From positions 576,681 through 640,680 of the forward strand of contig NZ_JAPZVR010000002.1 of assembly GCF_027622855.1 (NCBI RefSeq): a stretch of DNA of 64,000 nt, given 5' to 3'. How positions within the stretch are numbered: position 1 is the first letter of the stretch; each line of letters opens with the position of its first letter. Made by a program: the position numbers and the translations under genes. Below, one piece after another: positions 1 to 64,000 of the stretch. The notes beneath the pieces are model-generated. The model was given only the letters and a program-made list of their open reading frames with translations, ran no database searches and was not told where the DNA came from. This DNA is from Glycomyces algeriensis (GTDB lineage Bacteria; Actinomycetota; Actinomycetes; Mycobacteriales; Micromonosporaceae).

Positions 1-1086
1 GAGGTGCTGCACGTATTCGCAAAGGCCGACGCCGCCGGAGTGCGGGCAGACGTCGACGCCGTGCTTGGCGGCCATGAGGAGGGTGGCGAGGACTTCGGGG
101 ATGCCGCCGACGCGGCAGGCGTCGATCTGGCAGACCTTGATGGCCTCGGCCTGGAGGAGCTGCTTGAAGATGACGCGGTTGGCGGCGACTTCGCCGGTGG
201 CGACGCGGATCGGGGCGACGGCCTTGGCGATCTTGGCGTGGCCGAGGATGTCGTCGGGGTGGGTGGGCTCCTCGATCCAGTAGGGGTCGAAGGCCGCGAG
301 GTGCTTCATGTTCTCGATGGCCTCGGGGACGGACCAGATCTGGTTGGCGTCCATCATGAGGAGGCGGTCGGGGCCGAGGACGTCGCGGATGATGCCGGCG
401 CGGCGGACGTCGTCGGCGACGTCGGGCGAGCCCACTTTCATCTTGGCGGCGGTCCAGCCTTCGGCGACGGCCTGCTCGGTGAGGGCGCGGACCTTGTCGT
501 CGGAGTAGCCGAGCCAGCCGACGGAGGTGGTGTACGCGGGGAAGCCGTCGTTCTGGAGGACCTTGAGGCGGTCCTCGTAGCCGATGCGGCCTTCGTCGAG
601 GATCGCTTCGGCTTCGGCGGGGGTGAGCTCGTCCTCGATGTGCCGGTAGTCGATCTGGGCGGCGAGTTCGGCGGAGTCCATCTCGGCGAGGAGCTGCCAC
701 ATGGGCTTGCCTTCGAGCTTGGCGCGCAGGTCCCAGACGGCGTTGACGATGGCGCCGACGGCCATGTGGGTGGCGCCCTTCTCGGGGCCGAGCCAGCGGA
801 TCTGCGGTTCCTGGATGATCGAGCGGGAGAACTCGACGGGGTTCGCGAAGATCTCCTCGACGGTCTTGCCCACGACCAGGTGCTTGAAGGCCTGCACGGC
901 GGAGGCGACGATCTCGGTGCCGCGCCCGCCGGTGAAGGTGAAGCCGGTGCCGGTGGGGCCGCCGTCGGTGAACAGCTCGACGTAGCAGGCCGAGTAGTCG
1001 GCGCGGTTGATCGAGTCGGAGCCGTCGCCGGCGGTCGCGGTCGGGAACCGCACGTCGTGGACTTCGAGTCGTTCGATCCGGGTCAC
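1..1086 (-). CDS. fucD: L-fuconate dehydratase, enolase superfamily (3' end beyond window)
   Basis: Converts L-fuconate to 2-keto-3-deoxy-L-fuconate in non-phosphorylative L-fucose catabolism. 362 codons lie in the window, in frame to base 1; the family is about 430-440 aa, so the last 70-80 residues are missing. The N-terminus RLEVHDVRFPTA, the second-domain KMK catalytic pair (in AKMKVG), the metal-ligand segments MDAN, EEPTHPDD and TGE, and the HSGGVGLCEYVQHL segment carrying the catalytic His all match the Xanthomonas FucD type of mandelate racemase-group enolases. The GTG start at 1086 overlaps the TGA of the upstream uronate isomerase in GTGA, so the two are translationally coupled. Motifs and family are seen or known; substrate is inferred from overall resemblance to FucD. 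Confidence 0.85.
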   Translation of the reverse strand, partial: MTRIERLEVHDVRFPTATAGDGSDSINRADYSACYVELFTDGGPTGTGFTFTGGRGTEIVASAVQAFKHLVVGKTVEEIFANPVEFSRSIIQEPQIRWLGPEKGATHMAVGAIVNAVWDLRAKLEGKPMWQLLAEMDSAELAAQIDYRHIEDELTPAEAEAILDEGRIGYEDRLKVLQNDGFPAYTTSVGWLGYSDDKVRALTEQAVAEGWTAAKMKVGSPDVADDVRRAGIIRDVLGPDRLLMMDANQIWSVPEAIENMKHLAAFDPYWIEEPTHPDDILGHAKIAKAVAPIRVATGEVAANRVIFKQLLQAEAIKVCQIDACRVGGIPEVLATLLMAAKHGVDVCPHSGGVGLCEYVQHL

Positions 1087-2519
1087 TGGGCTTCCAATCC
1101 ATAGATCTTGCGGGGCTGGTTGTACGCGAGGTCGATGGCGACCTCGGCGGCTTCCTGCTCGGTCATCCGGTGCTCGGCGACGAGGCGGGCCAGGTAGGCG
1201 GCGTCGATGCGGCGGGCCACGTCGTGCCGGGCGGGGATGGAGCAGAACGCGCGGGTGTCGTCGACGAAGCCGGCGGTGTTGTAGAACCCGGCGGTCTCGT
1301 GCACCGCTTCCCTGAAGCGACGCATGCCTTCCGGCGAGTCGAGGAACCACCAGGGGGCGCCGATGAACACCGAGGCGTAGCCGCCGGCGAGCGGGGCGAT
1401 CTCGCGGCTGAACACGGTCTCGTCCAGGGTGTAGAGGACGAGGCGGAAGCGCGGGTCGTTGCCGAACGCGTCGAGGAGCGGCTTGAGCGACTTCGTGTAC
1501 TCGGTCGGGTTCGGGATGTCGCCGCCCACGTCGCGGCCCCAGCCGCGGTAGAGCCACTGGTTGTGGTTGCGGTTGGAGCCCGGGTGGAGCTGCATGACCA
1601 GGCCGTCGTCGACGCTCATGCGCGCGAACTCGGTGAGCATGAGCGCCGGGAAGCGCAGGATCTCGGTCTCGTCCGCTTCGCCCTTGAGCGCCTTGGCGTA
1701 GATCTCGGCGGCGGCCTTCGGGTCGTCCTCCGTGGCCGCGGTGAGGTTGCCGTGGTCGGTGCAGGTGGCCCCGGCGGCGATGAAGTCCTGGCGGCGCTGG
1801 CGCAGTGCCGCCAGGAACCCGTCGAAGGTGGACGTGTCCAGGCCGGTGATCTCGGCGAGGCGCTCGACGCGCTCGTGCCAGCCGGGCCAGCCGGGTTCGA
1901 CCATGTTGTCGGGCCGGAACGTGGTGACGACCTTGCCGCCCTTGCCGCCCCACTGGCGGCCGCCCGCGGCGGGCATCCCGGCCAGCGCGGCATGCGGCTC
2001 CAGGGAGTCCACCGGGGACTCGGTGGTGGCGAGCACTTCGATGTTGAAGCGGTCGAACAGGGCCCGGGGCCGGTAGGCCGGTTCGGCCAGGCGCGCCGAG
2101 AGGTGGTCGTAGAACTCGTCGGCGGTGTCGGGGCCGAGTTCCTTGTAGATCCCGAAGACCTCCGCGAAGGTGTAGTCGAGCCACATCTTGGAGGGGGTGC
2201 CGCGGAACAGGCGGTAGTGCTCGGCGAAGCGGCGCCAGATCGTGCGCCCGTCCGCTTCGGAGGGCGTCTCGTCGATGGACGGGACGCCCATCTCGGCCGG
2301 GGTCACGCCCTGGCTGTAGAGCATCCGGGTCAGGTAGTGGTCGGGGACGACGAACAGCCGGGCCGGGTCGGGGAACGGCTGGTTCTCCGACATGAGGCGC
2401 GGGTCGACGTGCCCGTGGGGGCTGACCAGCGGCAGGTCGGCGGTGCGCTGGTGGATCTCGCGGGCGATGGCGCGCGTTCGCTCGTCGGCCGGGAACAGCC
2501 GGTCGGGGTTGAGGCTCAT
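1083..2519 (-). CDS. uxaC: Uronate (glucuronate/galacturonate) isomerase, UxaC family
   Basis: Amidohydrolase-superfamily isomerase that interconverts hexuronates (D-glucuronate to D-fructuronate, D-galacturonate to D-tagaturonate). 478 aa, the usual UxaC length. The N-terminal metal-binding motif reads PHGHVDP (HxH), and the body keeps UxaC-like segments such as LHPGSNRNHN and the tail YNQPRKIYGLE. It lies between an oxidoreductase gene (9 bases upstream) and fucD (4-base overlap), all on the minus strand, so one operon is likely. The pairing of an aldohexuronate isomerase with a 6-deoxy-sugar-acid dehydratase is unusual, so the real substrate may be another sugar acid. Confidence 0.85.
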   Translation of the reverse strand: MSLNPDRLFPADERTRAIAREIHQRTADLPLVSPHGHVDPRLMSENQPFPDPARLFVVPDHYLTRMLYSQGVTPAEMGVPSIDETPSEADGRTIWRRFAEHYRLFRGTPSKMWLDYTFAEVFGIYKELGPDTADEFYDHLSARLAEPAYRPRALFDRFNIEVLATTESPVDSLEPHAALAGMPAAGGRQWGGKGGKVVTTFRPDNMVEPGWPGWHERVERLAEITGLDTSTFDGFLAALRQRRQDFIAAGATCTDHGNLTAATEDDPKAAAEIYAKALKGEADETEILRFPALMLTEFARMSVDDGLVMQLHPGSNRNHNQWLYRGWGRDVGGDIPNPTEYTKSLKPLLDAFGNDPRFRLVLYTLDETVFSREIAPLAGGYASVFIGAPWWFLDSPEGMRRFREAVHETAGFYNTAGFVDDTRAFCSIPARHDVARRIDAAYLARLVAEHRMTEQEAAEVAIDLAYNQPRKIYGLEAQ

Positions 2520-2528
2520 TGGGGTGTC

Positions 2529-3836
2529 CTACTTCAGGAGGTCGGCGACTTCGACCGGGAGTCCGGTCTCGATGGACGCGTTCGAGGCCAGGCCGGCGGC
2601 GAGGGCGTTCACACCGTCCTGCGCGTTGGCGGAGCGGTTGTGGGGATCGGTGTCGCCGTCGAAGAGGACGCCGAGCATGCGGGTGTCGCCGCCGCCGTGC
2701 CCGGCGCGGTTGTACTCGCCGAGGTCGATCTTGGTGGGCTTGGTCCAGAAGGGGTGGACGGTGAGCTCGTACCAGCCCTCCTCGGCGGCCGCGTCGGTGC
2801 CGTGGACGCTGGCGCCGTTGGGGCCCTTGAGCTTCGGGTTCACATGGTCGTTCTCGACGACGAGGAGTTCGAGGCGGCCCTGGGTGCCGTTGAAGTGCAC
2901 CCGGTAGCCCTCCCAGGGGGAGTAGGCGGTGAGCCGGTAGGAGAGTGTGACGCCGGAGTCGTAGTCGATGAGGGCCATCATGTCGTCGTAGATGGTGACG
3001 CCTGGGGCGAACACGGACCGGTCGCGGATGTAGCCGTCCTCGTCCTCGGCGTCGAGGTACATCTCCTTGAGGCCGGGGCTGTCGGCCATGTGGAGCGCGA
3101 AGGGGTCGTCCGCGGCGAGTTCGGAGCCGTTGACGCGGTCGTAGCCGCGGTCGTGGCCGTTGCGCTTGCCGTTCTCGCCGTAGAAGGCGAGCTTGCCTTT
3201 CGCGAAGGCGCGCACGGGGGCCGCGTCGAGCCACCAGTTGACGAGGTCGAAGTGGTGGCCGGACTTGTGGACGAGCAGGCCGCCGGAGTGCTCGGCCTCG
3301 CGGTGCCAGCGGCGGAAGTAGTCCGCGCCGTGGCGGGTGTCGAGGAGCCAGTCGAAGCCGACGGAGGTGATCTCGCCGATCGCGCCGTCGCGCAGGAGCT
3401 CGGCGACCTTCTCGTGCAGCGGGTTGTAGCGGTAGTTGAAGGTGACGGTGACCGTGCCCTCCGACTTCGCCTCGGCCTCGAGGATCGCGGCCGCGTGCTC
3501 ACCGGTGGTGGTCAGCGGCTTCTCGCAGATGACGTCCTTGCCGGCGGCGAGCGCGGCGAGGATGTACTCGTGGTGGGTGGCGTCGACCGAGGTGACGATG
3601 ACGGTGTCGGGGTCGGTCTCGGCGAGGAGCTTGTCGAAGTCGGCCGCGTCGTAGGCGGCGGGGGCGGGGTGGCCGGCGGCTTCGATCGCTTCACGGTGGC
3701 GGGCGATGCGCTTGGGGTTGGTGTCCGCGAGGGCCACGAGGACGGCTTTGCCGCTCCGCTCGGTGATGGCCTTGCGGTACATCGTGGCGCGTGAACCGGT
3801 TCCCACGAGGGCATAGCGATGCGGCGTGCCAGGCAT
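2529..3836 (-). CDS. Gfo/Idh/MocA family NAD(P)-dependent oxidoreductase
   Basis: Predicted sugar or sugar-acid dehydrogenase, 435 aa. The Rossmann N-terminal domain starts with YALVGTGSRA (residues about 8-17), CEKPLTTTGEHA carries the EKP motif that orients the substrate, and HKSGHHFDLVNWWL supplies the usual catalytic His region. A Gfo/Idh/MocA C-terminal beta domain follows. The ATG at 3836 is chosen over an in-frame ATG 54 bases upstream because AAGGAG sits 4-5 bases before it and the Rossmann fold begins there. It is the first gene of the minus-strand operon with uxaC and fucD. Substrate unknown; a uronate or deoxy-sugar derivative is an inference from the neighbours. Confidence 0.85.
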   Translation of the reverse strand: MPGTPHRYALVGTGSRATMYRKAITERSGKAVLVALADTNPKRIARHREAIEAAGHPAPAAYDAADFDKLLAETDPDTVIVTSVDATHHEYILAALAAGKDVICEKPLTTTGEHAAAILEAEAKSEGTVTVTFNYRYNPLHEKVAELLRDGAIGEITSVGFDWLLDTRHGADYFRRWHREAEHSGGLLVHKSGHHFDLVNWWLDAAPVRAFAKGKLAFYGENGKRNGHDRGYDRVNGSELAADDPFALHMADSPGLKEMYLDAEDEDGYIRDRSVFAPGVTIYDDMMALIDYDSGVTLSYRLTAYSPWEGYRVHFNGTQGRLELLVVENDHVNPKLKGPNGASVHGTDAAAEEGWYELTVHPFWTKPTKIDLGEYNRAGHGGGDTRMLGVLFDGDTDPHNRSANAQDGVNALAAGLASNASIETGLPVEVADLLK

Positions 3837-3913
3837 GTGACTCCTTCGTCGGCGAGTTTTGGTAAACGCTATCGGAGAAACTTGCCACAATCAAGAGCCG
3901 GATCTGGCAGGGC

Positions 3914-4996
3914 TTATTTCGGCGTGGCCTTCGTGAAGGGGGGCTTGACGACCCGAATTGGCAACCGGCGGCCACGCACATCGAGCTCAAGCTCGGCTCC
4001 CGGCTTGTACGACGCGTCGAGCAGCGCCAGCGCCACACCCTTCTTCAGGGTCGGCGCATGCGTCCCCGATGTGGTCTCCCCCACTACGTCGTCGCCGTCC
4101 ATGACCGCCATGTGGGCGCGCGGCACGCCCTTGCCCGTCGCCTCGAGGCCCCACAGCCGCCGCTTCGGGCCCGCCGCGCGCTCCGCCTCCAGCGCGTCCT
4201 TGCCCCAGAACTCCGGCTTGTCCCAGCCGATCGCCCAGTTCAGGCGCGCCTGCACCGGGGTGATCTGGAGGCTCAGGTCCTGGCCGTGCAGCGGGTAGCC
4301 CATCTCCAGGCGCAGCGTGTCGCGCGCGCCGAGCCCGCACGGGGCCGCACCCGCGGCGAGGACGCCGTCCCACAGGTCCACCGCGGCCTCGTTCGGCACC
4401 ACCAGCTCGAAACCGGTCTCGCCCGTGTAGCCCGAGCGGCAGACGATCACGTCCGCCTGGTTCACCAGGTGCTCGCGGAACGTCATGTACTCGTGGTCGT
4501 GCGGCAGCCCCAGGTACTCGAGGACGCGGGGCGACTCGGGCCCCTGCACCGCGATCACCGCGAACGCGCGGTGCACGTCGCGCACCTCGACCCCGTCGGG
4601 GGCGGCCTCGCTCAGGCGGCGCGCCACCTCGGCCGTGTTGGCGGCGTTGGGGATCAGGAAGACCTGCTCGTCCGAGAACCGGTACGCGATGAGGTCGTCG
4701 ACCACGCCGCCGTCCTCATCGAGGCACAGCGTGTACTGCGCGCCGCCCGCGCCGATCCGGTCGAGGTCGTTCGCCAGGCACCGGTTCACGAACGCCGCCG
4801 CGCCCGGCCCGGTCACCCACACCTTGCCCAGGTGCGAGACGTCGAACACGCCCACCCCGGAGCGGACCGCCTGGTGCTCGGCGAGCACGCCGCTCGAGTA
4901 CTGGATCGGCATGTTCCAGCCCGCGAATTCGGCGAACTTCGCGCCGTGGACCAGGTGGCGTTCGTGCAGGGGCGAGGTGAGCAGAGTCTCCGACAT
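3914..4996 (-). CDS. gcvT: Aminomethyltransferase, glycine cleavage T protein
   Basis: Transfers the aminomethyl carbon from lipoyl H protein to tetrahydrofolate in glycine cleavage. 360 aa, typical for GcvT. Diagnostic segments run in order: [74 protein letters not shown] and the C-terminal [14 protein letters not shown] region. An open frame runs upstream into the antisense of pepA, but the ATG at 4996 gives the canonical N-terminus. Divergent from pepA; the other gcv genes are not in the window, so it is unlinked here. Confidence 0.95.
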
Positions 4997-5113
4997 GGGA
5001 CAGAGACTATCGCGGCCGTCCCAGTGACTAGGATCGGAGCATTTGGTCCCCACACCCGCGGCCACTCGATCGTCATGCCGATGGGCCGTGGACCACGACG
5101 CTAAGGATGCACC

Positions 5114-6571
5114 GTGACAGAACTGACCTCCGCCTCCGGCGACATCGCGGCCGCTGACGCCGAAGTGCTCGTCGTCGGCGTCTTCTCCGGCGAGGACGCC
5201 CCCGAGCTCCCCGGGAGCCTCGCGGGACTCGACGCCGCCTTCGGCGGACGCCTCGCCGAGCAGCTCGCGGTCCTCGGCAACACCGGCTCGGCGTCCTCGC
5301 TCACCCGCCTCCCCGCCCCCGACGGCCTGAACGCGAAGCTCGTCTACGCGGTCGGCCTCGGCGACGCGGACGACCTCGACGACGAGACGCTGCGCCGCGC
5401 CGCCGGCACCGCCGTGCGCGCCGCGTTCGGCAAGGCCAGCGCCGCCATCGCGTTCGAAGGCGACCCCGCGGCAACCGCGACCGGCGCCGTCCTCGCCGCC
5501 CACCGGTTCGCGGGCTACAAGACCGACGGCGGCGCCGACACCGCGCCCGCCGAGATCCGCGTCTACGGCGCGAGCGAAGCCGCCGTGGCGAAGGCCGCCG
5601 TGCTCGGCGAGAGCGTCGCCCTCGTCAAGGACTGGTCCGACACCCCCGCGAACCTCCTGCGCCCGCCCGGTTTCGCCGTCGAGATCGAGCAGGCCGCCCG
5701 CGCCGCCGGCATCGAAGTCGAGATCCTGGACGCCGCGGCGCTCACCGCCGGCGGGTACGGCGGCGTGCTCGCCGTCGGCGGCGGCTCCTCGGCCGAACCG
5801 CGACTGGTCCGCCTCTCCTACCGGCCCGAGGGCGCGACCAAGCACGTCGCGTTCGTCGGCAAGGGCATCACCTTCGACTCCGGCGGCATCAACATCAAGC
5901 CCGGCGCGGGCATGTGGGACATGAAGGGCGACATGGCCGGAGCCGCGGCCGTCGTCGGCGCGACCCTCGCCGCCGCGAGACTGGGCCTGGCCGTCGACGT
6001 CACGTGCACGGTGGCGCTGGCCGAGAACATGCTCTCGGGCTCCTCGTTCCGCCCGTCCGATGTGATCACCATCCGCGGCGGCACCACGGTGGAGGTCCTC
6101 AACACCGACGCCGAGGGGCGCCTGGTGCTGGCCGACGCGATCTCGCGTGCCCTCGAGGACGAGCCCGACGCGCTGTACGACGTGGCCACCCTCACCGGCG
6201 GCCAGCTCATCGCCCTGGGCCGGCGCACCATGGGCCTCATGGGCACCGACACCGAGACCGAGCGGCTGCGCCGCCTCGGCGAGGTCACCGGCGAGCACGG
6301 CTGGCCGATGCCGTTCCCCGAGGACATCGTGAAGCTCATGGAGTCGTCGATCGCCGACGTCTCGCAGTGCGCGACCGGCCTCAAGCGCGACGGCCACATG
6401 GTTCAGGGCGGCGTCTTCCTGTCGAAGTTCGTGCCCGAGGACCTGCCGTGGGCGCACCTCGACATCGCCGGCCCGGCCGACTCCGACTCGACCTACGGGT
6501 ACATCGCGAAGGGCGCGACCGGGTTCCCGGTGCGGACCCTCGTGGCCGTGCTCGAGGAGTTCGCCGCGTAG
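5114..6571 (+). CDS. pepA: Leucyl aminopeptidase (M17 family)
   Basis: Cytosolic two-metal aminopeptidase releasing N-terminal residues from peptides. 485 aa with GTG start. The M17 catalytic half holds [10 protein letters not shown] (about residues 248-257), [12 protein letters not shown] and the family signature [10 protein letters not shown] (about 330-339), which supply the metal ligands and catalytic Lys/Arg. Followed at once by a strong terminator. Its position before lpdA and sucB is a common actinobacterial arrangement, although here a small minus-strand gene lies in between. Confidence 0.96.
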
Positions 6572-6584
6572 CCGCACCGATGTG

Positions 6585-6624
6585 ACACGAGAAGGGCCCG
6601 GCGCGAGCCGGGCCCTTCTCGTGT
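6585..6624. terminator. Bidirectional terminator, 18-bp perfect stem
   Basis: Arms 6585-6602 and 6607-6624 are perfectly complementary around a GCGA loop. It lies between convergent pepA and the small gene at 6703-7035 and can serve both strands. There is no long U-tract, as is common in actinobacteria. Confidence 0.85.
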
Positions 6625-6702
6625 CCGCGAGCCCTCACCACCAAGTGGCGGGACAGTGCGGTGAATATTGCGGAATCGTTGCGCAAACGGCGGGGGAAAT
6701 CG

Positions 6703-7035
6703 CTACTGGCGACGCTGCTGCTCGAGCTTGCGACGCGCGTCGAAATCCCGCTTACGCTGCGGATATCCGGTCTTGGCGACCTCGTACACCGGGGTGTTGT
6801 ACTTGCGGCCCAGCGCGAACGCGCCCGCCGGGCCGTCGACGCGGCGGCGTGTCCACTCACCGTCGTGCGCGATGAGCATGACGGTCGTCTCAGTGACGGT
6901 GGTCTTCGGCTCGAGGTAGGCCTCGACGCCCGTCCGCGTCTTGATGAAATCGATCAGATGTCGCTGGTCAGTGTTGTCAGAGGCTCGGTCCAGCGTCCCC
7001 TTGCCCTGTTTCTTCTTCCGTCCGAACAAGCCCAC
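6703..7035 (-). CDS. Conserved hypothetical protein, about 110 aa
   Basis: Small soluble protein of unknown function. It starts VGLFGRKKKQGKG and has a basic tail (KRDFDARRKLEQQRR). The middle has alternating hydrophobic residues (TTVMLIAHDGEW) suggesting a small beta fold. The GTG at 7035 is chosen because GGGAGGAG lies 5-8 bases upstream; the open frame extends further only as non-coding-like sequence. Genes of this type near pepA and lpdA in actinobacteria make me think it is real, but no domain was recognised. Confidence 0.7.
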   Translation of the reverse strand: MGLFGRKKKQGKGTLDRASDNTDQRHLIDFIKTRTGVEAYLEPKTTVTETTVMLIAHDGEWTRRRVDGPAGAFALGRKYNTPVYEVAKTGYPQRKRDFDARRKLEQQRRQ

Positions 7036-7252
7036 GGCCGCTCCTCCCGCACCACTTGAGGCGTGATTTCCAAGCGTACACACGCGCCAGGACACCTGTG
7101 TCCAGCCGCACATGAACGGGACTTTCCGAATGCTCGCAGCAAGCGGTTGAATGGTGTTGCACACTCCAACCACCGGGTCTGGCCGATCACGAGTCGCCGC
7201 CGGTGGAAGGATGGGCTCCGAACCTAATGCATCGTTAAGTGTGGGGAGAGCA

Positions 7253-8641
7253 ATGAGCGACCCGAACGCAGGATACGACGTCGTCATCCTGGGCGGCGGC
7301 AGCGGCGGCTACGCCTCGGCCTTCCGGGCGGCCGAGCTGGGGCTGTCGGTGGCCCTGATCGAGAAGGACAAGGTCGGCGGCACCTGTCTGCACCGCGGCT
7401 GCATCCCCACCAAGGCGCTGCTCCACGCCGGCGAGGTCGCCGACACGACCCGCGAGTCCGACCAGTTCGGCATCCTCGCCGAGTTCAAGGGCGTCGACAT
7501 GGGCGCCGTCAAGAAGTACAAGGACGACGTCGTCGCCCGCCTGTACAAGGGCCTCCAGGGCCTGGTCAAGGCCCACAAGGTCGAGTTCATCAACGGCACC
7601 GGCAAGCTCGTCGGGCCGAACACGGTCGAGATCGACAACGGCCAGAAGGTGACCGGCCGCAACGTCATCCTCGCGACCGGCTCGTACTCCAAGACCCTCC
7701 CGGGCCTGGAGATCGACGGCGAGAAGATCATCGCCTCCGAGCACGCGCTCGAACTCACCGAGCTGCCGAACAAGGCCATCGTCATCGGCGGCGGCGTCAT
7801 CGGCGTCGAGTTCGCCTCCGCCTGGAAGTCCCTGGGCGTCGAGGTCGAGATCATCGAAGGCCTCCCCCGCCTCATCGCGGCCGAGGACGCCGACTCGTCG
7901 AAGCAGCTCGAGCGGGCGTTCCGCAAGCGCGGCATCAAGTTCCACACCGGCAAGTTCTTCGAGAAGGTCGAGAAGACCGGCTCGGGCGTGCAGGTCACGA
8001 TCCAGGGTGGCACGGTCGTCGAAGGCGACCTCGTGCTCGTCGCGGTCGGCCGCGGCCCCTCCACCGCGAACTGCGGCTACGAGGAGCAGGGCGTCAACAT
8101 GGACCGGGGCTTCGTCCTGGTCGACGAGAACCTCCTGACCAACCTGCCGAACGTGTACGCCGTAGGCGACATCGTCCCCGGCATCCAGCTCGCGCACCGC
8201 GGCTTCGCGCAGGGCATCTTCGTGGCCGAGCACATCGCGGGCCTCGACCCGACCCCGATCGACGAGGCCGGCATCCCGCGCGTGACCTTCACCGAGCCCG
8301 AGGTGGCCTCGGTGGGGCTCAACGAGGACAAGGCGAAGGAGAAGTACGGCGCCGACAAGATCAAGTCGGTGTCCTTCAACCTCGCCGGGAACGGCAAGTC
8401 GATCATCCTCAAGACCCAAGGCTTCATCAAGCTCGTGTCGGTCGAGGACGGCCCGATCGTGGGTGTCCACATGGTCGGTTCGCGCATCTCCGAGCAGGTC
8501 GGCGAAGCGGAGCTGATCTTCAACTGGGAGGCTTACGCCGACGACGTGGCGAAGCTGATCCACATGCACCCCACTCAGAACGAGGCGATCGGCGAAGCGG
8601 CCATGCTGCTGGCCGGCAAGCCGCTGCACGTCCACGACTAA
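7253..8641 (+). CDS. lpdA: Dihydrolipoyl dehydrogenase (E3)
   Basis: FAD enzyme that reoxidises dihydrolipoyl groups of 2-oxoacid dehydrogenase complexes with NAD+. 462 aa. The N-terminal FAD fold is VVILGGGSGGYASA, the redox disulfide is in GGTCLHRGCIP (residues about 42-52), the NAD fold is VIGGGVIGVEFAS, and HMHPTQNE near residue 440 gives the catalytic His-Glu pair. The ATG at 7253 is preceded by GGGGAGAG; an upstream in-frame extension adds no domain sequence. Only 27 bases before sucB, so the two are probably co-transcribed. Confidence 0.96.
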   Translation: MSDPNAGYDVVILGGGSGGYASAFRAAELGLSVALIEKDKVGGTCLHRGCIPTKALLHAGEVADTTRESDQFGILAEFKGVDMGAVKKYKDDVVARLYKGLQGLVKAHKVEFINGTGKLVGPNTVEIDNGQKVTGRNVILATGSYSKTLPGLEIDGEKIIASEHALELTELPNKAIVIGGGVIGVEFASAWKSLGVEVEIIEGLPRLIAAEDADSSKQLERAFRKRGIKFHTGKFFEKVEKTGSGVQVTIQGGTVVEGDLVLVAVGRGPSTANCGYEEQGVNMDRGFVLVDENLLTNLPNVYAVGDIVPGIQLAHRGFAQGIFVAEHIAGLDPTPIDEAGIPRVTFTEPEVASVGLNEDKAKEKYGADKIKSVSFNLAGNGKSIILKTQGFIKLVSVEDGPIVGVHMVGSRISEQVGEAELIFNWEAYADDVAKLIHMHPTQNEAIGEAAMLLAGKPLHVHD

Positions 8642-8668
8642 TCCACAACCGCAGGAGTTGAACGAACG

Positions 8669-10414
8669 ATGCCGACATCGGTAACGATGCCCGCTCTCGG
8701 TGAGTCGGTCACCGAGGGGACTGTCACCCAGTGGCTCAAGAAGGAAGGCGACACCGTCGAGGTCGACGAGCCGCTCCTTGAGGTCTCGACCGACAAGGTC
8801 GACACCGAGGTTCCTTCGCCGGTCGCGGGTGTGCTGCTGAAGATCGTGGTCCCCGAGGACACGGACGTCGAGGTCGGCGGCGAGCTGGCGATCATCGGCG
8901 ACCCGTCCGAGGCCGCCGGGGACGCCCCCGCCGCTCCGGCTCCGGCCCAGGAGCCGCTGCCCGAGCCCGAGCCCGAGGCGAAGACCGAGGCTCCGGCCCC
9001 GGCTCCCGCCGCCGAGGCCCCGGCCGCTCCCTCCGCGGGTGCCGCCGAGGGGACCGAGGTCCTGCTCCCCGAGCTGGGCGAATCGGTCACCGAGGGCACG
9101 GTGACGTCGTGGCTCAAGGCCGTGGGCGACACCGTCGAGGTCGACGAGCCGCTGCTGGAGATCTCGACCGACAAGGTCGACACGGAGATCCCGTCCCCCG
9201 CCGCGGGGACGCTGCTGGAGATCCGGGTCGCCGAGGACGAGACCACCGAGGTCGGTTCCGTGCTGGCGATCATCGGCTCCGGCTCCGCTGCGGCCGCCGC
9301 ACCGGCGCCCGCCGCCGAGCCGACCCCGGCCGTGAAGTCCGAACCTGAGCCGGAGCCCGCTCCCGCGAAGGCCGAAGGCACGCCGACCAGCCCGGCCCCG
9401 GCCGCGCCGGAGACCGCTCCCGCGCCCGCCGCGGCCCCGGCTGCGGCTCAGGCGCCTGCCGCAGCCCCGGCTCCCGCCGCGTCCAAGCCCTCGGGCTCGT
9501 ACGTGACGCCGCTGGTGCGCAAGCTCGCCTCCGAGAACGGCGTGGACCTCTCCGAGGTCTCCGGTTCCGGTGTGGGCGGACGCATCCGCAAGGAGGACGT
9601 CCAGGCCGTCATCGACGCGAAGAAGGCACCGGAGCCCGCTCCGGCCGCCGCCGCTCCCGCCAAGGCCGCGGCTCCGGCCGAGGTCAGCCCGCTGCGCGGC
9701 CGCACCGAGAAGATGAGCCGCCTGCGTCAGGCCGCCGCCAAGGCGCTGCTGAACTCGATGCAGTCCACGGCGCAGCTGACGACGGTGCGCGAAGTGGACG
9801 TCACGAAGGTGGCGAAGCTCCGCGCGGCCAAGAAGGACGAGTTCCTCGCCCGCCACGGCGTGAAGCTCTCCTTCCTGCCGTTCTTCTCGATCGCCGCGAT
9901 CGAGGCGCTCCAGCAGTACCCGGTCGTCAACGCCTCCATGAACATGGAGGAGAAGACGATCACCTACCCGGACGCCGAGCACGTGGGCTTCGCGGTGGAC
10001 ACGCCGAAGGGCCTCATCGTCCCGGTCGTCAAGAACGCCGGCGACCTGAACATCCCGGGCCTGGCCAAGCGGATCGCCGAGATCGCCAAGAAGGCCCGCG
10101 ACGGCGGCCTGGCGCCCGACGACCTGTTCGGCGCCACCTTCACCATCACCAACACCGGTTCGGTGGGCGCGCTGTTCGACACGCCGATCGTCCCGCTCGG
10201 ACAGTCCGCGATCCTCGGCACCGCCGCGATCGTCAAGCGTCCCCGCGTGATCAACGACCCTGAACTGGGCGAGGTCATCGCGGTGCGTTCGGTCATGCAC
10301 CTGACGCTGAGCTACGACCACCGCCTCATCGACGGCGCCGACGCCGCCCGCTACCTCGAAGCGGTCACGAAGCGCATCGAAGAAGGCAACTTCGAACACC
10401 AGCTGGGCCTGTAA
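8669..10414 (+). CDS. sucB: Dihydrolipoamide acyltransferase (E2) with two lipoyl domains
   Basis: E2 core subunit of the 2-oxoglutarate and/or pyruvate dehydrogenase complex. 581 aa. Two lipoyl domains carry the lipoylated lysine in STDKVDTE (Lys near residues 43 and 169). They are joined by long Ala/Pro/Glu linkers to an E3-binding domain (about 277-314, [15 protein letters not shown]) and a catalytic acyltransferase domain ending in [16 protein letters not shown] with the HxxxDG active site near residue 550. In actinobacteria this two-lipoyl E2 commonly serves both complexes, so sucB is the conventional symbol but the acyl specificity is not proven by sequence. Confidence 0.92.
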
Positions 10415-10434
10415 GGCGACTGAGCGACACCGGA

Positions 10435-10467
10435 AGGGGCGCGTCGGGATCAACCCGACGCGCCCCT
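10435..10467 (+). terminator. Terminator of lpdA-sucB
   Basis: A perfect 14-bp stem (10435-10448 with 10454-10467) around ATCAA, 20 bases after the sucB stop. Confidence 0.8.
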
Positions 10468-10604
10468 GCTGCGTGCAAATGCCACAGTCCTGCATCTGCA
10501 GGCGGCCTCCACAAGTCGCGACGCCTACCCGTAACCGGCAAAGCGTGTCCTCGTTGTTCCTACAACCCACCTTTTGTGACCCCACGCGGAAGTTAGGAAC
10601 TCGA

Positions 10605-11036
10605 ATGTCGATCGAGTACAACGAACTCCTCGCCATGTTGATGGAGACACGCCCCGAATTCGCGACCGAACTGTACAACTGGACCGACGGCCCCGACCTT
10701 CCCGACTACGACGCCATCACCGTCTCCCGCAGGACACTCACCCTGCCCGAGCAGCCGAACCTCCTCCGCGTCTGCGTCGCGGCGGCCTACTCCAAAGGCG
10801 ACGAGCGGGTCGTCGCCCTCCTGTTCGACGCCGTGCTGCAGCCCGATCCCGCGCAGGCCGAGTCGTGGCTCCGGTTCATGACGGACGCGCAGCGGGCACT
10901 GAGCTGCATGGTGGTCTTCGTCGTGCTGTGCCGCGACGCGAAGACCGCCGACTGGGCCCTCACCTACAGCGCCGTCGGCGACATCGGCTGCTATGTACTG
11001 CCGGTGGTGATTCCCTCCTTGCTCGCGAACGCATAG
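10605..11036 (+). CDS. Hypothetical protein, 143 aa
   Basis: Unrecognised. The ATG at 10605 begins MSIEYNELLAMLMETRPEFA; the open frame reaches back to 10473 but that part overlaps the sucB terminator side and reads as non-coding. The sequence is acidic and probably helical, with a repeated VV/LL-rich second half (SCMVVFVVLCR, CYVLPVVIPSLLANA) that is not a clear membrane segment. It may be a small effector- or immunity-like protein; no motif supports a function. A poly-C tract begins directly after its stop codon. Confidence 0.55.
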   Translation: MSIEYNELLAMLMETRPEFATELYNWTDGPDLPDYDAITVSRRTLTLPEQPNLLRVCVAAAYSKGDERVVALLFDAVLQPDPAQAESWLRFMTDAQRALSCMVVFVVLCRDAKTADWALTYSAVGDIGCYVLPVVIPSLLANA

Positions 11037-11054
11037 AATGAGACCCGGCCCACG

Positions 11055-11157
<103 letters not shown>

Positions 11158-11239
11158 CCGCTCGCATTCCCAGCGGTCGACAGCGATGCCGCCGCAACGC
11201 CTCCGCCTCTGTCGCACCCACATGGGACGCTTGAAAAAC

Positions 11240-11480
11240 GGGGGGCCTTCCCGATGCCCGTTTTGCAGGCTGACGCCGGGACACTCCTAATCCCCCGGTC
11301 CACTGTCGGACTCGCGCGAGATCATCGCAGTCGGGGGGCCTTCCGAGTGTCCGATTTGAAGGCTGACGCCCGGACGCTCCCAATCCCCCAGGCCACTGTC
11401 AGACCCCCGAGAGACCATTGCAGTCGGGGGGCCTTCCAAGTGTCCGATTTGAAGGCTGACGCCGGAATCGCCCCACCTCC
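11240..11480. repeat. 93-bp tandem repeat, two full copies and one partial
   Basis: Copies begin at 11240, 11333 and 11426, each with GGGGGGCCTTCC; the spacing is exactly 93 bases both times. Copies 2 and 3 are near identical over the first 40 bases (GTCCGATTTGAAGGCTGACG). The third loses similarity at about 11468. Copy 1 is the most diverged. Together with the poly-C tract this fills the 490-base gap between the genes at 10605 and 11528. 93 is a multiple of 3, so a spurious open frame persists through it. Confidence 0.9.
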
Positions 11481-11527
11481 CGGCTAAACCCGTTGCGGCA
11501 CCACCGGAGCCCGTCCACACTCAACCC

Positions 11528-12499
11528 ATGTCCCGATTCGGACCCACGGTCCCCTACGATGCCACCGCCGTCCGCGCCACCTGGCCGACACTCCCCCGGT
11601 ACGTCCAAGAGCGCATCATCGCCGAACTCGGCGGCAAGCCCGCCGACATCCGCATGGCCGGCGGCGGCTTCAGCAGCGGCTTCGCCGCCCGCGTCCGCGC
11701 CGAATCGGGCGCCGAGCTCTTCATCAAGGCCGCCGGGCCGGACAACTCCTTCGCGCTCGACGCCTTCCGCCAGGAAGCCCGCGTCAACGCCGCACTCCCC
11801 CAAGGTGTCCCGGCGCCGCGCCTCGAGTTCGCCGCCGATTTCGAGGACTGGACCGTCCTCGGCTTCGAAGCCGTCGACGGCCGCGCCCCGACCCTCCCGA
11901 TGGACGCACGCGACCTCGACCTCATGCTCGACGCCTGGGCCGCGGCCGCCGCCGCCCTCACCCCCGCCCCGCAGGCGCTGCTCGACCTCGGCGTCAGCGC
12001 TCGCCCCGTCGACCACAAGCTGCGCCAGTTCGCGTTCGTCGCGGCCGGCGGCGTCGACCCGTTCCCGATCCCGGCCGCATTCGAAGGCCGCATCGACGAG
12101 CTCGCGGCGCTCGAACAGGGCATCGATGCCGCCCTCACCGCCGACTCCGTCATGCACTTCGACCTGCGCCCGGACAACATGATCGTCGGCGCCGAGCAGG
12201 CCTGGATCTGCGACTGGAACTGGGTGGAGGTCCACTCGACCTGGTTCGACACCGCGTGCTTCCTCATTGCGGCCCATGGCGACGGCCATGACGCCGACGC
12301 GCTCTTCTGGGCCCATCCGACCGCAGCGGGCGTCACCGCCGACGAGCTCGACACCGCACTCGTCTCGATCACCGGCTACTACCTCAGCCAGGCGGTCGAT
12401 CCCCCGATCCCCGGCGTCTCGCCGCACCTCCGCGCCCACCAGCGCTGGAGCGGCCTCGCCGCCGCCGACTGGCTCGCCCAGCGACGAGGCTGGACGTGA
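11528..12499 (+). CDS. Aminoglycoside phosphotransferase-like kinase (copy 1)
   Basis: Protein-kinase-fold small-molecule kinase, 323 aa. AGGGFSSGFAARV is the glycine-rich ATP loop, ELFIKAAGP carries the ATP-binding Lys, HFDLRPDNMIV is the catalytic HxDxxxxN (Brenner) motif, and WICDWNW is the DxD-type metal motif. It is paralogous along its length to the next gene, with which it overlaps by GTGA. Family known; substrate unknown. It could phosphorylate an antibiotic, an amino-sugar or another metabolite. Confidence 0.85.
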   Translation: MSRFGPTVPYDATAVRATWPTLPRYVQERIIAELGGKPADIRMAGGGFSSGFAARVRAESGAELFIKAAGPDNSFALDAFRQEARVNAALPQGVPAPRLEFAADFEDWTVLGFEAVDGRAPTLPMDARDLDLMLDAWAAAAAALTPAPQALLDLGVSARPVDHKLRQFAFVAAGGVDPFPIPAAFEGRIDELAALEQGIDAALTADSVMHFDLRPDNMIVGAEQAWICDWNWVEVHSTWFDTACFLIAAHGDGHDADALFWAHPTAAGVTADELDTALVSITGYYLSQAVDPPIPGVSPHLRAHQRWSGLAAADWLAQRRGWT

Positions 12500-13542
12500 C
12501 CGGCCCGGGCTCCGAGCCGCAGGCAGCGACCACCACTGGAGCCCAGGATCGGACGGCGCCTCGCGCTGCCGTGCCCGCGACGGATTACGGCGTACCGCTC
12601 GACTACGCCGCCACCGCGATCCGGCCCGCGTACTCCACGCTGCCCGCGTCCGTACGCACCCGCGTCGCCGCCGAGCTGGGCGGCGAACCGGTCACCGTCG
12701 ACATCGCAGGCGGCGGCTTCACCACCGGCTTCGCGGGCCGCCTCAAGGCCGCCTCGGGGACCGAGCTCTTCGTCAAAGCCGCAGGGCCGCACCCTGTCGA
12801 GGTCCACGGCCTCTACCGCGACGAAGCCCGCGTCACCGCCGCGCTCCCGCCGGAGATCGATGCCCCGGCCGTCCGGTTCCACGCCGACATCGACGGCTGG
12901 TCCGTCAGCGGATACGAAGCGCTCCAAGGCGAACCGCTGACGCTCCCGATGCGTCCCGAGACCCTCGACCGCATGCTCGAGACGTGGGCGAGGGCCGCGA
13001 GGGCGCTCAATCCGCCGCCGCCGGACCTCGTCGCGTGCGGGATCCGCCCCAAGACCGCCGAGAACCTCAGCTTCTTCCAGAACGTCGCCAACGGCAGTGC
13101 CGCACCGATCCCGCTGCCGCCGAAGCTCGACGGGCGCTGGGCCGAACTGGCGGCGATCGAGACCGGCATCGACCGCATCCTCGCCACCGACCAGGTGACC
13201 CACGGCGATCTGCGGCCCGACAACTTCTTCCTCGGCGAGGAGCGGGCCTGGATCTGCGACTGGTCCAAGCCCCGATACACGCCGCCCTGGGTTGACACGG
13301 TCAACGTGCTGATCATCGCGCACGGCGACGGCCACGACGCGGAGCACCGCTTCTGGTCCCACCCGACCTCCGACGGCGTCACCGGCGACGAGCTCGACAC
13401 GATGCTGGCCGCGATCACCGGTGCGCTGCTCGACGGCTGGGAGGACGCGCCGAAGAGCATCGTCTCTCCCGCGATCCACGACCATATGCGCTGGGCGGCA
13501 CTCGCGGCGGCCGACTGGCTCGCGCGGCGGCGCGGCTGGTGA
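12496..13542 (+). CDS. Aminoglycoside phosphotransferase-like kinase (copy 2)
   Basis: Second copy of a tandem pair, 348 aa, GTG start overlapping the previous stop by 4 bases. It has an extra 30-residue N-terminus before the shared core. Same motif order: AGGGFTTGFAGRL, ELFVKAAGP, THGDLRPDNFFLG (catalytic HxDxxxxN) and WICDWSKP. The C-terminal AALAAADWLARRRGW closely matches the SGLAAADWLAQRRGW of copy 1, indicating duplication in place. Both copies keep catalytic residues, so both are probably active. Substrate unknown. Confidence 0.85.
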   Translation: MTGPGSEPQAATTTGAQDRTAPRAAVPATDYGVPLDYAATAIRPAYSTLPASVRTRVAAELGGEPVTVDIAGGGFTTGFAGRLKAASGTELFVKAAGPHPVEVHGLYRDEARVTAALPPEIDAPAVRFHADIDGWSVSGYEALQGEPLTLPMRPETLDRMLETWARAARALNPPPPDLVACGIRPKTAENLSFFQNVANGSAAPIPLPPKLDGRWAELAAIETGIDRILATDQVTHGDLRPDNFFLGEERAWICDWSKPRYTPPWVDTVNVLIIAHGDGHDAEHRFWSHPTSDGVTGDELDTMLAAITGALLDGWEDAPKSIVSPAIHDHMRWAALAAADWLARRRGW

Positions 13543-13782
13543 TCACTCCGCGGTGAACAGCTCCGACGCGCTCGAAACGAACGGGGCCCTGAACAGCCAC
13601 GACTCGATGAGCGCATCGTCGGTGCACGCGGCGAAGCGCGCCCGCTCCTCGTCGCTGAGCCGCACGCCGTTCCCGTCGAGGAACGCCAGCACCGCCCTCA
13701 CCAGCCTCGCCCGGGTCTCGACGCGGACCGTCTCGCGGCCCGCCGCGTGGGCTTCGGCGCGTTCAAGTGGCATGTTCCTCAT
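13543..13782 (-). CDS. Small protein resembling the C-terminus of Rpn/DUF4351 proteins
   Basis: 79 aa, convergent with the kinase pair and ending on the very next base after that stop. The segment LSDEERARFAACTDDALIESWLFRA followed by ASELF resembles the C-terminal helical tail (ILACTDLDQLDRWLxRA...ADELF type) found behind PD-(D/E)XK nuclease modules of the Rpn/PDDEXK transposase-related family. No nuclease domain is present here, so it is either a stand-alone tail gene or the remnant of a longer gene. Start uncertain: ATG at 13782 or 13773. Confidence 0.5.
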   Translation of the reverse strand: MRNMPLERAEAHAAGRETVRVETRARLVRAVLAFLDGNGVRLSDEERARFAACTDDALIESWLFRAPFVSSASELFTAE

Positions 13783-13935
13783 GGACTCACGCTAAGCGGC
13801 AACAGGACCGAGCGCGGGAACTGCGAATCGTGTCGCTTGTCAGTTTCGCGACATTTGCGACATGGGCAATCCGGGGACTCCCAATATTCAGGAAGTTTCT
13901 CCCACATAATAGACTCGATTCGTTAAGGTCGCTGC

Positions 13936-14751
13936 ATGGCGAAAGAGACTGCGACCTACATCCACGGTCACCACGAATCCGTACTGCGTTCCCACGCATG
14001 GCGAACGGCGGAGAACTCGGCGGCATACCTGCTGCCCGAACTGCGTTCGGACAGCACGATCCTCGACATCGGCTGCGGTCCAGGGACCATCTCGGCCGAC
14101 TTCGCCGCGCTCGTCCCGGACGGCCATGTCACGGCGGTCGACTACGCACCGGCCATCGTGGAGCAGGCCGCGAAGGAAGCGGCGTCGCGGGGCGTCGCGA
14201 ACATGACCTTCGAGGTGGCCGACGTCCACGGTCTCGAGTACGCCGACGACACGTTCGACGTGGTCCACGCCCACCAGGTGCTCCAGCATGTGGGCGACCC
14301 GGTCCAGGCCTTGAGAGAAATGCGGCGGGCGGCCAAGCCGGGTGGCGTGGTCGCGGTGCGCGACAGCGACTATCGGGCGTTCACCTGGTTCCCGGCTTCA
14401 GCGGGCCTGAGCAAATGGCTGGACTTGTATGAGGAGGTCGCCAGGGCAGGCGGAGGCGAGCCGGACGCCGGCCGCATGCTGAAAGCGTGGGCGCTGCGGG
14501 CCGGATTCGCTGAGAAGGCGGTCAAGGCCACCTCGACGACCTGGACCTTCAGCGACCAGCAGGAGCGGGACTGGTGGGGCGGCCTCTGGGCCGACCGGGC
14601 GCTGCACTCCGACTTCGCCAAGCAGGCCGTCGCGGGCGGGCATGCCGTTCAGGAAGAGCTGCAAGCCATCTCTGACGCGTGGAAGGCCTGGGGCGCGAAC
14701 CCCGAGAGCTGGCTGATGATCCCGCATGGAGAACTCCTGGCGAGAGTCTGA
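13936..14751 (+). CDS. Class I SAM-dependent methyltransferase (UbiE/COQ5-like)
   Basis: 271 aa. SAM-binding motif I is ILDIGCGPGTISADF (about residues 41-55), the acidic end of beta-2 is VTAVDYAP, and VVHAHQVLQHVGDP is the motif-IV region followed by the post-motif REMRRAAKPGGVVAVRD. The C-terminal 110 residues are Trp-rich and would form the substrate cap. No adjacent biosynthetic genes indicate a substrate. A heptamer repeat and a terminator follow the stop. Confidence 0.88.
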   Translation: MAKETATYIHGHHESVLRSHAWRTAENSAAYLLPELRSDSTILDIGCGPGTISADFAALVPDGHVTAVDYAPAIVEQAAKEAASRGVANMTFEVADVHGLEYADDTFDVVHAHQVLQHVGDPVQALREMRRAAKPGGVVAVRDSDYRAFTWFPASAGLSKWLDLYEEVARAGGGEPDAGRMLKAWALRAGFAEKAVKATSTTWTFSDQQERDWWGGLWADRALHSDFAKQAVAGGHAVQEELQAISDAWKAWGANPESWLMIPHGELLARV

Positions 14752-14763
14752 CCGCAGGGGCCG

Positions 14764-14854
14764 CTGCGCCCTGCGCCCTGCGCCCTGCGCCCTGCGCCCT
14801 GCGCCCTGCGCCCTGCGCCCTGCGCCCTGCGCCCTGCGCCCTGCGCCCTGCGCC
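14764..14854. repeat. Perfect heptanucleotide tandem repeat, 13 copies
   Basis: CTGCGCC repeated 13 times without error (91 bases), starting 12 bases after the methyltransferase stop and ending 15 bases before the terminator hairpin. Perfect copies suggest active slippage and a length that may differ between isolates. Confidence 0.95.
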
Positions 14855-14869
14855 AACCTGAGTATCCCA

Positions 14870-14912
14870 AAGCCGGTGGGGCGGAACGTTTCGTGTTCCG
14901 CCCCACCGGCTT
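14870..14912 (+). terminator. Terminator of the methyltransferase gene
   Basis: An 18-bp stem, 14870-14887 with 14895-14912, around a 7-base loop. Placed directly after the heptamer repeat. Confidence 0.8.
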
Positions 14913-15020
14913 CTACATCAGCCCGCATCACTCGAACAGTGAAACTGTCGGTGCCTGTATCTACACTTTCTGCAACGAGGCGTACTCGCCCCGACAACTG
15001 CACAACAACTGGAGGCACCG

Positions 15021-15329
15021 ATGTCCGCACCCGAACTCGATCACCTCGCAGAATCCATAACCGCGCTCGCCGGCGCCCGCAAACGCATCCCGCTCAATCA
15101 CCTGCTCCGCGAGACCGCGCTGAACATCCTCATCCTCGCGCGCATCGCGTCGAACCGCCTGGACGACCGACTCCGCCGCGAGGAGATCGAGTCCGCGACC
15201 GACCACCTCGTCACCCAGCTCCGCCACGCCGCTTGGGAACTGCCGGCCCCACTCCCGCCGGCACCGCCCTCGCCGCCGGACCCGTCACCGCCCCCGACCT
15301 CACCGCCGTCGCTACCGCCGACGCGCTGA
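15021..15329 (+). CDS. Hypothetical protein with proline-rich tail, 102 aa
   Basis: ATG with a good ribosome binding site (GGAGG, 6 bases upstream). Residues 1-70 look helical and soluble (RIPLNHLLRETALNILILAR); the last 30 are almost only Pro, Ser and Ala (PAPLPPAPPSPPDPSPPP). No family recognised. It is convergent with the thioesterase gene 16 bases further on. Confidence 0.6.
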   Translation: MSAPELDHLAESITALAGARKRIPLNHLLRETALNILILARIASNRLDDRLRREEIESATDHLVTQLRHAAWELPAPLPPAPPSPPDPSPPPTSPPSLPPTR

Positions 15330-15345
15330 TCGAGACTGCCGCGGC

Positions 15346-15870
15346 TCACTTCACGGCATTGATGCGGGTCGCGGCGGTCCACTCCAGCAGCCACTCGGGC
15401 ACCTGCAGGCCGGCCGGGAAGCCGCCGGCGAGCTTCTCCAGCTCCTCGTGCTCCACCGAGCCCCCGGACCGCTTGAGGAACCGAGTTCGTACGAAAGCCT
15501 GGGCGTACACCGTGTCGCCGACGCAGAAGGTCTGCTCGATGTACCCCCACCGCTCGTCGAACCCGAGCACCCGGGTCCGAAGCTGGAACATCTGCCACGG
15601 CCGCAACGACTTCCGGTAGGTGATGGTCTGCCCGGCCACTACCGGGTACCAGCCCTGCTCCTTCATCTTCGCCCAGAACCCGGATCGCATCATCAGGTCG
15701 ATCCGGCCAAGGTCCATGATCGTCAAATATCGCCCATTAGTCATGTGCCCCAATGGATCGAGATCGTTCGGCATCACTCGGAAAGGAGTCGTGGCCGTAT
15801 CCCACACCTGCAACGCCTCCCGACGACGCAAGCGCATCCACAGAAGGAGTAGCCGAAAGTAGAGGTTCAT
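15346..15870 (-). CDS. Acyl-CoA thioesterase-like protein (hotdog fold, THEM6-like)
   Basis: 174 aa. After a hydrophobic N-terminal segment (MNLYFRLLLLWMRL), NDLDPLGHMTNGRYLTIMDL is the typical active-site stretch of the 4HBT_2/THEM6 group (Asp followed by HxxNxxY). VVAGQTITYRKSLRPWQMF and TRVLGFDERWGYIEQ complete the hotdog fold. It likely hydrolyses acyl-CoA or acyl-carrier thioesters near the membrane. No pathway genes adjoin it. Confidence 0.8.
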   Translation of the reverse strand: MNLYFRLLLLWMRLRRREALQVWDTATTPFRVMPNDLDPLGHMTNGRYLTIMDLGRIDLMMRSGFWAKMKEQGWYPVVAGQTITYRKSLRPWQMFQLRTRVLGFDERWGYIEQTFCVGDTVYAQAFVRTRFLKRSGGSVEHEELEKLAGGFPAGLQVPEWLLEWTAATRINAVK

Positions 15871-15995
15871 CAGAGCACCACCGAGAGTCCTGTAGGCATG
15901 CTGAGCCGGCAGAGAAAGTTACCCGACAGTAGCATAACGAAGCCGCAGGAAGAAATCCTTGGCCTGCAGACGTGCACCGCCGTTACCATCCGAAG

Positions 15996-16736
15996 ATGAT
16001 CGAACTCACCGACCACTTCAGCGGCCGAGCGGCGGCCACCTACGACCAGAGTTCATCCGAGATGTTCGCACCCGAGAAGGTCGACCCGGTCGTCGACGTC
16101 CTTGCCGAACTGGCGGGAACCGGCCGCGCACTCGAGTTCGCTTCCGGCACAGGCAGAATCGCCCTCCCACTCGCGGCTCGCGGTATCCCGGTCAGCGGCA
16201 TCGACCTCTCGCCGGACATGACCGCCGAGCTGCGCGCCAAACCAGGCGGCCAGGACCTCGACATCACGATCGGCGACATCGCGTCCACCCGCATCGACGG
16301 CGACTTCCGCGTGGTCTACCTCGTGTTCAACACGATCGGCAACCTCACCTCACAGGACGCACAAGTCGCCTGCTTTGCGAACGCCGCGGCCCACCTCGAA
16401 CCCGGCGGCTACTTCGTCATCGAAACCGGCGTGCCGAAACTCCGCGCCCTCCCACCGGGCCAGAACGCAGTGCCGTTCGCAGTCGGGCCACGCAATTTCG
16501 CCTTCGACCTCTACGACTGCGCGACCCAGCAGATGAGCTCCAACTACATCACCCTCAACGACGACGGCACCGCCCGCCAGAAGTCCATCCCGTTCCGCTA
16601 CACCTGGCCCGCCGAACTCGACCTCATGGCCCGCCTCGCCGGCATGACCCTCCGCAACCGCTGGCAAGACTGGACCGCCACCCCCTTCACCCACGACAGC
16701 CAAACCCACATCTCCATCTGGCAAAAACCCGCCTGA
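15996..16736 (+). CDS. Class I SAM-dependent methyltransferase
   Basis: 246 aa. Motif I is RALEFASGTGRIALPLAARG with VSGIDLSPDM as the beta-2 acidic motif; IGDIASTRIDGDF and LEPGGYFVIETGVPKL follow. The pattern (ATYDQSSSEMF start, VYLVFNTIGNLTSQ) is of the general methyltransferase_25 type. ATG at 15996 gives the usual N-terminus; another in-frame start lies 24 bases upstream and no clear ribosome binding site decides. Unrelated in detail to the methyltransferase at 13936. Substrate unknown. Confidence 0.82.
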   Translation: MIELTDHFSGRAAATYDQSSSEMFAPEKVDPVVDVLAELAGTGRALEFASGTGRIALPLAARGIPVSGIDLSPDMTAELRAKPGGQDLDITIGDIASTRIDGDFRVVYLVFNTIGNLTSQDAQVACFANAAAHLEPGGYFVIETGVPKLRALPPGQNAVPFAVGPRNFAFDLYDCATQQMSSNYITLNDDGTARQKSIPFRYTWPAELDLMARLAGMTLRNRWQDWTATPFTHDSQTHISIWQKPA

Positions 16737-17013
16737 GACTGCCGCTTCGGGAATAACAGCTCCAAGGTCCCTGCTGACGCATTCGGCTTTGAGACCGACC
16801 GAATGAACGGACCTGATCGAGCCATGAAATCGATCGACCACTTCGACTTCTCGACGCTCGACTGAGGATCGCGCCGTGGATTCGAATTATCCAGTCTCCT
16901 GAGTTCCGCTCCAGCATGAAGCGCTTCGGAAATGCGATGGCGATTTTCGGCCAGCACTTGTTGTGGCGGGCGGGTTGGGTTGGGGGTCGGAGCGATCTGG
17001 CTGGGAGGCCGTT

Positions 17014-17655
17014 GTGCATGTTCGTGCGGATCTCAAGGTGTTGTACTTCGGGACGCCGGTGGTGTTGATCGGTAGTCGGAACCCTGACGGGTCGGCGAAT
17101 CTGGCGCCGATGTCGTCGGCGTGGTGGTTGGGGCAGTCGTGCATGCTCGGGATGGGGAGCCGGTCGCGGACGACGGCGAACCTGTTGCGGGAGCGCGAGT
17201 GCGTGTTGAACCTGGTGGCCTCCGATATGGCCGCCGCGGTTGATCGGCTCGCGCCGTTGACCGGGTCTGATCCGGTGCCGGAGGGCAAGCTCGCGAAGGG
17301 GTATCGGTTCGAAGCCGACAAGTTCGGGGCGGCCGGGTTGACCGAGCAGGAGTCGGAGCTCGTGCAGGCGCCGCGGGTCGCGGAGTGCCCGATTCAGTTG
17401 GAGTGCGTCGTGGAGGAGGCGCACGTGTTCGGCGGTACGGCCACGGCGTTCGAGGTGCGGGTGGTGCGGGCGCATGTCGAGGAGCGGCTCGTGATCCCGG
17501 GGACCGACTACATCGATCCGGTGGCGTGGGATCCGCTGATCATGAAGTTCTGCGAGTACTTCGGGGAGGGAGCGAACGTCGCGCCCTCGTCGCTCGCGTC
17601 CGCTTGGCGGATGCCGCATCAGCGGTTGCGTGAGGAGCGGGCTTCGGTGAGTTGA
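17014..17655 (+). CDS. Flavin reductase-like FMN-binding protein
   Basis: 213 aa. VLYFGTPVVLIGSRNPDGSA then LAPMSSAWWLG and SRTTANLLRERECVLNL fit the split-barrel flavin-reductase-like domain (DIM6/NTAB group) that binds FMN. GTG at 17014 is chosen because GGGAGG lies 5 bases upstream; the open frame reaches a further GTG at 16963 without a site. A dehydrogenase gene follows 75 bases later and may be co-transcribed. It may be an NAD(P)H:flavin reductase or an FMN-binding oxidoreductase for a small molecule. Confidence 0.78.
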   Translation: MHVRADLKVLYFGTPVVLIGSRNPDGSANLAPMSSAWWLGQSCMLGMGSRSRTTANLLRERECVLNLVASDMAAAVDRLAPLTGSDPVPEGKLAKGYRFEADKFGAAGLTEQESELVQAPRVAECPIQLECVVEEAHVFGGTATAFEVRVVRAHVEERLVIPGTDYIDPVAWDPLIMKFCEYFGEGANVAPSSLASAWRMPHQRLREERASVS

Positions 17656-17730
17656 CGGGTGTTCGCGGTACTGGCATATTGACGCTACGCGCCAGTAGGC
17701 GTTGTATCTGCTGCTGGGGAGGCGCGGGCG

Positions 17731-19374
17731 ATGGACAGTGACGTCATCGTTGTCGGGGCGGGGTTGGCCGGGTTGGCCGCTGCTGCGGAGCTGGTCAGGC
17801 TTGGGAAGAGCGTGACCGTGCTGGAGCAGGAGGGCGAGCAGTCCCTTGGGGGGCAGGCGTTCTGGTCCTTCGGCGGGCTGTTCCTGGTGGATTCGCCGGA
17901 GCAGCGCCGGATGGGGATCAAGGATTCGCACGAGCTGGCGTGGCAGGACTGGCTCGGGACGGCCGGGTTCGACCGGCCCGAGGACGAGTGGCCCAGGCGC
18001 TGGGCCGAGGCGTACGTGGACTTCGCGGCCGGGGAGAAGCGGTCGTGGCTCCATGCCATGGGCGTGCGGTTCTTCCCGGTGGTCGGGTGGGCCGAGCGCG
18101 GGGGCTACACCGCGCAGGGACACGGGAACTCGGTGCCGCGCTTCCACATCACGTGGGGCACCGGTCCGGGGGTCGTGGAGCCGTTCGCGCGGCGGGTGCG
18201 GCAGGCCGAGGTCGACGGGAAGGTGCGGCTCAACTTCCGGCACCGGGTCGACCGGCTGACGGTGACCGACGGCGTCGTCACCGGGGTCTCCGGGACGCTC
18301 CTGTCCCCCGACGAGTCGGCCCGCGGGGTCGCGACCACGCGGGAGCCGCTGGGCGAGTTCGAGCTCAGTGCGGAAGCCGTCGTCGTCACGTCAGGCGGGA
18401 TCGGCGGGAACTTCGACCTCGTGCGGCGGCACTGGCCGAAGCGGATGGGGGCGGCGCCGAAGCGGCTGATCTCGGGGGTGCCGGCGCATGTGGACGGCCG
18501 GATGCTCGGGATCGCCGAGGAGGCCGGGGCGAACCTCATCAACCGCGACCGGATGTGGCACTACACCGAGGGCATCGAGAACTGGGACCCGATCTGGCCC
18601 CACCACGGGATCCGGATCCTCCCCGGGCCCTCGTCGCTGTGGCTCGACGCCACCGGGAAGCGGCTGCCGGCGCCCCTGTTCCCCGGGTTCGACACCCTCG
18701 GGACGCTCGAGCACATCATGACGACGGGCCACGAGTACACGTGGTTCGTGCTCACCCAGAAGATCCTCGAGAAGGAGTTCGCGCTCTCCGGTTCCGAGCA
18801 GAACCCTGACCTGACGGGGAAGGACGTCAAGCTGCTGCTCAAGCGGGTGCTGCCGGGCGCGCCGGGTCCGGTGGAGGCGTTCAAGAAGCACGGTGCGGAC
18901 TTCGCGGTCGCGGCCACGCTGCCGGAGCTGGTCGCGAAGATGAACGGCATCACCGGCGAGGGCCTGCTGGACTACGAGACGGTGCGGTCGGCGGTCGCGG
19001 CGCGGGACGCCGAGATGGACAACAAGTTCACGAAGGACCTGCAGGTCACCGCGTTGCGGGGAGCGAGGAACTACCGGGGCGACAAGCTCATCCGGGTCGC
19101 GTCCCCGCACAAGCTGCTGGATCCGAAGGCCGGGCCGCTCATCGGGGTGCGGCTGAACCTGTTGACGCGGAAGACCTTGGGCGGCTTGCAGACGGATCTG
19201 GACGGGCGGGTGCTGCGGGCGGACGGCTCGCCGCTGCCGGGGCTGTACGCGGCGGGCGAGGCGGCCGGGTTCGGCGGGGGCGGGATGCACGGGTACCGGT
19301 CGCTGGAGGGCACGTTCCTGGGCGGTTGCCTGTTCTCGGGAAGGCAGGCCGCGCGCGGCGTCGCTCGAACGTGA
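17731..19374 (+). CDS. FAD-binding dehydrogenase, KstD/fumarate reductase-like (Rv0785 type)
   Basis: 547 aa flavoprotein. VIVVGAGLAGLAAAAELVRLG with VLEQE is the N-terminal dinucleotide fold; VVVTSGGIGGNFDLVR is the internal hinge motif; GLYAAGEAAGFGGGGMHGYR and GTFLGGCLFSGRQAA form the C-terminal FAD-binding end. The arrangement matches the putative FAD-binding dehydrogenases related to 3-ketosteroid delta1-dehydrogenase and fumarate reductase subunits, closest in type to mycobacterial Rv0785. Physiological substrate unknown; steroid degradation genes are not present nearby. Confidence 0.85.
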   Translation: MDSDVIVVGAGLAGLAAAAELVRLGKSVTVLEQEGEQSLGGQAFWSFGGLFLVDSPEQRRMGIKDSHELAWQDWLGTAGFDRPEDEWPRRWAEAYVDFAAGEKRSWLHAMGVRFFPVVGWAERGGYTAQGHGNSVPRFHITWGTGPGVVEPFARRVRQAEVDGKVRLNFRHRVDRLTVTDGVVTGVSGTLLSPDESARGVATTREPLGEFELSAEAVVVTSGGIGGNFDLVRRHWPKRMGAAPKRLISGVPAHVDGRMLGIAEEAGANLINRDRMWHYTEGIENWDPIWPHHGIRILPGPSSLWLDATGKRLPAPLFPGFDTLGTLEHIMTTGHEYTWFVLTQKILEKEFALSGSEQNPDLTGKDVKLLLKRVLPGAPGPVEAFKKHGADFAVAATLPELVAKMNGITGEGLLDYETVRSAVAARDAEMDNKFTKDLQVTALRGARNYRGDKLIRVASPHKLLDPKAGPLIGVRLNLLTRKTLGGLQTDLDGRVLRADGSPLPGLYAAGEAAGFGGGGMHGYRSLEGTFLGGCLFSGRQAARGVART

Positions 19375-19612
19375 CAGTGTGTGCCGGTTCGTCCCGGGCA
19401 TGCCGGTTGTGATGTGGCAGTGGAGGTCTAAGGTGGTCGATAAGCGGCCTTCCTCACCCGCGAAACCGAGCACTCCTCGCCTACCGGGCGTGGTCCGCTA
19501 GCATCCAAGGTTCTGCGGGCGCCAGCCTTACCGCTCCTCAGCGGCGCTCGCCGAAGCCGATCGCAGGCCGCACGCCGCGGATCGGCACCTCACAACTCGT
19601 GGATGGTTGAGC

Positions 19613-22486
19613 ATGAGCGACTTTCAGCACCCTGCCCCGCGCCACCAGGCCGGTCCCCCAGCAGGCCCGCCGATGCGTCCCGCTGCAGGACCACCGCCGG
19701 GACCCCCTGCGGGGCCGCCGATGGGTCCGCCGGCGGGCCCGCCTATGCGCCCGCCGATGGGTCAGCCCGCCGGCCCGCCCCCGGGCCGGCCTTCCGGGCC
19801 CCCTCCGGGCCAGCCTCCTGGACGCGCGCAGGTCAGTCCGCCCGTCGGACCGCCTTCGGTCGCGGGCGGCGGCAACATGGGCCGCGCGTCCGTGGTCAGT
19901 GCCGCCAAGCCCAAGGCCGTCACCGGTCCGGCGAAGCGGGGCCGCAAGAAGAAGCGGATGTCCAAGCGCCGCCGCCGCGTCTACGCGGCGCTCATCATGG
20001 CCTGCCTGATGGTGCTCGGCACGCTCACCGTGGCCGGGGCGTGGTTCTTCAACGACGTCCCGCCCCCCGAGGACCTCGTGTTCGGCGAGTCCACGACGTT
20101 CACGATGGCGGGCAGCGAGACCCCGATCGCCGGCTACGGCGAGTTCACGCGCAAGCTCGTCGACTCGTACGATCAGCTGCCGGATTCGGTCACGTGGTCG
20201 CTGCTGGCCCTGGAGGACAAGGACTACTTCGAGCACGAGGGCGTCGACTACAAGGGCACCATGCGCGCCCTGGTCAACAACGTCACGGGCGGCGACACGC
20301 AGGGCGCCTCGACCATCAGCCAGCAGTACGCGGGCATGGTCTCGGACATCCGCGGCGACATCTCCTACGGCCGCAAGGCCAGGGAGGCCGTGATGGCCAT
20401 GAAGCTCGAGCAGGACAACTCCAAGGAGACGATCCTCCTCCACTACCTGAACCTCAACTTCTACGGCCGCGGCGCCTACGGCATCGAGGCCGCCTCCGAG
20501 GTCTGGTTCAACAAGAAGGTCGAGGACCTCAGCTGGGGCGAGGGCATGATGCTGGTCATGCAGGTCAAGGCCGGCGACGGCTCGTTCGACCCGCGCATCG
20601 CCGAAGAGGGGAGCACTGCCCCGGCGGATCGCTGGACCCACGGCATGAACACGCTGCTCTCCATGACCGACAAGCTCGACGATGAGCAGCTGGCCGAGGT
20701 CCAGGCGGCTCTCGACGCCGGGATGCCCGAGACGCTAGAAGCCCTGCAGAACCCCGGCACGTGGGGCCACGACACCCCCACCGGCTTCATCACGAACCCG
20801 ACCGACGGCTACATCTGGGACGAGCTGGAGAGCCGCTACGGCCTCACGCAGGACAAGTTCTACGGCGAGAAGGAGGGCACCGGCGGCTACACCGTCGAGC
20901 TGACCCTCGACCCGGAGATCCAGGCCCAGGCCGAGCTGACCGCCGGTCGAGGCGACCTCAAACGGAAGACGAACGAGGCGGGCGAGTACGTCGACGACGA
21001 CGACAAACCGGTCTCCGAGGAGAACAGGGCCGCTGCCGCCGAGTACGTGAACGAGGACGGCTACTTCGAGTTCGAGAACGACAACGACCAGGCGGCGCTG
21101 GAGGAGTACAACGAGTCGATGGCCAGCGCGGTCGTCGCCGTGGAGCCGGGCACCGGCCGGGTGCTGGGCTACTACGGCGGCCAGAACGGCCTCGGCATCG
21201 ACAAGGCCGGCCTGGAGAACCCGCACCCGCCGTCGTCCACGTTCAAGATGATCACGGCGGCGACGGCGATCGAGAACGGCGCGTCGATCGACTCGTGGTG
21301 GAACGCGCAGTCGCCGCGCGAGTTCGACTCGCTGGAGGGGTTCGAGGACCCGACGATCTCGAACTCGGGGTCGAACACGAACGGCGCCGACCACATGACC
21401 CTCACCGAGGCGGTGCGGCAGTCAAAGAACACCCCGATGTACGCGATCGCCGAGAAGTGGGGCGCGACCGACATCGTGGCGACCGCGGTCGACATGGGCG
21501 TGCGGCAGCTGACCCAGACCGAGGACGGCAAGGAGGTCACGTACCGGTTCTACCGCGCTGAGGACGGGACCATCACGTACTCGCGGCACGGCATCATCGA
21601 GAACGAGGACGGATCGTTCGTCGTTGATGAGAAGACCGGCAACATCGACATCGACGCGTCGCTGGACGGCTACGAGGACGACGGGACGCCGATCCGGACC
21701 GAGCTCGACCTGGAGTCGAAGAACTCGCCGTTCTACTACCACGTGAGCTTCGGCCAGTACCCGACCTCGGTGGCGTTCATGGCCAGTGTGTACGCGACGA
21801 TCGCGGCCGACGGGATGTACAACGAGACCCACTATGTGGAGGCGGTGTACGACCGCGACGGCAACCCGGTCCCGGAGCAGCGGGGCCTGGAGTCCTACCC
21901 GGCGCTCGACTCGAGCGTCGCGCGGAACCTGCAGTGGGTGGGTTCGACGATCACCGGTGAGGGCGAGGAGATCGACGGCGACCGCCCGCTCACCGGCAAG
22001 ACCGGTACGTGGCAGGCGGGCGACGACTACGGGGACGACGCGAACGCGCACACCTGGTACGTGGGCGCGATCCCGCAGCTGAGCATCGCCGCATGGGTGG
22101 GCAATGCGACCGCGGAGTCGGCGCCGCTGCTGAACAAGGACGGCGGTACCGACGGGGTCTACGGTTCGAAGCTGAGTTATCCGGTGTGGATCCAGTTCAT
22201 GAACGGCGCGATCGAGGCCGAGGGCTACGAGGTGAAGGCCTGGAGCGACGCCTCGCATCAGGGCAGTCCGATCGTGGACGACATCTTGAACGCCGAGGGC
22301 AAGATCGACGCCAGCAGCCCGTACTGCGCGCTGAACGCGGGTGATCCGAAGTGCGTGGCGGCGGCGCCGCCGCCGGGTCAGACGTGCGATCCGATGTCGG
22401 AGTTCCTCGGGCTGTGCGAGCCGGGCGGGAACAACGGCGGCGGTAACGGAGGCGGCAACGGGGGCGGTCGCGGCGACGACGACTGA
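19613..22486 (+). CDS. Class A penicillin-binding protein (transglycosylase/transpeptidase)
   Basis: Bifunctional peptidoglycan synthase, 957 aa, inner membrane with periplasmic-side domains. Residues 1-95 are a Pro/Gly/Met-rich cytoplasmic tail with PPxGPP-type repeats, then a basic stretch and one membrane helix (about 122-146). The GT51 domain shows EDKDYFEHEG (catalytic Glu, about 196-210), GASTISQQYAG, RKAREAVMAMKLE and LNLNFYGRGAYGIEAA. The transpeptidase shows STFK (Ser near 541), SKN (near 604) and KTGT (near 797). An acidic insertion of about 50 residues separates the domains and a Gly/Asn tail ends it. ATG at 19613 preferred over TTG at 19607. Confidence 0.93.
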   Translation: MSDFQHPAPRHQAGPPAGPPMRPAAGPPPGPPAGPPMGPPAGPPMRPPMGQPAGPPPGRPSGPPPGQPPGRAQVSPPVGPPSVAGGGNMGRASVVSAAKPKAVTGPAKRGRKKKRMSKRRRRVYAALIMACLMVLGTLTVAGAWFFNDVPPPEDLVFGESTTFTMAGSETPIAGYGEFTRKLVDSYDQLPDSVTWSLLALEDKDYFEHEGVDYKGTMRALVNNVTGGDTQGASTISQQYAGMVSDIRGDISYGRKAREAVMAMKLEQDNSKETILLHYLNLNFYGRGAYGIEAASEVWFNKKVEDLSWGEGMMLVMQVKAGDGSFDPRIAEEGSTAPADRWTHGMNTLLSMTDKLDDEQLAEVQAALDAGMPETLEALQNPGTWGHDTPTGFITNPTDGYIWDELESRYGLTQDKFYGEKEGTGGYTVELTLDPEIQAQAELTAGRGDLKRKTNEAGEYVDDDDKPVSEENRAAAAEYVNEDGYFEFENDNDQAALEEYNESMASAVVAVEPGTGRVLGYYGGQNGLGIDKAGLENPHPPSSTFKMITAATAIENGASIDSWWNAQSPREFDSLEGFEDPTISNSGSNTNGADHMTLTEAVRQSKNTPMYAIAEKWGATDIVATAVDMGVRQLTQTEDGKEVTYRFYRAEDGTITYSRHGIIENEDGSFVVDEKTGNIDIDASLDGYEDDGTPIRTELDLESKNSPFYYHVSFGQYPTSVAFMASVYATIAADGMYNETHYVEAVYDRDGNPVPEQRGLESYPALDSSVARNLQWVGSTITGEGEEIDGDRPLTGKTGTWQAGDDYGDDANAHTWYVGAIPQLSIAAWVGNATAESAPLLNKDGGTDGVYGSKLSYPVWIQFMNGAIEAEGYEVKAWSDASHQGSPIVDDILNAEGKIDASSPYCALNAGDPKCVAAAPPPGQTCDPMSEFLGLCEPGGNNGGGNGGGNGGGRGDDD

Positions 22487-22500
22487 TCCCTGACGTGAGG

Positions 22501-22529
22501 AGGGCCCGGCGGGATTCCCGCCGGGCCCT
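22501..22529. terminator. Shared terminator of the PBP gene and the gene at 22548
   Basis: A 13-bp perfect stem (22501-22513 with 22517-22529), ATT loop, followed by TT on the plus strand. It lies between convergent genes. Confidence 0.8.
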
Positions 22530-22547
22530 TTCGCGTTGCGGCGCAGG

Positions 22548-23780
22548 TCAGGCGAAGGCGTGGCCCTCGCCGCGGTAGGTCGGGACCTCGGTGACGATCT
22601 CGCCGCCGCGCACGAGGTGGATGGTGTTGACGCGTTCGGCGAGTTCGCCGGCTTTGGCGTGGCGCATCCAGACCCGGTCGCCGATGGCGAGGCCGTCGGC
22701 GGCGCGGCCTTTGAGGGGGGTCTGGACTTCGCCGGCGCCTTCGGTCTTGGAGAAGCGCATGCCGGCGGGGAAGGTCGGTTTCGGGAGGCGGTCGGGGCCG
22801 GGCACGCCGGAGGCGACCCAGCCGCCGCCGAGGGCGGTGACGATGCCGGGGCGGGGGCGCCGGACCACAGGCAGGGCGAAGAACGCGGCGGGGATGGGGC
22901 GGATCGAGCGGTAGCCGTCGAAGAGCGCGGGCGAGTAGAGGCCCGATCCGGCGGCGATCTCGGTGACCGAAGGGTCGGCGGCGGTCGAGATGACCGAGCC
23001 GGTGCCGCCGCCGTTGACGAATTCGAGGTCGGCGACGCTGCGCACGGCGGCCACGGCCTCGGCGCGGCGCTCGGCCAGTTCGAGGCGGGAGACGCGCTGC
23101 ATGAGCCGCACCAGCGGGTATTTGAGGGCGGCGGCGGAGTAGGCGTCTTGGACGCCGGCGATCTGCCCTTCGTAGCCCATGATGCCGACGAGGTCGACGC
23201 CCGGGCGCTTGTCGATCTCGTGGGCCATGTCGAGGGCGTGTTCGGGGGTGCGGACCGGGGAGCGGTGCGCCCCTATGTGGATGCGGCCGCCGAGCAGCTC
23301 GAGCGAGACGTCGAGTTCGAGGCAGAGGCGCAGGGGCCGGGAGGGGTCGGGTTCGACGTGGCGGCGGAGGAAGTCGAGGTGCTCGACCGAGTCGACCATG
23401 AGGGTGATGCGGCGGGCGAGCTCGTCGTCGGCGGCGAGGGTGCGCAGCGCGTCGGTGTCGGCGGTCGGGTAGGCGACGACGATGTCCTCGAACTCCCGGG
23501 CGAGCCAGATCGCCTCGGGGAGGGTGAAGCCGAGGATGCCCTTGAATCCGGGCTGGGCGAGGGCGCGGCGCATGAGGGCGCGGCAGCGCAGGGACTTGCT
23601 GGCGAGTCGCAGGGGTTTGCCGATGGCGTTGCGGCGCAGGATGGCCGCGTTGGTGTCGAAGGCGTTGAGGTCGACGACCGCGAACGGCGGCTGGAGTCCG
23701 GCGGTCGCGCGGCCGAGTTCGGCGAACCGGTGTTCGAGCGCGGCGGGGACATCGACCCCGGTAACTCGCTGGTAGCCCAT
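22548..23780 (-). CDS. PLP-dependent amino-acid deaminase/aldolase (alanine racemase fold)
   Basis: 410 aa fold-type III PLP protein. Residues 33 onward, PFAVVDLNAFDTNAAIL, start the alanine-racemase-like barrel; LRLASKSLRCR carries the probable PLP lysine; VDLVGIMGYEGQIAG and EFVNGGGTGS are further barrel strands. The C-terminal part ends with GDRVWMRHAKAGELAE (metal-binding-type H-x-K segment), as in D-threonine aldolase or D-serine dehydratase-like enzymes. It is divergent from a FAD lactone oxidase gene, an arrangement seen in streptomycetes. Exact substrate unknown; a D-hydroxyamino acid is the natural guess. Confidence 0.82.
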   Translation of the reverse strand: MGYQRVTGVDVPAALEHRFAELGRATAGLQPPFAVVDLNAFDTNAAILRRNAIGKPLRLASKSLRCRALMRRALAQPGFKGILGFTLPEAIWLAREFEDIVVAYPTADTDALRTLAADDELARRITLMVDSVEHLDFLRRHVEPDPSRPLRLCLELDVSLELLGGRIHIGAHRSPVRTPEHALDMAHEIDKRPGVDLVGIMGYEGQIAGVQDAYSAAALKYPLVRLMQRVSRLELAERRAEAVAAVRSVADLEFVNGGGTGSVISTAADPSVTEIAAGSGLYSPALFDGYRSIRPIPAAFFALPVVRRPRPGIVTALGGGWVASGVPGPDRLPKPTFPAGMRFSKTEGAGEVQTPLKGRAADGLAIGDRVWMRHAKAGELAERVNTIHLVRGGEIVTEVPTYRGEGHAFA

Positions 23781-23858
23781 CCGACTTCCCTTCCGCAGCG
23801 TAATTGGGGTTAGATGAAAGCTACCGTGAAGTTCGCCTCACATTCAACCGGAGTAGCT

Positions 23859-25178
23859 ATGGGAGCTGCCGTGGGATCCTCGATCTGGCAGAACTGGTCG
23901 GGCACCGAGAACGCCGACCCCGCCCGCACCGTCAGGCCCGCTGGCGTCGGGGAGCTGGCCGCTGCCGTGACGGCGGCGGCTTCGGACGGTTTGCGCGTGA
24001 AGGCGGTCGGGGCCGGCCACTCGTTCAGCGGGATCGCGGTCGCGGACGGCGTGCAGGTCGACATGCGCGGTCTTGACCAGGTGGTCGCGGTGGACCCGCG
24101 GTCGGGTCTGGTGACTGTGGAGGCGGGGATGCCGCTGTGGCGGTTGAACCAGGTCCTGGACGCGCACGGGCTGGCGCTGGAGAACATGGGCGACATCGAC
24201 CGGCAGACGATCTCGGGAGCGATCTCGACGGGGACGCACGGGACCGGGGACCGGTACCGCGGATTCGCGTGGCAGGTCAAGGGGTTGAAGCTGGTCCTCG
24301 CCGACGGCTCGATCGTACAATGTACGGAGTTCGAGCGGCCGGAGTTGTTCGCGGCGGCGCGGCTGGGCCTCGGCGCGGTCGGGGTGATCGCGGAGGTCAC
24401 GCTGCAGTGCGTCCCGGCGTTCCGGCTGAAGGCGGTCGAGCGGCCCGAGCGGCTCGACGCCGTGCTGGACGGCCTCGACGAGCTCGTGTCCGAGAACGAC
24501 CACTTCGAGTTCTACTGGTTCCCGCACACCGCGCGGACCCTCACGAAGCTGAACAACCGGTACGCGATGTCCGAGCAGAGCCGCGCGCCGAGCCGCCTGT
24601 CGTACTGGTGGAGCGAGGCGTTCACCGAGAACACCCTGTTCGAGGCCAGCAACCGGGTGGGGGCGCGGTTCCCGGGGATGGTGCCGGGCCTGAACCGCCT
24701 GGCCGGGCGGGTGTGGAGCGCCCGGGAGTACACGGACGTGTCGCACCGGGTCTTCGCCTCGCCGCGGTCGGTGGTGTTCCGGGAGATGGAGTACGCGATG
24801 CCGCGCGAGGCGCTGCCGGGGGTGCTGCGGGAGCTGCAGGCGATGGTGGAGCGGGAGCGCCACCTCGTGTCGTTCCCGGTCGAGGTGCGGTTCGCGGCCG
24901 CCGACGACATCTGGCTCTCGACCGCGCAGGGCCGGCGCACCGCGTACGTGGCGGTGCACCAGTACCACCGGCACGACCACGTGCCGTACTTCAAGGACTG
25001 CGCCGCGATCTTCGACGCCGCGGACGGGCGGCCGCACTGGGGCAAGATGCACTCGCTCGACGCCGAGCGCCTGGGCGACCTGTACGAGCACTTCGACGAC
25101 TTCCTCGCGGTGCGCAAGGAGGTCGACCCCGACCGCCGCTTCTCGAACCCGTACCTGGAGCGGGTCCTCGGCGACTGA
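23859..25178 (+). CDS. FAD-dependent D-arabinono-1,4-lactone/alditol oxidase family protein
   Basis: 439 aa VAO-family flavoprotein. IWQNWSGTENADPARTVRPA starts the FAD domain; AVGAGHSFSGIAVADG is the segment whose His covalently binds FAD in alditol and aldonolactone oxidases; GDIDRQTISGAISTGTHGTG is the phosphate-binding loop; the ALO C-terminal domain ends in RKEVDPDRRFSNPYLERVLG. Start choice: GGAG lies 5 bases before ATG 23859, whereas ATG 23814 adds 15 residues without homology; GTG 23871 is also possible. Probably oxidises an alditol or sugar lactone with release of hydrogen peroxide. Confidence 0.87.
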   Translation: MGAAVGSSIWQNWSGTENADPARTVRPAGVGELAAAVTAAASDGLRVKAVGAGHSFSGIAVADGVQVDMRGLDQVVAVDPRSGLVTVEAGMPLWRLNQVLDAHGLALENMGDIDRQTISGAISTGTHGTGDRYRGFAWQVKGLKLVLADGSIVQCTEFERPELFAAARLGLGAVGVIAEVTLQCVPAFRLKAVERPERLDAVLDGLDELVSENDHFEFYWFPHTARTLTKLNNRYAMSEQSRAPSRLSYWWSEAFTENTLFEASNRVGARFPGMVPGLNRLAGRVWSAREYTDVSHRVFASPRSVVFREMEYAMPREALPGVLRELQAMVERERHLVSFPVEVRFAAADDIWLSTAQGRRTAYVAVHQYHRHDHVPYFKDCAAIFDAADGRPHWGKMHSLDAERLGDLYEHFDDFLAVRKEVDPDRRFSNPYLERVLGD

Positions 25179-25185
25179 GCACAGT

Positions 25186-25207
25186 GCCCCGGCCCGCGGG
25201 CCGGGGC
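25186..25207. terminator. Shared terminator, perfect 22-bp palindrome
   Basis: GCCCCGGCCCG followed by its exact complement, 8 bases after the lactone oxidase stop and 7 bases from the stop of the convergent I36 gene. Confidence 0.75.
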
Positions 25208-25213
25208 GTTCGC

Positions 25214-25624
25214 TCAGCAGGCGCTCTTGGTCATGAGGCTTTCCGCCTCGTCGTTGAAGCCGACCTCTTGGAAGTTCTGGATCGGCTGGTAGGCGTGGAT
25301 GCAGAACGCGTCGCCCTGGGCGCCGTCGTCGGCGTAGACCATGATCGCGTAGCCGGTGCGGTTGAGCGCGGAGCTGATCTCGTTGTCGCCGTTCCAGCCC
25401 CCGATCTCGAAGATCTGGCCGGTGCCGCTGGGCTGCCAGTTCACCCACTTGTCACCGCCGTAGCCGGCGTCCTCCCACATGCAGACGTGGTCGGCGTCGC
25501 AGGTCCCCGCCTCGGGGACCGGTTCGGCGGCGGCGGTTCCCACCGTGAAGACCGTGCCGGCGAGGATCGCGGCGCCGGCTGCCGCGAATCCGGTGCTGAC
25601 CCGGCGGTTCCATGGTGCGGACAT
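25214..25624 (-). CDS. Secreted peptidase inhibitor family I36 protein
   Basis: 136 aa secreted protein. Signal peptide: basic MSAPWNRR, hydrophobic core FAAAGAAILAGTVF, cleavage near TAAAEP. The mature part holds the I36 pattern CDADHVCMWEDAGYGG followed by aromatic-rich beta strands, FCIHAY, and a terminal Cys, so two disulfides are likely. The family is typified by the streptomycete metalloprotease inhibitor SMPI. ATG at 25624 has AAGGAG at good spacing; an upstream in-frame ATG would put charged residues before the signal. Inhibitory activity is not certain, as many I36-domain proteins are uncharacterised. Confidence 0.85.
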   Translation of the reverse strand: MSAPWNRRVSTGFAAAGAAILAGTVFTVGTAAAEPVPEAGTCDADHVCMWEDAGYGGDKWVNWQPSGTGQIFEIGGWNGDNEISSALNRTGYAIMVYADDGAQGDAFCIHAYQPIQNFQEVGFNDEAESLMTKSAC

Positions 25625-25792
25625 CGTTGTCTCCTTGTTCGGGCGATGTTGCGGCCGAAGACGATCCGTCACTTCTGGTGGCGATTCGGCGACGCAACGC
25701 GAACAAGGTTACGGTTTCGCCCGGGGACTCGGGCCGATATCGGGGAAGTTCCCCTGCGCGCGGTTGTCGGGGGCGTGGGTTACCTTTTGGCC

Positions 25793-26539
25793 GTGGCAGA
25801 GGTGCGGTACCGAAAACTCGATGCATTGACCGACGACGAGGTCTACGCGGCGTACGAGCCGCCCGCCGACGATTGGCTGCGGGTCAATTTCGTCTCCAGC
25901 GCCGACGGCGCGGCGACCCTGGAAGGGCTCTCCGGTCCACTTTCGGGTGAAGAGGACAAGCGCGTGTTCAAGGTCCTGCGGGCGCGCTGCGACGTGCTCC
26001 TCGCCGGATCGGGCACCGTCGCCGCCGAAGGGTACGGGCCGCTGGTCCTCTCCCCCGACCGGATGGCCTGGCGCCGGGCGCACGGCCTGCCGGAGGTGCC
26101 GGTCATGGCCGTCGCCTCCCGGACCCTGGCCGACCTCGACCCGGCCGCGGGGATCTTCACCGAAGCGCCGCGCCGCGCGATCGTCATCGTCCCCACCGAC
26201 CTCCCCGAGGCGCAGGTCGCGCCGTTCCGGGAGGTCGCCGACGTGATCGCCACCGGCACCGGCGCGGTCGACTACGCCGCCGCGGTCGACGCGCTGCGCG
26301 AACGAGGCCTGCGCCAGATCCTGTGCGAGGGCGGGCCCCGCGTCTTCGGCGACCTCATCGCCGCCGACCTCGCCGACGAACTCGACCTGACGCTCTCGCC
26401 GCTGCTGGCCGGGGCCGGTTCCATCCGCATCGCCGAAGGCACCGCCAGCGACGCGGCCCGGCCCCTGGAGCTGCGACACGTCCTCGAAGCCGGGGGGAAC
26501 CTCATCCTGCGGTATCTGCGAGACTCGACCGATGAGTGA
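25793..26539 (+). CDS. RibD C-terminal domain reductase (pyrimidine/dihydrofolate reductase-like)
   Basis: 248 aa NADPH-dependent reductase-fold protein. WLRVNFVSSADGAATLEG and SEEDKRVFKVLRARCDVLLAGSGT match the RibD-C/DHFR-like start; LRQILCEGGPRVFGDLIAADLADELDLTLSPLLAG is the typical C-terminal strand-helix segment. There is no deaminase domain and no other rib genes nearby, so a role in riboflavin synthesis is not implied. Starts GTG (25793, or GTG 25802). Its TGA lies in ATGAGTGA shared with the herA-like start, so it is transcribed with the DNA-repair block. Confidence 0.82.
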   Translation: MAEVRYRKLDALTDDEVYAAYEPPADDWLRVNFVSSADGAATLEGLSGPLSGEEDKRVFKVLRARCDVLLAGSGTVAAEGYGPLVLSPDRMAWRRAHGLPEVPVMAVASRTLADLDPAAGIFTEAPRRAIVIVPTDLPEAQVAPFREVADVIATGTGAVDYAAAVDALRERGLRQILCEGGPRVFGDLIAADLADELDLTLSPLLAGAGSIRIAEGTASDAARPLELRHVLEAGGNLILRYLRDSTDE

Positions 26540-28259
26540 ATCGGTGGGCCGCGTGCTCGGCACAGAGGACGCGACGCCCCTGTCGTTCTGGGTCGGCGTC
26601 GGACCGGAGGCGTACGCCCAGCTCGACGACGTGCTCACCACCGAACGCCAGGTGCCCGGGGTCGGCACGGTCCGCATCTCCGGCGTCGTCACCTCCGTGC
26701 GCTCGCGCCACGAAGGCGCCCAGTTCGACTCGGACGTCTTCGACATCGCCGGGGGCCTGCTCCCCGCGCAGGTGCAGGAGGCCGCCGAGGTCACCGTGAC
26801 CCGCGTCGAACCCGAGGTGTTCGTGCCGCCGCGCCCCGGCGCCGAGGTGCAGCGCGCCACCGGCGAGGACCGCGACCGGGCCCTGTACTTCGACGGCATG
26901 GCCCGCCAAGTGCCCCTGGGGTTCTCGCGCGACGGCCAGCCGGTGTTCCTCAACCCCGACTTCCTCGACGGCACGCGGGGCGCGCACGTCTCCATCTCCG
27001 GCATCTCCGGCGTCGCCACCAAGACCTCGTTCGCGACCTGGATGCTCTACTCGCTCCTGCACTCCGGCGCGCTCGGCGCCGAGGCCGCGAACACCAAGGC
27101 GCTCATCTTCAACGTCAAGGGCGAGGACCTGCTGCTCCTCGACCACGACAACACGAAGATCGACGAGAGCGTGCGCGACTCCTACCGCCGCCTCGGCATG
27201 GAGCCCGGCGCGTTCAAGTCCGTGGAAGTGCTCGCGCCCCCGCGCGAAGGCGACTCCAACGGCGTCCCGGACGTGGCGTGCCGGTCCACCGGCGTGGACG
27301 CGTTCTACTGGACCCTCGCCGAGTTCTGCCAGCTCAGCCTCCTGCCGTTCGTGTTCGCCGACGGCGACGACGACCGCCAGCAGTACACGATGGTCGTCCA
27401 CCAGGTCGCCGCGCGGCTGCGCAAAGAGGCCCGCCCCAAGGACAACGGCGCGATCAGCGTCGACGGGCAGCTGCTCACCAGCTACCGCGACCTCGTCGAC
27501 CTCGTCTGCGAGCGCCTCTCCGACGACGAGACCCGCACCGAGTGGGCCGGGTCCGCGATCGGCCTGGGCACCGTGAACGCGTTCATCCGCCGCCTCATCG
27601 CCTCCGGGCGCGACATCGGGCGGCTCATCCGAGGCGACCTGCCGCCCAAGGGCGCCGTGCTCACCTCGGACGCCCAGGTCACCGTCGTGGACCTGCACAA
27701 CCTGCCCGACCGGGCGCAGCGCTTCGTCGTCGGCGTCGTGCTCCGCACCGAGTTCGAGCGCAAGGAGAAGGCCGGCACCGCCCGCCCGCTCCAGTTCGTC
27801 GTCCTCGACGAGCTCAACAAGTACGCGCCGCGCGAGGGCACCAGCCCCATCAAGGACATCCTGCTCGACATCGCCGAACGCGGGCGCTCCCTCGGGGTCA
27901 TCCTCATCGGCGCCCAGCAGACCGCGTCCGAAGTGGAGCGCCGGATCGCCTCCAACTCCGCGATCCGCGTCGTCGGCCGGCTCGACGCCGCCGAGGCCAC
28001 CCGCCCCGAGTACGGGTTCCTCACGCAGGCTCAGCGCATGCGGGTGCTCATGGCCAAGCCCGGCACCATGTTCGTGGCGCAGCCCGAACTCCCGGTCCCG
28101 CTCGTGGTGAACTTCCCGTTCCCCGCCTGGGCCACCCGCCCCTCCGAGGCCGGGTCCGCCCCGGCCGCCACCGCGCGGTCCGGCCGTGCGCTCTCGCCCA
28201 CCGCGAAGGTCGACCCGTTCGACCTCGCCGGGGACGACGAAGACGACATCCCGTTCTAG
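26532..28259 (+). CDS. herA: HerA-like ATP-dependent DNA translocase
   Basis: 575 aa P-loop ATPase. An N-terminal HAS-barrel-like beta region (1-100) precedes the RecA-type core: HVSISGISGVATKTSFATWM is the HerA-type Walker A (about residues 153-172), FVVLDELNKYAP is Walker B (about 422-433), and GVILIGAQQTASEV is the following sensor strand. The FtsK/HerA superfamily forms hexamers that pump DNA. In archaea HerA works with the nuclease NurA and with Mre11-Rad50; here sbcD and sbcC follow after 46 bases and a NurA-like gene lies further on. The overlap with the RibD-C gene (8 bases) indicates one transcript. Confidence 0.82.
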   Translation: MSESVGRVLGTEDATPLSFWVGVGPEAYAQLDDVLTTERQVPGVGTVRISGVVTSVRSRHEGAQFDSDVFDIAGGLLPAQVQEAAEVTVTRVEPEVFVPPRPGAEVQRATGEDRDRALYFDGMARQVPLGFSRDGQPVFLNPDFLDGTRGAHVSISGISGVATKTSFATWMLYSLLHSGALGAEAANTKALIFNVKGEDLLLLDHDNTKIDESVRDSYRRLGMEPGAFKSVEVLAPPREGDSNGVPDVACRSTGVDAFYWTLAEFCQLSLLPFVFADGDDDRQQYTMVVHQVAARLRKEARPKDNGAISVDGQLLTSYRDLVDLVCERLSDDETRTEWAGSAIGLGTVNAFIRRLIASGRDIGRLIRGDLPPKGAVLTSDAQVTVVDLHNLPDRAQRFVVGVVLRTEFERKEKAGTARPLQFVVLDELNKYAPREGTSPIKDILLDIAERGRSLGVILIGAQQTASEVERRIASNSAIRVVGRLDAAEATRPEYGFLTQAQRMRVLMAKPGTMFVAQPELPVPLVVNFPFPAWATRPSEAGSAPAATARSGRALSPTAKVDPFDLAGDDEDDIPF

Positions 28260-28305
28260 ATTCGGGCCCACAGCACCGACTTTCAGAGGTACAGAGGAGC
28301 AGGCC

Positions 28306-29460
28306 TTGCGGATTCTCCATACGTCCGACTGGCACGTCGGCGTCACCATGAAGGGCCGCTCGCGCCTCGACGAGCAGCGCGCCGTCTTCAAGCAGATGGT
28401 CGACGTCGCGCGCGAAGAACGCGTCGACCTGGTGATCGTCGCCGGGGACCTCTTCGACACCGCCTCGCCCTCGGCCGAGTCGCAGCGGCTCCTCTTCTCG
28501 GCCCTATCCGCACTGCGCGGCACCGGCGCCGAGGTCGTCGTCATCGCCGGGAACCACGACAACGGCAAGGCCCTCGAAGCCCTCCGGCACTGGGCCCACG
28601 CCGCCGGCATCCACCTGCGCGGCTCGCTCGGCAAGGCCGCCGACCACCTCATCACCGGCGAGACCGAGAGCGGCGAGCCCTGGCGCTGCGCCGCCCTCCC
28701 GTTCATCGCCCAGCGGCACGCCGTGCGCGCCGCCGAGCTGTTCGAGCTCGGCGCGGCCGGCGCCGAGGCGAACTACTCCGACCACCTGCGCCGCCTCGTC
28801 TCCGCGCTCACGCACGACTTCACCGCCGACACCGTGAACCTCTTCACCGGGCACCTCACCGTCGTCGGCGGCAAGGTGGGCGGCGGCGAACGCGAGGTCC
28901 ACACCGTGGCCGACTACGCCGTCCCCGCCGCGATCTTCCCGCCCACCACCTCCTATGTGGCCCTGGGGCATCTGCACAAGGCCCAGGCGATCACCGGGCC
29001 CTGCCCGATCCGCTACTCCGGCGGGCCGCTCGCGGTCGACTTCGGCGAGGAGGACCACACGCCGAGCGTCGCCATCGTCGACGTCGCGCCGGGGGTCCCC
29101 GCCCGCGCGCGCACAGTGCCGCTGACGGCCGCCGTGCCGCTGCAGACCGTGCGCGGCACCCTCGAGAAGCTCGCGAAGGCCGAAGTGGACGAGCGGGCCT
29201 GGCTGCGGGTCTTCGTCACCGAGCCCGCCCGGGCCGGACTCCGCGGCGAGGTCGCCGACCTCTTCCCGCGCGCCGTCCAGATCCACATCGACCCGGTCAT
29301 GCGCGCCGACGAGGCCAAACCGCGCGAACGCCGCTCCGGCCGCAGCCCGGGCGACCTCTTCGCCGCCTACCTCACCGAGCACCAGCACGACGACCCCGCC
29401 GTCACGAAGCTCTTCAGCCAGCTCTACGAAGACACCCAGACCGTCACCGAGGAGGCCTGA
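28306..29460 (+). CDS. sbcD: Exonuclease SbcCD subunit D (Mre11 homologue)
   Basis: 384 aa metallophosphoesterase nuclease. All Mre11 motifs are visible: HTSDWHVG (residues 5-12), GDLFD, AGNHDNG, FTGHLT and LGHLHKA, giving the two-manganese site. It cuts hairpins and DNA ends together with SbcC. TTG at 28306 is taken as start because AGAGGAG precedes it and residues before it are not Mre11-like. The stop overlaps the sbcC start by one base (TGATG). Confidence 0.93.
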   Translation: MRILHTSDWHVGVTMKGRSRLDEQRAVFKQMVDVAREERVDLVIVAGDLFDTASPSAESQRLLFSALSALRGTGAEVVVIAGNHDNGKALEALRHWAHAAGIHLRGSLGKAADHLITGETESGEPWRCAALPFIAQRHAVRAAELFELGAAGAEANYSDHLRRLVSALTHDFTADTVNLFTGHLTVVGGKVGGGEREVHTVADYAVPAAIFPPTTSYVALGHLHKAQAITGPCPIRYSGGPLAVDFGEEDHTPSVAIVDVAPGVPARARTVPLTAAVPLQTVRGTLEKLAKAEVDERAWLRVFVTEPARAGLRGEVADLFPRAVQIHIDPVMRADEAKPRERRSGRSPGDLFAAYLTEHQHDDPAVTKLFSQLYEDTQTVTEEA

Positions 29461-31892
29461 TGCGGCCCATCCGACTGGACCTCCAGGGTTTCGGCTCGTA
29501 CACCGGGTCCGAGACCTTCGACTTCACCGACGCGGAGTTCTTCGCGCTCACCGGGCCCACCGGCGCAGGAAAGTCCACCGTGCTCGACGCGATCTGCTTC
29601 GCGCTGTACGGCCGCACGCCGCGCTGGCCGAAGTCGGCCACGCAGAACTCCCTTGCCCCGTCCTCAGTGGAGGGTCGGGTGCGGCTGGTGTTCGGCGCGG
29701 CCGGGCAGCACTACGTGGCCACGCGCATCCTGCGGCGCGACCGCAACGGCAAGGTCAAGACCACCACGGCCGCCATGGAGCAGCTGCCCGACGGCGTGAA
29801 CCCCGCCGAGGACACCGAGCTCGTCGAAGGCCTCGGCAAGGCCCTCGGCGGGAGTCCGAACGAGGTCAACGCCGCCGCCGAGCGGATCATCGGCCTCCCG
29901 TTCGAGCAGTTCACCAAGTGCGTGCTCCTGCCCCAAGGCGAGTTCGCGGAGTTCCTGCGCGCCTCCTCCGCCGACCGGCGGAACATCCTGGAGAACCTGC
30001 TCGGTCACAGCGTCTACCGCGGCATCCAGCAGCGCGCCCGCACCCGCTTCGTCGACGCCGACGCGAAGCGGCAGGCGTACGAGACGCAGCTGGCCGGGAT
30101 CCCGCCGGTCACCGAGGAGCAGATCCGGCACGCCGCCGAGCGCGTCGAGCGCCTGGAGAAGCTCTCGGAGCCGGTGCGGGACAAGTCGAGCGCGCTCGAC
30201 GGGCTCGCCGCCGCCGTCGAGGCCGCGCGGCGCCGGCTCGCCGAGGCCGAGGCGAACCTGGCCTCCCTCACATACATCAAGGAGCCGTCCGGGGTCGCCG
30301 ACATCGCCGCGCAGGTCGCCGCCGCGACGGCCGCGGTGGTCGAGAAGGCGGCCGAGGTCGAGGCCACCGAGGCCGAGGACGAGCGGCTGCGGTCCGAACT
30401 GGACGGGCTCGACCTGGCGAAACTCGAGCGCGACCTCAAGGCCTGGGCCGAACTCGCCGAGACCGAGTCGAAGCTCAAGACCGGCCTCGAACTCACCGAG
30501 GAGCTGCGCGACCAGTTCGCCGAGGCGAAGGAGCTCGAAGAGGCCGCCTCGGAAGAGGTCGAGATCCAGCACGCGGCCCTCCACAAGGTCCGCATGGCCG
30601 AACTGGCCGGGACCCTCAGGGCGGGCTTGGAGATCGGCGACGAATGCCCCGTCTGCGACCGTCCCGTGGACCAGGTCCCCGAGCACGACCTGTCCGAGTC
30701 GATGCACCAGGCCGAAGAGGCCTCCCGCACGGCCACAGTGGAGTTCCGGGATGCGCAGGCCGCCGTCGTGGCGCTCCAGACGAAGCTCGAGAACTACGAG
30801 GAGCGGCTCACCGAGCTGCAGCTGGCCGAGCGGCGGCTGAAGAAGAAGCTCGAGAACGTCCCCGAACCGGCGGTGCTGCAGCAGCAGCGGTCCAACTCCG
30901 AGGAGGCCCGGCAGCAGCTCGCGGGCACCGGCGCCGCCCTCAAGGCCGCGCGGCGGGCGCTGCGCGAGGCCGAGAAGCGCAAGGGCGTCGCCGACGAGCG
31001 CCAGCAGCGGGCGTGGAAGGAGTTCCAGCACGCCCGCGACCAGGTGGCCGTGCTCGGCCCGCCCGCCGGTGGGGACGACCTGGCCGCGAGCTGGGCGCAG
31101 CTGGTCGCCTGGGCCGACGCCTCGCTCGAGCGCGCGGGCACTGAACGCGAGGCCGCCCGCACCGAGCTGGCGGGCCTCGACGGCCGCGCCCAGACGCTGC
31201 GCGGCGAGCTCCGGTTCGCCTTGGGCGAGTTCAACGTCGAGGTGCCGCGCAACGGCACCGGCGGCGACTACGTGGCCCGGCACGCGACCGCCGTCGAAGC
31301 GGCGCGCGCGGAGTCCACCTCGCTCACCGAGGCGCGGAAGCGGCGCATCGACCTCGACGCCGAGATGCGGCGCTTCGCGGGCGAAGCGCTGGTGGCCAAG
31401 GAGCTCGCCAGGCACCTGGACGCGCGCAAGTTCATGGAGTGGCTGCTCAGCGAGGCCCTCGACGAGCTCGTGGCGGGGGCCACGGTCATGCTCCACCAGA
31501 TCACCGGCGGCCAGTACGACCTGGTCTACCGCGAGCAGGACTTCTGGGTGGTCGACCACCACGACGCCGACATGCCGCGCCCGGCGCGGAGCCTCTCGGG
31601 CGGCGAGACCTTCGCGGCCTCGCTCTCGCTGGCGCTCGCCTTGAGCGACCAGCTGGCGAGCCTGTCGCGGCACGGCGCGAGCCTGGAGTCGATCATTCTC
31701 GACGAGGGCTTCGGGACCCTGGACCCGGAAACACTCGACGCGGTCGCGACAACGCTGGAGGCGCTGACGCTCTCCGCCGGCCGCACGGTCGGACTCGTGA
31801 CGCATGTGACCGAACTCGCAGAACGGGTGCCCGTGCGGTTCCGGGTCACCAAGGACGCCAAGGGGTCCCATGTGGAGAAGACCTGGACTTAG
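29460..31892 (+). CDS. sbcC: Exonuclease SbcCD subunit C (Rad50/SMC-like ATPase)
   Basis: 810 aa. Walker A GPTGAGKST (about residues 32-40), long coiled coils rich in Ala/Glu/Arg, the zinc hook ECPVCDRP (CxxC near 396-399), a second coiled coil, the ABC signature SLSGGETFAAS (about 711) and Walker B IILDEGFGTLDPE (about 745). Shorter than the 1000-plus residues of E. coli SbcC because of shorter coils, as is common in actinobacteria. With SbcD it forms the MR-type end-processing complex. No stop-to-start gap with sbcD, so equal expression is likely. Confidence 0.93.
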   Translation: MRPIRLDLQGFGSYTGSETFDFTDAEFFALTGPTGAGKSTVLDAICFALYGRTPRWPKSATQNSLAPSSVEGRVRLVFGAAGQHYVATRILRRDRNGKVKTTTAAMEQLPDGVNPAEDTELVEGLGKALGGSPNEVNAAAERIIGLPFEQFTKCVLLPQGEFAEFLRASSADRRNILENLLGHSVYRGIQQRARTRFVDADAKRQAYETQLAGIPPVTEEQIRHAAERVERLEKLSEPVRDKSSALDGLAAAVEAARRRLAEAEANLASLTYIKEPSGVADIAAQVAAATAAVVEKAAEVEATEAEDERLRSELDGLDLAKLERDLKAWAELAETESKLKTGLELTEELRDQFAEAKELEEAASEEVEIQHAALHKVRMAELAGTLRAGLEIGDECPVCDRPVDQVPEHDLSESMHQAEEASRTATVEFRDAQAAVVALQTKLENYEERLTELQLAERRLKKKLENVPEPAVLQQQRSNSEEARQQLAGTGAALKAARRALREAEKRKGVADERQQRAWKEFQHARDQVAVLGPPAGGDDLAASWAQLVAWADASLERAGTEREAARTELAGLDGRAQTLRGELRFALGEFNVEVPRNGTGGDYVARHATAVEAARAESTSLTEARKRRIDLDAEMRRFAGEALVAKELARHLDARKFMEWLLSEALDELVAGATVMLHQITGGQYDLVYREQDFWVVDHHDADMPRPARSLSGGETFAASLSLALALSDQLASLSRHGASLESIILDEGFGTLDPETLDAVATTLEALTLSAGRTVGLVTHVTELAERVPVRFRVTKDAKGSHVEKTWT

Positions 31893-32115
31893 CCCAGGTC
31901 ACGGGCTCTTGACGAATTCTTGACGCCCCTTCTGCGGTTCCGCGTGCCCGCGCTCTGGCAATCCCCCGAGGCCGGGAGTAATTTGAGTTCGTCGACCTCG
32001 TTCCGCCGCAACGACATGCCTGCCGTTCGCGCGTTGTCGGCGTGCACGCCGCCCGATACGGGCGCAATGTCCGGCTATGCCACAGGACACATGAAGGTCA
32101 TTCACTCGAAGTTAA

Positions 32116-32131
32116 ACTTGAATGTTCAAGT
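32116..32131. promoter_or_regulatory. Inverted repeat before the carbonic anhydrase gene, possible operator
   Basis: ACTTGAA-TG-TTCAAGT, a perfect 7+7 inverted repeat in an AT-rich patch that ends 12 bases before the ATG at 32144. Too short for a terminator; the symmetry and position fit a repressor site covering the ribosome binding or promoter region. No ribosome binding site is evident, so the transcript may be leaderless or nearly so. Confidence 0.4.
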
Positions 32132-32143
32132 ACTTATGCAGAT

Positions 32144-32920
32144 ATGACCACATTGCACCTCCGCGGCAGCCGCCGCAAGCTGATCACCGGAGCGGGCGCC
32201 GTGGGCGCCGGCGCCATCGCCGTGTTCGCCCTCGACGCCTGCAGCGCCGACGGCAGCGGCATGGGCGGCGAGGACGCCGCCGCCCAGACCGCGGACGTCC
32301 TCAGCCTCAAGGACTTCGACTCGGCCGCGGACATCTGGGACGCCATGCTCGACGGCAACCAGCGCTGGGCCGACGGCGGCGCCGTCCACCCCGACACCGA
32401 CGTCGCGCTCCGCGAATCCCTCGCCGAGGGCCAGGAGCCCCGCGCCGCCGTCTTCACCTGCGTCGACTCCCGCGTCGCCCCCGAGTTCGTCTTCGACACC
32501 GGCATCGGCGACCTCATGGTCACCCGCACCGCCGGGAACGTCTACGACCCGCTCGTCTCCGAGTCCGTCTCCTACGGCCCCGCCGCCCTCGAGGCCCCGC
32601 TCCTGGTCGTCCTCGGGCACCAGAAGTGCGGCGCCGTCACCGCCGCCCACGAGGCCCTCCTCGCGGCCGAGGAGGGCACGGAGCTCGAGGAGCACGAGTA
32701 CGCGCTTCCGGAGACCGTGGAGGCCCTCAGGGCCGCCTACGAGGCGTCCAAGGGCGAGTCCGGCGACCCCGTCGACGCGATGATCAAGGCGAACGTCCTC
32801 CTGACGGTGCAGGCGCTCAAGGAGCACCCGAACCTGGCCGAACTCGTCGCGGACGGCGAGCTCACCGTGGTCGGCGGCGTCTACTCCCTCGAGACCGGAC
32901 TGGTCACCGAGGTTGCATAG
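32144..32920 (+). CDS. Beta-class carbonic anhydrase, exported lipoprotein
   Basis: 258 aa. Zinc ligands are visible: CVDSR (Cys106, Asp108, Arg110) and GHQKCGAV (His159, Cys162), the complete beta-CA set for CO2/bicarbonate interconversion. The N-terminus is a twin-arginine-type signal (RGSRRKLITGAGAVGAGAIA) ending in a lipobox-like LDAC with Cys33, so the enzyme is probably folded in the cytoplasm, exported by Tat and lipid-anchored outside. ATG at 32144 begins directly before the signal. It lies between sbcC and the NurA-like gene with no functional link evident. Confidence 0.88.
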   Translation: MTTLHLRGSRRKLITGAGAVGAGAIAVFALDACSADGSGMGGEDAAAQTADVLSLKDFDSAADIWDAMLDGNQRWADGGAVHPDTDVALRESLAEGQEPRAAVFTCVDSRVAPEFVFDTGIGDLMVTRTAGNVYDPLVSESVSYGPAALEAPLLVVLGHQKCGAVTAAHEALLAAEEGTELEEHEYALPETVEALRAAYEASKGESGDPVDAMIKANVLLTVQALKEHPNLAELVADGELTVVGGVYSLETGLVTEVA

Positions 32921-32949
32921 GACGGTTGCATAGGACGGCCGCCTAGGAC
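32911..32949. repeat. 13-bp direct repeat, three copies, across the carbonic anhydrase stop codon
   Basis: GGTTGCATAGGAC occurs twice in tandem (32911 and 32924) and a third diverged copy follows (32937, GGCCGCCTAGGAC). The TAG stop of the carbonic anhydrase is inside copy 1, and each copy repeats the TAG. Confidence 0.85.
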
Positions 32950-33028
32950 CGGCTCCCAGCGCGGGGCCCGTGGCGTCGACGGCGAGCAGTACGCTGGGCC
33001 GCAATCGTTCCCGAAAGCAGGTTGCGCC

Positions 33029-33952
33029 TTGCAGATCACCGTCGACGCCTGGGACCCGTCCTTCGCCGACAACCCCGAGTCGCCCTCGCGCGCGAACCAG
33101 GCGATCGTCAACGCGGGGGTCGAACTCGAACCCGCCGACTGGCGCCCGGTCGACGCGCCCGCCTCAGGGCCGCGCCGCATCGTCGTGGTCGACGGCGTCC
33201 GCCGCGTCGATGCCCGCGTCGAGCTGCTGGAGGACGGCGAGCGCTGGCCGGGCGTGTGCGTCTCCTGGGCGGCCGGAGCGGTCGCCTGCGACCTCGACGG
33301 CCAGGTCTCCACCGTCGCCGAGGCGGCCGTGGAGCGCGGCCTGTTCGCGGCGGTGAGCCCGGGCGTGGACTTCGGGTACTACCCGTACTGCGAGACCGCG
33401 TCGGCCGATCCGGGCGACCTCGTCAACGAGGCGCAGCAGAAGATGGCCGAGCTCGAGGCGAAGATGGCGTCGATGGTCGCCATGGACGCGCAGCTGTCGG
33501 TGCTCGACGGGCCGCTGCGCGGGCGCACCCGCCTCCCGAACTCGGTGGGCTACATCAAGAGCCACCACCGCTCCTACCTGCAGGGCGAGCTGAACGCGGT
33601 CGTGGAGCGGCTGCGGCCGGGCCAGCGCACCCCGGTCTTCCACCTCATGTCGGGCTGGCCGCGGTACACCTGGTACCTGCGGCTGCCGGGCACCTCGTCC
33701 CGGGGCTGGGCGGGCGTCGCGCGGCTCGAGGCCGCCGACGACCTGAGCGAGGAGGCGGCCATCGCGCTCGCCGACGCCACCGCGGCGGCCCTGCCGCCCC
33801 TGGGCTCCGCCGCGCACAAGGACGCGCGGGCCCCGCAGAACCTCACCCCGATCGCGGGGCTCGAACGGCGCCTGAAGCGCATGCTGGGCGACCCGCGCCT
33901 GCTGCTGCGGTCGGTGCGGGCGGCGTCCAGGGAGACGGACGACCGGCCGTGA
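33029..33952 (+). CDS. NurA-like nuclease domain protein (probable HerA partner)
   Basis: 307 aa, TTG start. Not a textbook match, but the order of features fits NurA: an early Asp-Gly strand RIVVVDGVRRVDARVEL (Asp near residue 55, the position of the first catalytic Asp), a mid-protein LPNSVGYIKSHHRSYL (NurA-type IKxH segment, about 172-185), and a late WYLRLPG...GVARLEA strand pair like the Y-x-R-L / R-x-E end of NurA. NurA is a 5'-3' exo/endonuclease that works inside HerA hexamers. Location downstream of herA-sbcD-sbcC supports this. Family assignment is an inference and needs a profile search. Confidence 0.55.
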   Translation: MQITVDAWDPSFADNPESPSRANQAIVNAGVELEPADWRPVDAPASGPRRIVVVDGVRRVDARVELLEDGERWPGVCVSWAAGAVACDLDGQVSTVAEAAVERGLFAAVSPGVDFGYYPYCETASADPGDLVNEAQQKMAELEAKMASMVAMDAQLSVLDGPLRGRTRLPNSVGYIKSHHRSYLQGELNAVVERLRPGQRTPVFHLMSGWPRYTWYLRLPGTSSRGWAGVARLEAADDLSEEAAIALADATAAALPPLGSAAHKDARAPQNLTPIAGLERRLKRMLGDPRLLLRSVRAASRETDDRP

Positions 33953-34092
33953 GTCCGGCGGGACCCGTCTCGACCACACGGAGCAGTACGCGCTGACGGC
34001 GCTCAAGACGAGGCGCATTTGAAGGGCAGCCTGCTGTTCCTGTTCAACCGGTTGGAGGCGGCGCCGGCCGCGCCGTGATGCCGTGACGCATG

Positions 34093-34126
34093 GAGCAGCC
34101 CCGGCGCCGTCGCGCCGGGGCTGCTC
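34093..34126. terminator. Shared terminator between convergent genes
   Basis: A 15-bp perfect stem (34093-34107 with 34112-34126) around CGTC, between the NurA-like gene and the secreted transglycosylase-like gene. Confidence 0.8.
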
Positions 34127-34175
34127 TGCGGGTCAACGAACTCCGGGTCCGCTGGGATTCGAGTTTATGGGCGGA

Positions 34176-34886
34176 TCAGTACCAGCCGTTGGACTCGCTG
34201 TGCGACCAGGCGCTGCACGGGCTGCCGTAGCGGCCGTCGATGTAGTCGAGGCCCCAGGCGATCTGGGTGGCCGGGTTGGTCTCCCAGTCGTCGCCGTTGG
34301 CGGCCATCTTGTCGCCGGGGAGGGACTGCGGGATGCCGTAGGCGCCGGAACCGGAGTTGTAGGCGCTCTCGTCCCAGCCGGACTCCTTGTCCCACAGGTT
34401 GACGAGGCAGCCGACCTCGTTCATGTCCCAGCCGGCCTCGAGGGTCATGGTGCAGCCGATGGCCTGGTTGCCGGAGTACTCGGAGCAGTCGGCGGCGATG
34501 TCGACGCTGCCGCCGCCGTCGTCCGAGGACTCGGTGGTCGCCTCTTCGACGGGTTCGGGCTCGGGCTCCGGCTCGGGGACCTCGGCGGGCTCGGTCTTCT
34601 CGGGCGGCTCGACCGCGGCGGCCTCCTTGACGGGGAGGATGCTCTCCATCGGGGCGACCTGGTCCCACTGGTACTGGGCGTCGCCGGCGTCGGCGACGAT
34701 CTCGGCGGCGAGGAGCTCCTCGCCGGTCGGGTCGTCGGTGCCGATGATGGCGGCGCTCGCGCTGCTGGCGGAGCCGACGGCGAACAGGACTGCGGCAGCG
34801 GACACGAGGACGCGTTTGCGGGCGGGGTGCCGCTCGGGGTCTTCGGCTCGGTGCCGCGCACGGGAGGTCTGCATGCGGGTGAACAT
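34176..34886 (-). CDS. Secreted lytic-transglycosylase-like protein
   Basis: 236 aa. Basic N-terminus and signal core VLVSAAAVLFAVGSASSASAA, then an acidic Pro/Glu linker (PEPEPEPEPVEE), and a C-terminal SLT-like domain of about 90 residues: CLVNLWDKESGWDESAYN contains the catalytic-type Glu, followed by GAYGIPQSLPGDKMAA and IAWGLDYIDGRYGSPCSAW. This short C-terminal domain is widespread in actinobacterial exported muralytic proteins. Expected to act on peptidoglycan. Start 34886, or Met at 34874. Confidence 0.85.
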   Translation of the reverse strand: MFTRMQTSRARHRAEDPERHPARKRVLVSAAAVLFAVGSASSASAAIIGTDDPTGEELLAAEIVADAGDAQYQWDQVAPMESILPVKEAAAVEPPEKTEPAEVPEPEPEPEPVEEATTESSDDGGGSVDIAADCSEYSGNQAIGCTMTLEAGWDMNEVGCLVNLWDKESGWDESAYNSGSGAYGIPQSLPGDKMAANGDDWETNPATQIAWGLDYIDGRYGSPCSAWSHSESNGWY

Positions 34887-35166
34887 CGGGGCAACCCTAG
34901 GGGTCCGAAACCGAGACGCCGTACCCCTCGGTAATCACGCCAATACGGCACATCTCCACATGCGAGCGAAGCTATCGGGTGCCCGTATCGCCGGATAGCG
35001 CCGGTATCGCGCCGGATGTCGGCGACCTCCTGGGACCCGAGTGCCGGGCCTCCCCCGAACGGCCCATTGACACCGCTACGCCTCGGCAGACCTTCTTCGA
35101 CGCGGGTCTACTGAGATCAATGTCATAAACCACCGCTAACACGCCCGTATTGCCCGGAAAACGTGG
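34887..35166. other. Gene-free stretch upstream of the transglycosylase-like gene
   Basis: No convincing coding frame. On the minus strand it must hold the promoter and leader of the gene at 34176-34886. Two small inverted repeats are visible near the gene (GCCGTA with TACGGC, and ACCGAG with CTCGGT), but the conserved core of the c-di-AMP (ydaO) riboswitch, which often precedes such genes in actinobacteria, was looked for and not seen. Confidence 0.5.
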
Positions 35167-35196
35167 AACCGGCCCCGCCGTGAGGCGGGGCCGGTT
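35167..35196 (-). terminator. Terminator of the padR-HAAS operon
   Basis: A 13-bp perfect stem (35167-35179 with 35184-35196), GTGA loop, 17 bases beyond the stop of the gene at 35214 on the minus strand; TTTTCC follows in that direction. Confidence 0.8.
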
Positions 35197-35213
35197 CGCG
35201 TTTCGTGCGGTGC

Positions 35214-36302
35214 CTACTTGGTCGGCTCCGGGTCGGGAGTGGCGGACGCGGCCGGTTCCGGGCTGGTCTCCAGCTCCGAAGGCGTCTCCCCCGCGGTCGG
35301 CGCCGGGCCTTCGGACGGGAGCTCGGTCGCGACGCCCTCCTCGGCAGTGGGCGCTTCGCCCGCCGGCATCGTCGCGGCGTCCTGCGAGGCGCAGAGCGGG
35401 TACTGGTAGCCCAGGTTCTGCTCCATGGCCGTGCCCTCGTCCTCGTACCGGTAGTCGTCCTCGGACGGCGTCGCGAACGGGTTGCCGGGCGTGGACTCGC
35501 AGAGCGTCGGGTCGCCGAGGTAGATCGGGTTGCCGTCCTGGTCGAACAGGTACACGCCGGTGAGCGGGTTGCCGTTCTCGTCGTAGACGTAGAGGTCGCT
35601 GATGTAGCCGTACCCGGACCCGTCGTCGACGTACTGGGTCTCGACGTACCGCGTCGGGATCGCGCCCGTGAGGATCCAGGAGAACTGGTAGCCCGCCAGT
35701 GCGACGATCGCGATGCCGCCGGCGATCATCCAGCGGCGGCGGCGTCCCCGCCAGTCCATGGACTTGGCGCCCAGGCGCATCGAGGCCCACACGCTGACCA
35801 GCAGCACGGCGACCACGAGCAGCAGGCCGGGGAGCGATCCGATGATCGAGTACCCGGTGACGCCGAACTGGGCGGACGCGAGCCAGTAGACGAAGAGGGC
35901 CGCGACGATCGCGCCGCGCAGCACCCACCAGCCGGGGCGGAGGCGTTCGCGCAGTTCGGCGGCGTCGGCGTGGCCGGTGCTCACCGCGTACTTGTCGGCG
36001 GCGCCCTTCACCCTGGCGAGCGCCGGGGCGGCGGTGTCGGAGAACTTGCGGCGCATGCGGATCGCGACCGGCTCCTTCTCGACCTCGGCGGTGTCGCGGA
36101 GTTCGCGGGCGTAGGCCTCGGGGCTGCCGAGGAGGTCGCGGAGCGCCGCGCCCGGTTCGAGGTCCGCGGCCACTTCCGACAGGTGCGTGTCCAGTTCGGA
36201 CATCAGGTCCTGCCGGATGTGGGCGGGCAGGTCGTTCAGGTGCCGCTCGACCGCGGCCAGGTAGGACGCGATCTCCGTGGACCGGTCGGGTGTGGTCGTC
36301 AT
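35214..36302 (-). CDS. HAAS-domain membrane protein with acidic C-terminal tail
   Basis: 362 aa. Residues 1-75 form a HAAS signalling domain (IASYLAAVERHLNDLPAHIRQDLMSELDTHL...LLGSPEAYARELRDTA), then a basic linker, three membrane helices (WVLRGAIVAALFVYWLAS, IIGSLPGLLLVVAVLLVSV, WMIAGGIAIVALAGYQFSWIL), an outside Tyr/Asp/Gly-rich part and a long Pro/Glu/Thr tail. HAAS domains regularly accompany PadR regulators and are thought to pass signals to membrane partners. Two genes downstream of padR on the same strand. Function unknown. Confidence 0.8.
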   Translation of the reverse strand: MTTTPDRSTEIASYLAAVERHLNDLPAHIRQDLMSELDTHLSEVAADLEPGAALRDLLGSPEAYARELRDTAEVEKEPVAIRMRRKFSDTAAPALARVKGAADKYAVSTGHADAAELRERLRPGWWVLRGAIVAALFVYWLASAQFGVTGYSIIGSLPGLLLVVAVLLVSVWASMRLGAKSMDWRGRRRRWMIAGGIAIVALAGYQFSWILTGAIPTRYVETQYVDDGSGYGYISDLYVYDENGNPLTGVYLFDQDGNPIYLGDPTLCESTPGNPFATPSEDDYRYEDEGTAMEQNLGYQYPLCASQDAATMPAGEAPTAEEGVATELPSEGPAPTAGETPSELETSPEPAASATPDPEPTK

Positions 36303-36345
36303 GGTGCTGCCCTTCGTGAAGCCGCGGTTGTCAGTGGTGCGTCGC

Positions 36346-36630
36346 TCATGATGTGTAGACCGCTCGCGAGGGCGGCACCGTTGCATGGTCTTCCTGGAAG
36401 GCCTCCAGGGCGGGGCTGTAGCCGAGGACGGCGACGGCGAGCCGGTCGGGGCTGCCGAGGCGGTGCTCGAGGGTCTCGCCGGGCCGCAGGTCCGAGGCGA
36501 CGTCGGCGAGGTGGGCCCGCAGTCCGGCGGCGAGGTCCTCGCGGATCTCCTCGAGCAGGGCCGCGAGGTGGTGCTCGACCGAGGCGCGGTAGGCGGCGGT
36601 CACGTCGGTCTGCGCGGGGGTGTCGGTCAT
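36346..36630 (-). CDS. Short stand-alone HAAS-domain protein, 94 aa
   Basis: Almost only a HAAS domain: AYRASVEHHLAALLEEIREDLAAGLRAHLADVASDLRPGETLEHRLGSPDRLAVAVL aligns with the N-terminus of the following HAAS membrane protein, then a short unrelated tail. No membrane helix. Starts 2 bases after the padR stop. It may be an independent small partner protein or a decayed duplicate. Confidence 0.7.
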   Translation of the reverse strand: MTDTPAQTDVTAAYRASVEHHLAALLEEIREDLAAGLRAHLADVASDLRPGETLEHRLGSPDRLAVAVLGYSPALEAFQEDHATVPPSRAVYTS

Positions 36631-36632
36631 GG

Positions 36633-36962
36633 TCAGCCTTTCGTGGGCACGTCGAACAGCACTCGCATCTTGGCGCTCACGTCCTCCCAGGCCTCGCGCG
36701 CCTGGCGGAGGTACTTCCGGCCGGGTTCGGTGAGCGAGTAGTACTTGCGGTGCGGCCCCGACTCGCTCGGCTGCACGTAGGTGGACAGGTAGCCCGCCCG
36801 GTAGAGCCGCCGGAGCGTGCCGTAGACCGAGGCGTCGCCGAGCTCGTCGAAGCCCGCGGCGCGGAGCCGGTTGAGGATCTCGTACCCGTACCCGTCCTGG
36901 CGGTCGAGCACGCGCAGCACGATGATGTCGAGCAGGCCCTTGAGCAGTTGCGATCTGTCCAC
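36633..36962 (-). CDS. PadR-family transcriptional regulator
   Basis: 109 aa winged-helix regulator. DRSQLLKGLLDIIVLRVLDR, YGYEILNRLRAAGFDEL, SVYGTLRRLYRAGYL, HRKYYSLTEPGRKYL and a C-terminal dimer helix make a complete PadR. GTG at 36962 is favoured (GTGGA 6 bases upstream; the next codons match the family start), with GTG 36971 possible. It presumably controls the two HAAS genes behind it. The upstream 30 bases contain short TGCA-rich symmetry (TGCAATGCA) that could be its own operator. Confidence 0.88.
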   Translation of the reverse strand: MDRSQLLKGLLDIIVLRVLDRQDGYGYEILNRLRAAGFDELGDASVYGTLRRLYRAGYLSTYVQPSESGPHRKYYSLTEPGRKYLRQAREAWEDVSAKMRVLFDVPTKG

Positions 36963-37011
36963 GCTATCCACAGTACCATGCAATGCACAGTAGTGGACGC
37001 GCGCAAACGCG

Positions 37012-37041
37012 AACGGCCCCGTCGTCGCCGACGGGGCCGTT
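37012..37041 (-). terminator. Terminator of gltX
   Basis: A 13-bp perfect stem (37012-37024 with 37029-37041), TCGC loop, 13 bases after the gltX stop. It separates gltX from the padR transcript on the same strand. Confidence 0.8.
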
Positions 37042-37054
37042 GCGCTTGCCGCGC

Positions 37055-38521
37055 TTAGAGTGTCGCGCGCGCCGCGCGCAGGCGCGCGAGGCTCACGTCC
37101 CTGCCCAGGAGCTCCATGGACTCGTACAGCGGGGGCGACACGGTCTTGCCGCTGATCGCCACCCGCACGGGCCCGAAGGCCTTGCGGGGCTTGAGGCCCA
37201 TGCCGTCCACGAGGGCGGCCTTCAGGGCCTCCTCGATCGCCGCGGTCGTCCACTCGATGCCCTCGAGCGCCGCGATGGAGGCGTCGAGCACCTGCGCCGC
37301 GTCGTCCTTGAAGGTCTTCTTCGCGCTGTCCTCGTCGAGCTCGACCTCGGTGCCGCAGAACAGGAACCGCAGCATCGCCACGGCCTGCGAGAGGGTCGCG
37401 CACCGCTCCTGCACGAGCGGCACGGCCACGTCGAGCACATGCGACTGCGCCGCGGTGACCTCCGCGCCGAGCAGCCCCGCGTCCTGCAGGCGCGGCACCA
37501 GCATCCCGATCAGCTCGTCGGTGTCGACCGCGCGGAAGTGGTCCGAGCAGATCGCCTCGAACTTCTTCTCGTCGAACCTCGCCGGGTTCGACTTCACGTC
37601 GTGCAGGTCGAAGGCCTCCAGGAACTCCGCCACGGTGAACACGTCGCGGTCGCCCGAGATCGACCAGCCGAGGGTCGCCACGTAGTTGAGGACGCCCTCG
37701 GGGAGGTACCCGGCCTCCTTGTACTGCAGCAGGTTCGAGCGCGGGTCGCGCTTCGACATCTTCTTGCCGCGCTCGTCCACGATCAGCGGCAGGTGCGCGT
37801 ACTCGGGCTCGGCGTCGGCGACGCCCAGCTCCACCAGCGCCCGCCACATGACGATCTGCCGCGGCGTCGAGGGCATGAGGTCCTCGCCGCGGGTGACCAT
37901 GTTGACCTTCATGAGCGCGTCGTCCACCGGGTTGGTGAGCGTGTACAGCGGCGAGCCGTCGCCGCGCGCGATCACGTAGTCGGGCACCGTGCCGGCCGGG
38001 GTCGTGACCTCGCCGCGCACCGCGTCGCGGAACGTGATGTCCTCGTTCGGCATCCGCATCCGGTACACCGGGTTGCGGCCCTCGGCGCGGAAGGCGGCCT
38101 TCTGCTCCTCGGTGAGGTCGCGGTCGAAGTTGTCGTAGCCGAGCTTCGGGTCGCGCCCGGCGGCGCGGTGGCGGGCTTCGACCTCGTCGTTGGTGGAGAA
38201 CGCCTCGTAGGCGTAGCCGCCGTCGAGGAGCCGCTTGATCACGTCGGCGTACACGTCCAGGCGCTGCGACTGCCGGTAGGGCGCGTACGGGCCGCCGATG
38301 TCGGGCCCCTCGTCCCAGGTCATGCCCAGCCACGAGAGCGCCTCGAGCAGCTGGTCGTACGACTCCTCGGAGTCGCGCGCGGCGTCGGTGTCCTCGATGC
38401 GGAACACGAACTCGCCGCCCTTGGCCCGGGCGTAGCCCCACGAGAACAGGCAGGTGCGCACCAGGCCCACGTGCGGGGTCCCGGTCGGGCTGGGGCAGAA
38501 GCGGGTGCGGACGTTACTCAC
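37055..38521 (-). CDS. gltX: Glutamyl-tRNA synthetase
   Basis: Class I synthetase charging tRNA-Glu (and possibly tRNA-Gln, misacylated for GatCAB). 488 aa. The HIGH-type motif appears as PSPTGTPHVGLVRT, the second class I motif as GKKMSKRDP, with FRIEDTDAARDSEE and YTLTNPVDDALMKVNMVTRGEDLM in between and a helical anticodon-binding C-terminus. GTG start inside GTGAGTAA shared with the stop of the FAH-family gene, so the two are co-transcribed. Confidence 0.96.
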   Translation of the reverse strand: MSNVRTRFCPSPTGTPHVGLVRTCLFSWGYARAKGGEFVFRIEDTDAARDSEESYDQLLEALSWLGMTWDEGPDIGGPYAPYRQSQRLDVYADVIKRLLDGGYAYEAFSTNDEVEARHRAAGRDPKLGYDNFDRDLTEEQKAAFRAEGRNPVYRMRMPNEDITFRDAVRGEVTTPAGTVPDYVIARGDGSPLYTLTNPVDDALMKVNMVTRGEDLMPSTPRQIVMWRALVELGVADAEPEYAHLPLIVDERGKKMSKRDPRSNLLQYKEAGYLPEGVLNYVATLGWSISGDRDVFTVAEFLEAFDLHDVKSNPARFDEKKFEAICSDHFRAVDTDELIGMLVPRLQDAGLLGAEVTAAQSHVLDVAVPLVQERCATLSQAVAMLRFLFCGTEVELDEDSAKKTFKDDAAQVLDASIAALEGIEWTTAAIEEALKAALVDGMGLKPRKAFGPVRVAISGKTVSPPLYESMELLGRDVSLARLRAARATL

Positions 38522-39296
38522 TGGGAACCACCTTGTTGGACAGCGTGCCGATGCCGGCGATGGAAACGGAGACGGTCTCGCCGGCCTGGAGCGGGCCCAC
38601 CCCGGCGGGCGTGCCGGTGAGCACCACGTCGCCCGGCAACAGGGTCATCACCTGCGAGATGTAGGCGACGATCGCGGCCGGGTCGAAGACCATGTCCTTG
38701 GTCGAGCCGAGCTGGCGCACTTCGCCGTTGACCTCGCAGCGGACCTCGGCGTCGGCCATGTCGACCTCGGGGCTGGTCTCGATCCACGGCCCGATCGGGC
38801 AGAACGAGTCGAAGCCCTTGGCGCGCGTGAACTGCACGTCCTGGCGCTGGATGTCGCGGGCGGTCACGTCGTTGGCGCACGTGTAGCCGTAGATCGCGCT
38901 CTTGGCGGCCTCGCGGTCGAGGCCGCGGGCCCCGTGCAGGCCGATGACGACGGCGAGCTCGGCCTCGTGCTCGACCTGGTCGGCCACGGCCGGGAGCCGG
39001 ATGGCCTCGCTGGGGCCGATCACCGAGGTGGAGGGCTTGAGGAAGATCAAGGGCTCCTTGGGCACCTCGTTGCCCAGCTCGGCGGCGTGGTCGGTGTAGT
39101 TGCGCCCGATGCACACCACCTTGGAGGGGAGGATCGGGGCGAGCAGCCGCACGTCCTCGAGCGCCCAGCGCTGGCCGGTGAGCTTGATCTGCGCGAACGG
39201 GTGGCCCTCGATCTCGGCGGCGGTGGCCCCGGGGCCCTCGCCTTCCAAGACGGCGAACGACATGCCGGACGGTTGAGCGATCCGCGCGATCCGCAC
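38514..39296 (-). CDS. Fumarylacetoacetate hydrolase family protein
   Basis: 260 aa FAH-fold enzyme, likely acylpyruvase or oxaloacetate decarboxylase-like (FAHD1 type). CIGRNYTDHAAELGNEVP, PLIFLKPSTSVIGP, VEHEAELAVVIG (metal-binding HxExE) and GYTCANDVTARDIQ are the diagnostic segments. GTG start at 39296. Pairing with gltX is common in streptomycetes and relatives, without a known metabolic reason. Confidence 0.9.
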   Translation of the reverse strand: MRIARIAQPSGMSFAVLEGEGPGATAAEIEGHPFAQIKLTGQRWALEDVRLLAPILPSKVVCIGRNYTDHAAELGNEVPKEPLIFLKPSTSVIGPSEAIRLPAVADQVEHEAELAVVIGLHGARGLDREAAKSAIYGYTCANDVTARDIQRQDVQFTRAKGFDSFCPIGPWIETSPEVDMADAEVRCEVNGEVRQLGSTKDMVFDPAAIVAYISQVMTLLPGDVVLTGTPAGVGPLQAGETVSVSIAGIGTLSNKVVPSE

Positions 39297-39374
39297 AGTC
39301 GGCCCCTCTCTGAGACTGGTTCGAAACCTTGCGGCCTCAGCTTAGTTCGGGGGCGGAGCGGGATCGACGCACTA

Positions 39375-39470
39375 TCGCGCGGAGCGCGATCGAGTCACGC
39401 AGTCGTGCGGAGCACGGCTGGTTGAGGCGGTCGCGCGGGGCGCGCTCGGATCATGCGGTCGCAGGGCGGC
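39375..39470. repeat. 28-bp tandem repeats each containing a small hairpin
   Basis: Units begin at 39375, 39403 and 39431, and a decayed one at 39459, spaced exactly 28 bases. Each starts with a palindromic block: TCGCGCGGAGCGCG, TCGTGCGGAGCACG, TCGCGCGGGGCGCG. The CGTGC/GCACG form differs from CGCGC/GCGCG by paired changes that keep the stem. The array fills the gap between the FAH-family gene and the membrane gene at 39485. Confidence 0.85.
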
Positions 39471-39484
39471 GGTACTGCAGCGCG

Positions 39485-39826
39485 CTAGCGGACGAGCAGG
39501 AAGATGCCGCCGATGAGGACGACGCCGACGAGCGCGCCGACGACGATGCCCATGCCGAGGCGGCGGACCGGCCCGAACAGGCCGATGAGGAAGCCGAGCA
39601 CGCAGGTCAGCGGTGCGGCGACGAGCAGGGAGATGGCGGTGGCGCCGAAGCGCACCCGCATGGTCTCGCCGATGTCGCCGACGAGCACGAAGCCGAAGGC
39701 GAAGGCCGCGATCACGAGGATCACGAGGCCGAGGAAGAAACCGGACATGAACCGGCGGCGTCCGTACACGGCCGAATCCGCGGCCATGGCCGCCGCGCGG
39801 GCACGATCGGTCTGGTAGGAAGTCAC
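39485..39826 (-). CDS. Small three-helix membrane protein, 113 aa
   Basis: GTG start. A basic N-terminal 28 residues, then three membrane helices: FFLGLVILVIAAFAFGFVLVG, ATAISLLVAAPLTCVLGFLIGLFG and MGIVVGALVGVVLIGGIFLLV. No family recognised. Monocistronic between the tandem repeat array and the divergent secreted protein gene. Confidence 0.65.
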   Translation of the reverse strand: MTSYQTDRARAAAMAADSAVYGRRRFMSGFFLGLVILVIAAFAFGFVLVGDIGETMRVRFGATAISLLVAAPLTCVLGFLIGLFGPVRRLGMGIVVGALVGVVLIGGIFLLVR

Positions 39827-40011
39827 ACGTCAACTCTAGTACGGCCGCACCAGCGGCGCGGTCACGGCATTCCCCGCGGGCCGCGCCTGCGGGCAGGGCC
39901 CGCGCGCTGTCTCCTGTGGAGACCGCCGGGCGTGTTCGTCCCTGCGTCACGTCACTGTGACGCGCCGTGTCGAATACCCGTTGCGTCGGATTACGCGTGC
40001 AAGACTGCCGT

Positions 40012-41154
40012 ATGCGTCGTTTGATCACACTGTTCGTACTGCTCGGGGCCCTGTTCATCGCGCAGGCGCCCGCCGGGGCGATCGACTCCAGCCTGCCGCA
40101 GACGTCCGCCTCGTTCAACGACCAGGTCTACAAGGTCGCCTACGACGGCGACATCGTCTACTCGGGCGGGGTCTTCACCCGCGCCCGCAACACCGACGGC
40201 GTGTTCGCGAACCGCACGTACCTGGCGGCCGTGAACTCGACCACGGGGGCGCTCCTGCCGTTCGCGCCGGTCCTGAACGGCGCGGTCCACGAGGTCAAGA
40301 CCTCCAGGGACCACCTGTACATCGCCGGCAAGTTCACGCAGGTCGACGGGGTCGCCCGCTCGCGCGTGGCCCGGTTCTGGCTCGACACCGGGAAGCTCGA
40401 CACGAGCTGGAACCCGAAGCCGTCGGCCAGCGTGTACTCGATCGAGCCGGTCGGCTCGACGGTCTACCTCGGCGGCACGTTCCAGTCGGTCGGCGGCTTC
40501 GCCCAGCCGACGCTCGCGGCCGTCAGCGCCGTCAACGGCTCGCCGGTCACCTCGTTCAAGCCCGCGGTCACCGAAGGCGCGGTGCGCGACCTCCAGTTCG
40601 GCCACGACCGCCTGTACGTCGCGGGCGCGTTCACGACGCTCGGCGGCGACAAGAAGTACGGGAAGCTCGGCGCGGTCAACCCGACCACGGGCGCGGTCGA
40701 CACCACGTTCGTGTCCGGCGTGTTCGTCCTCACCCGCGAGGTCGAGGTCGCCGGGGACCGCGTGTACGCGGCGCTCGACGGGCGCGGCGGCGAGATCCGG
40801 GCGTTCACCCGCACCGGCTCGACCCTCTGGTACCAGGCGGTCGACGGCGGCATGCAGACCGTCGAGGTCTGGGGCAGCACCGTCATCGGCGGCGGCCACT
40901 TCGACAAGGCCTGCGTCTCCAACCACGCCGGCCCCTTGGGCCAGTGCGTGGACGGCGTGCGCGCCGAGCGCGGGAAGCTCCTCGCGGTCGACATGAACGG
41001 GAAGCTCCTGGACTGGGACCCGTCCGCGAACGGCGTCGTCGGCGCCTGGGACGCGACCGCGCACCCGTCGGGCACGAACCTGACGGTGGGCGGCTCGTTC
41101 ACGACCTTCGGGGGCGGCACGCAGGAGCAGAAGCGCCTCGCGGTCTTCGACTAG
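40012..41154 (+). CDS. Secreted propeller-like (delta-60 repeat) protein
   Basis: 380 aa. Signal peptide RLITLFVLLGALFIAQAPAGA. The mature part is a series of roughly 50-residue beta repeats with the recurring pattern VYxxGxF....G....xLAAVNxxTG (VYSGGVFTRAR, LYIAGKFTQVDGVAR, VYLGGTFQSVGG, LYVAGAFTTLGGD, TVGGSFTTFGGG), as in the delta-60/DUF5122 propeller proteins exported by many actinobacteria. One disulfide pair (KACVSN, GQCVDG) is likely. Role unknown, probably binding at the cell surface. ATG at 40012 gives a clean signal peptide. Confidence 0.82.
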   Translation: MRRLITLFVLLGALFIAQAPAGAIDSSLPQTSASFNDQVYKVAYDGDIVYSGGVFTRARNTDGVFANRTYLAAVNSTTGALLPFAPVLNGAVHEVKTSRDHLYIAGKFTQVDGVARSRVARFWLDTGKLDTSWNPKPSASVYSIEPVGSTVYLGGTFQSVGGFAQPTLAAVSAVNGSPVTSFKPAVTEGAVRDLQFGHDRLYVAGAFTTLGGDKKYGKLGAVNPTTGAVDTTFVSGVFVLTREVEVAGDRVYAALDGRGGEIRAFTRTGSTLWYQAVDGGMQTVEVWGSTVIGGGHFDKACVSNHAGPLGQCVDGVRAERGKLLAVDMNGKLLDWDPSANGVVGAWDATAHPSGTNLTVGGSFTTFGGGTQEQKRLAVFD

Positions 41155-41174
41155 CCCGCGACTGCAGTACTGCG

Positions 41175-41219
41175 AAGGGCCCGGCCTCCGCGAGCTTTCG
41201 CTGCGGGGGCCGGGCCCTT
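41175..41219. terminator. Shared terminator of the propeller gene and cimA
   Basis: A 12-bp perfect outer stem (41175-41186 with 41208-41219) extended by five inner pairs including one wobble, followed by TTTT on the plus strand. Confidence 0.85.
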
Positions 41220-41304
41220 TTCACTCGCCTGCCGCACGATCGGCGCGGTGCAGGCGCGGTCCCGGTCTCGTGGACCGGGCCGTGTCAGTGCCGCGCGGCG
41301 CCGC

Positions 41305-42972
41305 TCATGGGGCGCCGCGCGATGCGGTAGGAGGTAACGACTTCCGCCGGTTGAGGCCGTACGCGAGGCCGTCGGCCAGCGCGTTCCAGGAGGCCTCGAT
41401 GAGGTTGGGGGCGACGCCGACGGTGGTCCACTCGGACTCGCCGTCGCTCATGGAGACGAGGACGCGGGTGACCGCGTCGGTGCCCTTGGAGCCGGCGAGG
41501 ATGCGGACCTTGAAGTCGGAGAGGGTGAGCTCGGCCAGGCGCGGGTGGCGGGCGGCCAGGGCGCTGCGCAGGGCGGCGTCGAGGGCGTTGACCGGGCCGT
41601 TGCCCTGGGCGGTGGCGATGACGCGTTCGCCGTCGACGTCGAGTCGGACGGTGGCCTCGGCGACGGTGACGGCGCTCGGGTCGTGGTCGACGATGACGCG
41701 GTAGGTGTCGAGTTTGAACGGCCGGGGCAGGCCGCCTTCGACCTCGTCGCGGACGAGCAGCTCGAAGGACGCGTCGGCGGCCTCGAAGGACCAGCCCTTG
41801 GACTCGAGTTCCTTGACGCGCTTGGTGATGCGGTCGAGTGCGGCCTTGTCGCCGGAGAGGTCGATGCCGAGTTCGCGGCCCTTGAGTTCGACGGAGGCGC
41901 GGCCGGCCATCTCGGTGACGAGGATGCGCATGTCGTTGCCGACGACGACGGGGTCGACGTGGTTGTACAGGGCGGGGTCGGCCTTGATGGCGGAGGCGTG
42001 GATGCCGGCCTTGTGCGCGAACGCGGCGTGCCCGGTGTAGGGGGCGTGCTCGTCGGGGGTCATGTTGGCGATCTCGGCGATCGCGTGGGAGATGCGGGTG
42101 AGCTGGGCGAGGCCGCCGTCGGGGAGGACCTTCATGCCGAGTTTGGTCTCGAGGTTCGCGATGACGCTGAACAGGTTGGCGTTGCCGGGGCGTTCGCCGT
42201 AGCCGTTGGCGGTGCCCTGGACGTGCATGACGCCGGCCTGGACGGCGGCGAGGGTGTTGGCGACGGCGCAGCCGGTGTCGTTCTGGGCGTGCATGCCCAG
42301 GCGTACGCGCTCGCGCGGGAGGACCGCTTCGAGGCGGGTGCGCAGATCGGTGACGACGGCGGTGATGTCGGAGGGGATGCTGCCGCCGTTGGTGTCGCAG
42401 AGGACGACCGCTTCGGCGCCGGCCTCGAGTGCGGTGCGCACCACGAGGGCGGCGTACTCGGGGTCCTGGCGGAAGCCGTCGAAGAAGTGCTCGCAGTCGA
42501 TGAAGACCTGGCGGTCCTGCTCGCGGCCGGTGCGCACCGAGTCGGCGATCATCGCCAGGTTCTCTTCGGGGGTGGTCCTGAGGGCCTGCTCGACGTGGCG
42601 CATGTCGGATTTGGCGACGAGGCAGAGCACGGGGGCGCGCGAGTCGAGGAGGGCCTGGAAGCCGGGGTCCTCGGCGGCGCTCGAACCGGCGCGGCGGGTC
42701 ATGCCGAAGGCGACGAGCTTAGCGTGCTTGAAGTTCAGCTCCTCGGCCGCGCGGGCGAAGAACTCCGTGTCCGAGGGGATCGCGCCGGGCCAGCCGCCCT
42801 CGATGTAGTCGACCCCGAGTTCGTCGAGGAGTTCGGCGACGGCGAGCTTGTCGGCGACGGAGTAGCGGAGGCCCTCCATCTGCGCGCCGTCACGGAGGGT
42901 GGTGTCGAAGACGTGGAAGTCGCCGCCGCTGTTCGCAGGTTCGCTGCCGTGGTGCGGATCTGGTTGCGTCAC
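41305..42972 (-). CDS. cimA: (R)-citramalate synthase
   Basis: Condenses pyruvate and acetyl-CoA to citramalate, the threonine-independent route to 2-oxobutyrate and isoleucine. 555 aa. DTTLRDGAQMEG starts the DRE-TIM metallolyase barrel; CDTNGGSIPSDI and HAQNDTGCAVANTLAAVQAG are the second active-site segments; HKAGIHASA follows; the C-terminal third is a LeuA-type allosteric domain (AEATVRLDVDGERVIATAQGNGPVNALDAAL). The FDTTLRDGAQMEG start separates CimA from homocitrate and isopropylmalate synthases. A terminator-like hairpin lies in its leader. Confidence 0.92.
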   Translation of the reverse strand: MTQPDPHHGSEPANSGGDFHVFDTTLRDGAQMEGLRYSVADKLAVAELLDELGVDYIEGGWPGAIPSDTEFFARAAEELNFKHAKLVAFGMTRRAGSSAAEDPGFQALLDSRAPVLCLVAKSDMRHVEQALRTTPEENLAMIADSVRTGREQDRQVFIDCEHFFDGFRQDPEYAALVVRTALEAGAEAVVLCDTNGGSIPSDITAVVTDLRTRLEAVLPRERVRLGMHAQNDTGCAVANTLAAVQAGVMHVQGTANGYGERPGNANLFSVIANLETKLGMKVLPDGGLAQLTRISHAIAEIANMTPDEHAPYTGHAAFAHKAGIHASAIKADPALYNHVDPVVVGNDMRILVTEMAGRASVELKGRELGIDLSGDKAALDRITKRVKELESKGWSFEAADASFELLVRDEVEGGLPRPFKLDTYRVIVDHDPSAVTVAEATVRLDVDGERVIATAQGNGPVNALDAALRSALAARHPRLAELTLSDFKVRILAGSKGTDAVTRVLVSMSDGESEWTTVGVAPNLIEASWNALADGLAYGLNRRKSLPPTASRGAP

Positions 42973-43045
42973 TTGGTGCTCCAGGTTTCTACTTTTTTGG
43001 CACGGCCGCTGCGGGGCCTACCTGAACGTTCGTTTGCCCTGAACG

Positions 43046-43076
43046 AAAAAGACCCCCTGCGGGCGGCAGGAGGTCT
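43046..43076 (-). promoter_or_regulatory. Terminator-like hairpin in the cimA leader (possible attenuator)
   Basis: In the transcript of cimA, arms 43076-43066 and 43060-43050 form an 11-bp stem with a single G-U pair and 5-base loop, followed directly by a run of five U. It lies 74-104 bases before the cimA start and points towards cimA, so full readthrough needs relief of termination. A second inverted repeat (TTCGTT with AACGAA, 43029-43034 and 43042-43047) overlaps the U-tract and could form a competing structure. Confidence 0.6.
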
Positions 43077-43094
43077 GGCGTTCGGCGGCGGCAT

Positions 43095-43133
43095 CTAACG
43101 CCGATGCTCCGCGGAACGCCCGCAGCTAATCAT
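43095..43133 (-). CDS. Possible 12-residue leader peptide upstream of the cimA attenuator
   Basis: ATG at 43133 to TAG, MISCGRSAEHRR, ending 18 bases before the terminator-like hairpin. No ribosome binding site precedes it, so it would be translated as a leaderless or near-leaderless message. It contains only one Ile codon, which is weak for classical branched-chain amino-acid attenuation. Confidence 0.3.
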   Translation of the reverse strand: MISCGRSAEHRR

Positions 43134-43266
43134 GAGCTGGAAGGTCACGAAAAGTAGTATGCCACCGGCCGTGGACCCGAACCACCATTTCCCGAATCGT
43201 GGGATTCAGTGTGTCGTGACGGCTCCTCGTGTCGCACAGGGCCGTGCGCTTGCGCGCCTTGGCCTC

Positions 43267-44010
43267 TCACCAGTCCGATCGGAGCGCGCGGCGGCGCTGC
43301 CACCACAGGATGAGGGCCGCGCCGCCGGCGAGCGCCACGGCGCCCGCGCCCACCCCGATGCCGAGACCGGCGCCAGTGGTCGGGAGCGCCGGCTTCGGCG
43401 ACTCGGACTCGGCGGGGACCGAGGGGCTCTCGCTCAACTCGGGGGGCGAGGGCGGCGTCGAGGGCGGGGGCGATGACGGCGGGTTGGACGGCGGCGGGGC
43501 GTCCGCGAACCTCCACTCCTGGAAGTGCCTGCTCGCGCTCGTCTCGGGCTTCACCGCGAGGACTTCGGCGCCCTCCTCCGCGTCGGAGCCGTCCTCGAGG
43601 CCGAGGAAGTAGCCGTCGGCGGTGATGAAGCGGAAGTCGCTGTGGGAGGGCAGGGGGTCGAAGACGAGCTTCCAGCCGATCGCGTCGGCGCAGTCGGTGA
43701 GGATCACGGGCGCGGTCTCGTCGCCGCCGGTCGTGTCGGCGCTCAGGCACCGGCCCGAGGCGTCATGGACGAGCTGGTACTGCCCGAGGTCCTGGAACGC
43801 CTCGACCGCCACGAGCCGCCACAGGTCGTGGTCGTTCGTCAGGCGGGCGCCGTTCGCGGACGCCGCGAGCGGCAAGCTCTCATGGTCCTTGAGAAAGACT
43901 TTGACCGGGCCCGCGGGCACGGTCTGGGCCTGTGCCGCGCCGCCGAAGGCGGTGGCGATCAAGCAGGCGGCGGCCGCAGTCGCGGCCGCTTGGAGCATCG
44001 GGGATTTCAT
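43267..44010 (-). CDS. Wall-anchored (LPTTG) beta-trefoil protein
   Basis: 247 aa surface protein. Signal peptide (AAATAAAACLIATAFGGAAQA), then about 130 residues of beta-trefoil character (LVHDASGRCLSADTTGG, ADAIGWKLVF, FRFITADGYFLGLEDGSD), a Pro/Ser spacer (PPPSNPPSSPPPSTPPSPP) and a complete sorting signal: LPTTG at residues 209-213, hydrophobic helix, and QRRRALRSDW tail. A sortase should link it to peptidoglycan. The trefoil resembles ricin-B-type or AbfB-like carbohydrate-binding modules; the ligand is unknown. No sortase gene is in the window. Confidence 0.8.
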   Translation of the reverse strand: MKSPMLQAAATAAAACLIATAFGGAAQAQTVPAGPVKVFLKDHESLPLAASANGARLTNDHDLWRLVAVEAFQDLGQYQLVHDASGRCLSADTTGGDETAPVILTDCADAIGWKLVFDPLPSHSDFRFITADGYFLGLEDGSDAEEGAEVLAVKPETSASRHFQEWRFADAPPPSNPPSSPPPSTPPSPPELSESPSVPAESESPKPALPTTGAGLGIGVGAGAVALAGGAALILWWQRRRALRSDW

Positions 44011-44091
44011 CGCCGAATTAGATCAAATGAGACATATTCGCCTCAACCCACTCCGCAGTGCGTCTCCCGCATCACTATGCGTGACATGGAG

Positions 44092-44886
44092 TCAGCCGGT
44101 GGCAGGCGGCCCGACGCTCCCGCGGATCTCGCTCGCCGCGTCCCCCGCCGCACGCAACCGGTCCGCGGCATCGGTGAGCAGGTGCAGCGTCTCGTCCGAA
44201 CGGTGCGCCGACAGCGCCTGCTGCAGCCCGATCGAACCGGCCAGGCACTCCCCCGCCGCGCTCACCATGTCCTCATAGGCGGCCACGCCCGCCTCGAGGC
44301 GCTCCACCATCCGGTCCAGGTTCGCGCCCATGCCGGCGCGCTTCACCTCCGGCGCGATCGCGATCGCCCCTTCGACGTCCTTGACGCCCAAGGCGAGCCG
44401 GTACAGCTCCTGCCCGGCCTTCGACGCCCCCGCGAGGATCGCCACCGCCTCGTCGTTCCCTTCGAGGCGCTTCGCCATCTGCTCGGCGGCGATCGACGCC
44501 CGCTCCAGCCGCTCATACGGATGCATCGCACGGCTGCCGCGGAACTTCGCCCGGATGCGCCCGCGCCGAATCGCCTCCGCCGTCTCGCCGAACAGCCCCC
44601 GCGCCTCCTTCGACAACTGCGCCCGGCCGTGCAGCTCGAGGGACTCGCGCTCAGCGGCAGGGATCGCGCGGGCCAGGCGCCGGTAGTCCAACCAGCGGAC
44701 CACCGCCATCGCGGTCGAGAACCCCGCGATCGTCACCCAGACACCGTCCGGCGCACCGACACCGGCATAGGGCACGAAGAAGGCGCTGCCGGCGGCAGCG
44801 CCTCCCGCTGTAGTGGTCCAGGACTTGGCGGACGACAACCGGGAGCGCAGGCGCTTGTACGCGCGCTTGCGGTCCTTCGCGTCCAC
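44092..44886 (-). CDS. pspM: Phage shock envelope stress protein PspM
   Basis: 264 aa. A basic N-terminus with two short hydrophobic segments (TTTAGGAAAGSAFFVPYAGVG and GVWVTIAGFSTAMAVVRWL) is followed by a long helical region, the layout of actinobacterial PspM, the membrane partner of PspA. It follows pspA by 16 bases, with clgR upstream on the same strand, which is the standard clgR-pspA-pspM module. PspM is known in mycobacteria to help tie PspA to the membrane. Confidence 0.8.
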   Translation of the reverse strand: MDAKDRKRAYKRLRSRLSSAKSWTTTAGGAAAGSAFFVPYAGVGAPDGVWVTIAGFSTAMAVVRWLDYRRLARAIPAAERESLELHGRAQLSKEARGLFGETAEAIRRGRIRAKFRGSRAMHPYERLERASIAAEQMAKRLEGNDEAVAILAGASKAGQELYRLALGVKDVEGAIAIAPEVKRAGMGANLDRMVERLEAGVAAYEDMVSAAGECLAGSIGLQQALSAHRSDETLHLLTDAADRLRAAGDAASEIRGSVGPPATG

Positions 44887-44902
44887 CGGGGGTCCCTTCA
44901 GG

Positions 44903-45763
44903 TCAGCTCTTCGCCTTGTCGGCCTCGGGCTCGGCCGTGCCCTCGTCGTTGCCCAGCGACGCGCGGATGTCCGCGAGGCGGGCGTTCGTGACCGACTCCT
45001 TCGACTCGATCGCCGGGCTCGCCTTACCGCCCGAGAGCTGCTCGCCCTCGAGCGACGCGCGGATCTGGTCCAGGCGCGAGGCGCCCGCCATGTCGCGCGT
45101 GGCGCGGTTGACCTCCAGGAGGCGACCCTCCACCGAGTTCGAGGCGAGCTCGGCGCGGCCCATGGCGTTGGAGTAGCGGCCCTCGATCTTGTCGCGGATC
45201 TCGTCGAAGTTCGGCACGTTGCCGGGGGCGGCGGTCTGCGACATCGACTCCAGCGAGGAGGCGATCGTCTCCTGCATCTTGGCCTGCTCGAGCTGGCCGA
45301 GCAGCTTCGTGCGCTCCTGCAGCTTCTGCTGCAGGATCATCTGGTTGTTCTCGACGGCCTTCTTGGCCTGGTCCGCAGCGGTGAGCGCCTGGTCGTGCAT
45401 CACCTTCATGTCCTCGAGGGACTGCTCGGTGGAGACCAGCTGGCCGGCGAGGATCTCGGCGGTCGACTCGAACTGCTGCGCCTTCGCCTCGTCGCCGTCG
45501 GCACGGGCCTTGTCCGCCAGCACCAGGGCCTGGCGGGCCTGCGCCTGCAGACGCTCCACCTCGGACATCGAGCGGTTGAGCTTCATCTCCAGCTGGCGCT
45601 GGTTCCCGATCACGGACGCCGCCTGCCCCACCAGCGCCTGGTGCTGCTTCTGGGCTTCTTCAATCGCCTGCTGGATCTGGATCTTGGGGTCGGCATGCTC
45701 ATCGATCTTCGCACCGAAGAGCGCCATCATGTATTTCCAGCCCTTGACGAACGGATTGGCCAT
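44903..45763 (-). CDS. pspA: PspA/IM30 family envelope stress protein
   Basis: 286 aa, almost wholly coiled coil after the membrane-binding N-terminal helix ([38 protein letters not shown]). ESCRT-III-related PspA proteins assemble on damaged membranes; the mycobacterial homologue is the 35-kDa antigen. The C-terminal 90 residues have the repeated RLDQIRASL / RLADIRASL element common in actinobacterial PspA. The 26-42 bases upstream hold an imperfect palindrome around AAGCTT (45789-45805), which could be a regulator site. Confidence 0.92.
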
Positions 45764-45911
45764 TATCGGGGTCCTTCCGGTGCTCCTTGGCGAAGCTTGC
45801 GAGCCATCAATGAGTTCAGCAACGCCGACATGCCTCTAGTGTCGGACATCGGCGCCACATGCGTGGGACAGGGTGACGCCTCAATCGCCAAAACTACATC
45901 ATCGGTGGTTT

Positions 45912-46367
45912 TCAGGCCGCCGCGCGGACCACCGAATCGGTCACCTCGCCACGCCGGTGCCGGGAGCGGACCTGCGCGATCGAAGCGGGCGCCGCCGAGA
46001 GCGCACGGCGCCGACGGGCGACCTCCTCCTGGACGTCGCTCAACGGCTCGGCCTTGTCGCGCGGCCGCGGCAGCACCGCGACCTGGCGGCCCTGCGCCAG
46101 CGCCTCGCGCCCCAGGGTCTCCGCCTCGCCGCGCTCGTGGACGGCGACCTCGCGCGAGACCTCCGCCAGCACCTCGGACAGGCGCACCTGGAGTGCCCCG
46201 CACACCGAGGCCAGCAGCTCGCTCGACGGTTCCTTGTGGCCCCGTTCGATCTCCGACAGGTAGCCCAGGCTCACATTGGCCTGCTTCGACACGTCCCGCA
46301 GCGTCCGCTTCTGCGCGCGGCGGCGGCGCCGCAGGGTCTCTCCCAGCAGTTCCCGCAACAACACCAT
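45912..46367 (-). CDS. clgR: ClgR-type XRE-family transcriptional activator
   Basis: 151 aa. The helix-turn-helix is TLRDVSKQANVSLGYLSEIERGHKEPSSELLASV (about residues 22-55), the ClgR signature. In streptomycetes, corynebacteria and mycobacteria ClgR activates clp protease and psp genes on envelope and protein stress. ATG at 46367 is chosen for the strong GGAGGAG 7 bases upstream. The terminal VVRAAA is AA-like and could be a Clp degradation tag, as is known for ClgR (AA ending). Usually cinA lies between pgsA and clgR; here it is missing. Confidence 0.88.
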   Translation of the reverse strand: MVLLRELLGETLRRRRRAQKRTLRDVSKQANVSLGYLSEIERGHKEPSSELLASVCGALQVRLSEVLAEVSREVAVHERGEAETLGREALAQGRQVAVLPRPRDKAEPLSDVQEEVARRRRALSAAPASIAQVRSRHRRGEVTDSVVRAAA

Positions 46368-46422
46368 GAGATTCTCCTCCGCGCCGCGATAGCTCACATG
46401 AGCTTAGGTGGGTCCCGCAAGC

Positions 46423-47004
46423 CTATCTCGTCCGGTTCGGCTCGCTCTTCTTCGTTTTGAATGCTTTCCAGAGGTAATCCATTCCCGTCGCCACCGTGAG
46501 GACGAGCGCAGCCCCCATCAGCCACGGGCCCACGGCGTCCAGCGGGGACGGCCACGGCCACAGGTACCAGGCCACGGCCGTGATCTGCAGGACCGTCTTG
46601 AGCTTCCCGCCCCGGTCGGCCGCGATCACCGTGCGCCGCAGCACCGCCATCCGCAACGCGGTGATCCCGAGTTCACGCAGAAGGATGACCACGGTCACCC
46701 ACCACGCCAGGTGGTCGTAGTAGCTCAGCAGGATCAGCGAGGCGCCGATGAGGATCTTGTCGGCGATCGGGTCGGCGAGCTTCCCGAAATCCGTGACCAG
46801 GCCGCGCGAACGCGCCAGCCAGCCGTCCACGAAGTCCGTCGCCGAAATGAATACGAACAGCGCGCAGGCGGCCATCCGCCACCCCGAGTGCTCCATCCCC
46901 GAGAGGACCACGAACACCGCGAAGACCGGCACCAGGAAGATCCGGGCCACCGTCACCACGTTCGCGATGTTCCACGGCGAGACCGGCGGGTCCTCAGTGG
47001 TCAC
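46423..47004 (-). CDS. pgsA: CDP-diacylglycerol-glycerol-3-phosphate 3-phosphatidyltransferase
   Basis: 193 aa integral membrane enzyme of phosphatidylglycerol synthesis. The CDP-alcohol phosphotransferase motif is complete: DFVDGWLARSRGLVTDFGKL followed by ADPIAD (DxxDGxxAR...G...D...D). Several membrane helices. GTG start inside GTGA shared with the rimO stop. In actinobacteria the pgsA next to ftsK and clgR is of this type, although assignment to phosphatidylinositol-phosphate synthase cannot be fully excluded by motif alone. Confidence 0.9.
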   Translation of the reverse strand: MTTEDPPVSPWNIANVVTVARIFLVPVFAVFVVLSGMEHSGWRMAACALFVFISATDFVDGWLARSRGLVTDFGKLADPIADKILIGASLILLSYYDHLAWWVTVVILLRELGITALRMAVLRRTVIAADRGGKLKTVLQITAVAWYLWPWPSPLDAVGPWLMGAALVLTVATGMDYLWKAFKTKKSEPNRTR

Positions 47005-48479
47005 CAGGCCTCCTCGACGATCTCCGCCACGAGGTCGACACCGTGCGAGTCGATCACCTTCGCCGTCACGAAGTCGCCGGGCTCCAGGCCCTCGACCTCG
47101 CCCACGAGCGCGATCGTGCCGTCGACCTCCGGGGCCTGGTGGGCGCCGCGGCCGTCCACGCCGTCATCCTCCACGGACTCGACCAGGACCTTCATGACCT
47201 CGCCCACGCGCTCGGCGGCGCGCTGGCTCACGAGCTCGTCGACGAGCATGGAGACGCGGGTGTGGCGCTCGGAGACGGCGTCCTCGTCCACGTGGCCGTC
47301 GAGGTTCACCGCTTCGGTGCCGTCCTCGTCGGAGTAGGCGAAGACGCCGGTGGAGTCGAGGCGGGCCTCTTCGAGGAAGCCCATGAGCTCCTCGACGTCC
47401 TCCTCGGTCTCGCCGGGGAAGCCGACGATGACGTTGGTGCGGGCCCCGGCGAGCGGGTCGACGTCGCGGATCTGCTTGAGCAGCGCCAGGAAGTTCTCGG
47501 TGGAGCCGAAGCGGCGCATCCGTCGCAGCACCTTCGCGGAGGAGTGCTGGAACGACAGGTCGAAGTACGGCACGACCTTCTCGGTGCGCTGCATCGCCTC
47601 GATGAGGCTCGGCCGCAGCTCGGCGGGCTGCAGGTAGGAGAGGCGGATCCACTCGAGCCCAGCGATCGCGGACATGCCCTCCAGCAGGTGCTCCAGCGCC
47701 TGGGAGTCGGCGAGGTCCTTGCCGTAGGAGGTGGTGTTCTCGGAGACGAGGTTGAGCTCCTTGACGCCCTCGGAGGCGAGCCAGGCGGCCTCGGCAAGGA
47801 TCTCCTCGGGGGTGCGGGAGACGAACGAGCCGCGGAAGGACGGGATCGCGCAGAAGGTGCAGCGGCGGTCGCAGCCGGAGGCGAGCTTGAGGTTCGCGAC
47901 GGGGCCGTCGGTGAGGCGCTTGCGCACCACCGCGAGGTGCTGCGGGGCGCCGGCCCCGAGGGTCGCGGCGTCGGCCTGGGAGGCGCGGGAATGGCCGGGG
48001 ACGACGGCGGCGGCGCTCTGGCGCGCGGCGGGGGCCAGCGGCAGGAGCTTGCGGCGGTCGGACGGCTGGTGGGACTCGACCGTGCGCCCGGCGAGGATGT
48101 CGTCGAGGCGGGCGGCCATGTCCGGGTAGTGGTCGAAGCCGAGCACGGCGTCGGCCTCGGGCAGGCTCTCGGCCAGCTCCCTGCCGTAGCGCTCGGCCAT
48201 GCAGCCGGTCGCGACGACCTTGGCGCCGGTGGAGGAGGCGTCGAGGAGGACGTCGATGGACTCGGTCTTGGCCTGCTCGATGAAACCGCAGGTGTTGACC
48301 ATGACGACGTCGGCGTTCTCGCCGTCGTCGCTGATGCGCCAACCGCCGGCGGCGAGGCGGGCGGCCAGCTCCTCGGAGTCGGTCTCGTTGCGGGCGCAGC
48401 CGAGGGTCAAGAGCGCGACGCTCTTGCCGGCTTCGCGTGCGGTCGATTCCTCGGAACGGGTCGAATGAGCTGCAGACAC
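47001..48479 (-). CDS. rimO: Ribosomal protein uS12 methylthiotransferase
   Basis: Radical-SAM enzyme that methylthiolates Asp of ribosomal protein S12. 492 aa. The N-terminal UPF0004 domain binds one iron-sulfur cluster through LLTLGCARNETDSE, VNTCGFIEQA and ATGCMAERYG; the radical SAM cluster is CDRRCTFCAIPSFRGSF (CxxxCxxC); a TRAM domain ends the protein. An insertion rich in Ala of about 45 residues (around RRKLLPLAPAARQSAAAV) lies before the radical SAM domain. Coupled to pgsA. Confidence 0.94.
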   Translation of the reverse strand: MSAAHSTRSEESTAREAGKSVALLTLGCARNETDSEELAARLAAGGWRISDDGENADVVMVNTCGFIEQAKTESIDVLLDASSTGAKVVATGCMAERYGRELAESLPEADAVLGFDHYPDMAARLDDILAGRTVESHQPSDRRKLLPLAPAARQSAAAVVPGHSRASQADAATLGAGAPQHLAVVRKRLTDGPVANLKLASGCDRRCTFCAIPSFRGSFVSRTPEEILAEAAWLASEGVKELNLVSENTTSYGKDLADSQALEHLLEGMSAIAGLEWIRLSYLQPAELRPSLIEAMQRTEKVVPYFDLSFQHSSAKVLRRMRRFGSTENFLALLKQIRDVDPLAGARTNVIVGFPGETEEDVEELMGFLEEARLDSTGVFAYSDEDGTEAVNLDGHVDEDAVSERHTRVSMLVDELVSQRAAERVGEVMKVLVESVEDDGVDGRGAHQAPEVDGTIALVGEVEGLEPGDFVTAKVIDSHGVDLVAEIVEEAW

Positions 48480-48695
48480 CAGGAAAGCGTACCTACCGGC
48501 GGGCCGCGAATGCCCCCGGCGGCGGGCCGGGCCACAGTGACCCTGGTCGGCGGGGTGACCGGCCTTACCCCAGACGCGTCGATCGACCGGTTATGAGTCG
48601 GTTACGGAGCGGACAATCCGGTCGTTTCAGTGCCCGTCTGCGCAGGGGCAACAGGGGATCGCCGCACGTGGTGGCCATACCTTAGGCTTGCGCTT

Positions 48696-49790
48696 ATGTC
48701 CCCCAAAGACATCGCCCCAGCCCATCGCCGTGCCCGCGGTCCCCAGGCGATCCGCCGATCCGTGCTCGCGCTCTGCGCGGCCGTCGCGGTATCCGCTGTC
48801 GCCGCCTGCGGCGCCCCGCCCACCGGCACGCTCCATACGCGCGCCGGCTACACGCTCACCAGCAGCGAAGTCCCGGTCTCGGTGTGCCCCGAGGGGGACG
48901 CCTCGCGGTTCGCCGACGACGAGGGCCTGCTCATGGGCGCCCACTTCGCGCTCCGCGTCGAGTGCCTGGTCTCGTTCGAGGCCCTGCCCGAGGGCTTCCA
49001 GCTCGACTACCTGTTCGGCGAGAACCCGAACCTGTACTCGCCCCAGCCCGGGTACGAGTTCACGCTCGTCCAGTTCTCGCAGGAGCCGGGCGTCGAGGCG
49101 CCGTTCAACGCCGAGGCCGGGGAACTGGCCGCGACGCTGAAGATCGGCGACCACGCCTGGGACTTCGACGGCGAGGTGCCCGCCCCCGGCGAGGTCTTCC
49201 TCACGGTCGCCGAGAAGGACGCCCCGGTCACGCTCGAAGTGGTCGACGTCGAGCGCACCCAGACCATGGACCTGCGTGCGCGTACCCGCGACGGCCTCAT
49301 CCAGGCGCTGTACACCGGCAGCACCGCGGCCGAGTCCGAGGTCGTCGAGGGCTCGGTGGACGGCTCCGCCACCCGCGGCAGCTACGAGTACAGCTTCGAC
49401 GACTGGCGCTACCAGAGCCAGTTCTTCCTGTCCCGCGAGGTCTTCCAGCCCGGCGCGGGCTGGGTCGCCGAACCGGACCGGGCGCTGCTCACCGTCGAGT
49501 TCGGGTGGCTCCACTCGGCCAACGGCCTCGAATGGCCCCTCGACGTGAACGATGCGTTCAAGATCGCGGACGCCGAGGGCACCCTGACGCCGATCACGTC
49601 CGAACACGTGGACGAGGACCTGACCGACGCCGTCTGGCGCACGTTCACCCTCACGTACGACGTGCCCGCCGCCTCGCTCGACTACACGCTGAGCTTCCAC
49701 CCCAAGGGACCGGTCAAGTGGCCCGCGGAGGACATCGACATGCCGATCAGCGGCGACAAGAACCACGAACTCGCCGTCAGCTTCGCCTAG
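48696..49790 (+). CDS. Lipoprotein of unknown function
   Basis: 364 aa. After a basic N-terminus the signal SVLALCAAVAVSAVAAC ends in a lipobox (VAAC), so it is diacylglycerol-anchored. The mature part is beta-rich and acidic, has LPEGFQLDYLFGENPNLY and a duplicated-looking half, and resembles no family I recognise. It is divergent from rimO and convergent with ftsK. Confidence 0.75.
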   Translation: MSPKDIAPAHRRARGPQAIRRSVLALCAAVAVSAVAACGAPPTGTLHTRAGYTLTSSEVPVSVCPEGDASRFADDEGLLMGAHFALRVECLVSFEALPEGFQLDYLFGENPNLYSPQPGYEFTLVQFSQEPGVEAPFNAEAGELAATLKIGDHAWDFDGEVPAPGEVFLTVAEKDAPVTLEVVDVERTQTMDLRARTRDGLIQALYTGSTAAESEVVEGSVDGSATRGSYEYSFDDWRYQSQFFLSREVFQPGAGWVAEPDRALLTVEFGWLHSANGLEWPLDVNDAFKIADAEGTLTPITSEHVDEDLTDAVWRTFTLTYDVPAASLDYTLSFHPKGPVKWPAEDIDMPISGDKNHELAVSFA

Positions 49791-49798
49791 CGACACGC

Positions 49799-49834
49799 CG
49801 AAGGGCCGGCCCGCTCCCGCGGACCGGCCCTTCG
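49799..49834. terminator. Shared terminator of the lipoprotein gene and ftsK
   Basis: An 11-bp perfect stem (49799-49809 with 49824-49834) with a 14-base loop that can itself pair in part. Confidence 0.75.
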
Positions 49835-49841
49835 CTCGTCT

Positions 49842-52800
49842 TCAGCCCTGGAGCGAGGCGATGACACCGTCCAGCTCGTCGGGTTTCACCAGCACGTCGC
49901 GAGCCTTCGTCCCCTCCGAAGGGCCCACCACGCCTCGCGTCTCCATGAGGTCCATGAGCCGCCCGGCCTTCGCGAAGCCCACGCGCAGCTTGCGCTGCAG
50001 CATCGAGGTCGAACCGAACTGCGTGGTCACGACCTGCTCGATCGCCTGGATGAGCAGTTCGAGGTCGTCGCCGATGTCCGGGTCGATCTCGCGCGTCGAA
50101 CCCGGCGTCGCGGTCACCTCCTCGATGAACTGCGGCTCCATCTGCGACTTCACGTGCTCCACGACCGCCTCGATCTCGGCGTCGCTGACCCACGCGCCCT
50201 GGATGCGCTCCGGCTTGGAGGCGCCCATCGGGAGAAACAGCCCGTCACCGCGGCCCACGAGCTTCTCCGCGCCCGGCTGGTCGAGGATGACCCGCGAGTC
50301 CGCCAGCGACGACGTCGAGAACGCCAGCCGCGACGGCACGTTCGCCTTGATGAGACCGGTGACCACGTCCACCGAGGGCCGCTGCGTGGCGAGCACCAGG
50401 TGGATGCCGGCCGCGCGGGCCAGCTGGGTGATGCGCACCACCGACTCCTCGACGTCCCTGGCCGCCACCATCATGAGGTCGGCCAGCTCGTCCACGATCA
50501 CCAGCAGGTACGGGTGCGGACGCAGCTCCCGGCCGGACGCCGGGTCGGTCTTCAGCTCGCCCGAGCGCACCTTCCGGTTGAAGTCGTCCACATGCCGCAC
50601 ACCGGCCTTCGCGAGGTCCTCGTAGCGCATGTCCATCTCCTTCACCACCCACTGAAGGGCGTCGGACGCCTTCTTCGGGTTGGTGACGATCGGATGGACG
50701 AGGTGCGGCACGCCCTCGTAGTTCGTGAGCTCGACCCGCTTCGGGTCGATGAGCAGCAACCGCACCTGCTCAGGAGTGGCCCGCACCAGCATCGACACCA
50801 GCAAGGTGTTGATGAGGCTCGAGTTGTGCGTGGGAATCATCGACCGGCTCGCCAAGAACTGATGGCTCGGGCTGTCGACTTCGATGCACCGGACCGGAAC
50901 CGAAGGCACCGGTCGGACATCGACAATGTACCGCTCGCGGGTGGTCGGCCGGGTAGAGGCGATCTGCCGGTCGGCTTTCCGGCTCAAGCGGAAGACTCGG
51001 TCCGAGGTGGTGAAAGAGACCGAATAGCAGACCGAGGTCTCCGGCTTCCGCCCTTTCACGGGCCGGGTTGCGACAGTCGCCTGGTACCCGAGGCTGTGCA
51101 CTAGTTCAAGGAAGTCGTACGCCAGACGCCTGCTGGTCACGGCGAAGACGATGTTGCCCTGCTTCGAAACGGTCCCGTCCGTGTCGAGCAGGCCTGCCAG
51201 CAGCTCGCGCCGTTGCGGCTCGGATGCGCGCAGGTACTGCCCCGGGATGTGCTTGGACCCGATCGCCTTGAACAGCGCGCTCAGGGGGCGGTAGGGCTCG
51301 CTCGGCGGTGAATCGGGCTGAGCTCTGCCATTGCGGCCTACCGCGAACCGGCCCTTTGCAGCGGCCGCCACGGCGGAGATGCCGACTCCGGCATGACGTG
51401 CCGCTCGAACCGGACCGACGCCTTGCTCTGCCAGATCGATCGCCGCGTCGATCCGCCGCTCCCTTTCGGGGGCGTTCGAGATCGTGTAGTGGAGCTTTGC
51501 GCTCGGGTGCTTGGTGACAGCGTAGCCATCGGCTCGGATCCCTTCGAGGATCTCCTCATCCGCGGTGGTGAACTGGGCGGAGCCGGTCGAGCCGTCGCCG
51601 AGCCAGCATCCCAGTGTGTAGGGCTCGATCGGCAGGTCGGCAGCGGGCAGAGCCAGTGCCCCGGCTACTGCTACCGAGTGGTTCGCCCAGGATTGACCTC
51701 GCCCCTCCACCCGCACCGTGGCCGCGATCTCGGCGGTCGTCGAGATCTGCTGCCGCTCCTGGCGCCTCGCTGATCGCCCCGGCATCGAGACGCGGTCCGC
51801 CAGTGCCTGGTACATGGCGTGGCCGGATCGCACGGGCACACGCGTCCGGACGGTCTTCCCGCCCCGCTCGTAGAACGTGCTCGCGGCGCCTTCCTCCACC
51901 GGAATTTCCTTGACGACCTGGAAGAGGACATCCTTGTACCGGACACCGATGTCATCGATGACCTGTGTGGTCGACATCGGGACGTCCGGCAGCCTGAGGA
52001 CCGAATGGGCGCGCGTCTTGATCCAGAGGATCTCGTCCTCGGACCAGTACGAATCATCCTTGCGACGCCGCGCTTTAGAGCGGTCAGAACGCGTCGTGGT
52101 CACCCACTGGTGCTCAGCATCCGCGATGATGACCGTTCCATCGGAAAACTCCACCTCGTAGCAAGGCCGGTCCTCCATGACCTCGGTAGCCGCGATGACC
52201 GTGCAGGGAACGCCGCACTCGTCGAACACACGGTCGCCGACTTGCAGCTCGCCCATGGTCGACCAGCCGCCGGGAATCGGAATCGGCTCAAATAGGGCCA
52301 GGGCTTTACCTGAGCCGGTTGCGCCGGCCACGAGCAAGTGCGGGGTCTTGGTCAGGTTGGTGAGGACGTAGCCGCCCTCGACGTCCTTGCCCAGGCCCAC
52401 GATCATCGGGTGCGCGTCGGACTGCGCGAGCGGCGAGCGGAGCACGTCGCCCAGCGCCACGTCGTCGCGGTCGGTGTTGGGGATCTCGACGCCCACCGCG
52501 CTCTTGCCCGGGATCGGGTTGATGATGCGGATGTCCGAGCTCTTCACCGCGTAAGCGATGTTCTTCGACAACTGGATGATCCGCTCGACCTTCACCGCCG
52601 GACCCAGTTCGACCTCGTAGCGGGTCACCGTGGGGCCGCGCGTGAAGCCGGTGACCGCGGCGTCCACCTGGAACTGCGCGAACACCTCCTGCAGAGCGGC
52701 GATCACCGAGTCGTTGGCCTTGGAGCGCTTCTTGGCGGTCGGGCCGACCGGGAGCAGGTCCATCGACGGGAGCCGGTAGTCGCCGTCCATGGCCGCGCCG

Positions 52801-53942
52801 CCGTCCGAAAGGGTCGGCTGCTCGATCCGCTTGGGCGGCGGCGAGTGCTTCGGCGGTTCGCGCACCGGCTCAGGTTCGGCGATCGGGGTGTTGAGCGGAG
52901 TGGAGTCGCGCGCCGACACGTGCTCGGAGTTGAGCTCCGGCACCTCTTCGGGCGCCAGGCGCGGCAGCACCGTGGTCGGCCGGTGGACCCGGCGGGCCTC
53001 CTCCTCCTTGAGCCGCTTCGCTTCACGGCTCTCGGCGCGGGTCTTACGGGGAGTGGGCTCCTCGCCCTCCTCCTCGTCGTCCTCATAGGCGTCGACCCGG
53101 CCGGTCGCCAGGTCCCACAGGCGCCCGAGCTTGTACGGCACCTGGTTCAGCGGCGTCGCCGTCACCACCAGGACCCCGAAGAGCAGCAGCAGGATCAGCA
53201 GCGGGAACGCCACGTACGACGAGACGCCCAGCGCCAGGCCGCCACCCACGATCCAGCCGATCTGGCCGCCCGCGACCATCCGCTCGCTCATGTCGGACGG
53301 CAGGCCGGAGATCAGGTGCAGCAGGCCGAGGCTCGAGAGCCAGATCGAGGTCCAGCCCACCAGCGAGCGGCCGTGCGCCTCTTCGGGCGCCACCTGCCGC
53401 ATCACGCGCAGTCCCCACAGGACCAGCAAAACCGGGAGCGCGCGGGTGGCCAGGCCGAGCAGCCAGTCGAGGATGAACGCGAGCCGCTCCCCGATCGGGC
53501 CGGCCACGTCGAACCAGACCGCGCAGGCCAGGACGATCGCGATGGCGATGAGGAAGAGCCCGAGACCGTCTCGACGGTGCGCGGGATCGATGTCGCGGGC
53601 CGTGGCGGCCTCCTTGCCTACGGAACGGGCCATCCAGCCCGTGGAGCGCGCGGTGCCGACCCAGAGACCGCGCAGGCCGAGACCCAGCGCCTCGAGCGGC
53701 CCCGGGACCGCGTCCATGCCCTTGCGCTTCGCGGTCGCCTTCTTGGCGGCCCGCTTGGCGGTGGTCTTTTTAGCGGAGGTCTTCTTCGCGGTCGACTTCG
53801 CCGCCTTGCGGGGGGCGGGCTTAGCGGGAGATCTGGCGGTGGAGGCGGCGGGCTTGCGGCGCGCCGCGGGTGCACTGCTCTTGCGGACCGCGCCCCCCTT
53901 GCGGGCGGCGCCGCCCGAACTGCCGCTCGTCCTGGCCATCAT
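49842..53942 (-). CDS. ftsK: FtsK/SpoIIIE DNA translocase, interrupted by an intein
   Basis: Septal DNA pump for chromosome segregation. 1366 codons, of which 494 are an in-frame intein, leaving an 872-aa FtsK. The N-terminus (1-75) is Ala/Lys-rich and histone-tail-like ([11 protein letters not shown]), followed by four membrane helices, an acidic linker, and the motor: VAGATGSGK (Walker A, to Lys546, where the intein starts), [13 protein letters not shown] after it, [13 protein letters not shown] (Walker B) and a C-terminal gamma winged helix ([20 protein letters not shown]) that reads polar DNA sequences. The protein must splice to be active, since the intein breaks the ATP loop. Confidence 0.95.
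50823..52304 (-). other. Class 3 intein with LAGLIDADG homing endonuclease, in ftsK
   Basis: 494 codons, FtsK residues 547-1040, inserted between GSGK and SS of the P-loop. Intein residue 1 is Ala, not Cys or Ser. Block B is [11 protein letters not shown] with Trp67; block F is [17 protein letters not shown] with Cys473; block G is MIPTHN with Thr492, His493 and Asn494; the next residue is Ser. Trp, Cys and Thr at these places form the WCT motif of class 3 inteins, which splice through the block F Cys. LGCWLGDGS and [10 protein letters not shown] are the two LAGLIDADG motifs, so the endonuclease looks intact. Boundaries rest on motif reading and P-loop continuity. Confidence 0.88.
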
Positions 53943-54016
53943 GCCCCATACGTTACCGCCCTCATGCCGAGCCGAGTCGGTCCGAAGGCAACCATGAAAA
54001 CGGTTAATGTGACGGC

Positions 54017-54718
54017 ATGTCGAAAACGATTCTGGTGACCGGCGCGGGCCGCGGGCTCGGGCGAACCCTGGCCTCGCAGCTCACCGCCCGCGGCGACAAG
54101 GTGATCGCGCACGCCCGCAGCGAGTCCGCACTGGACGGTGTGCCGCACGACCGGGCGCTCGTGCTCGACCTGGCCGAACCGGCGGCGATCGCGGACGCGG
54201 TGGCCGCGCTCGGCCTCGAACGACTCGACGCGGTGATCCACAATGCCGGGATCGCCCACATCGGCCCCATCGCCGAGCAACCGCTCGACCAGTGGGAGCG
54301 GACGCTCACGATCAACGTGACCGCCCCGGCCGAGCTCACCCGGGTGCTGCTCCCGGCGCTGCGCGCCGCCCGAGGCCACGTCGTCTTCGTCAACTCGGGC
54401 GCGGGGCTCGCCGCGGGCCCGAAGTGGAGCTCGTACGCCGCGAGCAAGCACGCGCTGCGGGCGCTGGCGGATTCGCTGCGCGGCGAGGAGCAGCCGAACG
54501 GTGTGCGGGTGACCAGCGTGTACCCCTCGCACTTCGCCACGGACATGCAGCGCAGCGTTCGGGAGCAGTACGGCGCGGACTACGACAGCGCTCGCGCCAC
54601 GAGCCCGGAGTCGATCGCGCAGACCATCGTCGGTGTCCTCAACACCCCCGAGGACATGGTCGTCAACGAGATCCGAGTCGAACCGCCGAACCCGCTGCCG
54701 ATCCGCGCGAGAAGCTAG
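54017..54718 (+). CDS. Short-chain dehydrogenase/reductase
   Basis: 233 aa classical [11 protein letters not shown] (cofactor loop), [15 protein letters not shown] and the YAASK catalytic pair (Tyr140, Lys144) are present. Divergent from ftsK with 74 bases between the starts. Substrate unknown; the fold is shared by many housekeeping and secondary-metabolite reductases. Confidence 0.88.
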
Positions 54719-54938
54719 CAAATACCGATTTAAAGTGATAAATCCCCCTTAAGGGACCCCTGGCACAAAAATACCTGATGGGTACGACATTCCGTCCACG
54801 CCCAGGTCAGCGCCTTGCCTCCGGGGAGGCGAGCGAACCTCGCGACTGGCAGGGACCCTTTAGGATGTGGAACGGCATGCCCATGCCCGACAAGGTGACC
54901 CATCCTCACCGTGATGCACAGTTAGGTGTGATCCTCCT

Positions 54939-55613
54939 TTGAGCGACCCCGCAGCCCACCCGCCGCATTACGCTTCTCAGCCCCAGCCGAGCCAGCCGCA
55001 GCAGCCGGTCTACCAGCAGCTCCTCCCGAGCGGCCCCGACCGCCCGACGCCGGTCGGGCTCGGCCTCGCCGGAGCCGGCCTGTTGCTTCTCGCGGTGGGC
55101 ACCCTCATCCCCCAGATCTCGCTGAGCGGCAGCGACGCCGACGAGGCCGGCAGTTTCGGGCTCGGCACCGTCGGCGTCGAGCTCCCCGGCCTCACCCCCG
55201 CGCTCGTCCTCGTCGTCCTGGCCGGCTGGGCCGCCGTCGGCGTCAAGCCCGGCCTCCAGTGGGCCGCCAAGCTCGGCGGCATCGGCCTGGCCGCGATCAC
55301 CGTCGCCGCCGCGTTGCACCCCGTCATCGAACTCAACCGCACCTTCAACACCGAGGGGTGGGAAGACCTCGATCTCGACGTTGAGGCCAGCGCCGGAGGC
55401 GGGATCTGGCTCTACATCCTGGCCGCGGGGCTCCTGGCCGCCAGCATCTTCCTGATGCGCTGGTCGCCTCCGAAGCAGCCCGCCCAGCAGCCGCAGTACG
55501 CGGCGCAGCCGTACCAGCAGCAGCCGCCGCCGCAGACCATGCAGGTGCCGGTCCAGCCCCAGCAGCAGCCGCCGCCGGGCAACGCTTGGCCGGGTCACAA
55601 CCCGCAGCAGTAA
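54939..55613 (+). CDS. Membrane protein with Pro/Gln-rich ends
   Basis: 224 aa. A cytoplasmic Q/P/Y-rich N-terminus (PSQPQQPVYQQ), helices GLGLAGAGLLLLAVGTLIPQ, LTPALVLVVLAGWAAVGV, LGGIGLAAITVAAALHPV and GIWLYILAAGLLAASIFLM, then a Q/P-rich tail (QQPPPQTMQVPVQPQQQPPP). No family recognised. The TTG start at 54939 lacks a normal ribosome binding site; the bases before it read CCTCCT, the opposite of a Shine-Dalgarno, so the start is uncertain. Confidence 0.65.
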   Translation: MSDPAAHPPHYASQPQPSQPQQPVYQQLLPSGPDRPTPVGLGLAGAGLLLLAVGTLIPQISLSGSDADEAGSFGLGTVGVELPGLTPALVLVVLAGWAAVGVKPGLQWAAKLGGIGLAAITVAAALHPVIELNRTFNTEGWEDLDLDVEASAGGGIWLYILAAGLLAASIFLMRWSPPKQPAQQPQYAAQPYQQQPPPQTMQVPVQPQQQPPPGNAWPGHNPQQ

Positions 55614-55620
55614 CGTCGAG

Positions 55621-55664
55621 AAAGCGGCGGGGCCACGCCCGAATGGGCGCGGCCCCGCCGCTTT
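55621..55664. terminator. Shared terminator of the membrane gene and the RNase J operon
   Basis: A 14-bp perfect stem (55621-55634 with 55651-55664) plus an inner 5-bp stem and GAAT loop. Confidence 0.85.
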
Positions 55665-55705
55665 GCGTTCGCTTGCTACAAGACTGCGGTCCCGCAGAAT
55701 TCCAG

Positions 55706-55801
55706 ACTGCGCCTCAGGCGTCCCCTCATACTCCGAGACTGCGCCTCAGGCGTCCTCACATACTCCAAAACTGCGCCTCAAGCGTCCTCTCATACTTCAA
55801 G
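55706..55801. repeat. 32-bp tandem repeat reaching into the RNase J stop codon
   Basis: Three units begin at 55706, 55738 and 55770, each ACTGCGCCTCAGGCGTCC with small changes. Each holds a CGCCTCAGGCG-type palindrome (copy 3 has CGCCTCAAGCG). The third unit contains the TGA and last codons of the RNase J gene. A partial unit may lie at 55683. Confidence 0.88.
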
Positions 55802-57481
55802 GACGTGCGGCACGATCATCGGGCGGCGGCGGTAGGTGTCGTTGACCCACTTGCCGACCGTGCGCCGCAGGATCTGCTGGAGCTGGTGCGGGTCGGTGAT
55901 GCCGTCCACCGCGGCGCGTTCCATGGCGTCGTCGATGAGCGGCAGGACCCCGTCGAAGGCCTTGGGGTCCTCGGAGAACCCGCGCGCCGAGACCGTGGGG
56001 CCGCCGACGATCTTGCCGTTCTCGGAGTCGATGACCACCGTGGCCGCGATGAAGCCGCCGTCGCCGAGCATGCGGCGCTCGCTGAGCACGGGCTCGCCGA
56101 CGTCGCCCACGGAGAGGCCGTCCACATAGATCAGGTTGTTCGGGACGTGCCCGACGAGCCGCGCGCGGCCGTCGATCAGGTCGACGACGTCACCGTTCTC
56201 GATGACGATGACCTGGTCGGCCGGGACGCCGGACTCGATGGCGAGGCGCGCGTGCGCCTGGAGGTGCCGGGCCTCGCCGTGGACCGGGATCATGTTGGAG
56301 GGCTTGACGACGTTAAGCACGTACAGCAGCTCGCCCGCGGGGGCGTGGCCGGAGACGTGGACCTTCGCGACGTCCTTGTGGATCACGGTGGCGCCGGTGC
56401 GCGCGAGGCGGTTGATGACGCCGTACACGGCGGTCTCGTTGCCGGGCACGAGCGAGGACGCGAGGATGATCGTGTCGTCGGGCTCGACGGCGATGTGCCG
56501 GTGGTCGCCGGAGGCCATGCGGCCCAGGGCGCTCATCGGCTCGCCCTGCGAGCCGGTGGACATGTAGACGATCTCGTCGGCGGGCAGGCGCACGGCCTCG
56601 TCCATGCTGACGAGGAGCCCCTCGGGGACCTCCATGAGGCCGAGGTCGCGGGCGATCGCCATGTTGCGGACCATCGAGCGGCCGACGAAGGCGACCTTGC
56701 GGCCGTGGGCGTAGGCGGCGTCGAGGACCTGCTGCACGCGGTGCACGTGGCTGGCGAAGGACGCGACGATGATGCGGCCCTTGACGTCCTCGAAGAGCCG
56801 GTCGAGCACGGGCCCGATCTGGCGCTCGGAGGTGACGAAGCCGGGGATCTCGGCGTTCGTGGAGTCCGAGAGGAGCAGGTCGACGCCCTGGTCGCCGAGG
56901 CGGGCGAAGCCGGCGAGGTCGGTGATGCGGCCGTCGAGCGGCAGCTGGTCCATCTTGAAGTCGCCGGTGTGGAGCACCAGGCCGGCCTCGGTGCGGATCG
57001 CGACGGCGAGCGCGTCCGGGATGGAGTGGTTGACGGCGAGGAACTCGCAGCCGAACGGGCCGAGCTGCAGGGTCTCGTTCTCGGCGACGACGACGCCGGC
57101 GGGCTTGATGCGCCGCTCGCGGAGCTTGGCCTCGACCAGGGCGACCGAGAACCTGGAGCCGACGACGGGGATGTCGTTCTTGTGCTCCAGGAGGTAGGGG
57201 ATCGCGCCGATGTGGTCCTCGTGGCCGTGGGTGACGACGATGGCCTCGATGTCGTCGAGGCGGTCGAGGATCTGCGTGAAGTCCGGCAGGATCAGGTCGA
57301 CGCCGGGCTGGTCGACGTCGGGGAAGAGCACCCCGCAGTCGACGATGAGCAGGCGCCCTTCGTATTCGAAGAGCGTCATGTTGCGTCCGATGGCGCCGAG
57401 TCCGCCGAGGGGGATGACGCGCAGCGCCCCTTCGGGGAGGGCGCCGGGGGCGCCGAGGTTCTTGGGACGGGTCAGGCCCAT
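55790..57481 (-). CDS. rnj: Ribonuclease J
   Basis: Metallo-beta-lactamase/beta-CASP RNase with 5'-exonuclease and endonuclease action in mRNA decay and rRNA maturation. 563 aa. Metal-binding THGHEDHIGAIPYLL (HxHxDH), HTGDFKMDQ, and the beta-CASP segments DSTNAE, ASFASHVHRVQQ, STGSQGEPMSAL and HVSGHA, then PVHGEARHL. ATG at 57481 overlaps the dapA stop (ATGA). Pairing dapA-rnj is conserved in actinobacteria. Confidence 0.95.
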   Translation of the reverse strand: MGLTRPKNLGAPGALPEGALRVIPLGGLGAIGRNMTLFEYEGRLLIVDCGVLFPDVDQPGVDLILPDFTQILDRLDDIEAIVVTHGHEDHIGAIPYLLEHKNDIPVVGSRFSVALVEAKLRERRIKPAGVVVAENETLQLGPFGCEFLAVNHSIPDALAVAIRTEAGLVLHTGDFKMDQLPLDGRITDLAGFARLGDQGVDLLLSDSTNAEIPGFVTSERQIGPVLDRLFEDVKGRIIVASFASHVHRVQQVLDAAYAHGRKVAFVGRSMVRNMAIARDLGLMEVPEGLLVSMDEAVRLPADEIVYMSTGSQGEPMSALGRMASGDHRHIAVEPDDTIILASSLVPGNETAVYGVINRLARTGATVIHKDVAKVHVSGHAPAGELLYVLNVVKPSNMIPVHGEARHLQAHARLAIESGVPADQVIVIENGDVVDLIDGRARLVGHVPNNLIYVDGLSVGDVGEPVLSERRMLGDGGFIAATVVIDSENGKIVGGPTVSARGFSEDPKAFDGVLPLIDDAMERAAVDGITDPHQLQQILRRTVGKWVNDTYRRRPMIVPHVLEV

Positions 57482-58374
57482 CAGGCCTCCTTCAGGTCGG
57501 CGAGGGCGGTGGCGATATCGGCGGCGAGCACTTCGTCCGCGGGCAGGAGCGGCAGGCGGGGTTCGCCGGCGGGCACGCCTTGGCCGCCCAGTCCGGCCTT
57601 GACGGCGATGATCCCGGGTCCGCGTCCCATGAGGGCGGTGACGGCGGGCAGGAGCCGGTCGTTGATCTCGGCGGCCTTGGCGGTGTCGCCGTCGTCGTAG
57701 GCGTCGAACATGGCGTTGAGGTGCTTGCCGACGAGGTGGGCGACGACGGAGACGATGCCGACCTGGCCGGTGGCGTAGGCGGCGAGGTTGAGTTCGTCGA
57801 CGCCGCAGTAGAACGCGAGGCCGGTGTTGGCGCGGACGCGCTGGGCCTTGGCGAGGTCGCCCGTGGCGTCCTTGACGCTGATGATGCGGGTGTGCTCGGC
57901 GAGGCGCTCGAAGGTGTCCTCTTCGATGCCGATGACCGAGCGCGGGGGGATGTCGTAGAGCATGACCGGCAGGTCGGCGGCGTCGGCGATCGCGGAGAAG
58001 TGGGCGACGACCCCGGCCTGGGTGGGCTTGTTGTAGTACGGGGTGACGAGGAGGAGCCCGTGGGCGCCGGCCTTCTCGGCTTCCTGGGCGAGGCGCACGG
58101 AGTGGCGCGTGTCGTAGGTGGAGGCCCCGGCGATGATGTGGGCGCGGTCGCCGACGGCTTCGAGGACGGTCTCGAGGACCTGGGTCTTCTCGGCGTCGGT
58201 GGTGGTGGGGGATTCGCCGGTGGTGCCGTTGACGACGAGGCCCTCGCAGCCCTGCTCGTCGACGAGGTGGCGCGCGAGGGCGGCGGTGCCGGGGACGTCG
58301 AGTTCGCCCGAGGGCGTGAACGGCGTGATCATGGCCGCGAGTGTTCGCCCGAAGGGGCGCGTTGCGTTGCGCAT
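57481..58374 (-). CDS. dapA: 4-hydroxy-tetrahydrodipicolinate synthase
   Basis: Condenses pyruvate with aspartate semialdehyde, the committed step of diaminopimelate/lysine synthesis. 297 aa TIM barrel. VNGTTGES, LLVTPYYNKPTQ, MLYDIPPRS and the Schiff-base lysine in ISVKDATGD are present. Translationally coupled to RNase J; dapB lies on the same strand with thyX and other genes between. Confidence 0.95.
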   Translation of the reverse strand: MRNATRPFGRTLAAMITPFTPSGELDVPGTAALARHLVDEQGCEGLVVNGTTGESPTTTDAEKTQVLETVLEAVGDRAHIIAGASTYDTRHSVRLAQEAEKAGAHGLLLVTPYYNKPTQAGVVAHFSAIADAADLPVMLYDIPPRSVIGIEEDTFERLAEHTRIISVKDATGDLAKAQRVRANTGLAFYCGVDELNLAAYATGQVGIVSVVAHLVGKHLNAMFDAYDDGDTAKAAEINDRLLPAVTALMGRGPGIIAVKAGLGGQGVPAGEPRLPLLPADEVLAADIATALADLKEA

Positions 58375-58564
58375 GTTGCTTCACCAATGCTTGGTCCGGC
58401 GGCCGGGGCGCCTGCGCCCGGCCGCTCGCTGCGTTTGTAACTGTCTCAAGTTTTTCCGCCGCGCCACCGCGAAACGGCGCTCAAGGAGCCCTGCGGGCCT
58501 TTGACCGGCCCTTCCGTGCTCCTTGCGAGCCGCGGCTCGGTGGTTTGGGGAGATGCCCGCGGCT

Positions 58565-59317
58565 CTAGCCCTCGGTGACGTAGGGGCTGGAGGCGACCTC
58601 GGTGCCGTCGTCGAGCTTCGTGATCTGGAAGTCGGCGAAGACGTTGGCGGCCTTCTCTTTGAGCTGCTTGAGGCATTCGACGGCCAGCGCCCGGATCTCG
58701 ACGTCGGCGTGCTCGGAGGCGCGCATGGCGATGAAGTGCCGCCAGGCGCGGTAGTTGCCGGTCACGACGATGCGGGTCTCGGTGGCGTTGGGGAGTACTG
58801 CACGCGCCGCTTGGCGCGCTTGCTTTCGGCGCAGCGTGGGGTTGGCGACGTCGGCGAACTGCTTCTCGAGGCCTTCGAGGAGGTCGTTGTAGGCGCTCTG
58901 GGCGGCTTCGGCCGCGGCGAGGAAGCGCTGGTGCAGTTCGGGGTCGTTCGCGATGGCGTCGGGTTCGACCATGGCGGCGTCGCGCTCGGGGACGTAGCGC
59001 TGGGAGAGCTGGGAGTACGAGAAGTGGCGGTGGCGGATCAGCTCGTGCGTCAGGGAGCGGGAGATGCCGCTGAGGTAGAAGCTGACGGTGCCGTGCTCGA
59101 GGACCGAGAGGTGGCCGACCTGGAGGATGTGCTCGAGGTAGCCGGCGTTCGTGGCGGTCTTGGGGTTGGGCTTCTTCCAGGACTGGTAGCAGGCGCGTCC
59201 GGCGAATTCGGCGAGGGCTTGGCCGCCGTCGGCGTCCGTCTCCCAGGGGACGTCGGCCGGGGACTCGAAGTGCGTCCAGGCGATGAGTCGGACGTCCATC
59301 GGTACGATTTCGGGCAT
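58565..59317 (-). CDS. thyX: Flavin-dependent thymidylate synthase
   Basis: Makes dTMP from dUMP with FAD, NADPH and methylenetetrahydrofolate. 250 aa. The ThyX motif [14 protein letters not shown] is complete, with [14 protein letters not shown] before it and [20 protein letters not shown] after it. The ATG at 59317 has AGGGGGAG upstream. No thyA is in the window. Confidence 0.95.
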
Positions 59318-59511
59318 CCCCGCTCCCCCTCGTTTCGTGTTCGGTGCCTGTTACTGCTGGTTCTCGACTCCCTGAGGGTACTCGGCTGCGGAGTGTGGTC
59401 CGGCACGCGCCCGGCTTCGGGGGGTGTCGGGGCGGTGTGCGGGTGGGGGTGGTGGTTCGGATCGCACTGTCTGGTTTCAGAACGCCGCTTGACAGACGTC
59501 AGAAATGATGT

Positions 59512-59521
59512 CACCATGGTG
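59512..59521. promoter_or_regulatory. Palindrome just before the RHH gene start, possible operator
   Basis: CACCATGGTG is a 10-base palindrome flanked by TGAT and TCATG, giving paired TG-TGTCA-like half sites that end at the ATG (59524). A TTGACA hexamer is 18 bases upstream. This would suit an autoregulated RHH protein. Confidence 0.3.
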
Positions 59522-59523
59522 TC

Positions 59524-60015
59524 ATGGACTTGACGCCGTATATCGAATCGCTCCGCCGGAGCCTCACCGCTGCCGCCGCGCCCGGTGGCGAGGAAGCCGC
59601 GCGGACCGCTGAACTGCTGTCCGAGGCGCTCGACGCGGGGGCTCGCCTGGCGCTCATGGAAGCCCTTTCGGAGGCCGCCGCCGAGATCACCGCGGGCCTC
59701 GACCAGGCCGGTTCCTCGGCCTCGGTCGACCTGCGCGTGCGCGGCCGCGAAGTGGACCTGCGGGTGAGCGGCGGCGAGACCGCCGAGATCGCGCCGCCTC
59801 CGGCCCCGCCGGTGGACGACGACGTCGCCCGCATCACGTTGCGTCTTCCCGAGTCGCTGAAGGAGGACGTCGAGAAGGCGGCCTCCTCGGACGGCGCCTC
59901 GGTCAACGCCTGGCTGGTTCGCGCGATCAACAACGCGGTCCACATCTCGCGCACCTCGGGCCAGCCCGCCGGCGCGAAGTACAGCCAGCGCATCACCGGC
60001 TACGCCAGGGCTTAG
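59524..60015 (+). CDS. Ribbon-helix-helix (HicB/Arc-type) regulator
   Basis: 163 aa. The N-terminal 85 residues are helical and Ala-rich; the C-terminal domain VARITLRLPESLKEDVEKAA followed by GASVNAWLVRAINNAV is a classical RHH fold as in HicB-type antitoxins and Arc. It is separated by 11 bases from the DUF4097 gene, so the pair is an operon. Probably a DNA-binding autoregulator; no toxin partner is present. Confidence 0.82.
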   Translation: MDLTPYIESLRRSLTAAAAPGGEEAARTAELLSEALDAGARLALMEALSEAAAEITAGLDQAGSSASVDLRVRGREVDLRVSGGETAEIAPPPAPPVDDDVARITLRLPESLKEDVEKAASSDGASVNAWLVRAINNAVHISRTSGQPAGAKYSQRITGYARA

Positions 60016-60026
60016 GAGCACCGAGC

Positions 60027-60848
60027 ATGAACGAGTACACCGAATTCACCCACGACGGGCCGATCACGGCGGCGATCACCCTCGCCGACGGCTCGGTCAC
60101 CGTCACCGCCCACGAGCTCAACACAGTGCTCGTGGAGGTCAAGCCCGCGCAGCGCCGCACCGAAGGGGACGCCGACGCCGCCGACCTGGCGCGCGTCGAG
60201 TTCGAGAACGGGCACCTGCGCGTCGTGGCCCCGGAGAAGGCGCAGAACTGGTTCTTCCGCAAGGAGATCGGCGTCCACCTCTCGGTGAAGGTGCCGGTCC
60301 GCTCGGAGATCTCGGTGAAGACGACTTCGGCGCCGATCAGCCTGCACGGCAAGCTCGGCGCGGTCTCGATCAACACGGTCGCCGGTTCGGCGACGGTGGA
60401 GAACGCGACCAGCGTCCGCGCGAACACCGTCTCGGGTTCGATCAGCGTCATCGACGCGGTCGAGGACTTCCGGGCGAACACCGCTTCGGGCCAGGTGCGG
60501 GCCGACCACGTCGGCGGGGACTTCTCCGCGAAGACGGTGGCCGGTTCGATCACGGCCGAGCGGCTCGACTCGAACGCGAACGTGAACACGCTCTCGGGCG
60601 GGATCGAGCTGAGCGCGCTCCGCTCCGGTTCGGTCAAGGCGAACACGGTCTCGGGCCGGATCAGCCTCGGCGTGATCCCGGGCACGGACATCTGGGTGGA
60701 CCTGGACGCCAAGGCGGGCTCGGTCACCTCGGAGCTGGCCACGGGCGACACCTCGCCGGCGCCGTCCAGCACCGGCACGAGCCTCGAAGTGCGGGCCCGC
60801 TCGGTCTCGGGCGACATCTACCTGCACCGCGCGAGCGCTTACGCGTAA
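60027..60848 (+). CDS. DUF4097 beta-helix repeat protein
   Basis: 273 aa without a signal peptide. Repeated 17-20 residue beta turns with the recurring pattern ANTVSGSISV, ANTASGQVRA, AKTVAGSITA, VNTLSGGIEL, ANTVSGRISL build a right-handed beta-helix of the DUF4097 (adhesin-like) family. Such proteins with a preceding small regulator are common in actinobacteria; their function is unknown. Confidence 0.85.
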   Translation: MNEYTEFTHDGPITAAITLADGSVTVTAHELNTVLVEVKPAQRRTEGDADAADLARVEFENGHLRVVAPEKAQNWFFRKEIGVHLSVKVPVRSEISVKTTSAPISLHGKLGAVSINTVAGSATVENATSVRANTVSGSISVIDAVEDFRANTASGQVRADHVGGDFSAKTVAGSITAERLDSNANVNTLSGGIELSALRSGSVKANTVSGRISLGVIPGTDIWVDLDAKAGSVTSELATGDTSPAPSSTGTSLEVRARSVSGDIYLHRASAYA

Positions 60849-60872
60849 AAGCTGCAACCCAACACCCACATG

Positions 60873-60900
60873 AGGCCCGGCCGCTCGCGCGGCCGGGCCT
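60873..60900. terminator. Shared terminator of the DUF4097 and DUF2752 genes
   Basis: A 12-bp perfect stem (60873-60884 with 60889-60900), TCGC loop, then TTCTC on the plus strand. Confidence 0.8.
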
Positions 60901-60903
60901 TTC

Positions 60904-61413
60904 TCATACGTAGAAGAAGCTGAACGGCTCCCACGGCAGGTTGCGGGCGACGAAGAAGACGCCCCAGACGATGAGGAACGCGGTGAGGGCGTTCGGGGTG
61001 AGGTGGAAGGTCGGGAGCCGCCAGGTGCGGCGCGGGACGAGGCGCGGCAGGGCCCAGGCGAGGTACATCCAGGCGATGAACGGGGCGGCGAAGACGGCCA
61101 TGAGGTGGTGCCGCGCGGCCTCGGGCAGGTTGAGGGTGACGAGGTAGTAGAACGCGCGGGTCCCGCCGCAACCGGGGCAGTCGAAGCCGGTGGCGATCTT
61201 GAACAGGCAGGTGCTGGGGCCGGTGTTGTCGGTCGGGTCCGTGACGACGATGCCGGCCGCGGCGGCCGAGAAGCAGCCGAGGATCGCGAGCGGCGCGAAC
61301 GCGGGGTGCCCGAGCACGCCGGCGACCCAGCGCTGGACCGGGTTGCCGCGCTTGGGTTCGGGCGGGCCCTGGCTCGGCTCTGACGCCAGCGTGGCCTCAT
61401 CGACTGCGCACAC
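60904..61413 (-). CDS. DUF2752 membrane protein
   Basis: 169 aa. FDCPGCGGTRAFYYLV is the DUF2752 motif (CPxCGxTRA), between membrane helices LAILGCFSAAAAGIVV, AVFAAPFIAWMYLAWAL and ALTAFLIVWGVFFVARNL. GTG start with strong GGAGGAGG upstream. Function unknown in the family; the two Cys may bind metal. Confidence 0.85.
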   Translation of the reverse strand: MCAVDEATLASEPSQGPPEPKRGNPVQRWVAGVLGHPAFAPLAILGCFSAAAAGIVVTDPTDNTGPSTCLFKIATGFDCPGCGGTRAFYYLVTLNLPEAARHHLMAVFAAPFIAWMYLAWALPRLVPRRTWRLPTFHLTPNALTAFLIVWGVFFVARNLPWEPFSFFYV

Positions 61414-61715
61414 ATCGCCTCCTCCCCGACAGCCTAACGGGAACGGGCGAACGGGTCGGGTTCGGCGGGTACGGCCGGAGAAATCGGGGGCTCGAGCTCA
61501 GGGCCCCGGAGCCTTGTCGAGTTATGGCTCGCAAGCATCGCCGGGTCCGGTGGCAGGCGAGCACGACATACAGGCGCGGAGCGAGCAATCGGGGAGGCCC
61601 GGCCGCCGGCCCGCGAGCTTCGCCGGGTCCGGGTGCCGTACGGGTCTGGCAATCCGCGCACCGCAAGTCGGTCGAAACCGCCGAATCGGCGCTTTTCCGG
61701 GCCTAGGCTCAGGGC
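61414..61715. other. Gene-free stretch between divergent genes
   Basis: No coding frame I can support (a 60-codon plus-strand frame at 61524 is Arg/Pro-rich and without homology). It must carry promoters for the DUF2752 gene and the LppM-like gene. No strong hairpin or repeat seen. Confidence 0.5.
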
Positions 61716-62402
61716 ATGCTGGGCATGAAAACTCGCCGCGCGCTCGCCGTCGCCGCCGCGCTCGGACTGCTCGTCGCCACCTCCGGGTGCCTCCGGCTGG
61801 ACCTCGGCCTCCAGGTCCGCCCCGACGACACCGTGGGCGGCGTGTTCACCGCCGCCTGGAGCGACGAGTTCGTCGCCCAGGCCGCCGACGAGGGCCTGGA
61901 CCAGGCGCAGCTCGACGCGTTCCTCGACGCCCTCCTCGACGGCGTGCCCGGCACCGAGCGCACCCCGTACGACGAGGACGGCTACAGCGGCTACACCGCG
62001 ACCTTCACCGACCGCCCGCTCGCCGACTTCGCCGAATTCGGCGGCGACGACTGGGGCTACCTCCGGCTCGACCACACCGGCCGCGAGTACGGCCTCGAAG
62101 GCCACTGGGACCTGCGCGCCGCCGGGTTCCTCGACCCCACCGCGTTCGAGGACGCCGAGATCCTCCTCAGCGTCGACTTCCCCGCCCGCGTCACCGAGCA
62201 CAACGGCACCCTCGAAGGGCGCACCGTCACCTGGACCATGACCCCCGGCGCCGAGTACGACCTCAACGCCACCGCCGTCGAGAACAACGGCGTCGCGTTC
62301 CTCATCGCCGGCGTCGTATTCCTGCTGGTCGTCTGCGGGCTGCTGTGGCTGTGGCAGTGGGGGCGTTTGCGCCGGTACTCCGTCGGCAACCCGTCTTCCT
62401 GA
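61716..62402 (+). CDS. LppM-like lipoprotein with C-terminal membrane anchor
   Basis: 228 aa. Signal ALAVAAALGLLVATSGC with lipobox Cys, a globular LppM-type domain of about 150 residues (LRLDLGLQVRPDDTVGGVFTA start), then a C-terminal helix VAFLIAGVVFLLVVCGLLWLWQW and short basic tail. LppM in mycobacteria is a surface lipoprotein affecting phagosome interaction. ATG at 61716; Met at 61725 also possible. Confidence 0.78.
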   Translation: MLGMKTRRALAVAAALGLLVATSGCLRLDLGLQVRPDDTVGGVFTAAWSDEFVAQAADEGLDQAQLDAFLDALLDGVPGTERTPYDEDGYSGYTATFTDRPLADFAEFGGDDWGYLRLDHTGREYGLEGHWDLRAAGFLDPTAFEDAEILLSVDFPARVTEHNGTLEGRTVTWTMTPGAEYDLNATAVENNGVAFLIAGVVFLLVVCGLLWLWQWGRLRRYSVGNPSS

Positions 62403-62501
62403 GCCGTTAGCTCCAGCACAAACCGTAGCCGTCTCACCTACGGCCCGTATTCTGGTGAGCCTGTCGGCATAACGGATCGATAACACCAGCGGGGAGGGCC
62501 G

Positions 62502-63398
62502 GTGACTCAGTACGAGTCGAAAAGCAAGGGGCACAAGCAACACGACCCCGGCATGGAACTGAGCATCGGCCAGGTCCTCGCCGCCGCGGGCGCCACCGTC
62601 CTCGGCGCGGTCCTCGCCAAACTCCTCGGCCTCTGGGGCACCCTCGCAGGAACCGCCGTCCTCAGCGTCTGCTCCTCCATCGGCGCCGTCCTCATCCTGC
62701 GGGCCATGCGCCGCACCGGCGAGAAGATCAAGGAGCAGATCACCGCGCTCGCGCCCGTTGCCAAGGGCAAGGCCGCCGCGGTGACGCAGCCGCTCGGACC
62801 CGGCAGCGCCACGGCCGTCGCGAAGGTCCCCGGCACCGAACCGGACCAGGACGCCACAGCCGTCCTCGACCGGCCCGACGCCACCCGGCCGCTCGACGCG
62901 GCCGACGCCGACGCCGGCTCGGACGCCACCGAGGTCCTCGGCACCGCCGACACCGACGTCATCGTGATCCCGGCCGAACCCGCCCCCGAAGGCCACGTCT
63001 CGAAGACCCAGTCGAACAAGCGGACCCTCGTGGCCATCCTCGTCTCCAGCGTCCTCGTCTTCGCCCTCACGATCATCGCGCTGTTCCTCCTCGGCGCCCT
63101 CACCGGCGACCCCGAGCGGTTCGTCAGCGACGGTTCCGAGACCACCGTCATCGAGACCCACATCGAGAGCGACGCCCCCGAGAGCCCCACGACCTCCGAG
63201 GCCCCCACCGAATCCGGGTCCCCGAGCGAGACGCCCACCTCCGAGGCGCCCTCGGCGAGCACCTCCCCGAGCGAGTCCGCGACCACCGAGTCGCCCAGCC
63301 CCTCCCCCAGTCCCGAGACCGGATCCGGCGGCTCCGAGGCGACCCCCAGCCCCACGCCGCAGGACGACACCGCCAGCGAGAGCCCCGCCATCGAGTAG
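62502..63398 (+). CDS. Membrane protein with Ser/Thr/Glu-rich extracellular tail
   Basis: 298 aa. Two N-terminal hydrophobic segments (VLAAAGATVLGAVLAKLLGL, TLAGTAVLSVCSSIGAVLIL), a cytoplasmic Asp/Ala-rich stretch with repeated ATxxLD elements, a further helix LVAILVSSVLVFALTIIALFLLG, and a Ser/Thr/Pro/Glu tail of about 90 residues that would lie outside. GTG start at 62502. No family recognised. Confidence 0.7.
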   Translation: MTQYESKSKGHKQHDPGMELSIGQVLAAAGATVLGAVLAKLLGLWGTLAGTAVLSVCSSIGAVLILRAMRRTGEKIKEQITALAPVAKGKAAAVTQPLGPGSATAVAKVPGTEPDQDATAVLDRPDATRPLDAADADAGSDATEVLGTADTDVIVIPAEPAPEGHVSKTQSNKRTLVAILVSSVLVFALTIIALFLLGALTGDPERFVSDGSETTVIETHIESDAPESPTTSEAPTESGSPSETPTSEAPSASTSPSESATTESPSPSPSPETGSGGSEATPSPTPQDDTASESPAIE

Positions 63399-63410
63399 CG
63401 GGGCAGCGAA

Positions 63411-63436
63411 AAGGGCCCGCCTTTCGACGGGCCCTT
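63411..63436. terminator. Shared terminator of the membrane gene and dapB
   Basis: A 9-bp perfect stem (63411-63419 with 63428-63436) with an 8-base loop, followed by CTTC. Confidence 0.7.
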
Positions 63437-63481
63437 CTTCGTGCAGTCCTGGTTTGCAAATGGCGCTGGTTTGCGAATACC

Positions 63482-64000
<519 letters not shown>

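Follow-up and report, generated by a model that had tools for sequence, protein, structure and literature searches.

The window analysed here, a stretch of 64,000 nucleotides from the soil actinomycete Glycomyces algeriensis, carries four co-oriented genes, herA, sbcD, sbcC and nurA (Table 1), which can also be found together and in one orientation in loci of relatives. A sequence-only reading had placed herA, sbcD and sbcC directly one after another, with nurA about 1.1 kb further on; all four genes prove real, on the plus strand and at or near the positions given there, and the open reading frames bear out their order. Each has a codon-position GC pattern like that of coding DNA. The upstream RibD_C gene runs 8 nt into the start of herA, and sbcC begins at the last nucleotide of the sbcD stop codon. 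The sbcD frame is open from 28186, and because family models match only from its residue 41-42, its start is most likely the TTG at 28306. The start codon of nurA is likewise a TTG, a choice backed by the ATG that two close relatives (L032 and L033) have at this position. A promoter and terminator scan of 25600-34200 returned nothing above chance.

Table 1. Genes of the cluster and its upstream neighbour, with positions in the window
Feature	Position	Strand	Evidence
RibD C-terminal-domain gene	25802-26539 (start about 25800)	+	Pfam RibD_C, E 3.2e-27
herA, bacterial-type DNA translocase	26532-28259	+	phmmer match to 7f6d_B; motor residues
sbcD, Mre11-like nuclease	28306-29460	+	TIGR00619; phosphoesterase motifs
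sbcC, Rad50-like ATPase with CxxC	29460-31892	+	TIGR00618, AAA_23, SbcC_Walker_B; motifs
beta-carbonic anhydrase gene	32144-32920	+	PF00484, E 3.3e-32
nurA, RNase H-like nuclease, predicted HerA partner	33029-33952	+	Sequence, model fold, catalytic residues

The 1.1-kb gap between sbcC and nurA holds a carbonic anhydrase gene, unmentioned in the sequence-only reading, whose frame is open over 32042-32920 and whose likely start is the ATG at 32144. Such a gene lies in this gap in 12 of 20 Glycomyces loci, while none was found in the cassettes of the non-Glycomyces loci read, including those from the 80 highest-ranking of 491 confirmed stretches; in L133, L142, L143 and L144 the gap holds other genes. 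The carbonic anhydrase gene is probably an insertion outside the ancestral cassette, and was rejected as a conserved partner, being missing from the other eight Glycomyces loci and from those non-Glycomyces loci. On the upstream side, the RibD_C gene is also present in L171 and L164 and was not found in L154.

The predicted NurA nuclease and its HerA partner

The protein encoded at 33029-33952 matches D. radiodurans NurA (7f6d_H) with E 1.1e-19 as a single sequence (phmmer), a sequence match that is beyond chance, and a profile search retrieves the 7f6d NurA at E 1.4e-57 and 1zup_A of T. maritima at E 4.4e-17. Its AlphaFold model (pLDDT 82.6, pTM 0.80) matches 7f6d_G at Z 23.0 (rmsd 2.8 over 281), 1zup_A at Z 22.2 and archaeal 2ygk_A at Z 14.6 (rmsd 4.5 over 226). 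Bacterial NurA chains score 22-23 against 9.4-14.6 for archaeal chains, and other RNase H-like nucleases (endonuclease V) rank lower, at Z about 10. An unrelated fold is ruled out by this comparison together with the sequence matches, and the proposal that the last gene is a real NurA holds.

Residues D55, K177 and R267 align to the catalytic D53, K201 and R309 of D. radiodurans NurA (DrNurA), and all three, the acidic residue among them, are kept in 126 of 126 aligned rows, some genomes being present twice. The segments singled out earlier as NurA-like can be assigned to D55-G56 (Asp-Gly), I176-K177-S178-H179 (IKxH), Y216-L-R218-L (YxRL) and R232-L-E234 (RxE); D55, G56, K177 and R232 are invariant in the 126 rows, Y216 and E234 are kept in 125 and R218 in 121. 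A Trp at position 8, here and in 124 of 126 rows, may correspond to the base-stacking W8 of DrNurA; the printed DrNurA alignments do not reach it, and residues 8-23 of the model have a pLDDT under 50.

The Pfam NurA family (PF09376) scores this protein at 16.5 bits against a cut-off of 21 and an NCBIfam scan gives no match, so that those libraries alone would miss this nurA. In alignment A2, only 10 of 20 members reach E 0.01 or better with the Pfam model, the best being 5.7e-07. These low Pfam scores are what speaks for an unrelated or inactive protein that is not a NurA, a reading that is barely credible given that its sequence, its modelled fold and those catalytic residues that were tested all point to NurA. 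As judged from sequence and model, 33029-33952 encodes a NurA of bacterial (Deinococcus) type with predicted nuclease activity.

HerA aligns with D. radiodurans HerA (DrHerA, 7f6d_B) over 3-543 (phmmer E 1.5e-138), and Pfam DUF87 reaches only E 0.25. Walker A and B, the ASCE acidic residue and two DNA-contact arginines all map onto DrHerA, with K164, T165, D199, D426, E427, R434 and R491 corresponding to K175, T176, D220, D487, E488, R495 and R552. The Walker lysine, D199, D426 and the glutamate are kept in 119 of 119 rows, the threonine in 118 and each arginine in 117. As aligned, the HerA-NurA contact residues are kept only in part, on both proteins. In the acidic patch of DrHerA, D78 and D81 are kept as D68 and D71 (the latter in only 27 of 119 rows) and E80 is replaced by F70. 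Of motif 3 of DrNurA, K299 and K303 are lost (P257, A261) and H305 and K306 remain; the motif-2 residues are not kept and the motif-1 residues fall in an alignment gap.

SbcCD, linkage and co-occurrence with AdnAB

SbcD matches TIGR00619 over cut-off (E 2.9e-56, from residue 41 of the frame) and displays the motifs DWH, GDLFD, GNHD and GHLH. SbcC matches AAA_23 and SbcC_Walker_B, both over cut-off, and the whole-protein model TIGR00618 at E 1.6e-79, below its cut-off; it harbors GPTGAGKS, CPVC, LSGGE and DEGF.

Of 249 genomes of the order, 51 have a strong HerA match, at E 8e-160 or better, and the same 51 have a strong NurA match, at E 4.5e-44 or better; they include 42 of 42 sampled genomes of the window's family. 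For NurA, 53 of 249 genomes match and G165 and G198 (E above 1e-5) are left out of the 51; for HerA, 71 match and 20 with E above 1e-8 are left out. In the phylum, HerA matches in 50 of 149 genomes, 17 weaker ones being left out of the 33 counted. HerA, SbcD and NurA lie in that order on one contig and strand within 5.8-8.5 kb in 45 of the 51 genomes, the parts of the cassette being on different contigs in the other six; the 51-genome count is used instead of a tally of 131 NurA loci, which counts some genomes twice. Co-occurrence of herA, sbcD, sbcC and nurA across actinobacteria, raised earlier as a check, was found. Gene order was read in 78 loci, from the best 80 of the 491 stretches. A second order, with the HerA-SbcD-SbcC linkage as in Thermales, is present in other actinobacterial families; an apparent HerA-SbcC-SbcD-NurA order in six loci was discarded as it came from stop-to-stop frame bounds, the positions showing the usual order.

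All 51 genomes have a cassette-linked SbcD, matched at E 1.7e-96 or lower; among the remaining 198 genomes no match is better than 1.3e-49. In the SbcD tree, a branch with a support of 99 separates the 19 stand-alone SbcD from the rest. In sequence, the linked SbcD is clearly apart from ordinary actinobacterial SbcD, and two genomes (G224 and G279) carry both; the second SbcD match in G262 and the ones in G283, G319, G392 and G161 are left out here. The same tree, built quickly and with long branches that join one another, gives one clade per gene order and does not establish the two as sisters. Tree-distance correlations among the four proteins range from 0.79 to 0.94 (FastTree trees, uncorrected for shared ancestry).

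AdnAB or RecBCD had been expected to carry out resection in this organism. AdnA and AdnB are indeed encoded at a separate locus of the same genome, in which RecB gave no match over cut-off and RecC none at E 1e-20. AdnB is present in 51 of 51 cassette genomes, so that the cassette adds to AdnAB. Mycobacterial AdnAB (PDB 6ppj and 6ppr) shares with the cassette the expected function, DNA-end resection, although the proteins are unrelated. RecC matches occur in three of 51 cassette genomes (G380, G224 and G279) versus 81 of 198 others (Fisher p 3e-7), an anticorrelation that was set aside as independent evidence because 42 of the 51 belong to one family.

With regard to regulation, in none of 70 loci do the 350 bp before herA (estimated starts) contain an exact SOS-type or RecA-NDp-type site, in the form we presume these motifs to have, and regulation of the cassette by DNA damage was dropped on that ground. 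When up to two mismatches were allowed, the window had 12 SOS matches versus 3.6 expected, none of them within 2 kb upstream of herA.

A predicted end-resection cassette and its alternatives

Bacterial HerA-NurA has already been published from Deinococcus and Thermus, and a review mentions homologues in Actinobacteria. Compared with the D. radiodurans pair (7F6D), both Glycomyces proteins are clear relatives with the same catalytic and motor residues; unlike that pair, they sit with sbcD and sbcC in a cell that also encodes AdnAB, and match it only partly at the contacts. Deinococcus-Thermus is described as being without RecBCD/AddAB (available text of PMC9960219). The order nurA-herA-sbcD-sbcC has been published for Oceanithermus, and in O. 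profundus, according to the available text of PMC5448004, hepA has sbcD and sbcC downstream; this bacterial HerA-SbcD-SbcC linkage resembles the second actinobacterial order, whereas the window, from another phylum, has nurA last and a carbonic anhydrase gene intervening. The mre11-rad50-herA-nurA operon of Sulfolobus, Pyrococcus and Thermococcus likewise encodes the four functions together, and it is from heat-loving archaea that these end-trimming genes are chiefly known. The idea of a bacterial version of this archaeal machinery stands as regards the four genes, the NurA fold and the catalytic residues, but the proteins are of bacterial type and the carbonic anhydrase gene interrupts the set.

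Gene linkage and the published relatives suggest that the four proteins may cooperate in DNA-end resection. The locus is probably a complete bacterial HerA-NurA-SbcD-SbcC cassette for end resection as in Deinococcus. As Mre11-Rad50 biology suggests, ends that are blocked, closed as hairpins or capped by protein would initially be opened or cleaned by the linked SbcCD; a putative HerA hexamer would then pull double-stranded DNA in from the broken end and feed it to a presumed NurA dimer, which would cut the strands to leave a 3' tail. The cassette would work in parallel to the AdnAB of the same cells. Several observations speak against this reading: the HerA-NurA contacts are kept only in part, damage-response sites were not found before herA in the 70 loci, the phenotypes published for relatives conflict, the tree correlations include shared ancestry, the two SbcD clades are not established as sisters, and L209 has an SbcCD of the cassette clade apart from HerA-NurA.

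A role in defence has been proposed for TdpAB, a HerA-like translocase with a NurA-like nuclease, and for other HerA-nuclease pairs; to our knowledge, TdpAB has no SbcCD partner. Its chain 8wfd_G, presumably the NurA-like subunit TdpB, is the fourth-ranked fold match of the NurA model (Z 12.7; structures 8wfd and 8wet), more distant than DrNurA, and that the cassette mainly degrades foreign double-stranded DNA of phages or plasmids appears rather improbable. PADLOC models do match SbcC (LmuB, E 3.1e-28; mad3, E 4e-27) and HerA (mad8, E 1.8e-10; HerA, E 2.3e-06), but those of SbcC may be due simply to its membership of the SMC/Rad50 family, PADLOC has no match for NurA, and none of ten proteins adjoining the cluster or within about 15 kb in the window matches PADLOC at E 0.001. 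Copies of the cassette exist on a plasmid of Streptomyces sp. BB1-1-1, where some nearby genes look defence-related (they encode an ImmA/IrrE peptidase, a protein with a helicase-associated domain and a restriction endonuclease), and on a conjugative plasmid of Sphaerospermopsis; the flanks scanned in three relatives, however, encode RibD_C, sigma factor, spermine-synthase-like and pRiA4b ORF-3-like proteins. The set is carried by every one of the 42 family members sampled, and NurA relatives were absent from 50,697 phage records (E 1e-5), with none confirmed in viral contigs. An antiviral role has also been put forward for archaeal HerA-NurA (available text of PMC12977600).

HerA-NurA of D. 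radiodurans resects 5' ends in vitro alone (PMC9960219, in its available text), and it could be that HerA-NurA likewise acts by itself here, next to an SbcCD that keeps to its usual task, the two forming no common machine. In some cassettes herA and sbcD are separated by insertions of about 1-14 kb, which agrees with such mere neighbourhood, as does a second SbcCD of the cassette clade in a family member (L209), with no HerA or NurA matches within 20 kb. It is nevertheless unlikely, considering how far the linked SbcD stands from stand-alone SbcD, even in genomes that hold both, and given that, among 58 non-Glycomyces loci, 25 have sbcC and nurA overlapping by 1 or 4 nt (estimated starts). Beyond the end-resection cassette preferred here, it may tentatively be proposed that a distinct SbcCD co-evolved with HerA-NurA into one dedicated four-protein machine, a second core pathway of the whole family beside AdnAB, inherited as well as transferred in one block, plasmids included, which may replace the RecBCD of related lineages.

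Implications for the family

As read from its genes, the Glycomyces cluster adds to the bacterial HerA-NurA already published, with a predicted activity and a predicted role in either resection or defence. Resection by HerA-NurA in cells is disputed in the available parts of the literature: a 2026 archaeal study doubts it and suggests antiviral degradation (PMC12977600), S. islandicus cannot do without any of the four genes (PMC4351679), and the UV phenotypes of Thermus conflict, cells without nurA and herA reportedly being more UV-resistant (PMC7776575) and cells without hepA more UV-sensitive (PMC5448004). In mesophilic actinomycetes that have this conserved four-gene set next to AdnAB, it may be possible to delete the genes singly and in combination, among them those of an SbcCD apparently tied to HerA-NurA. 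End resection in the window's family is accordingly not to be taken as the work of AdnAB alone.

Cluster layout and identity of its proteins

The HerA and NurA encoded in this cluster are of the bacterial type and come with an SbcCD of their own; the set is conserved across the family alongside AdnAB. The family is here the grouping of the genome set that holds Glycomyces and Micromonospora, which we take to be Micromonosporaceae in the GTDB sense. As the sequence-only reading had proposed, herA, sbcD, sbcC and a nurA-like gene share one locus. All four are on the plus strand, and they are consecutive but for a carbonic anhydrase gene. The sbcD and sbcC genes overlap by 1 nt, and nurA is the only copy in the 5.59 Mb genome. 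In Micromonospora (L171) and Actinoplanes (L164), too, a RibD_C gene lies 5' of herA. Across Glycomyces the gap between sbcC and nurA spans 2 to 2950 nt, and 12 of the 20 loci have the carbonic anhydrase gene in it; in the window the N-terminus of this enzyme appears, by eye, twin-arginine-like and lipobox-like. Other inserts are unrelated genes, named by eye (transporter-like and regulator-like in L133 and L142).

Genes of the cluster and its upstream neighbor (window positions)
Gene	Position	Strand	Remark
RibD_C-domain gene	about 25802-26539		upstream of herA, overlapping its start by 8 nt
herA	26532-28259	+	first of five consecutive genes
sbcD	likely 28306-29460	+	second gene
sbcC	29460-31892	+	third gene
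beta-carbonic anhydrase	ORF 32042-32920, likely start 32144	+	fourth gene
nurA	33029-33952	+	fifth gene

The NurA protein has only a sub-threshold match in Pfam and no match in NCBIfam. Its single sequence retrieves Deinococcus radiodurans NurA (DrNurA) of PDB 7f6d at E 1.1e-19, and a 23-row profile brings the same match to 1.4e-57 and also retrieves T. maritima 1zup (4.4e-17). The AlphaFold model (pLDDT 82.6; residues 8-23 under 50) matches 7f6d_G (Z 23.0) and 1zup_A (Z 22.2), followed by archaeal NurA chains (Z 14.6 for 2ygk_A, down to 9.4), a TdpAB chain (Z 12.7) and endonuclease V next, at about 10. DrNurA activity is abolished by D53A, K201A, and R309A (PMC9960219); the aligned residues here, D55, K177, and R267, are invariant across 126 aligned NurA rows (some genomes twice), as are E143 and D160. 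Sequence, profile, model fold and catalytic residues thus bear out the suspected NurA identity, and the possibility of an unrelated fold or of absent catalytic residues falls away.

HerA scores poorly against Pfam DUF87 (E 0.25) and matches D. radiodurans HerA (DrHerA) at E 1.5e-138, with K175, T176, D220, D487, E488, R495, and R552 of the latter all retained. In alignment to DrHerA and DrNurA, the contact surface is less conserved than these motor residues: HerA keeps D78 and D81 and has lost E80 (DrHerA numbering), while NurA keeps H305, K306, R336, and R339 and has lost K299, K303, and R337 (DrNurA numbering). Contact motif-2 residues are lost and those of motif 1 fall in an alignment gap. 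Contact residues align poorly outside Deinococcus according to the same source (PMC9960219).

Distribution, gene order and the cassette SbcD

Co-occurrence across actinobacteria, proposed earlier as a check, was found: of 249 order genomes, 51 have strong NurA (E 4.5e-44 or better), and exactly these 51 also have strong HerA (E 8e-160 or better); every one of the 42 sampled genomes of the window's family has both. Among 149 phylum genomes, strong HerA (E below 1e-50) is present in 33 and NurA in 32 of these; the one without it is G070, whose contig stops inside sbcD (L124). HerA, SbcD and NurA follow in that order on one contig and strand in 45 of the 51 order genomes, and lie on different contigs in six. 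Outside Glycomyces, 25 of 58 loci show an overlap of 1 or 4 nt between sbcC and nurA (starts estimated).

The gene order herA-sbcD-sbcC-nurA is seen in the window's taxonomic order and some other families; further families of the phylum have nurA-herA-sbcD-sbcC. FastTree trees built from 37-38 cassettes have one branch that splits the two gene orders for HerA, NurA, SbcC, and SbcD alike (support 98-100). In PMC5448004, nurA-hepA is described in Thermus and sbcD-sbcC downstream (3') of hepA in Oceanithermus, beside which the nurA-first order of other actinobacterial families may be set. A second, divergent nurA-first cluster (L123, G146 C15; 27-28% identity) accompanies the main cluster of its genome. 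In L121 and L122 (phylum family f16), SbcD lies near a very divergent HerA and sits on a very long branch of its tree; L121 also shows a weak NurA match. Metagenome bins labelled Gemmatimonadota (L168, L183) carry the window's order with HerA 60% identical, through either transfer or mis-binning.

Cassette SbcD matches at E 1.7e-96 or better in 51/51 order genomes, against a best score of 1.3e-49 in the other 198; among these, 137 carry an SbcD of this remoter sort, and in the remaining 61 nothing matches at E 1e-10. In a quick 70-row SbcD tree, 19 stand-alone (ordinary actinobacterial) copies form one side of a branch (support 99), 18 of the nurA-first order one side of another (94), and the 29 that follow the window's gene order fall together with a single unlinked copy (L209; support 90); the tree does not establish the two cassette clades as sisters. 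Cassette and stand-alone SbcD coexist in G224 and G279. The G224 (f52) and G262 (f62) cassettes lie with those of f60 and f56: HerA, SbcC, and SbcD each place them in a starred set, NurA by nearest distance only. This suggests that the cassette was transferred as a unit. Tree distances among the four proteins correlate at r 0.79-0.94, shared ancestry being uncorrected. The unlinked copy (L209:9516-13977; G307, a family member) belongs to an additional SbcCD that falls in the cassette clade, its SbcD 44% identical, with no HerA or NurA match within 20 kb; it is preceded by unassigned ORFs, one of them P-loop-like at its start as judged by eye, and might be a defence locus.

AdnAB, defence and the likely role of the cassette

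AdnAB, expected in this organism if not RecBCD, is indeed encoded (AdnA, L111:1951-5073, 6ppj_A, E 1.2e-154; AdnB, 5066-8176, 6ppr_B, 4.2e-210), both entries being AdnAB structures. In the same genome RecB has no match above cut-off and RecC none at E 1e-20. AdnB (E 1e-60) occurs in 244/249 order genomes, including all 51 with the cassette, which is therefore an addition to AdnAB within the order; of the 33 strong-HerA genomes in the phylum sample, 23 have AdnB at that threshold and 10 do not. RecC occurs in 3/51 cassette genomes versus 81/198 others, a suggestive rarity confounded by family membership.

Less probably, the cassette could be mainly a defence system, a reading that is most plausible for the mobile copies. 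HerA and SbcC each match several PADLOC models, SbcC scoring well on two defence models, and the plasmid collection holds relatives in three places. On the linear plasmid of Streptomyces sp. BB1-1-1 (L229, 418193-437158), a cassette in the window's gene order neighbors an ImmA/IrrE peptidase, a helicase-associated-domain protein and a restriction endonuclease; a conjugative plasmid of the cyanobacterium Sphaerospermopsis (L231) carries the nurA-first order, its HerA 47% identical to the window's; and a Nonomuraea record labelled plasmid has a size, 11.9 Mb, that suggests a chromosome. However, viral collections yielded no phage relatives of NurA, ten window neighbors had no PADLOC match, and presence across the whole family favors a housekeeping role.

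As to function, which we infer, linked SbcCD would probably work with HerA-NurA at DNA ends, parallel to AdnAB; three things lower the confidence slightly: a sister relationship of the two cassette SbcD clades is not established, one SbcCD of the cassette clade stands unlinked, and two defence models give SbcC good scores. PMC12977600 gives Deinococcus-Thermus for the bacterial operon and doubts resection; the literature matches listed, mostly open-access, gave no account of the cluster in Micromonosporaceae or of its coexistence with AdnAB. The bacterial HerA-NurA kind is known; the separate SbcD and the coexistence with AdnAB are apparently undescribed. More tentatively, and with the balance somewhat against it, a distinct SbcCD could have co-evolved with HerA-NurA into one dedicated four-protein machine, a core second pathway beside AdnAB in the whole family, which would have moved as a unit, plasmids included, and may fill the place that belongs to RecBCD in related lineages.
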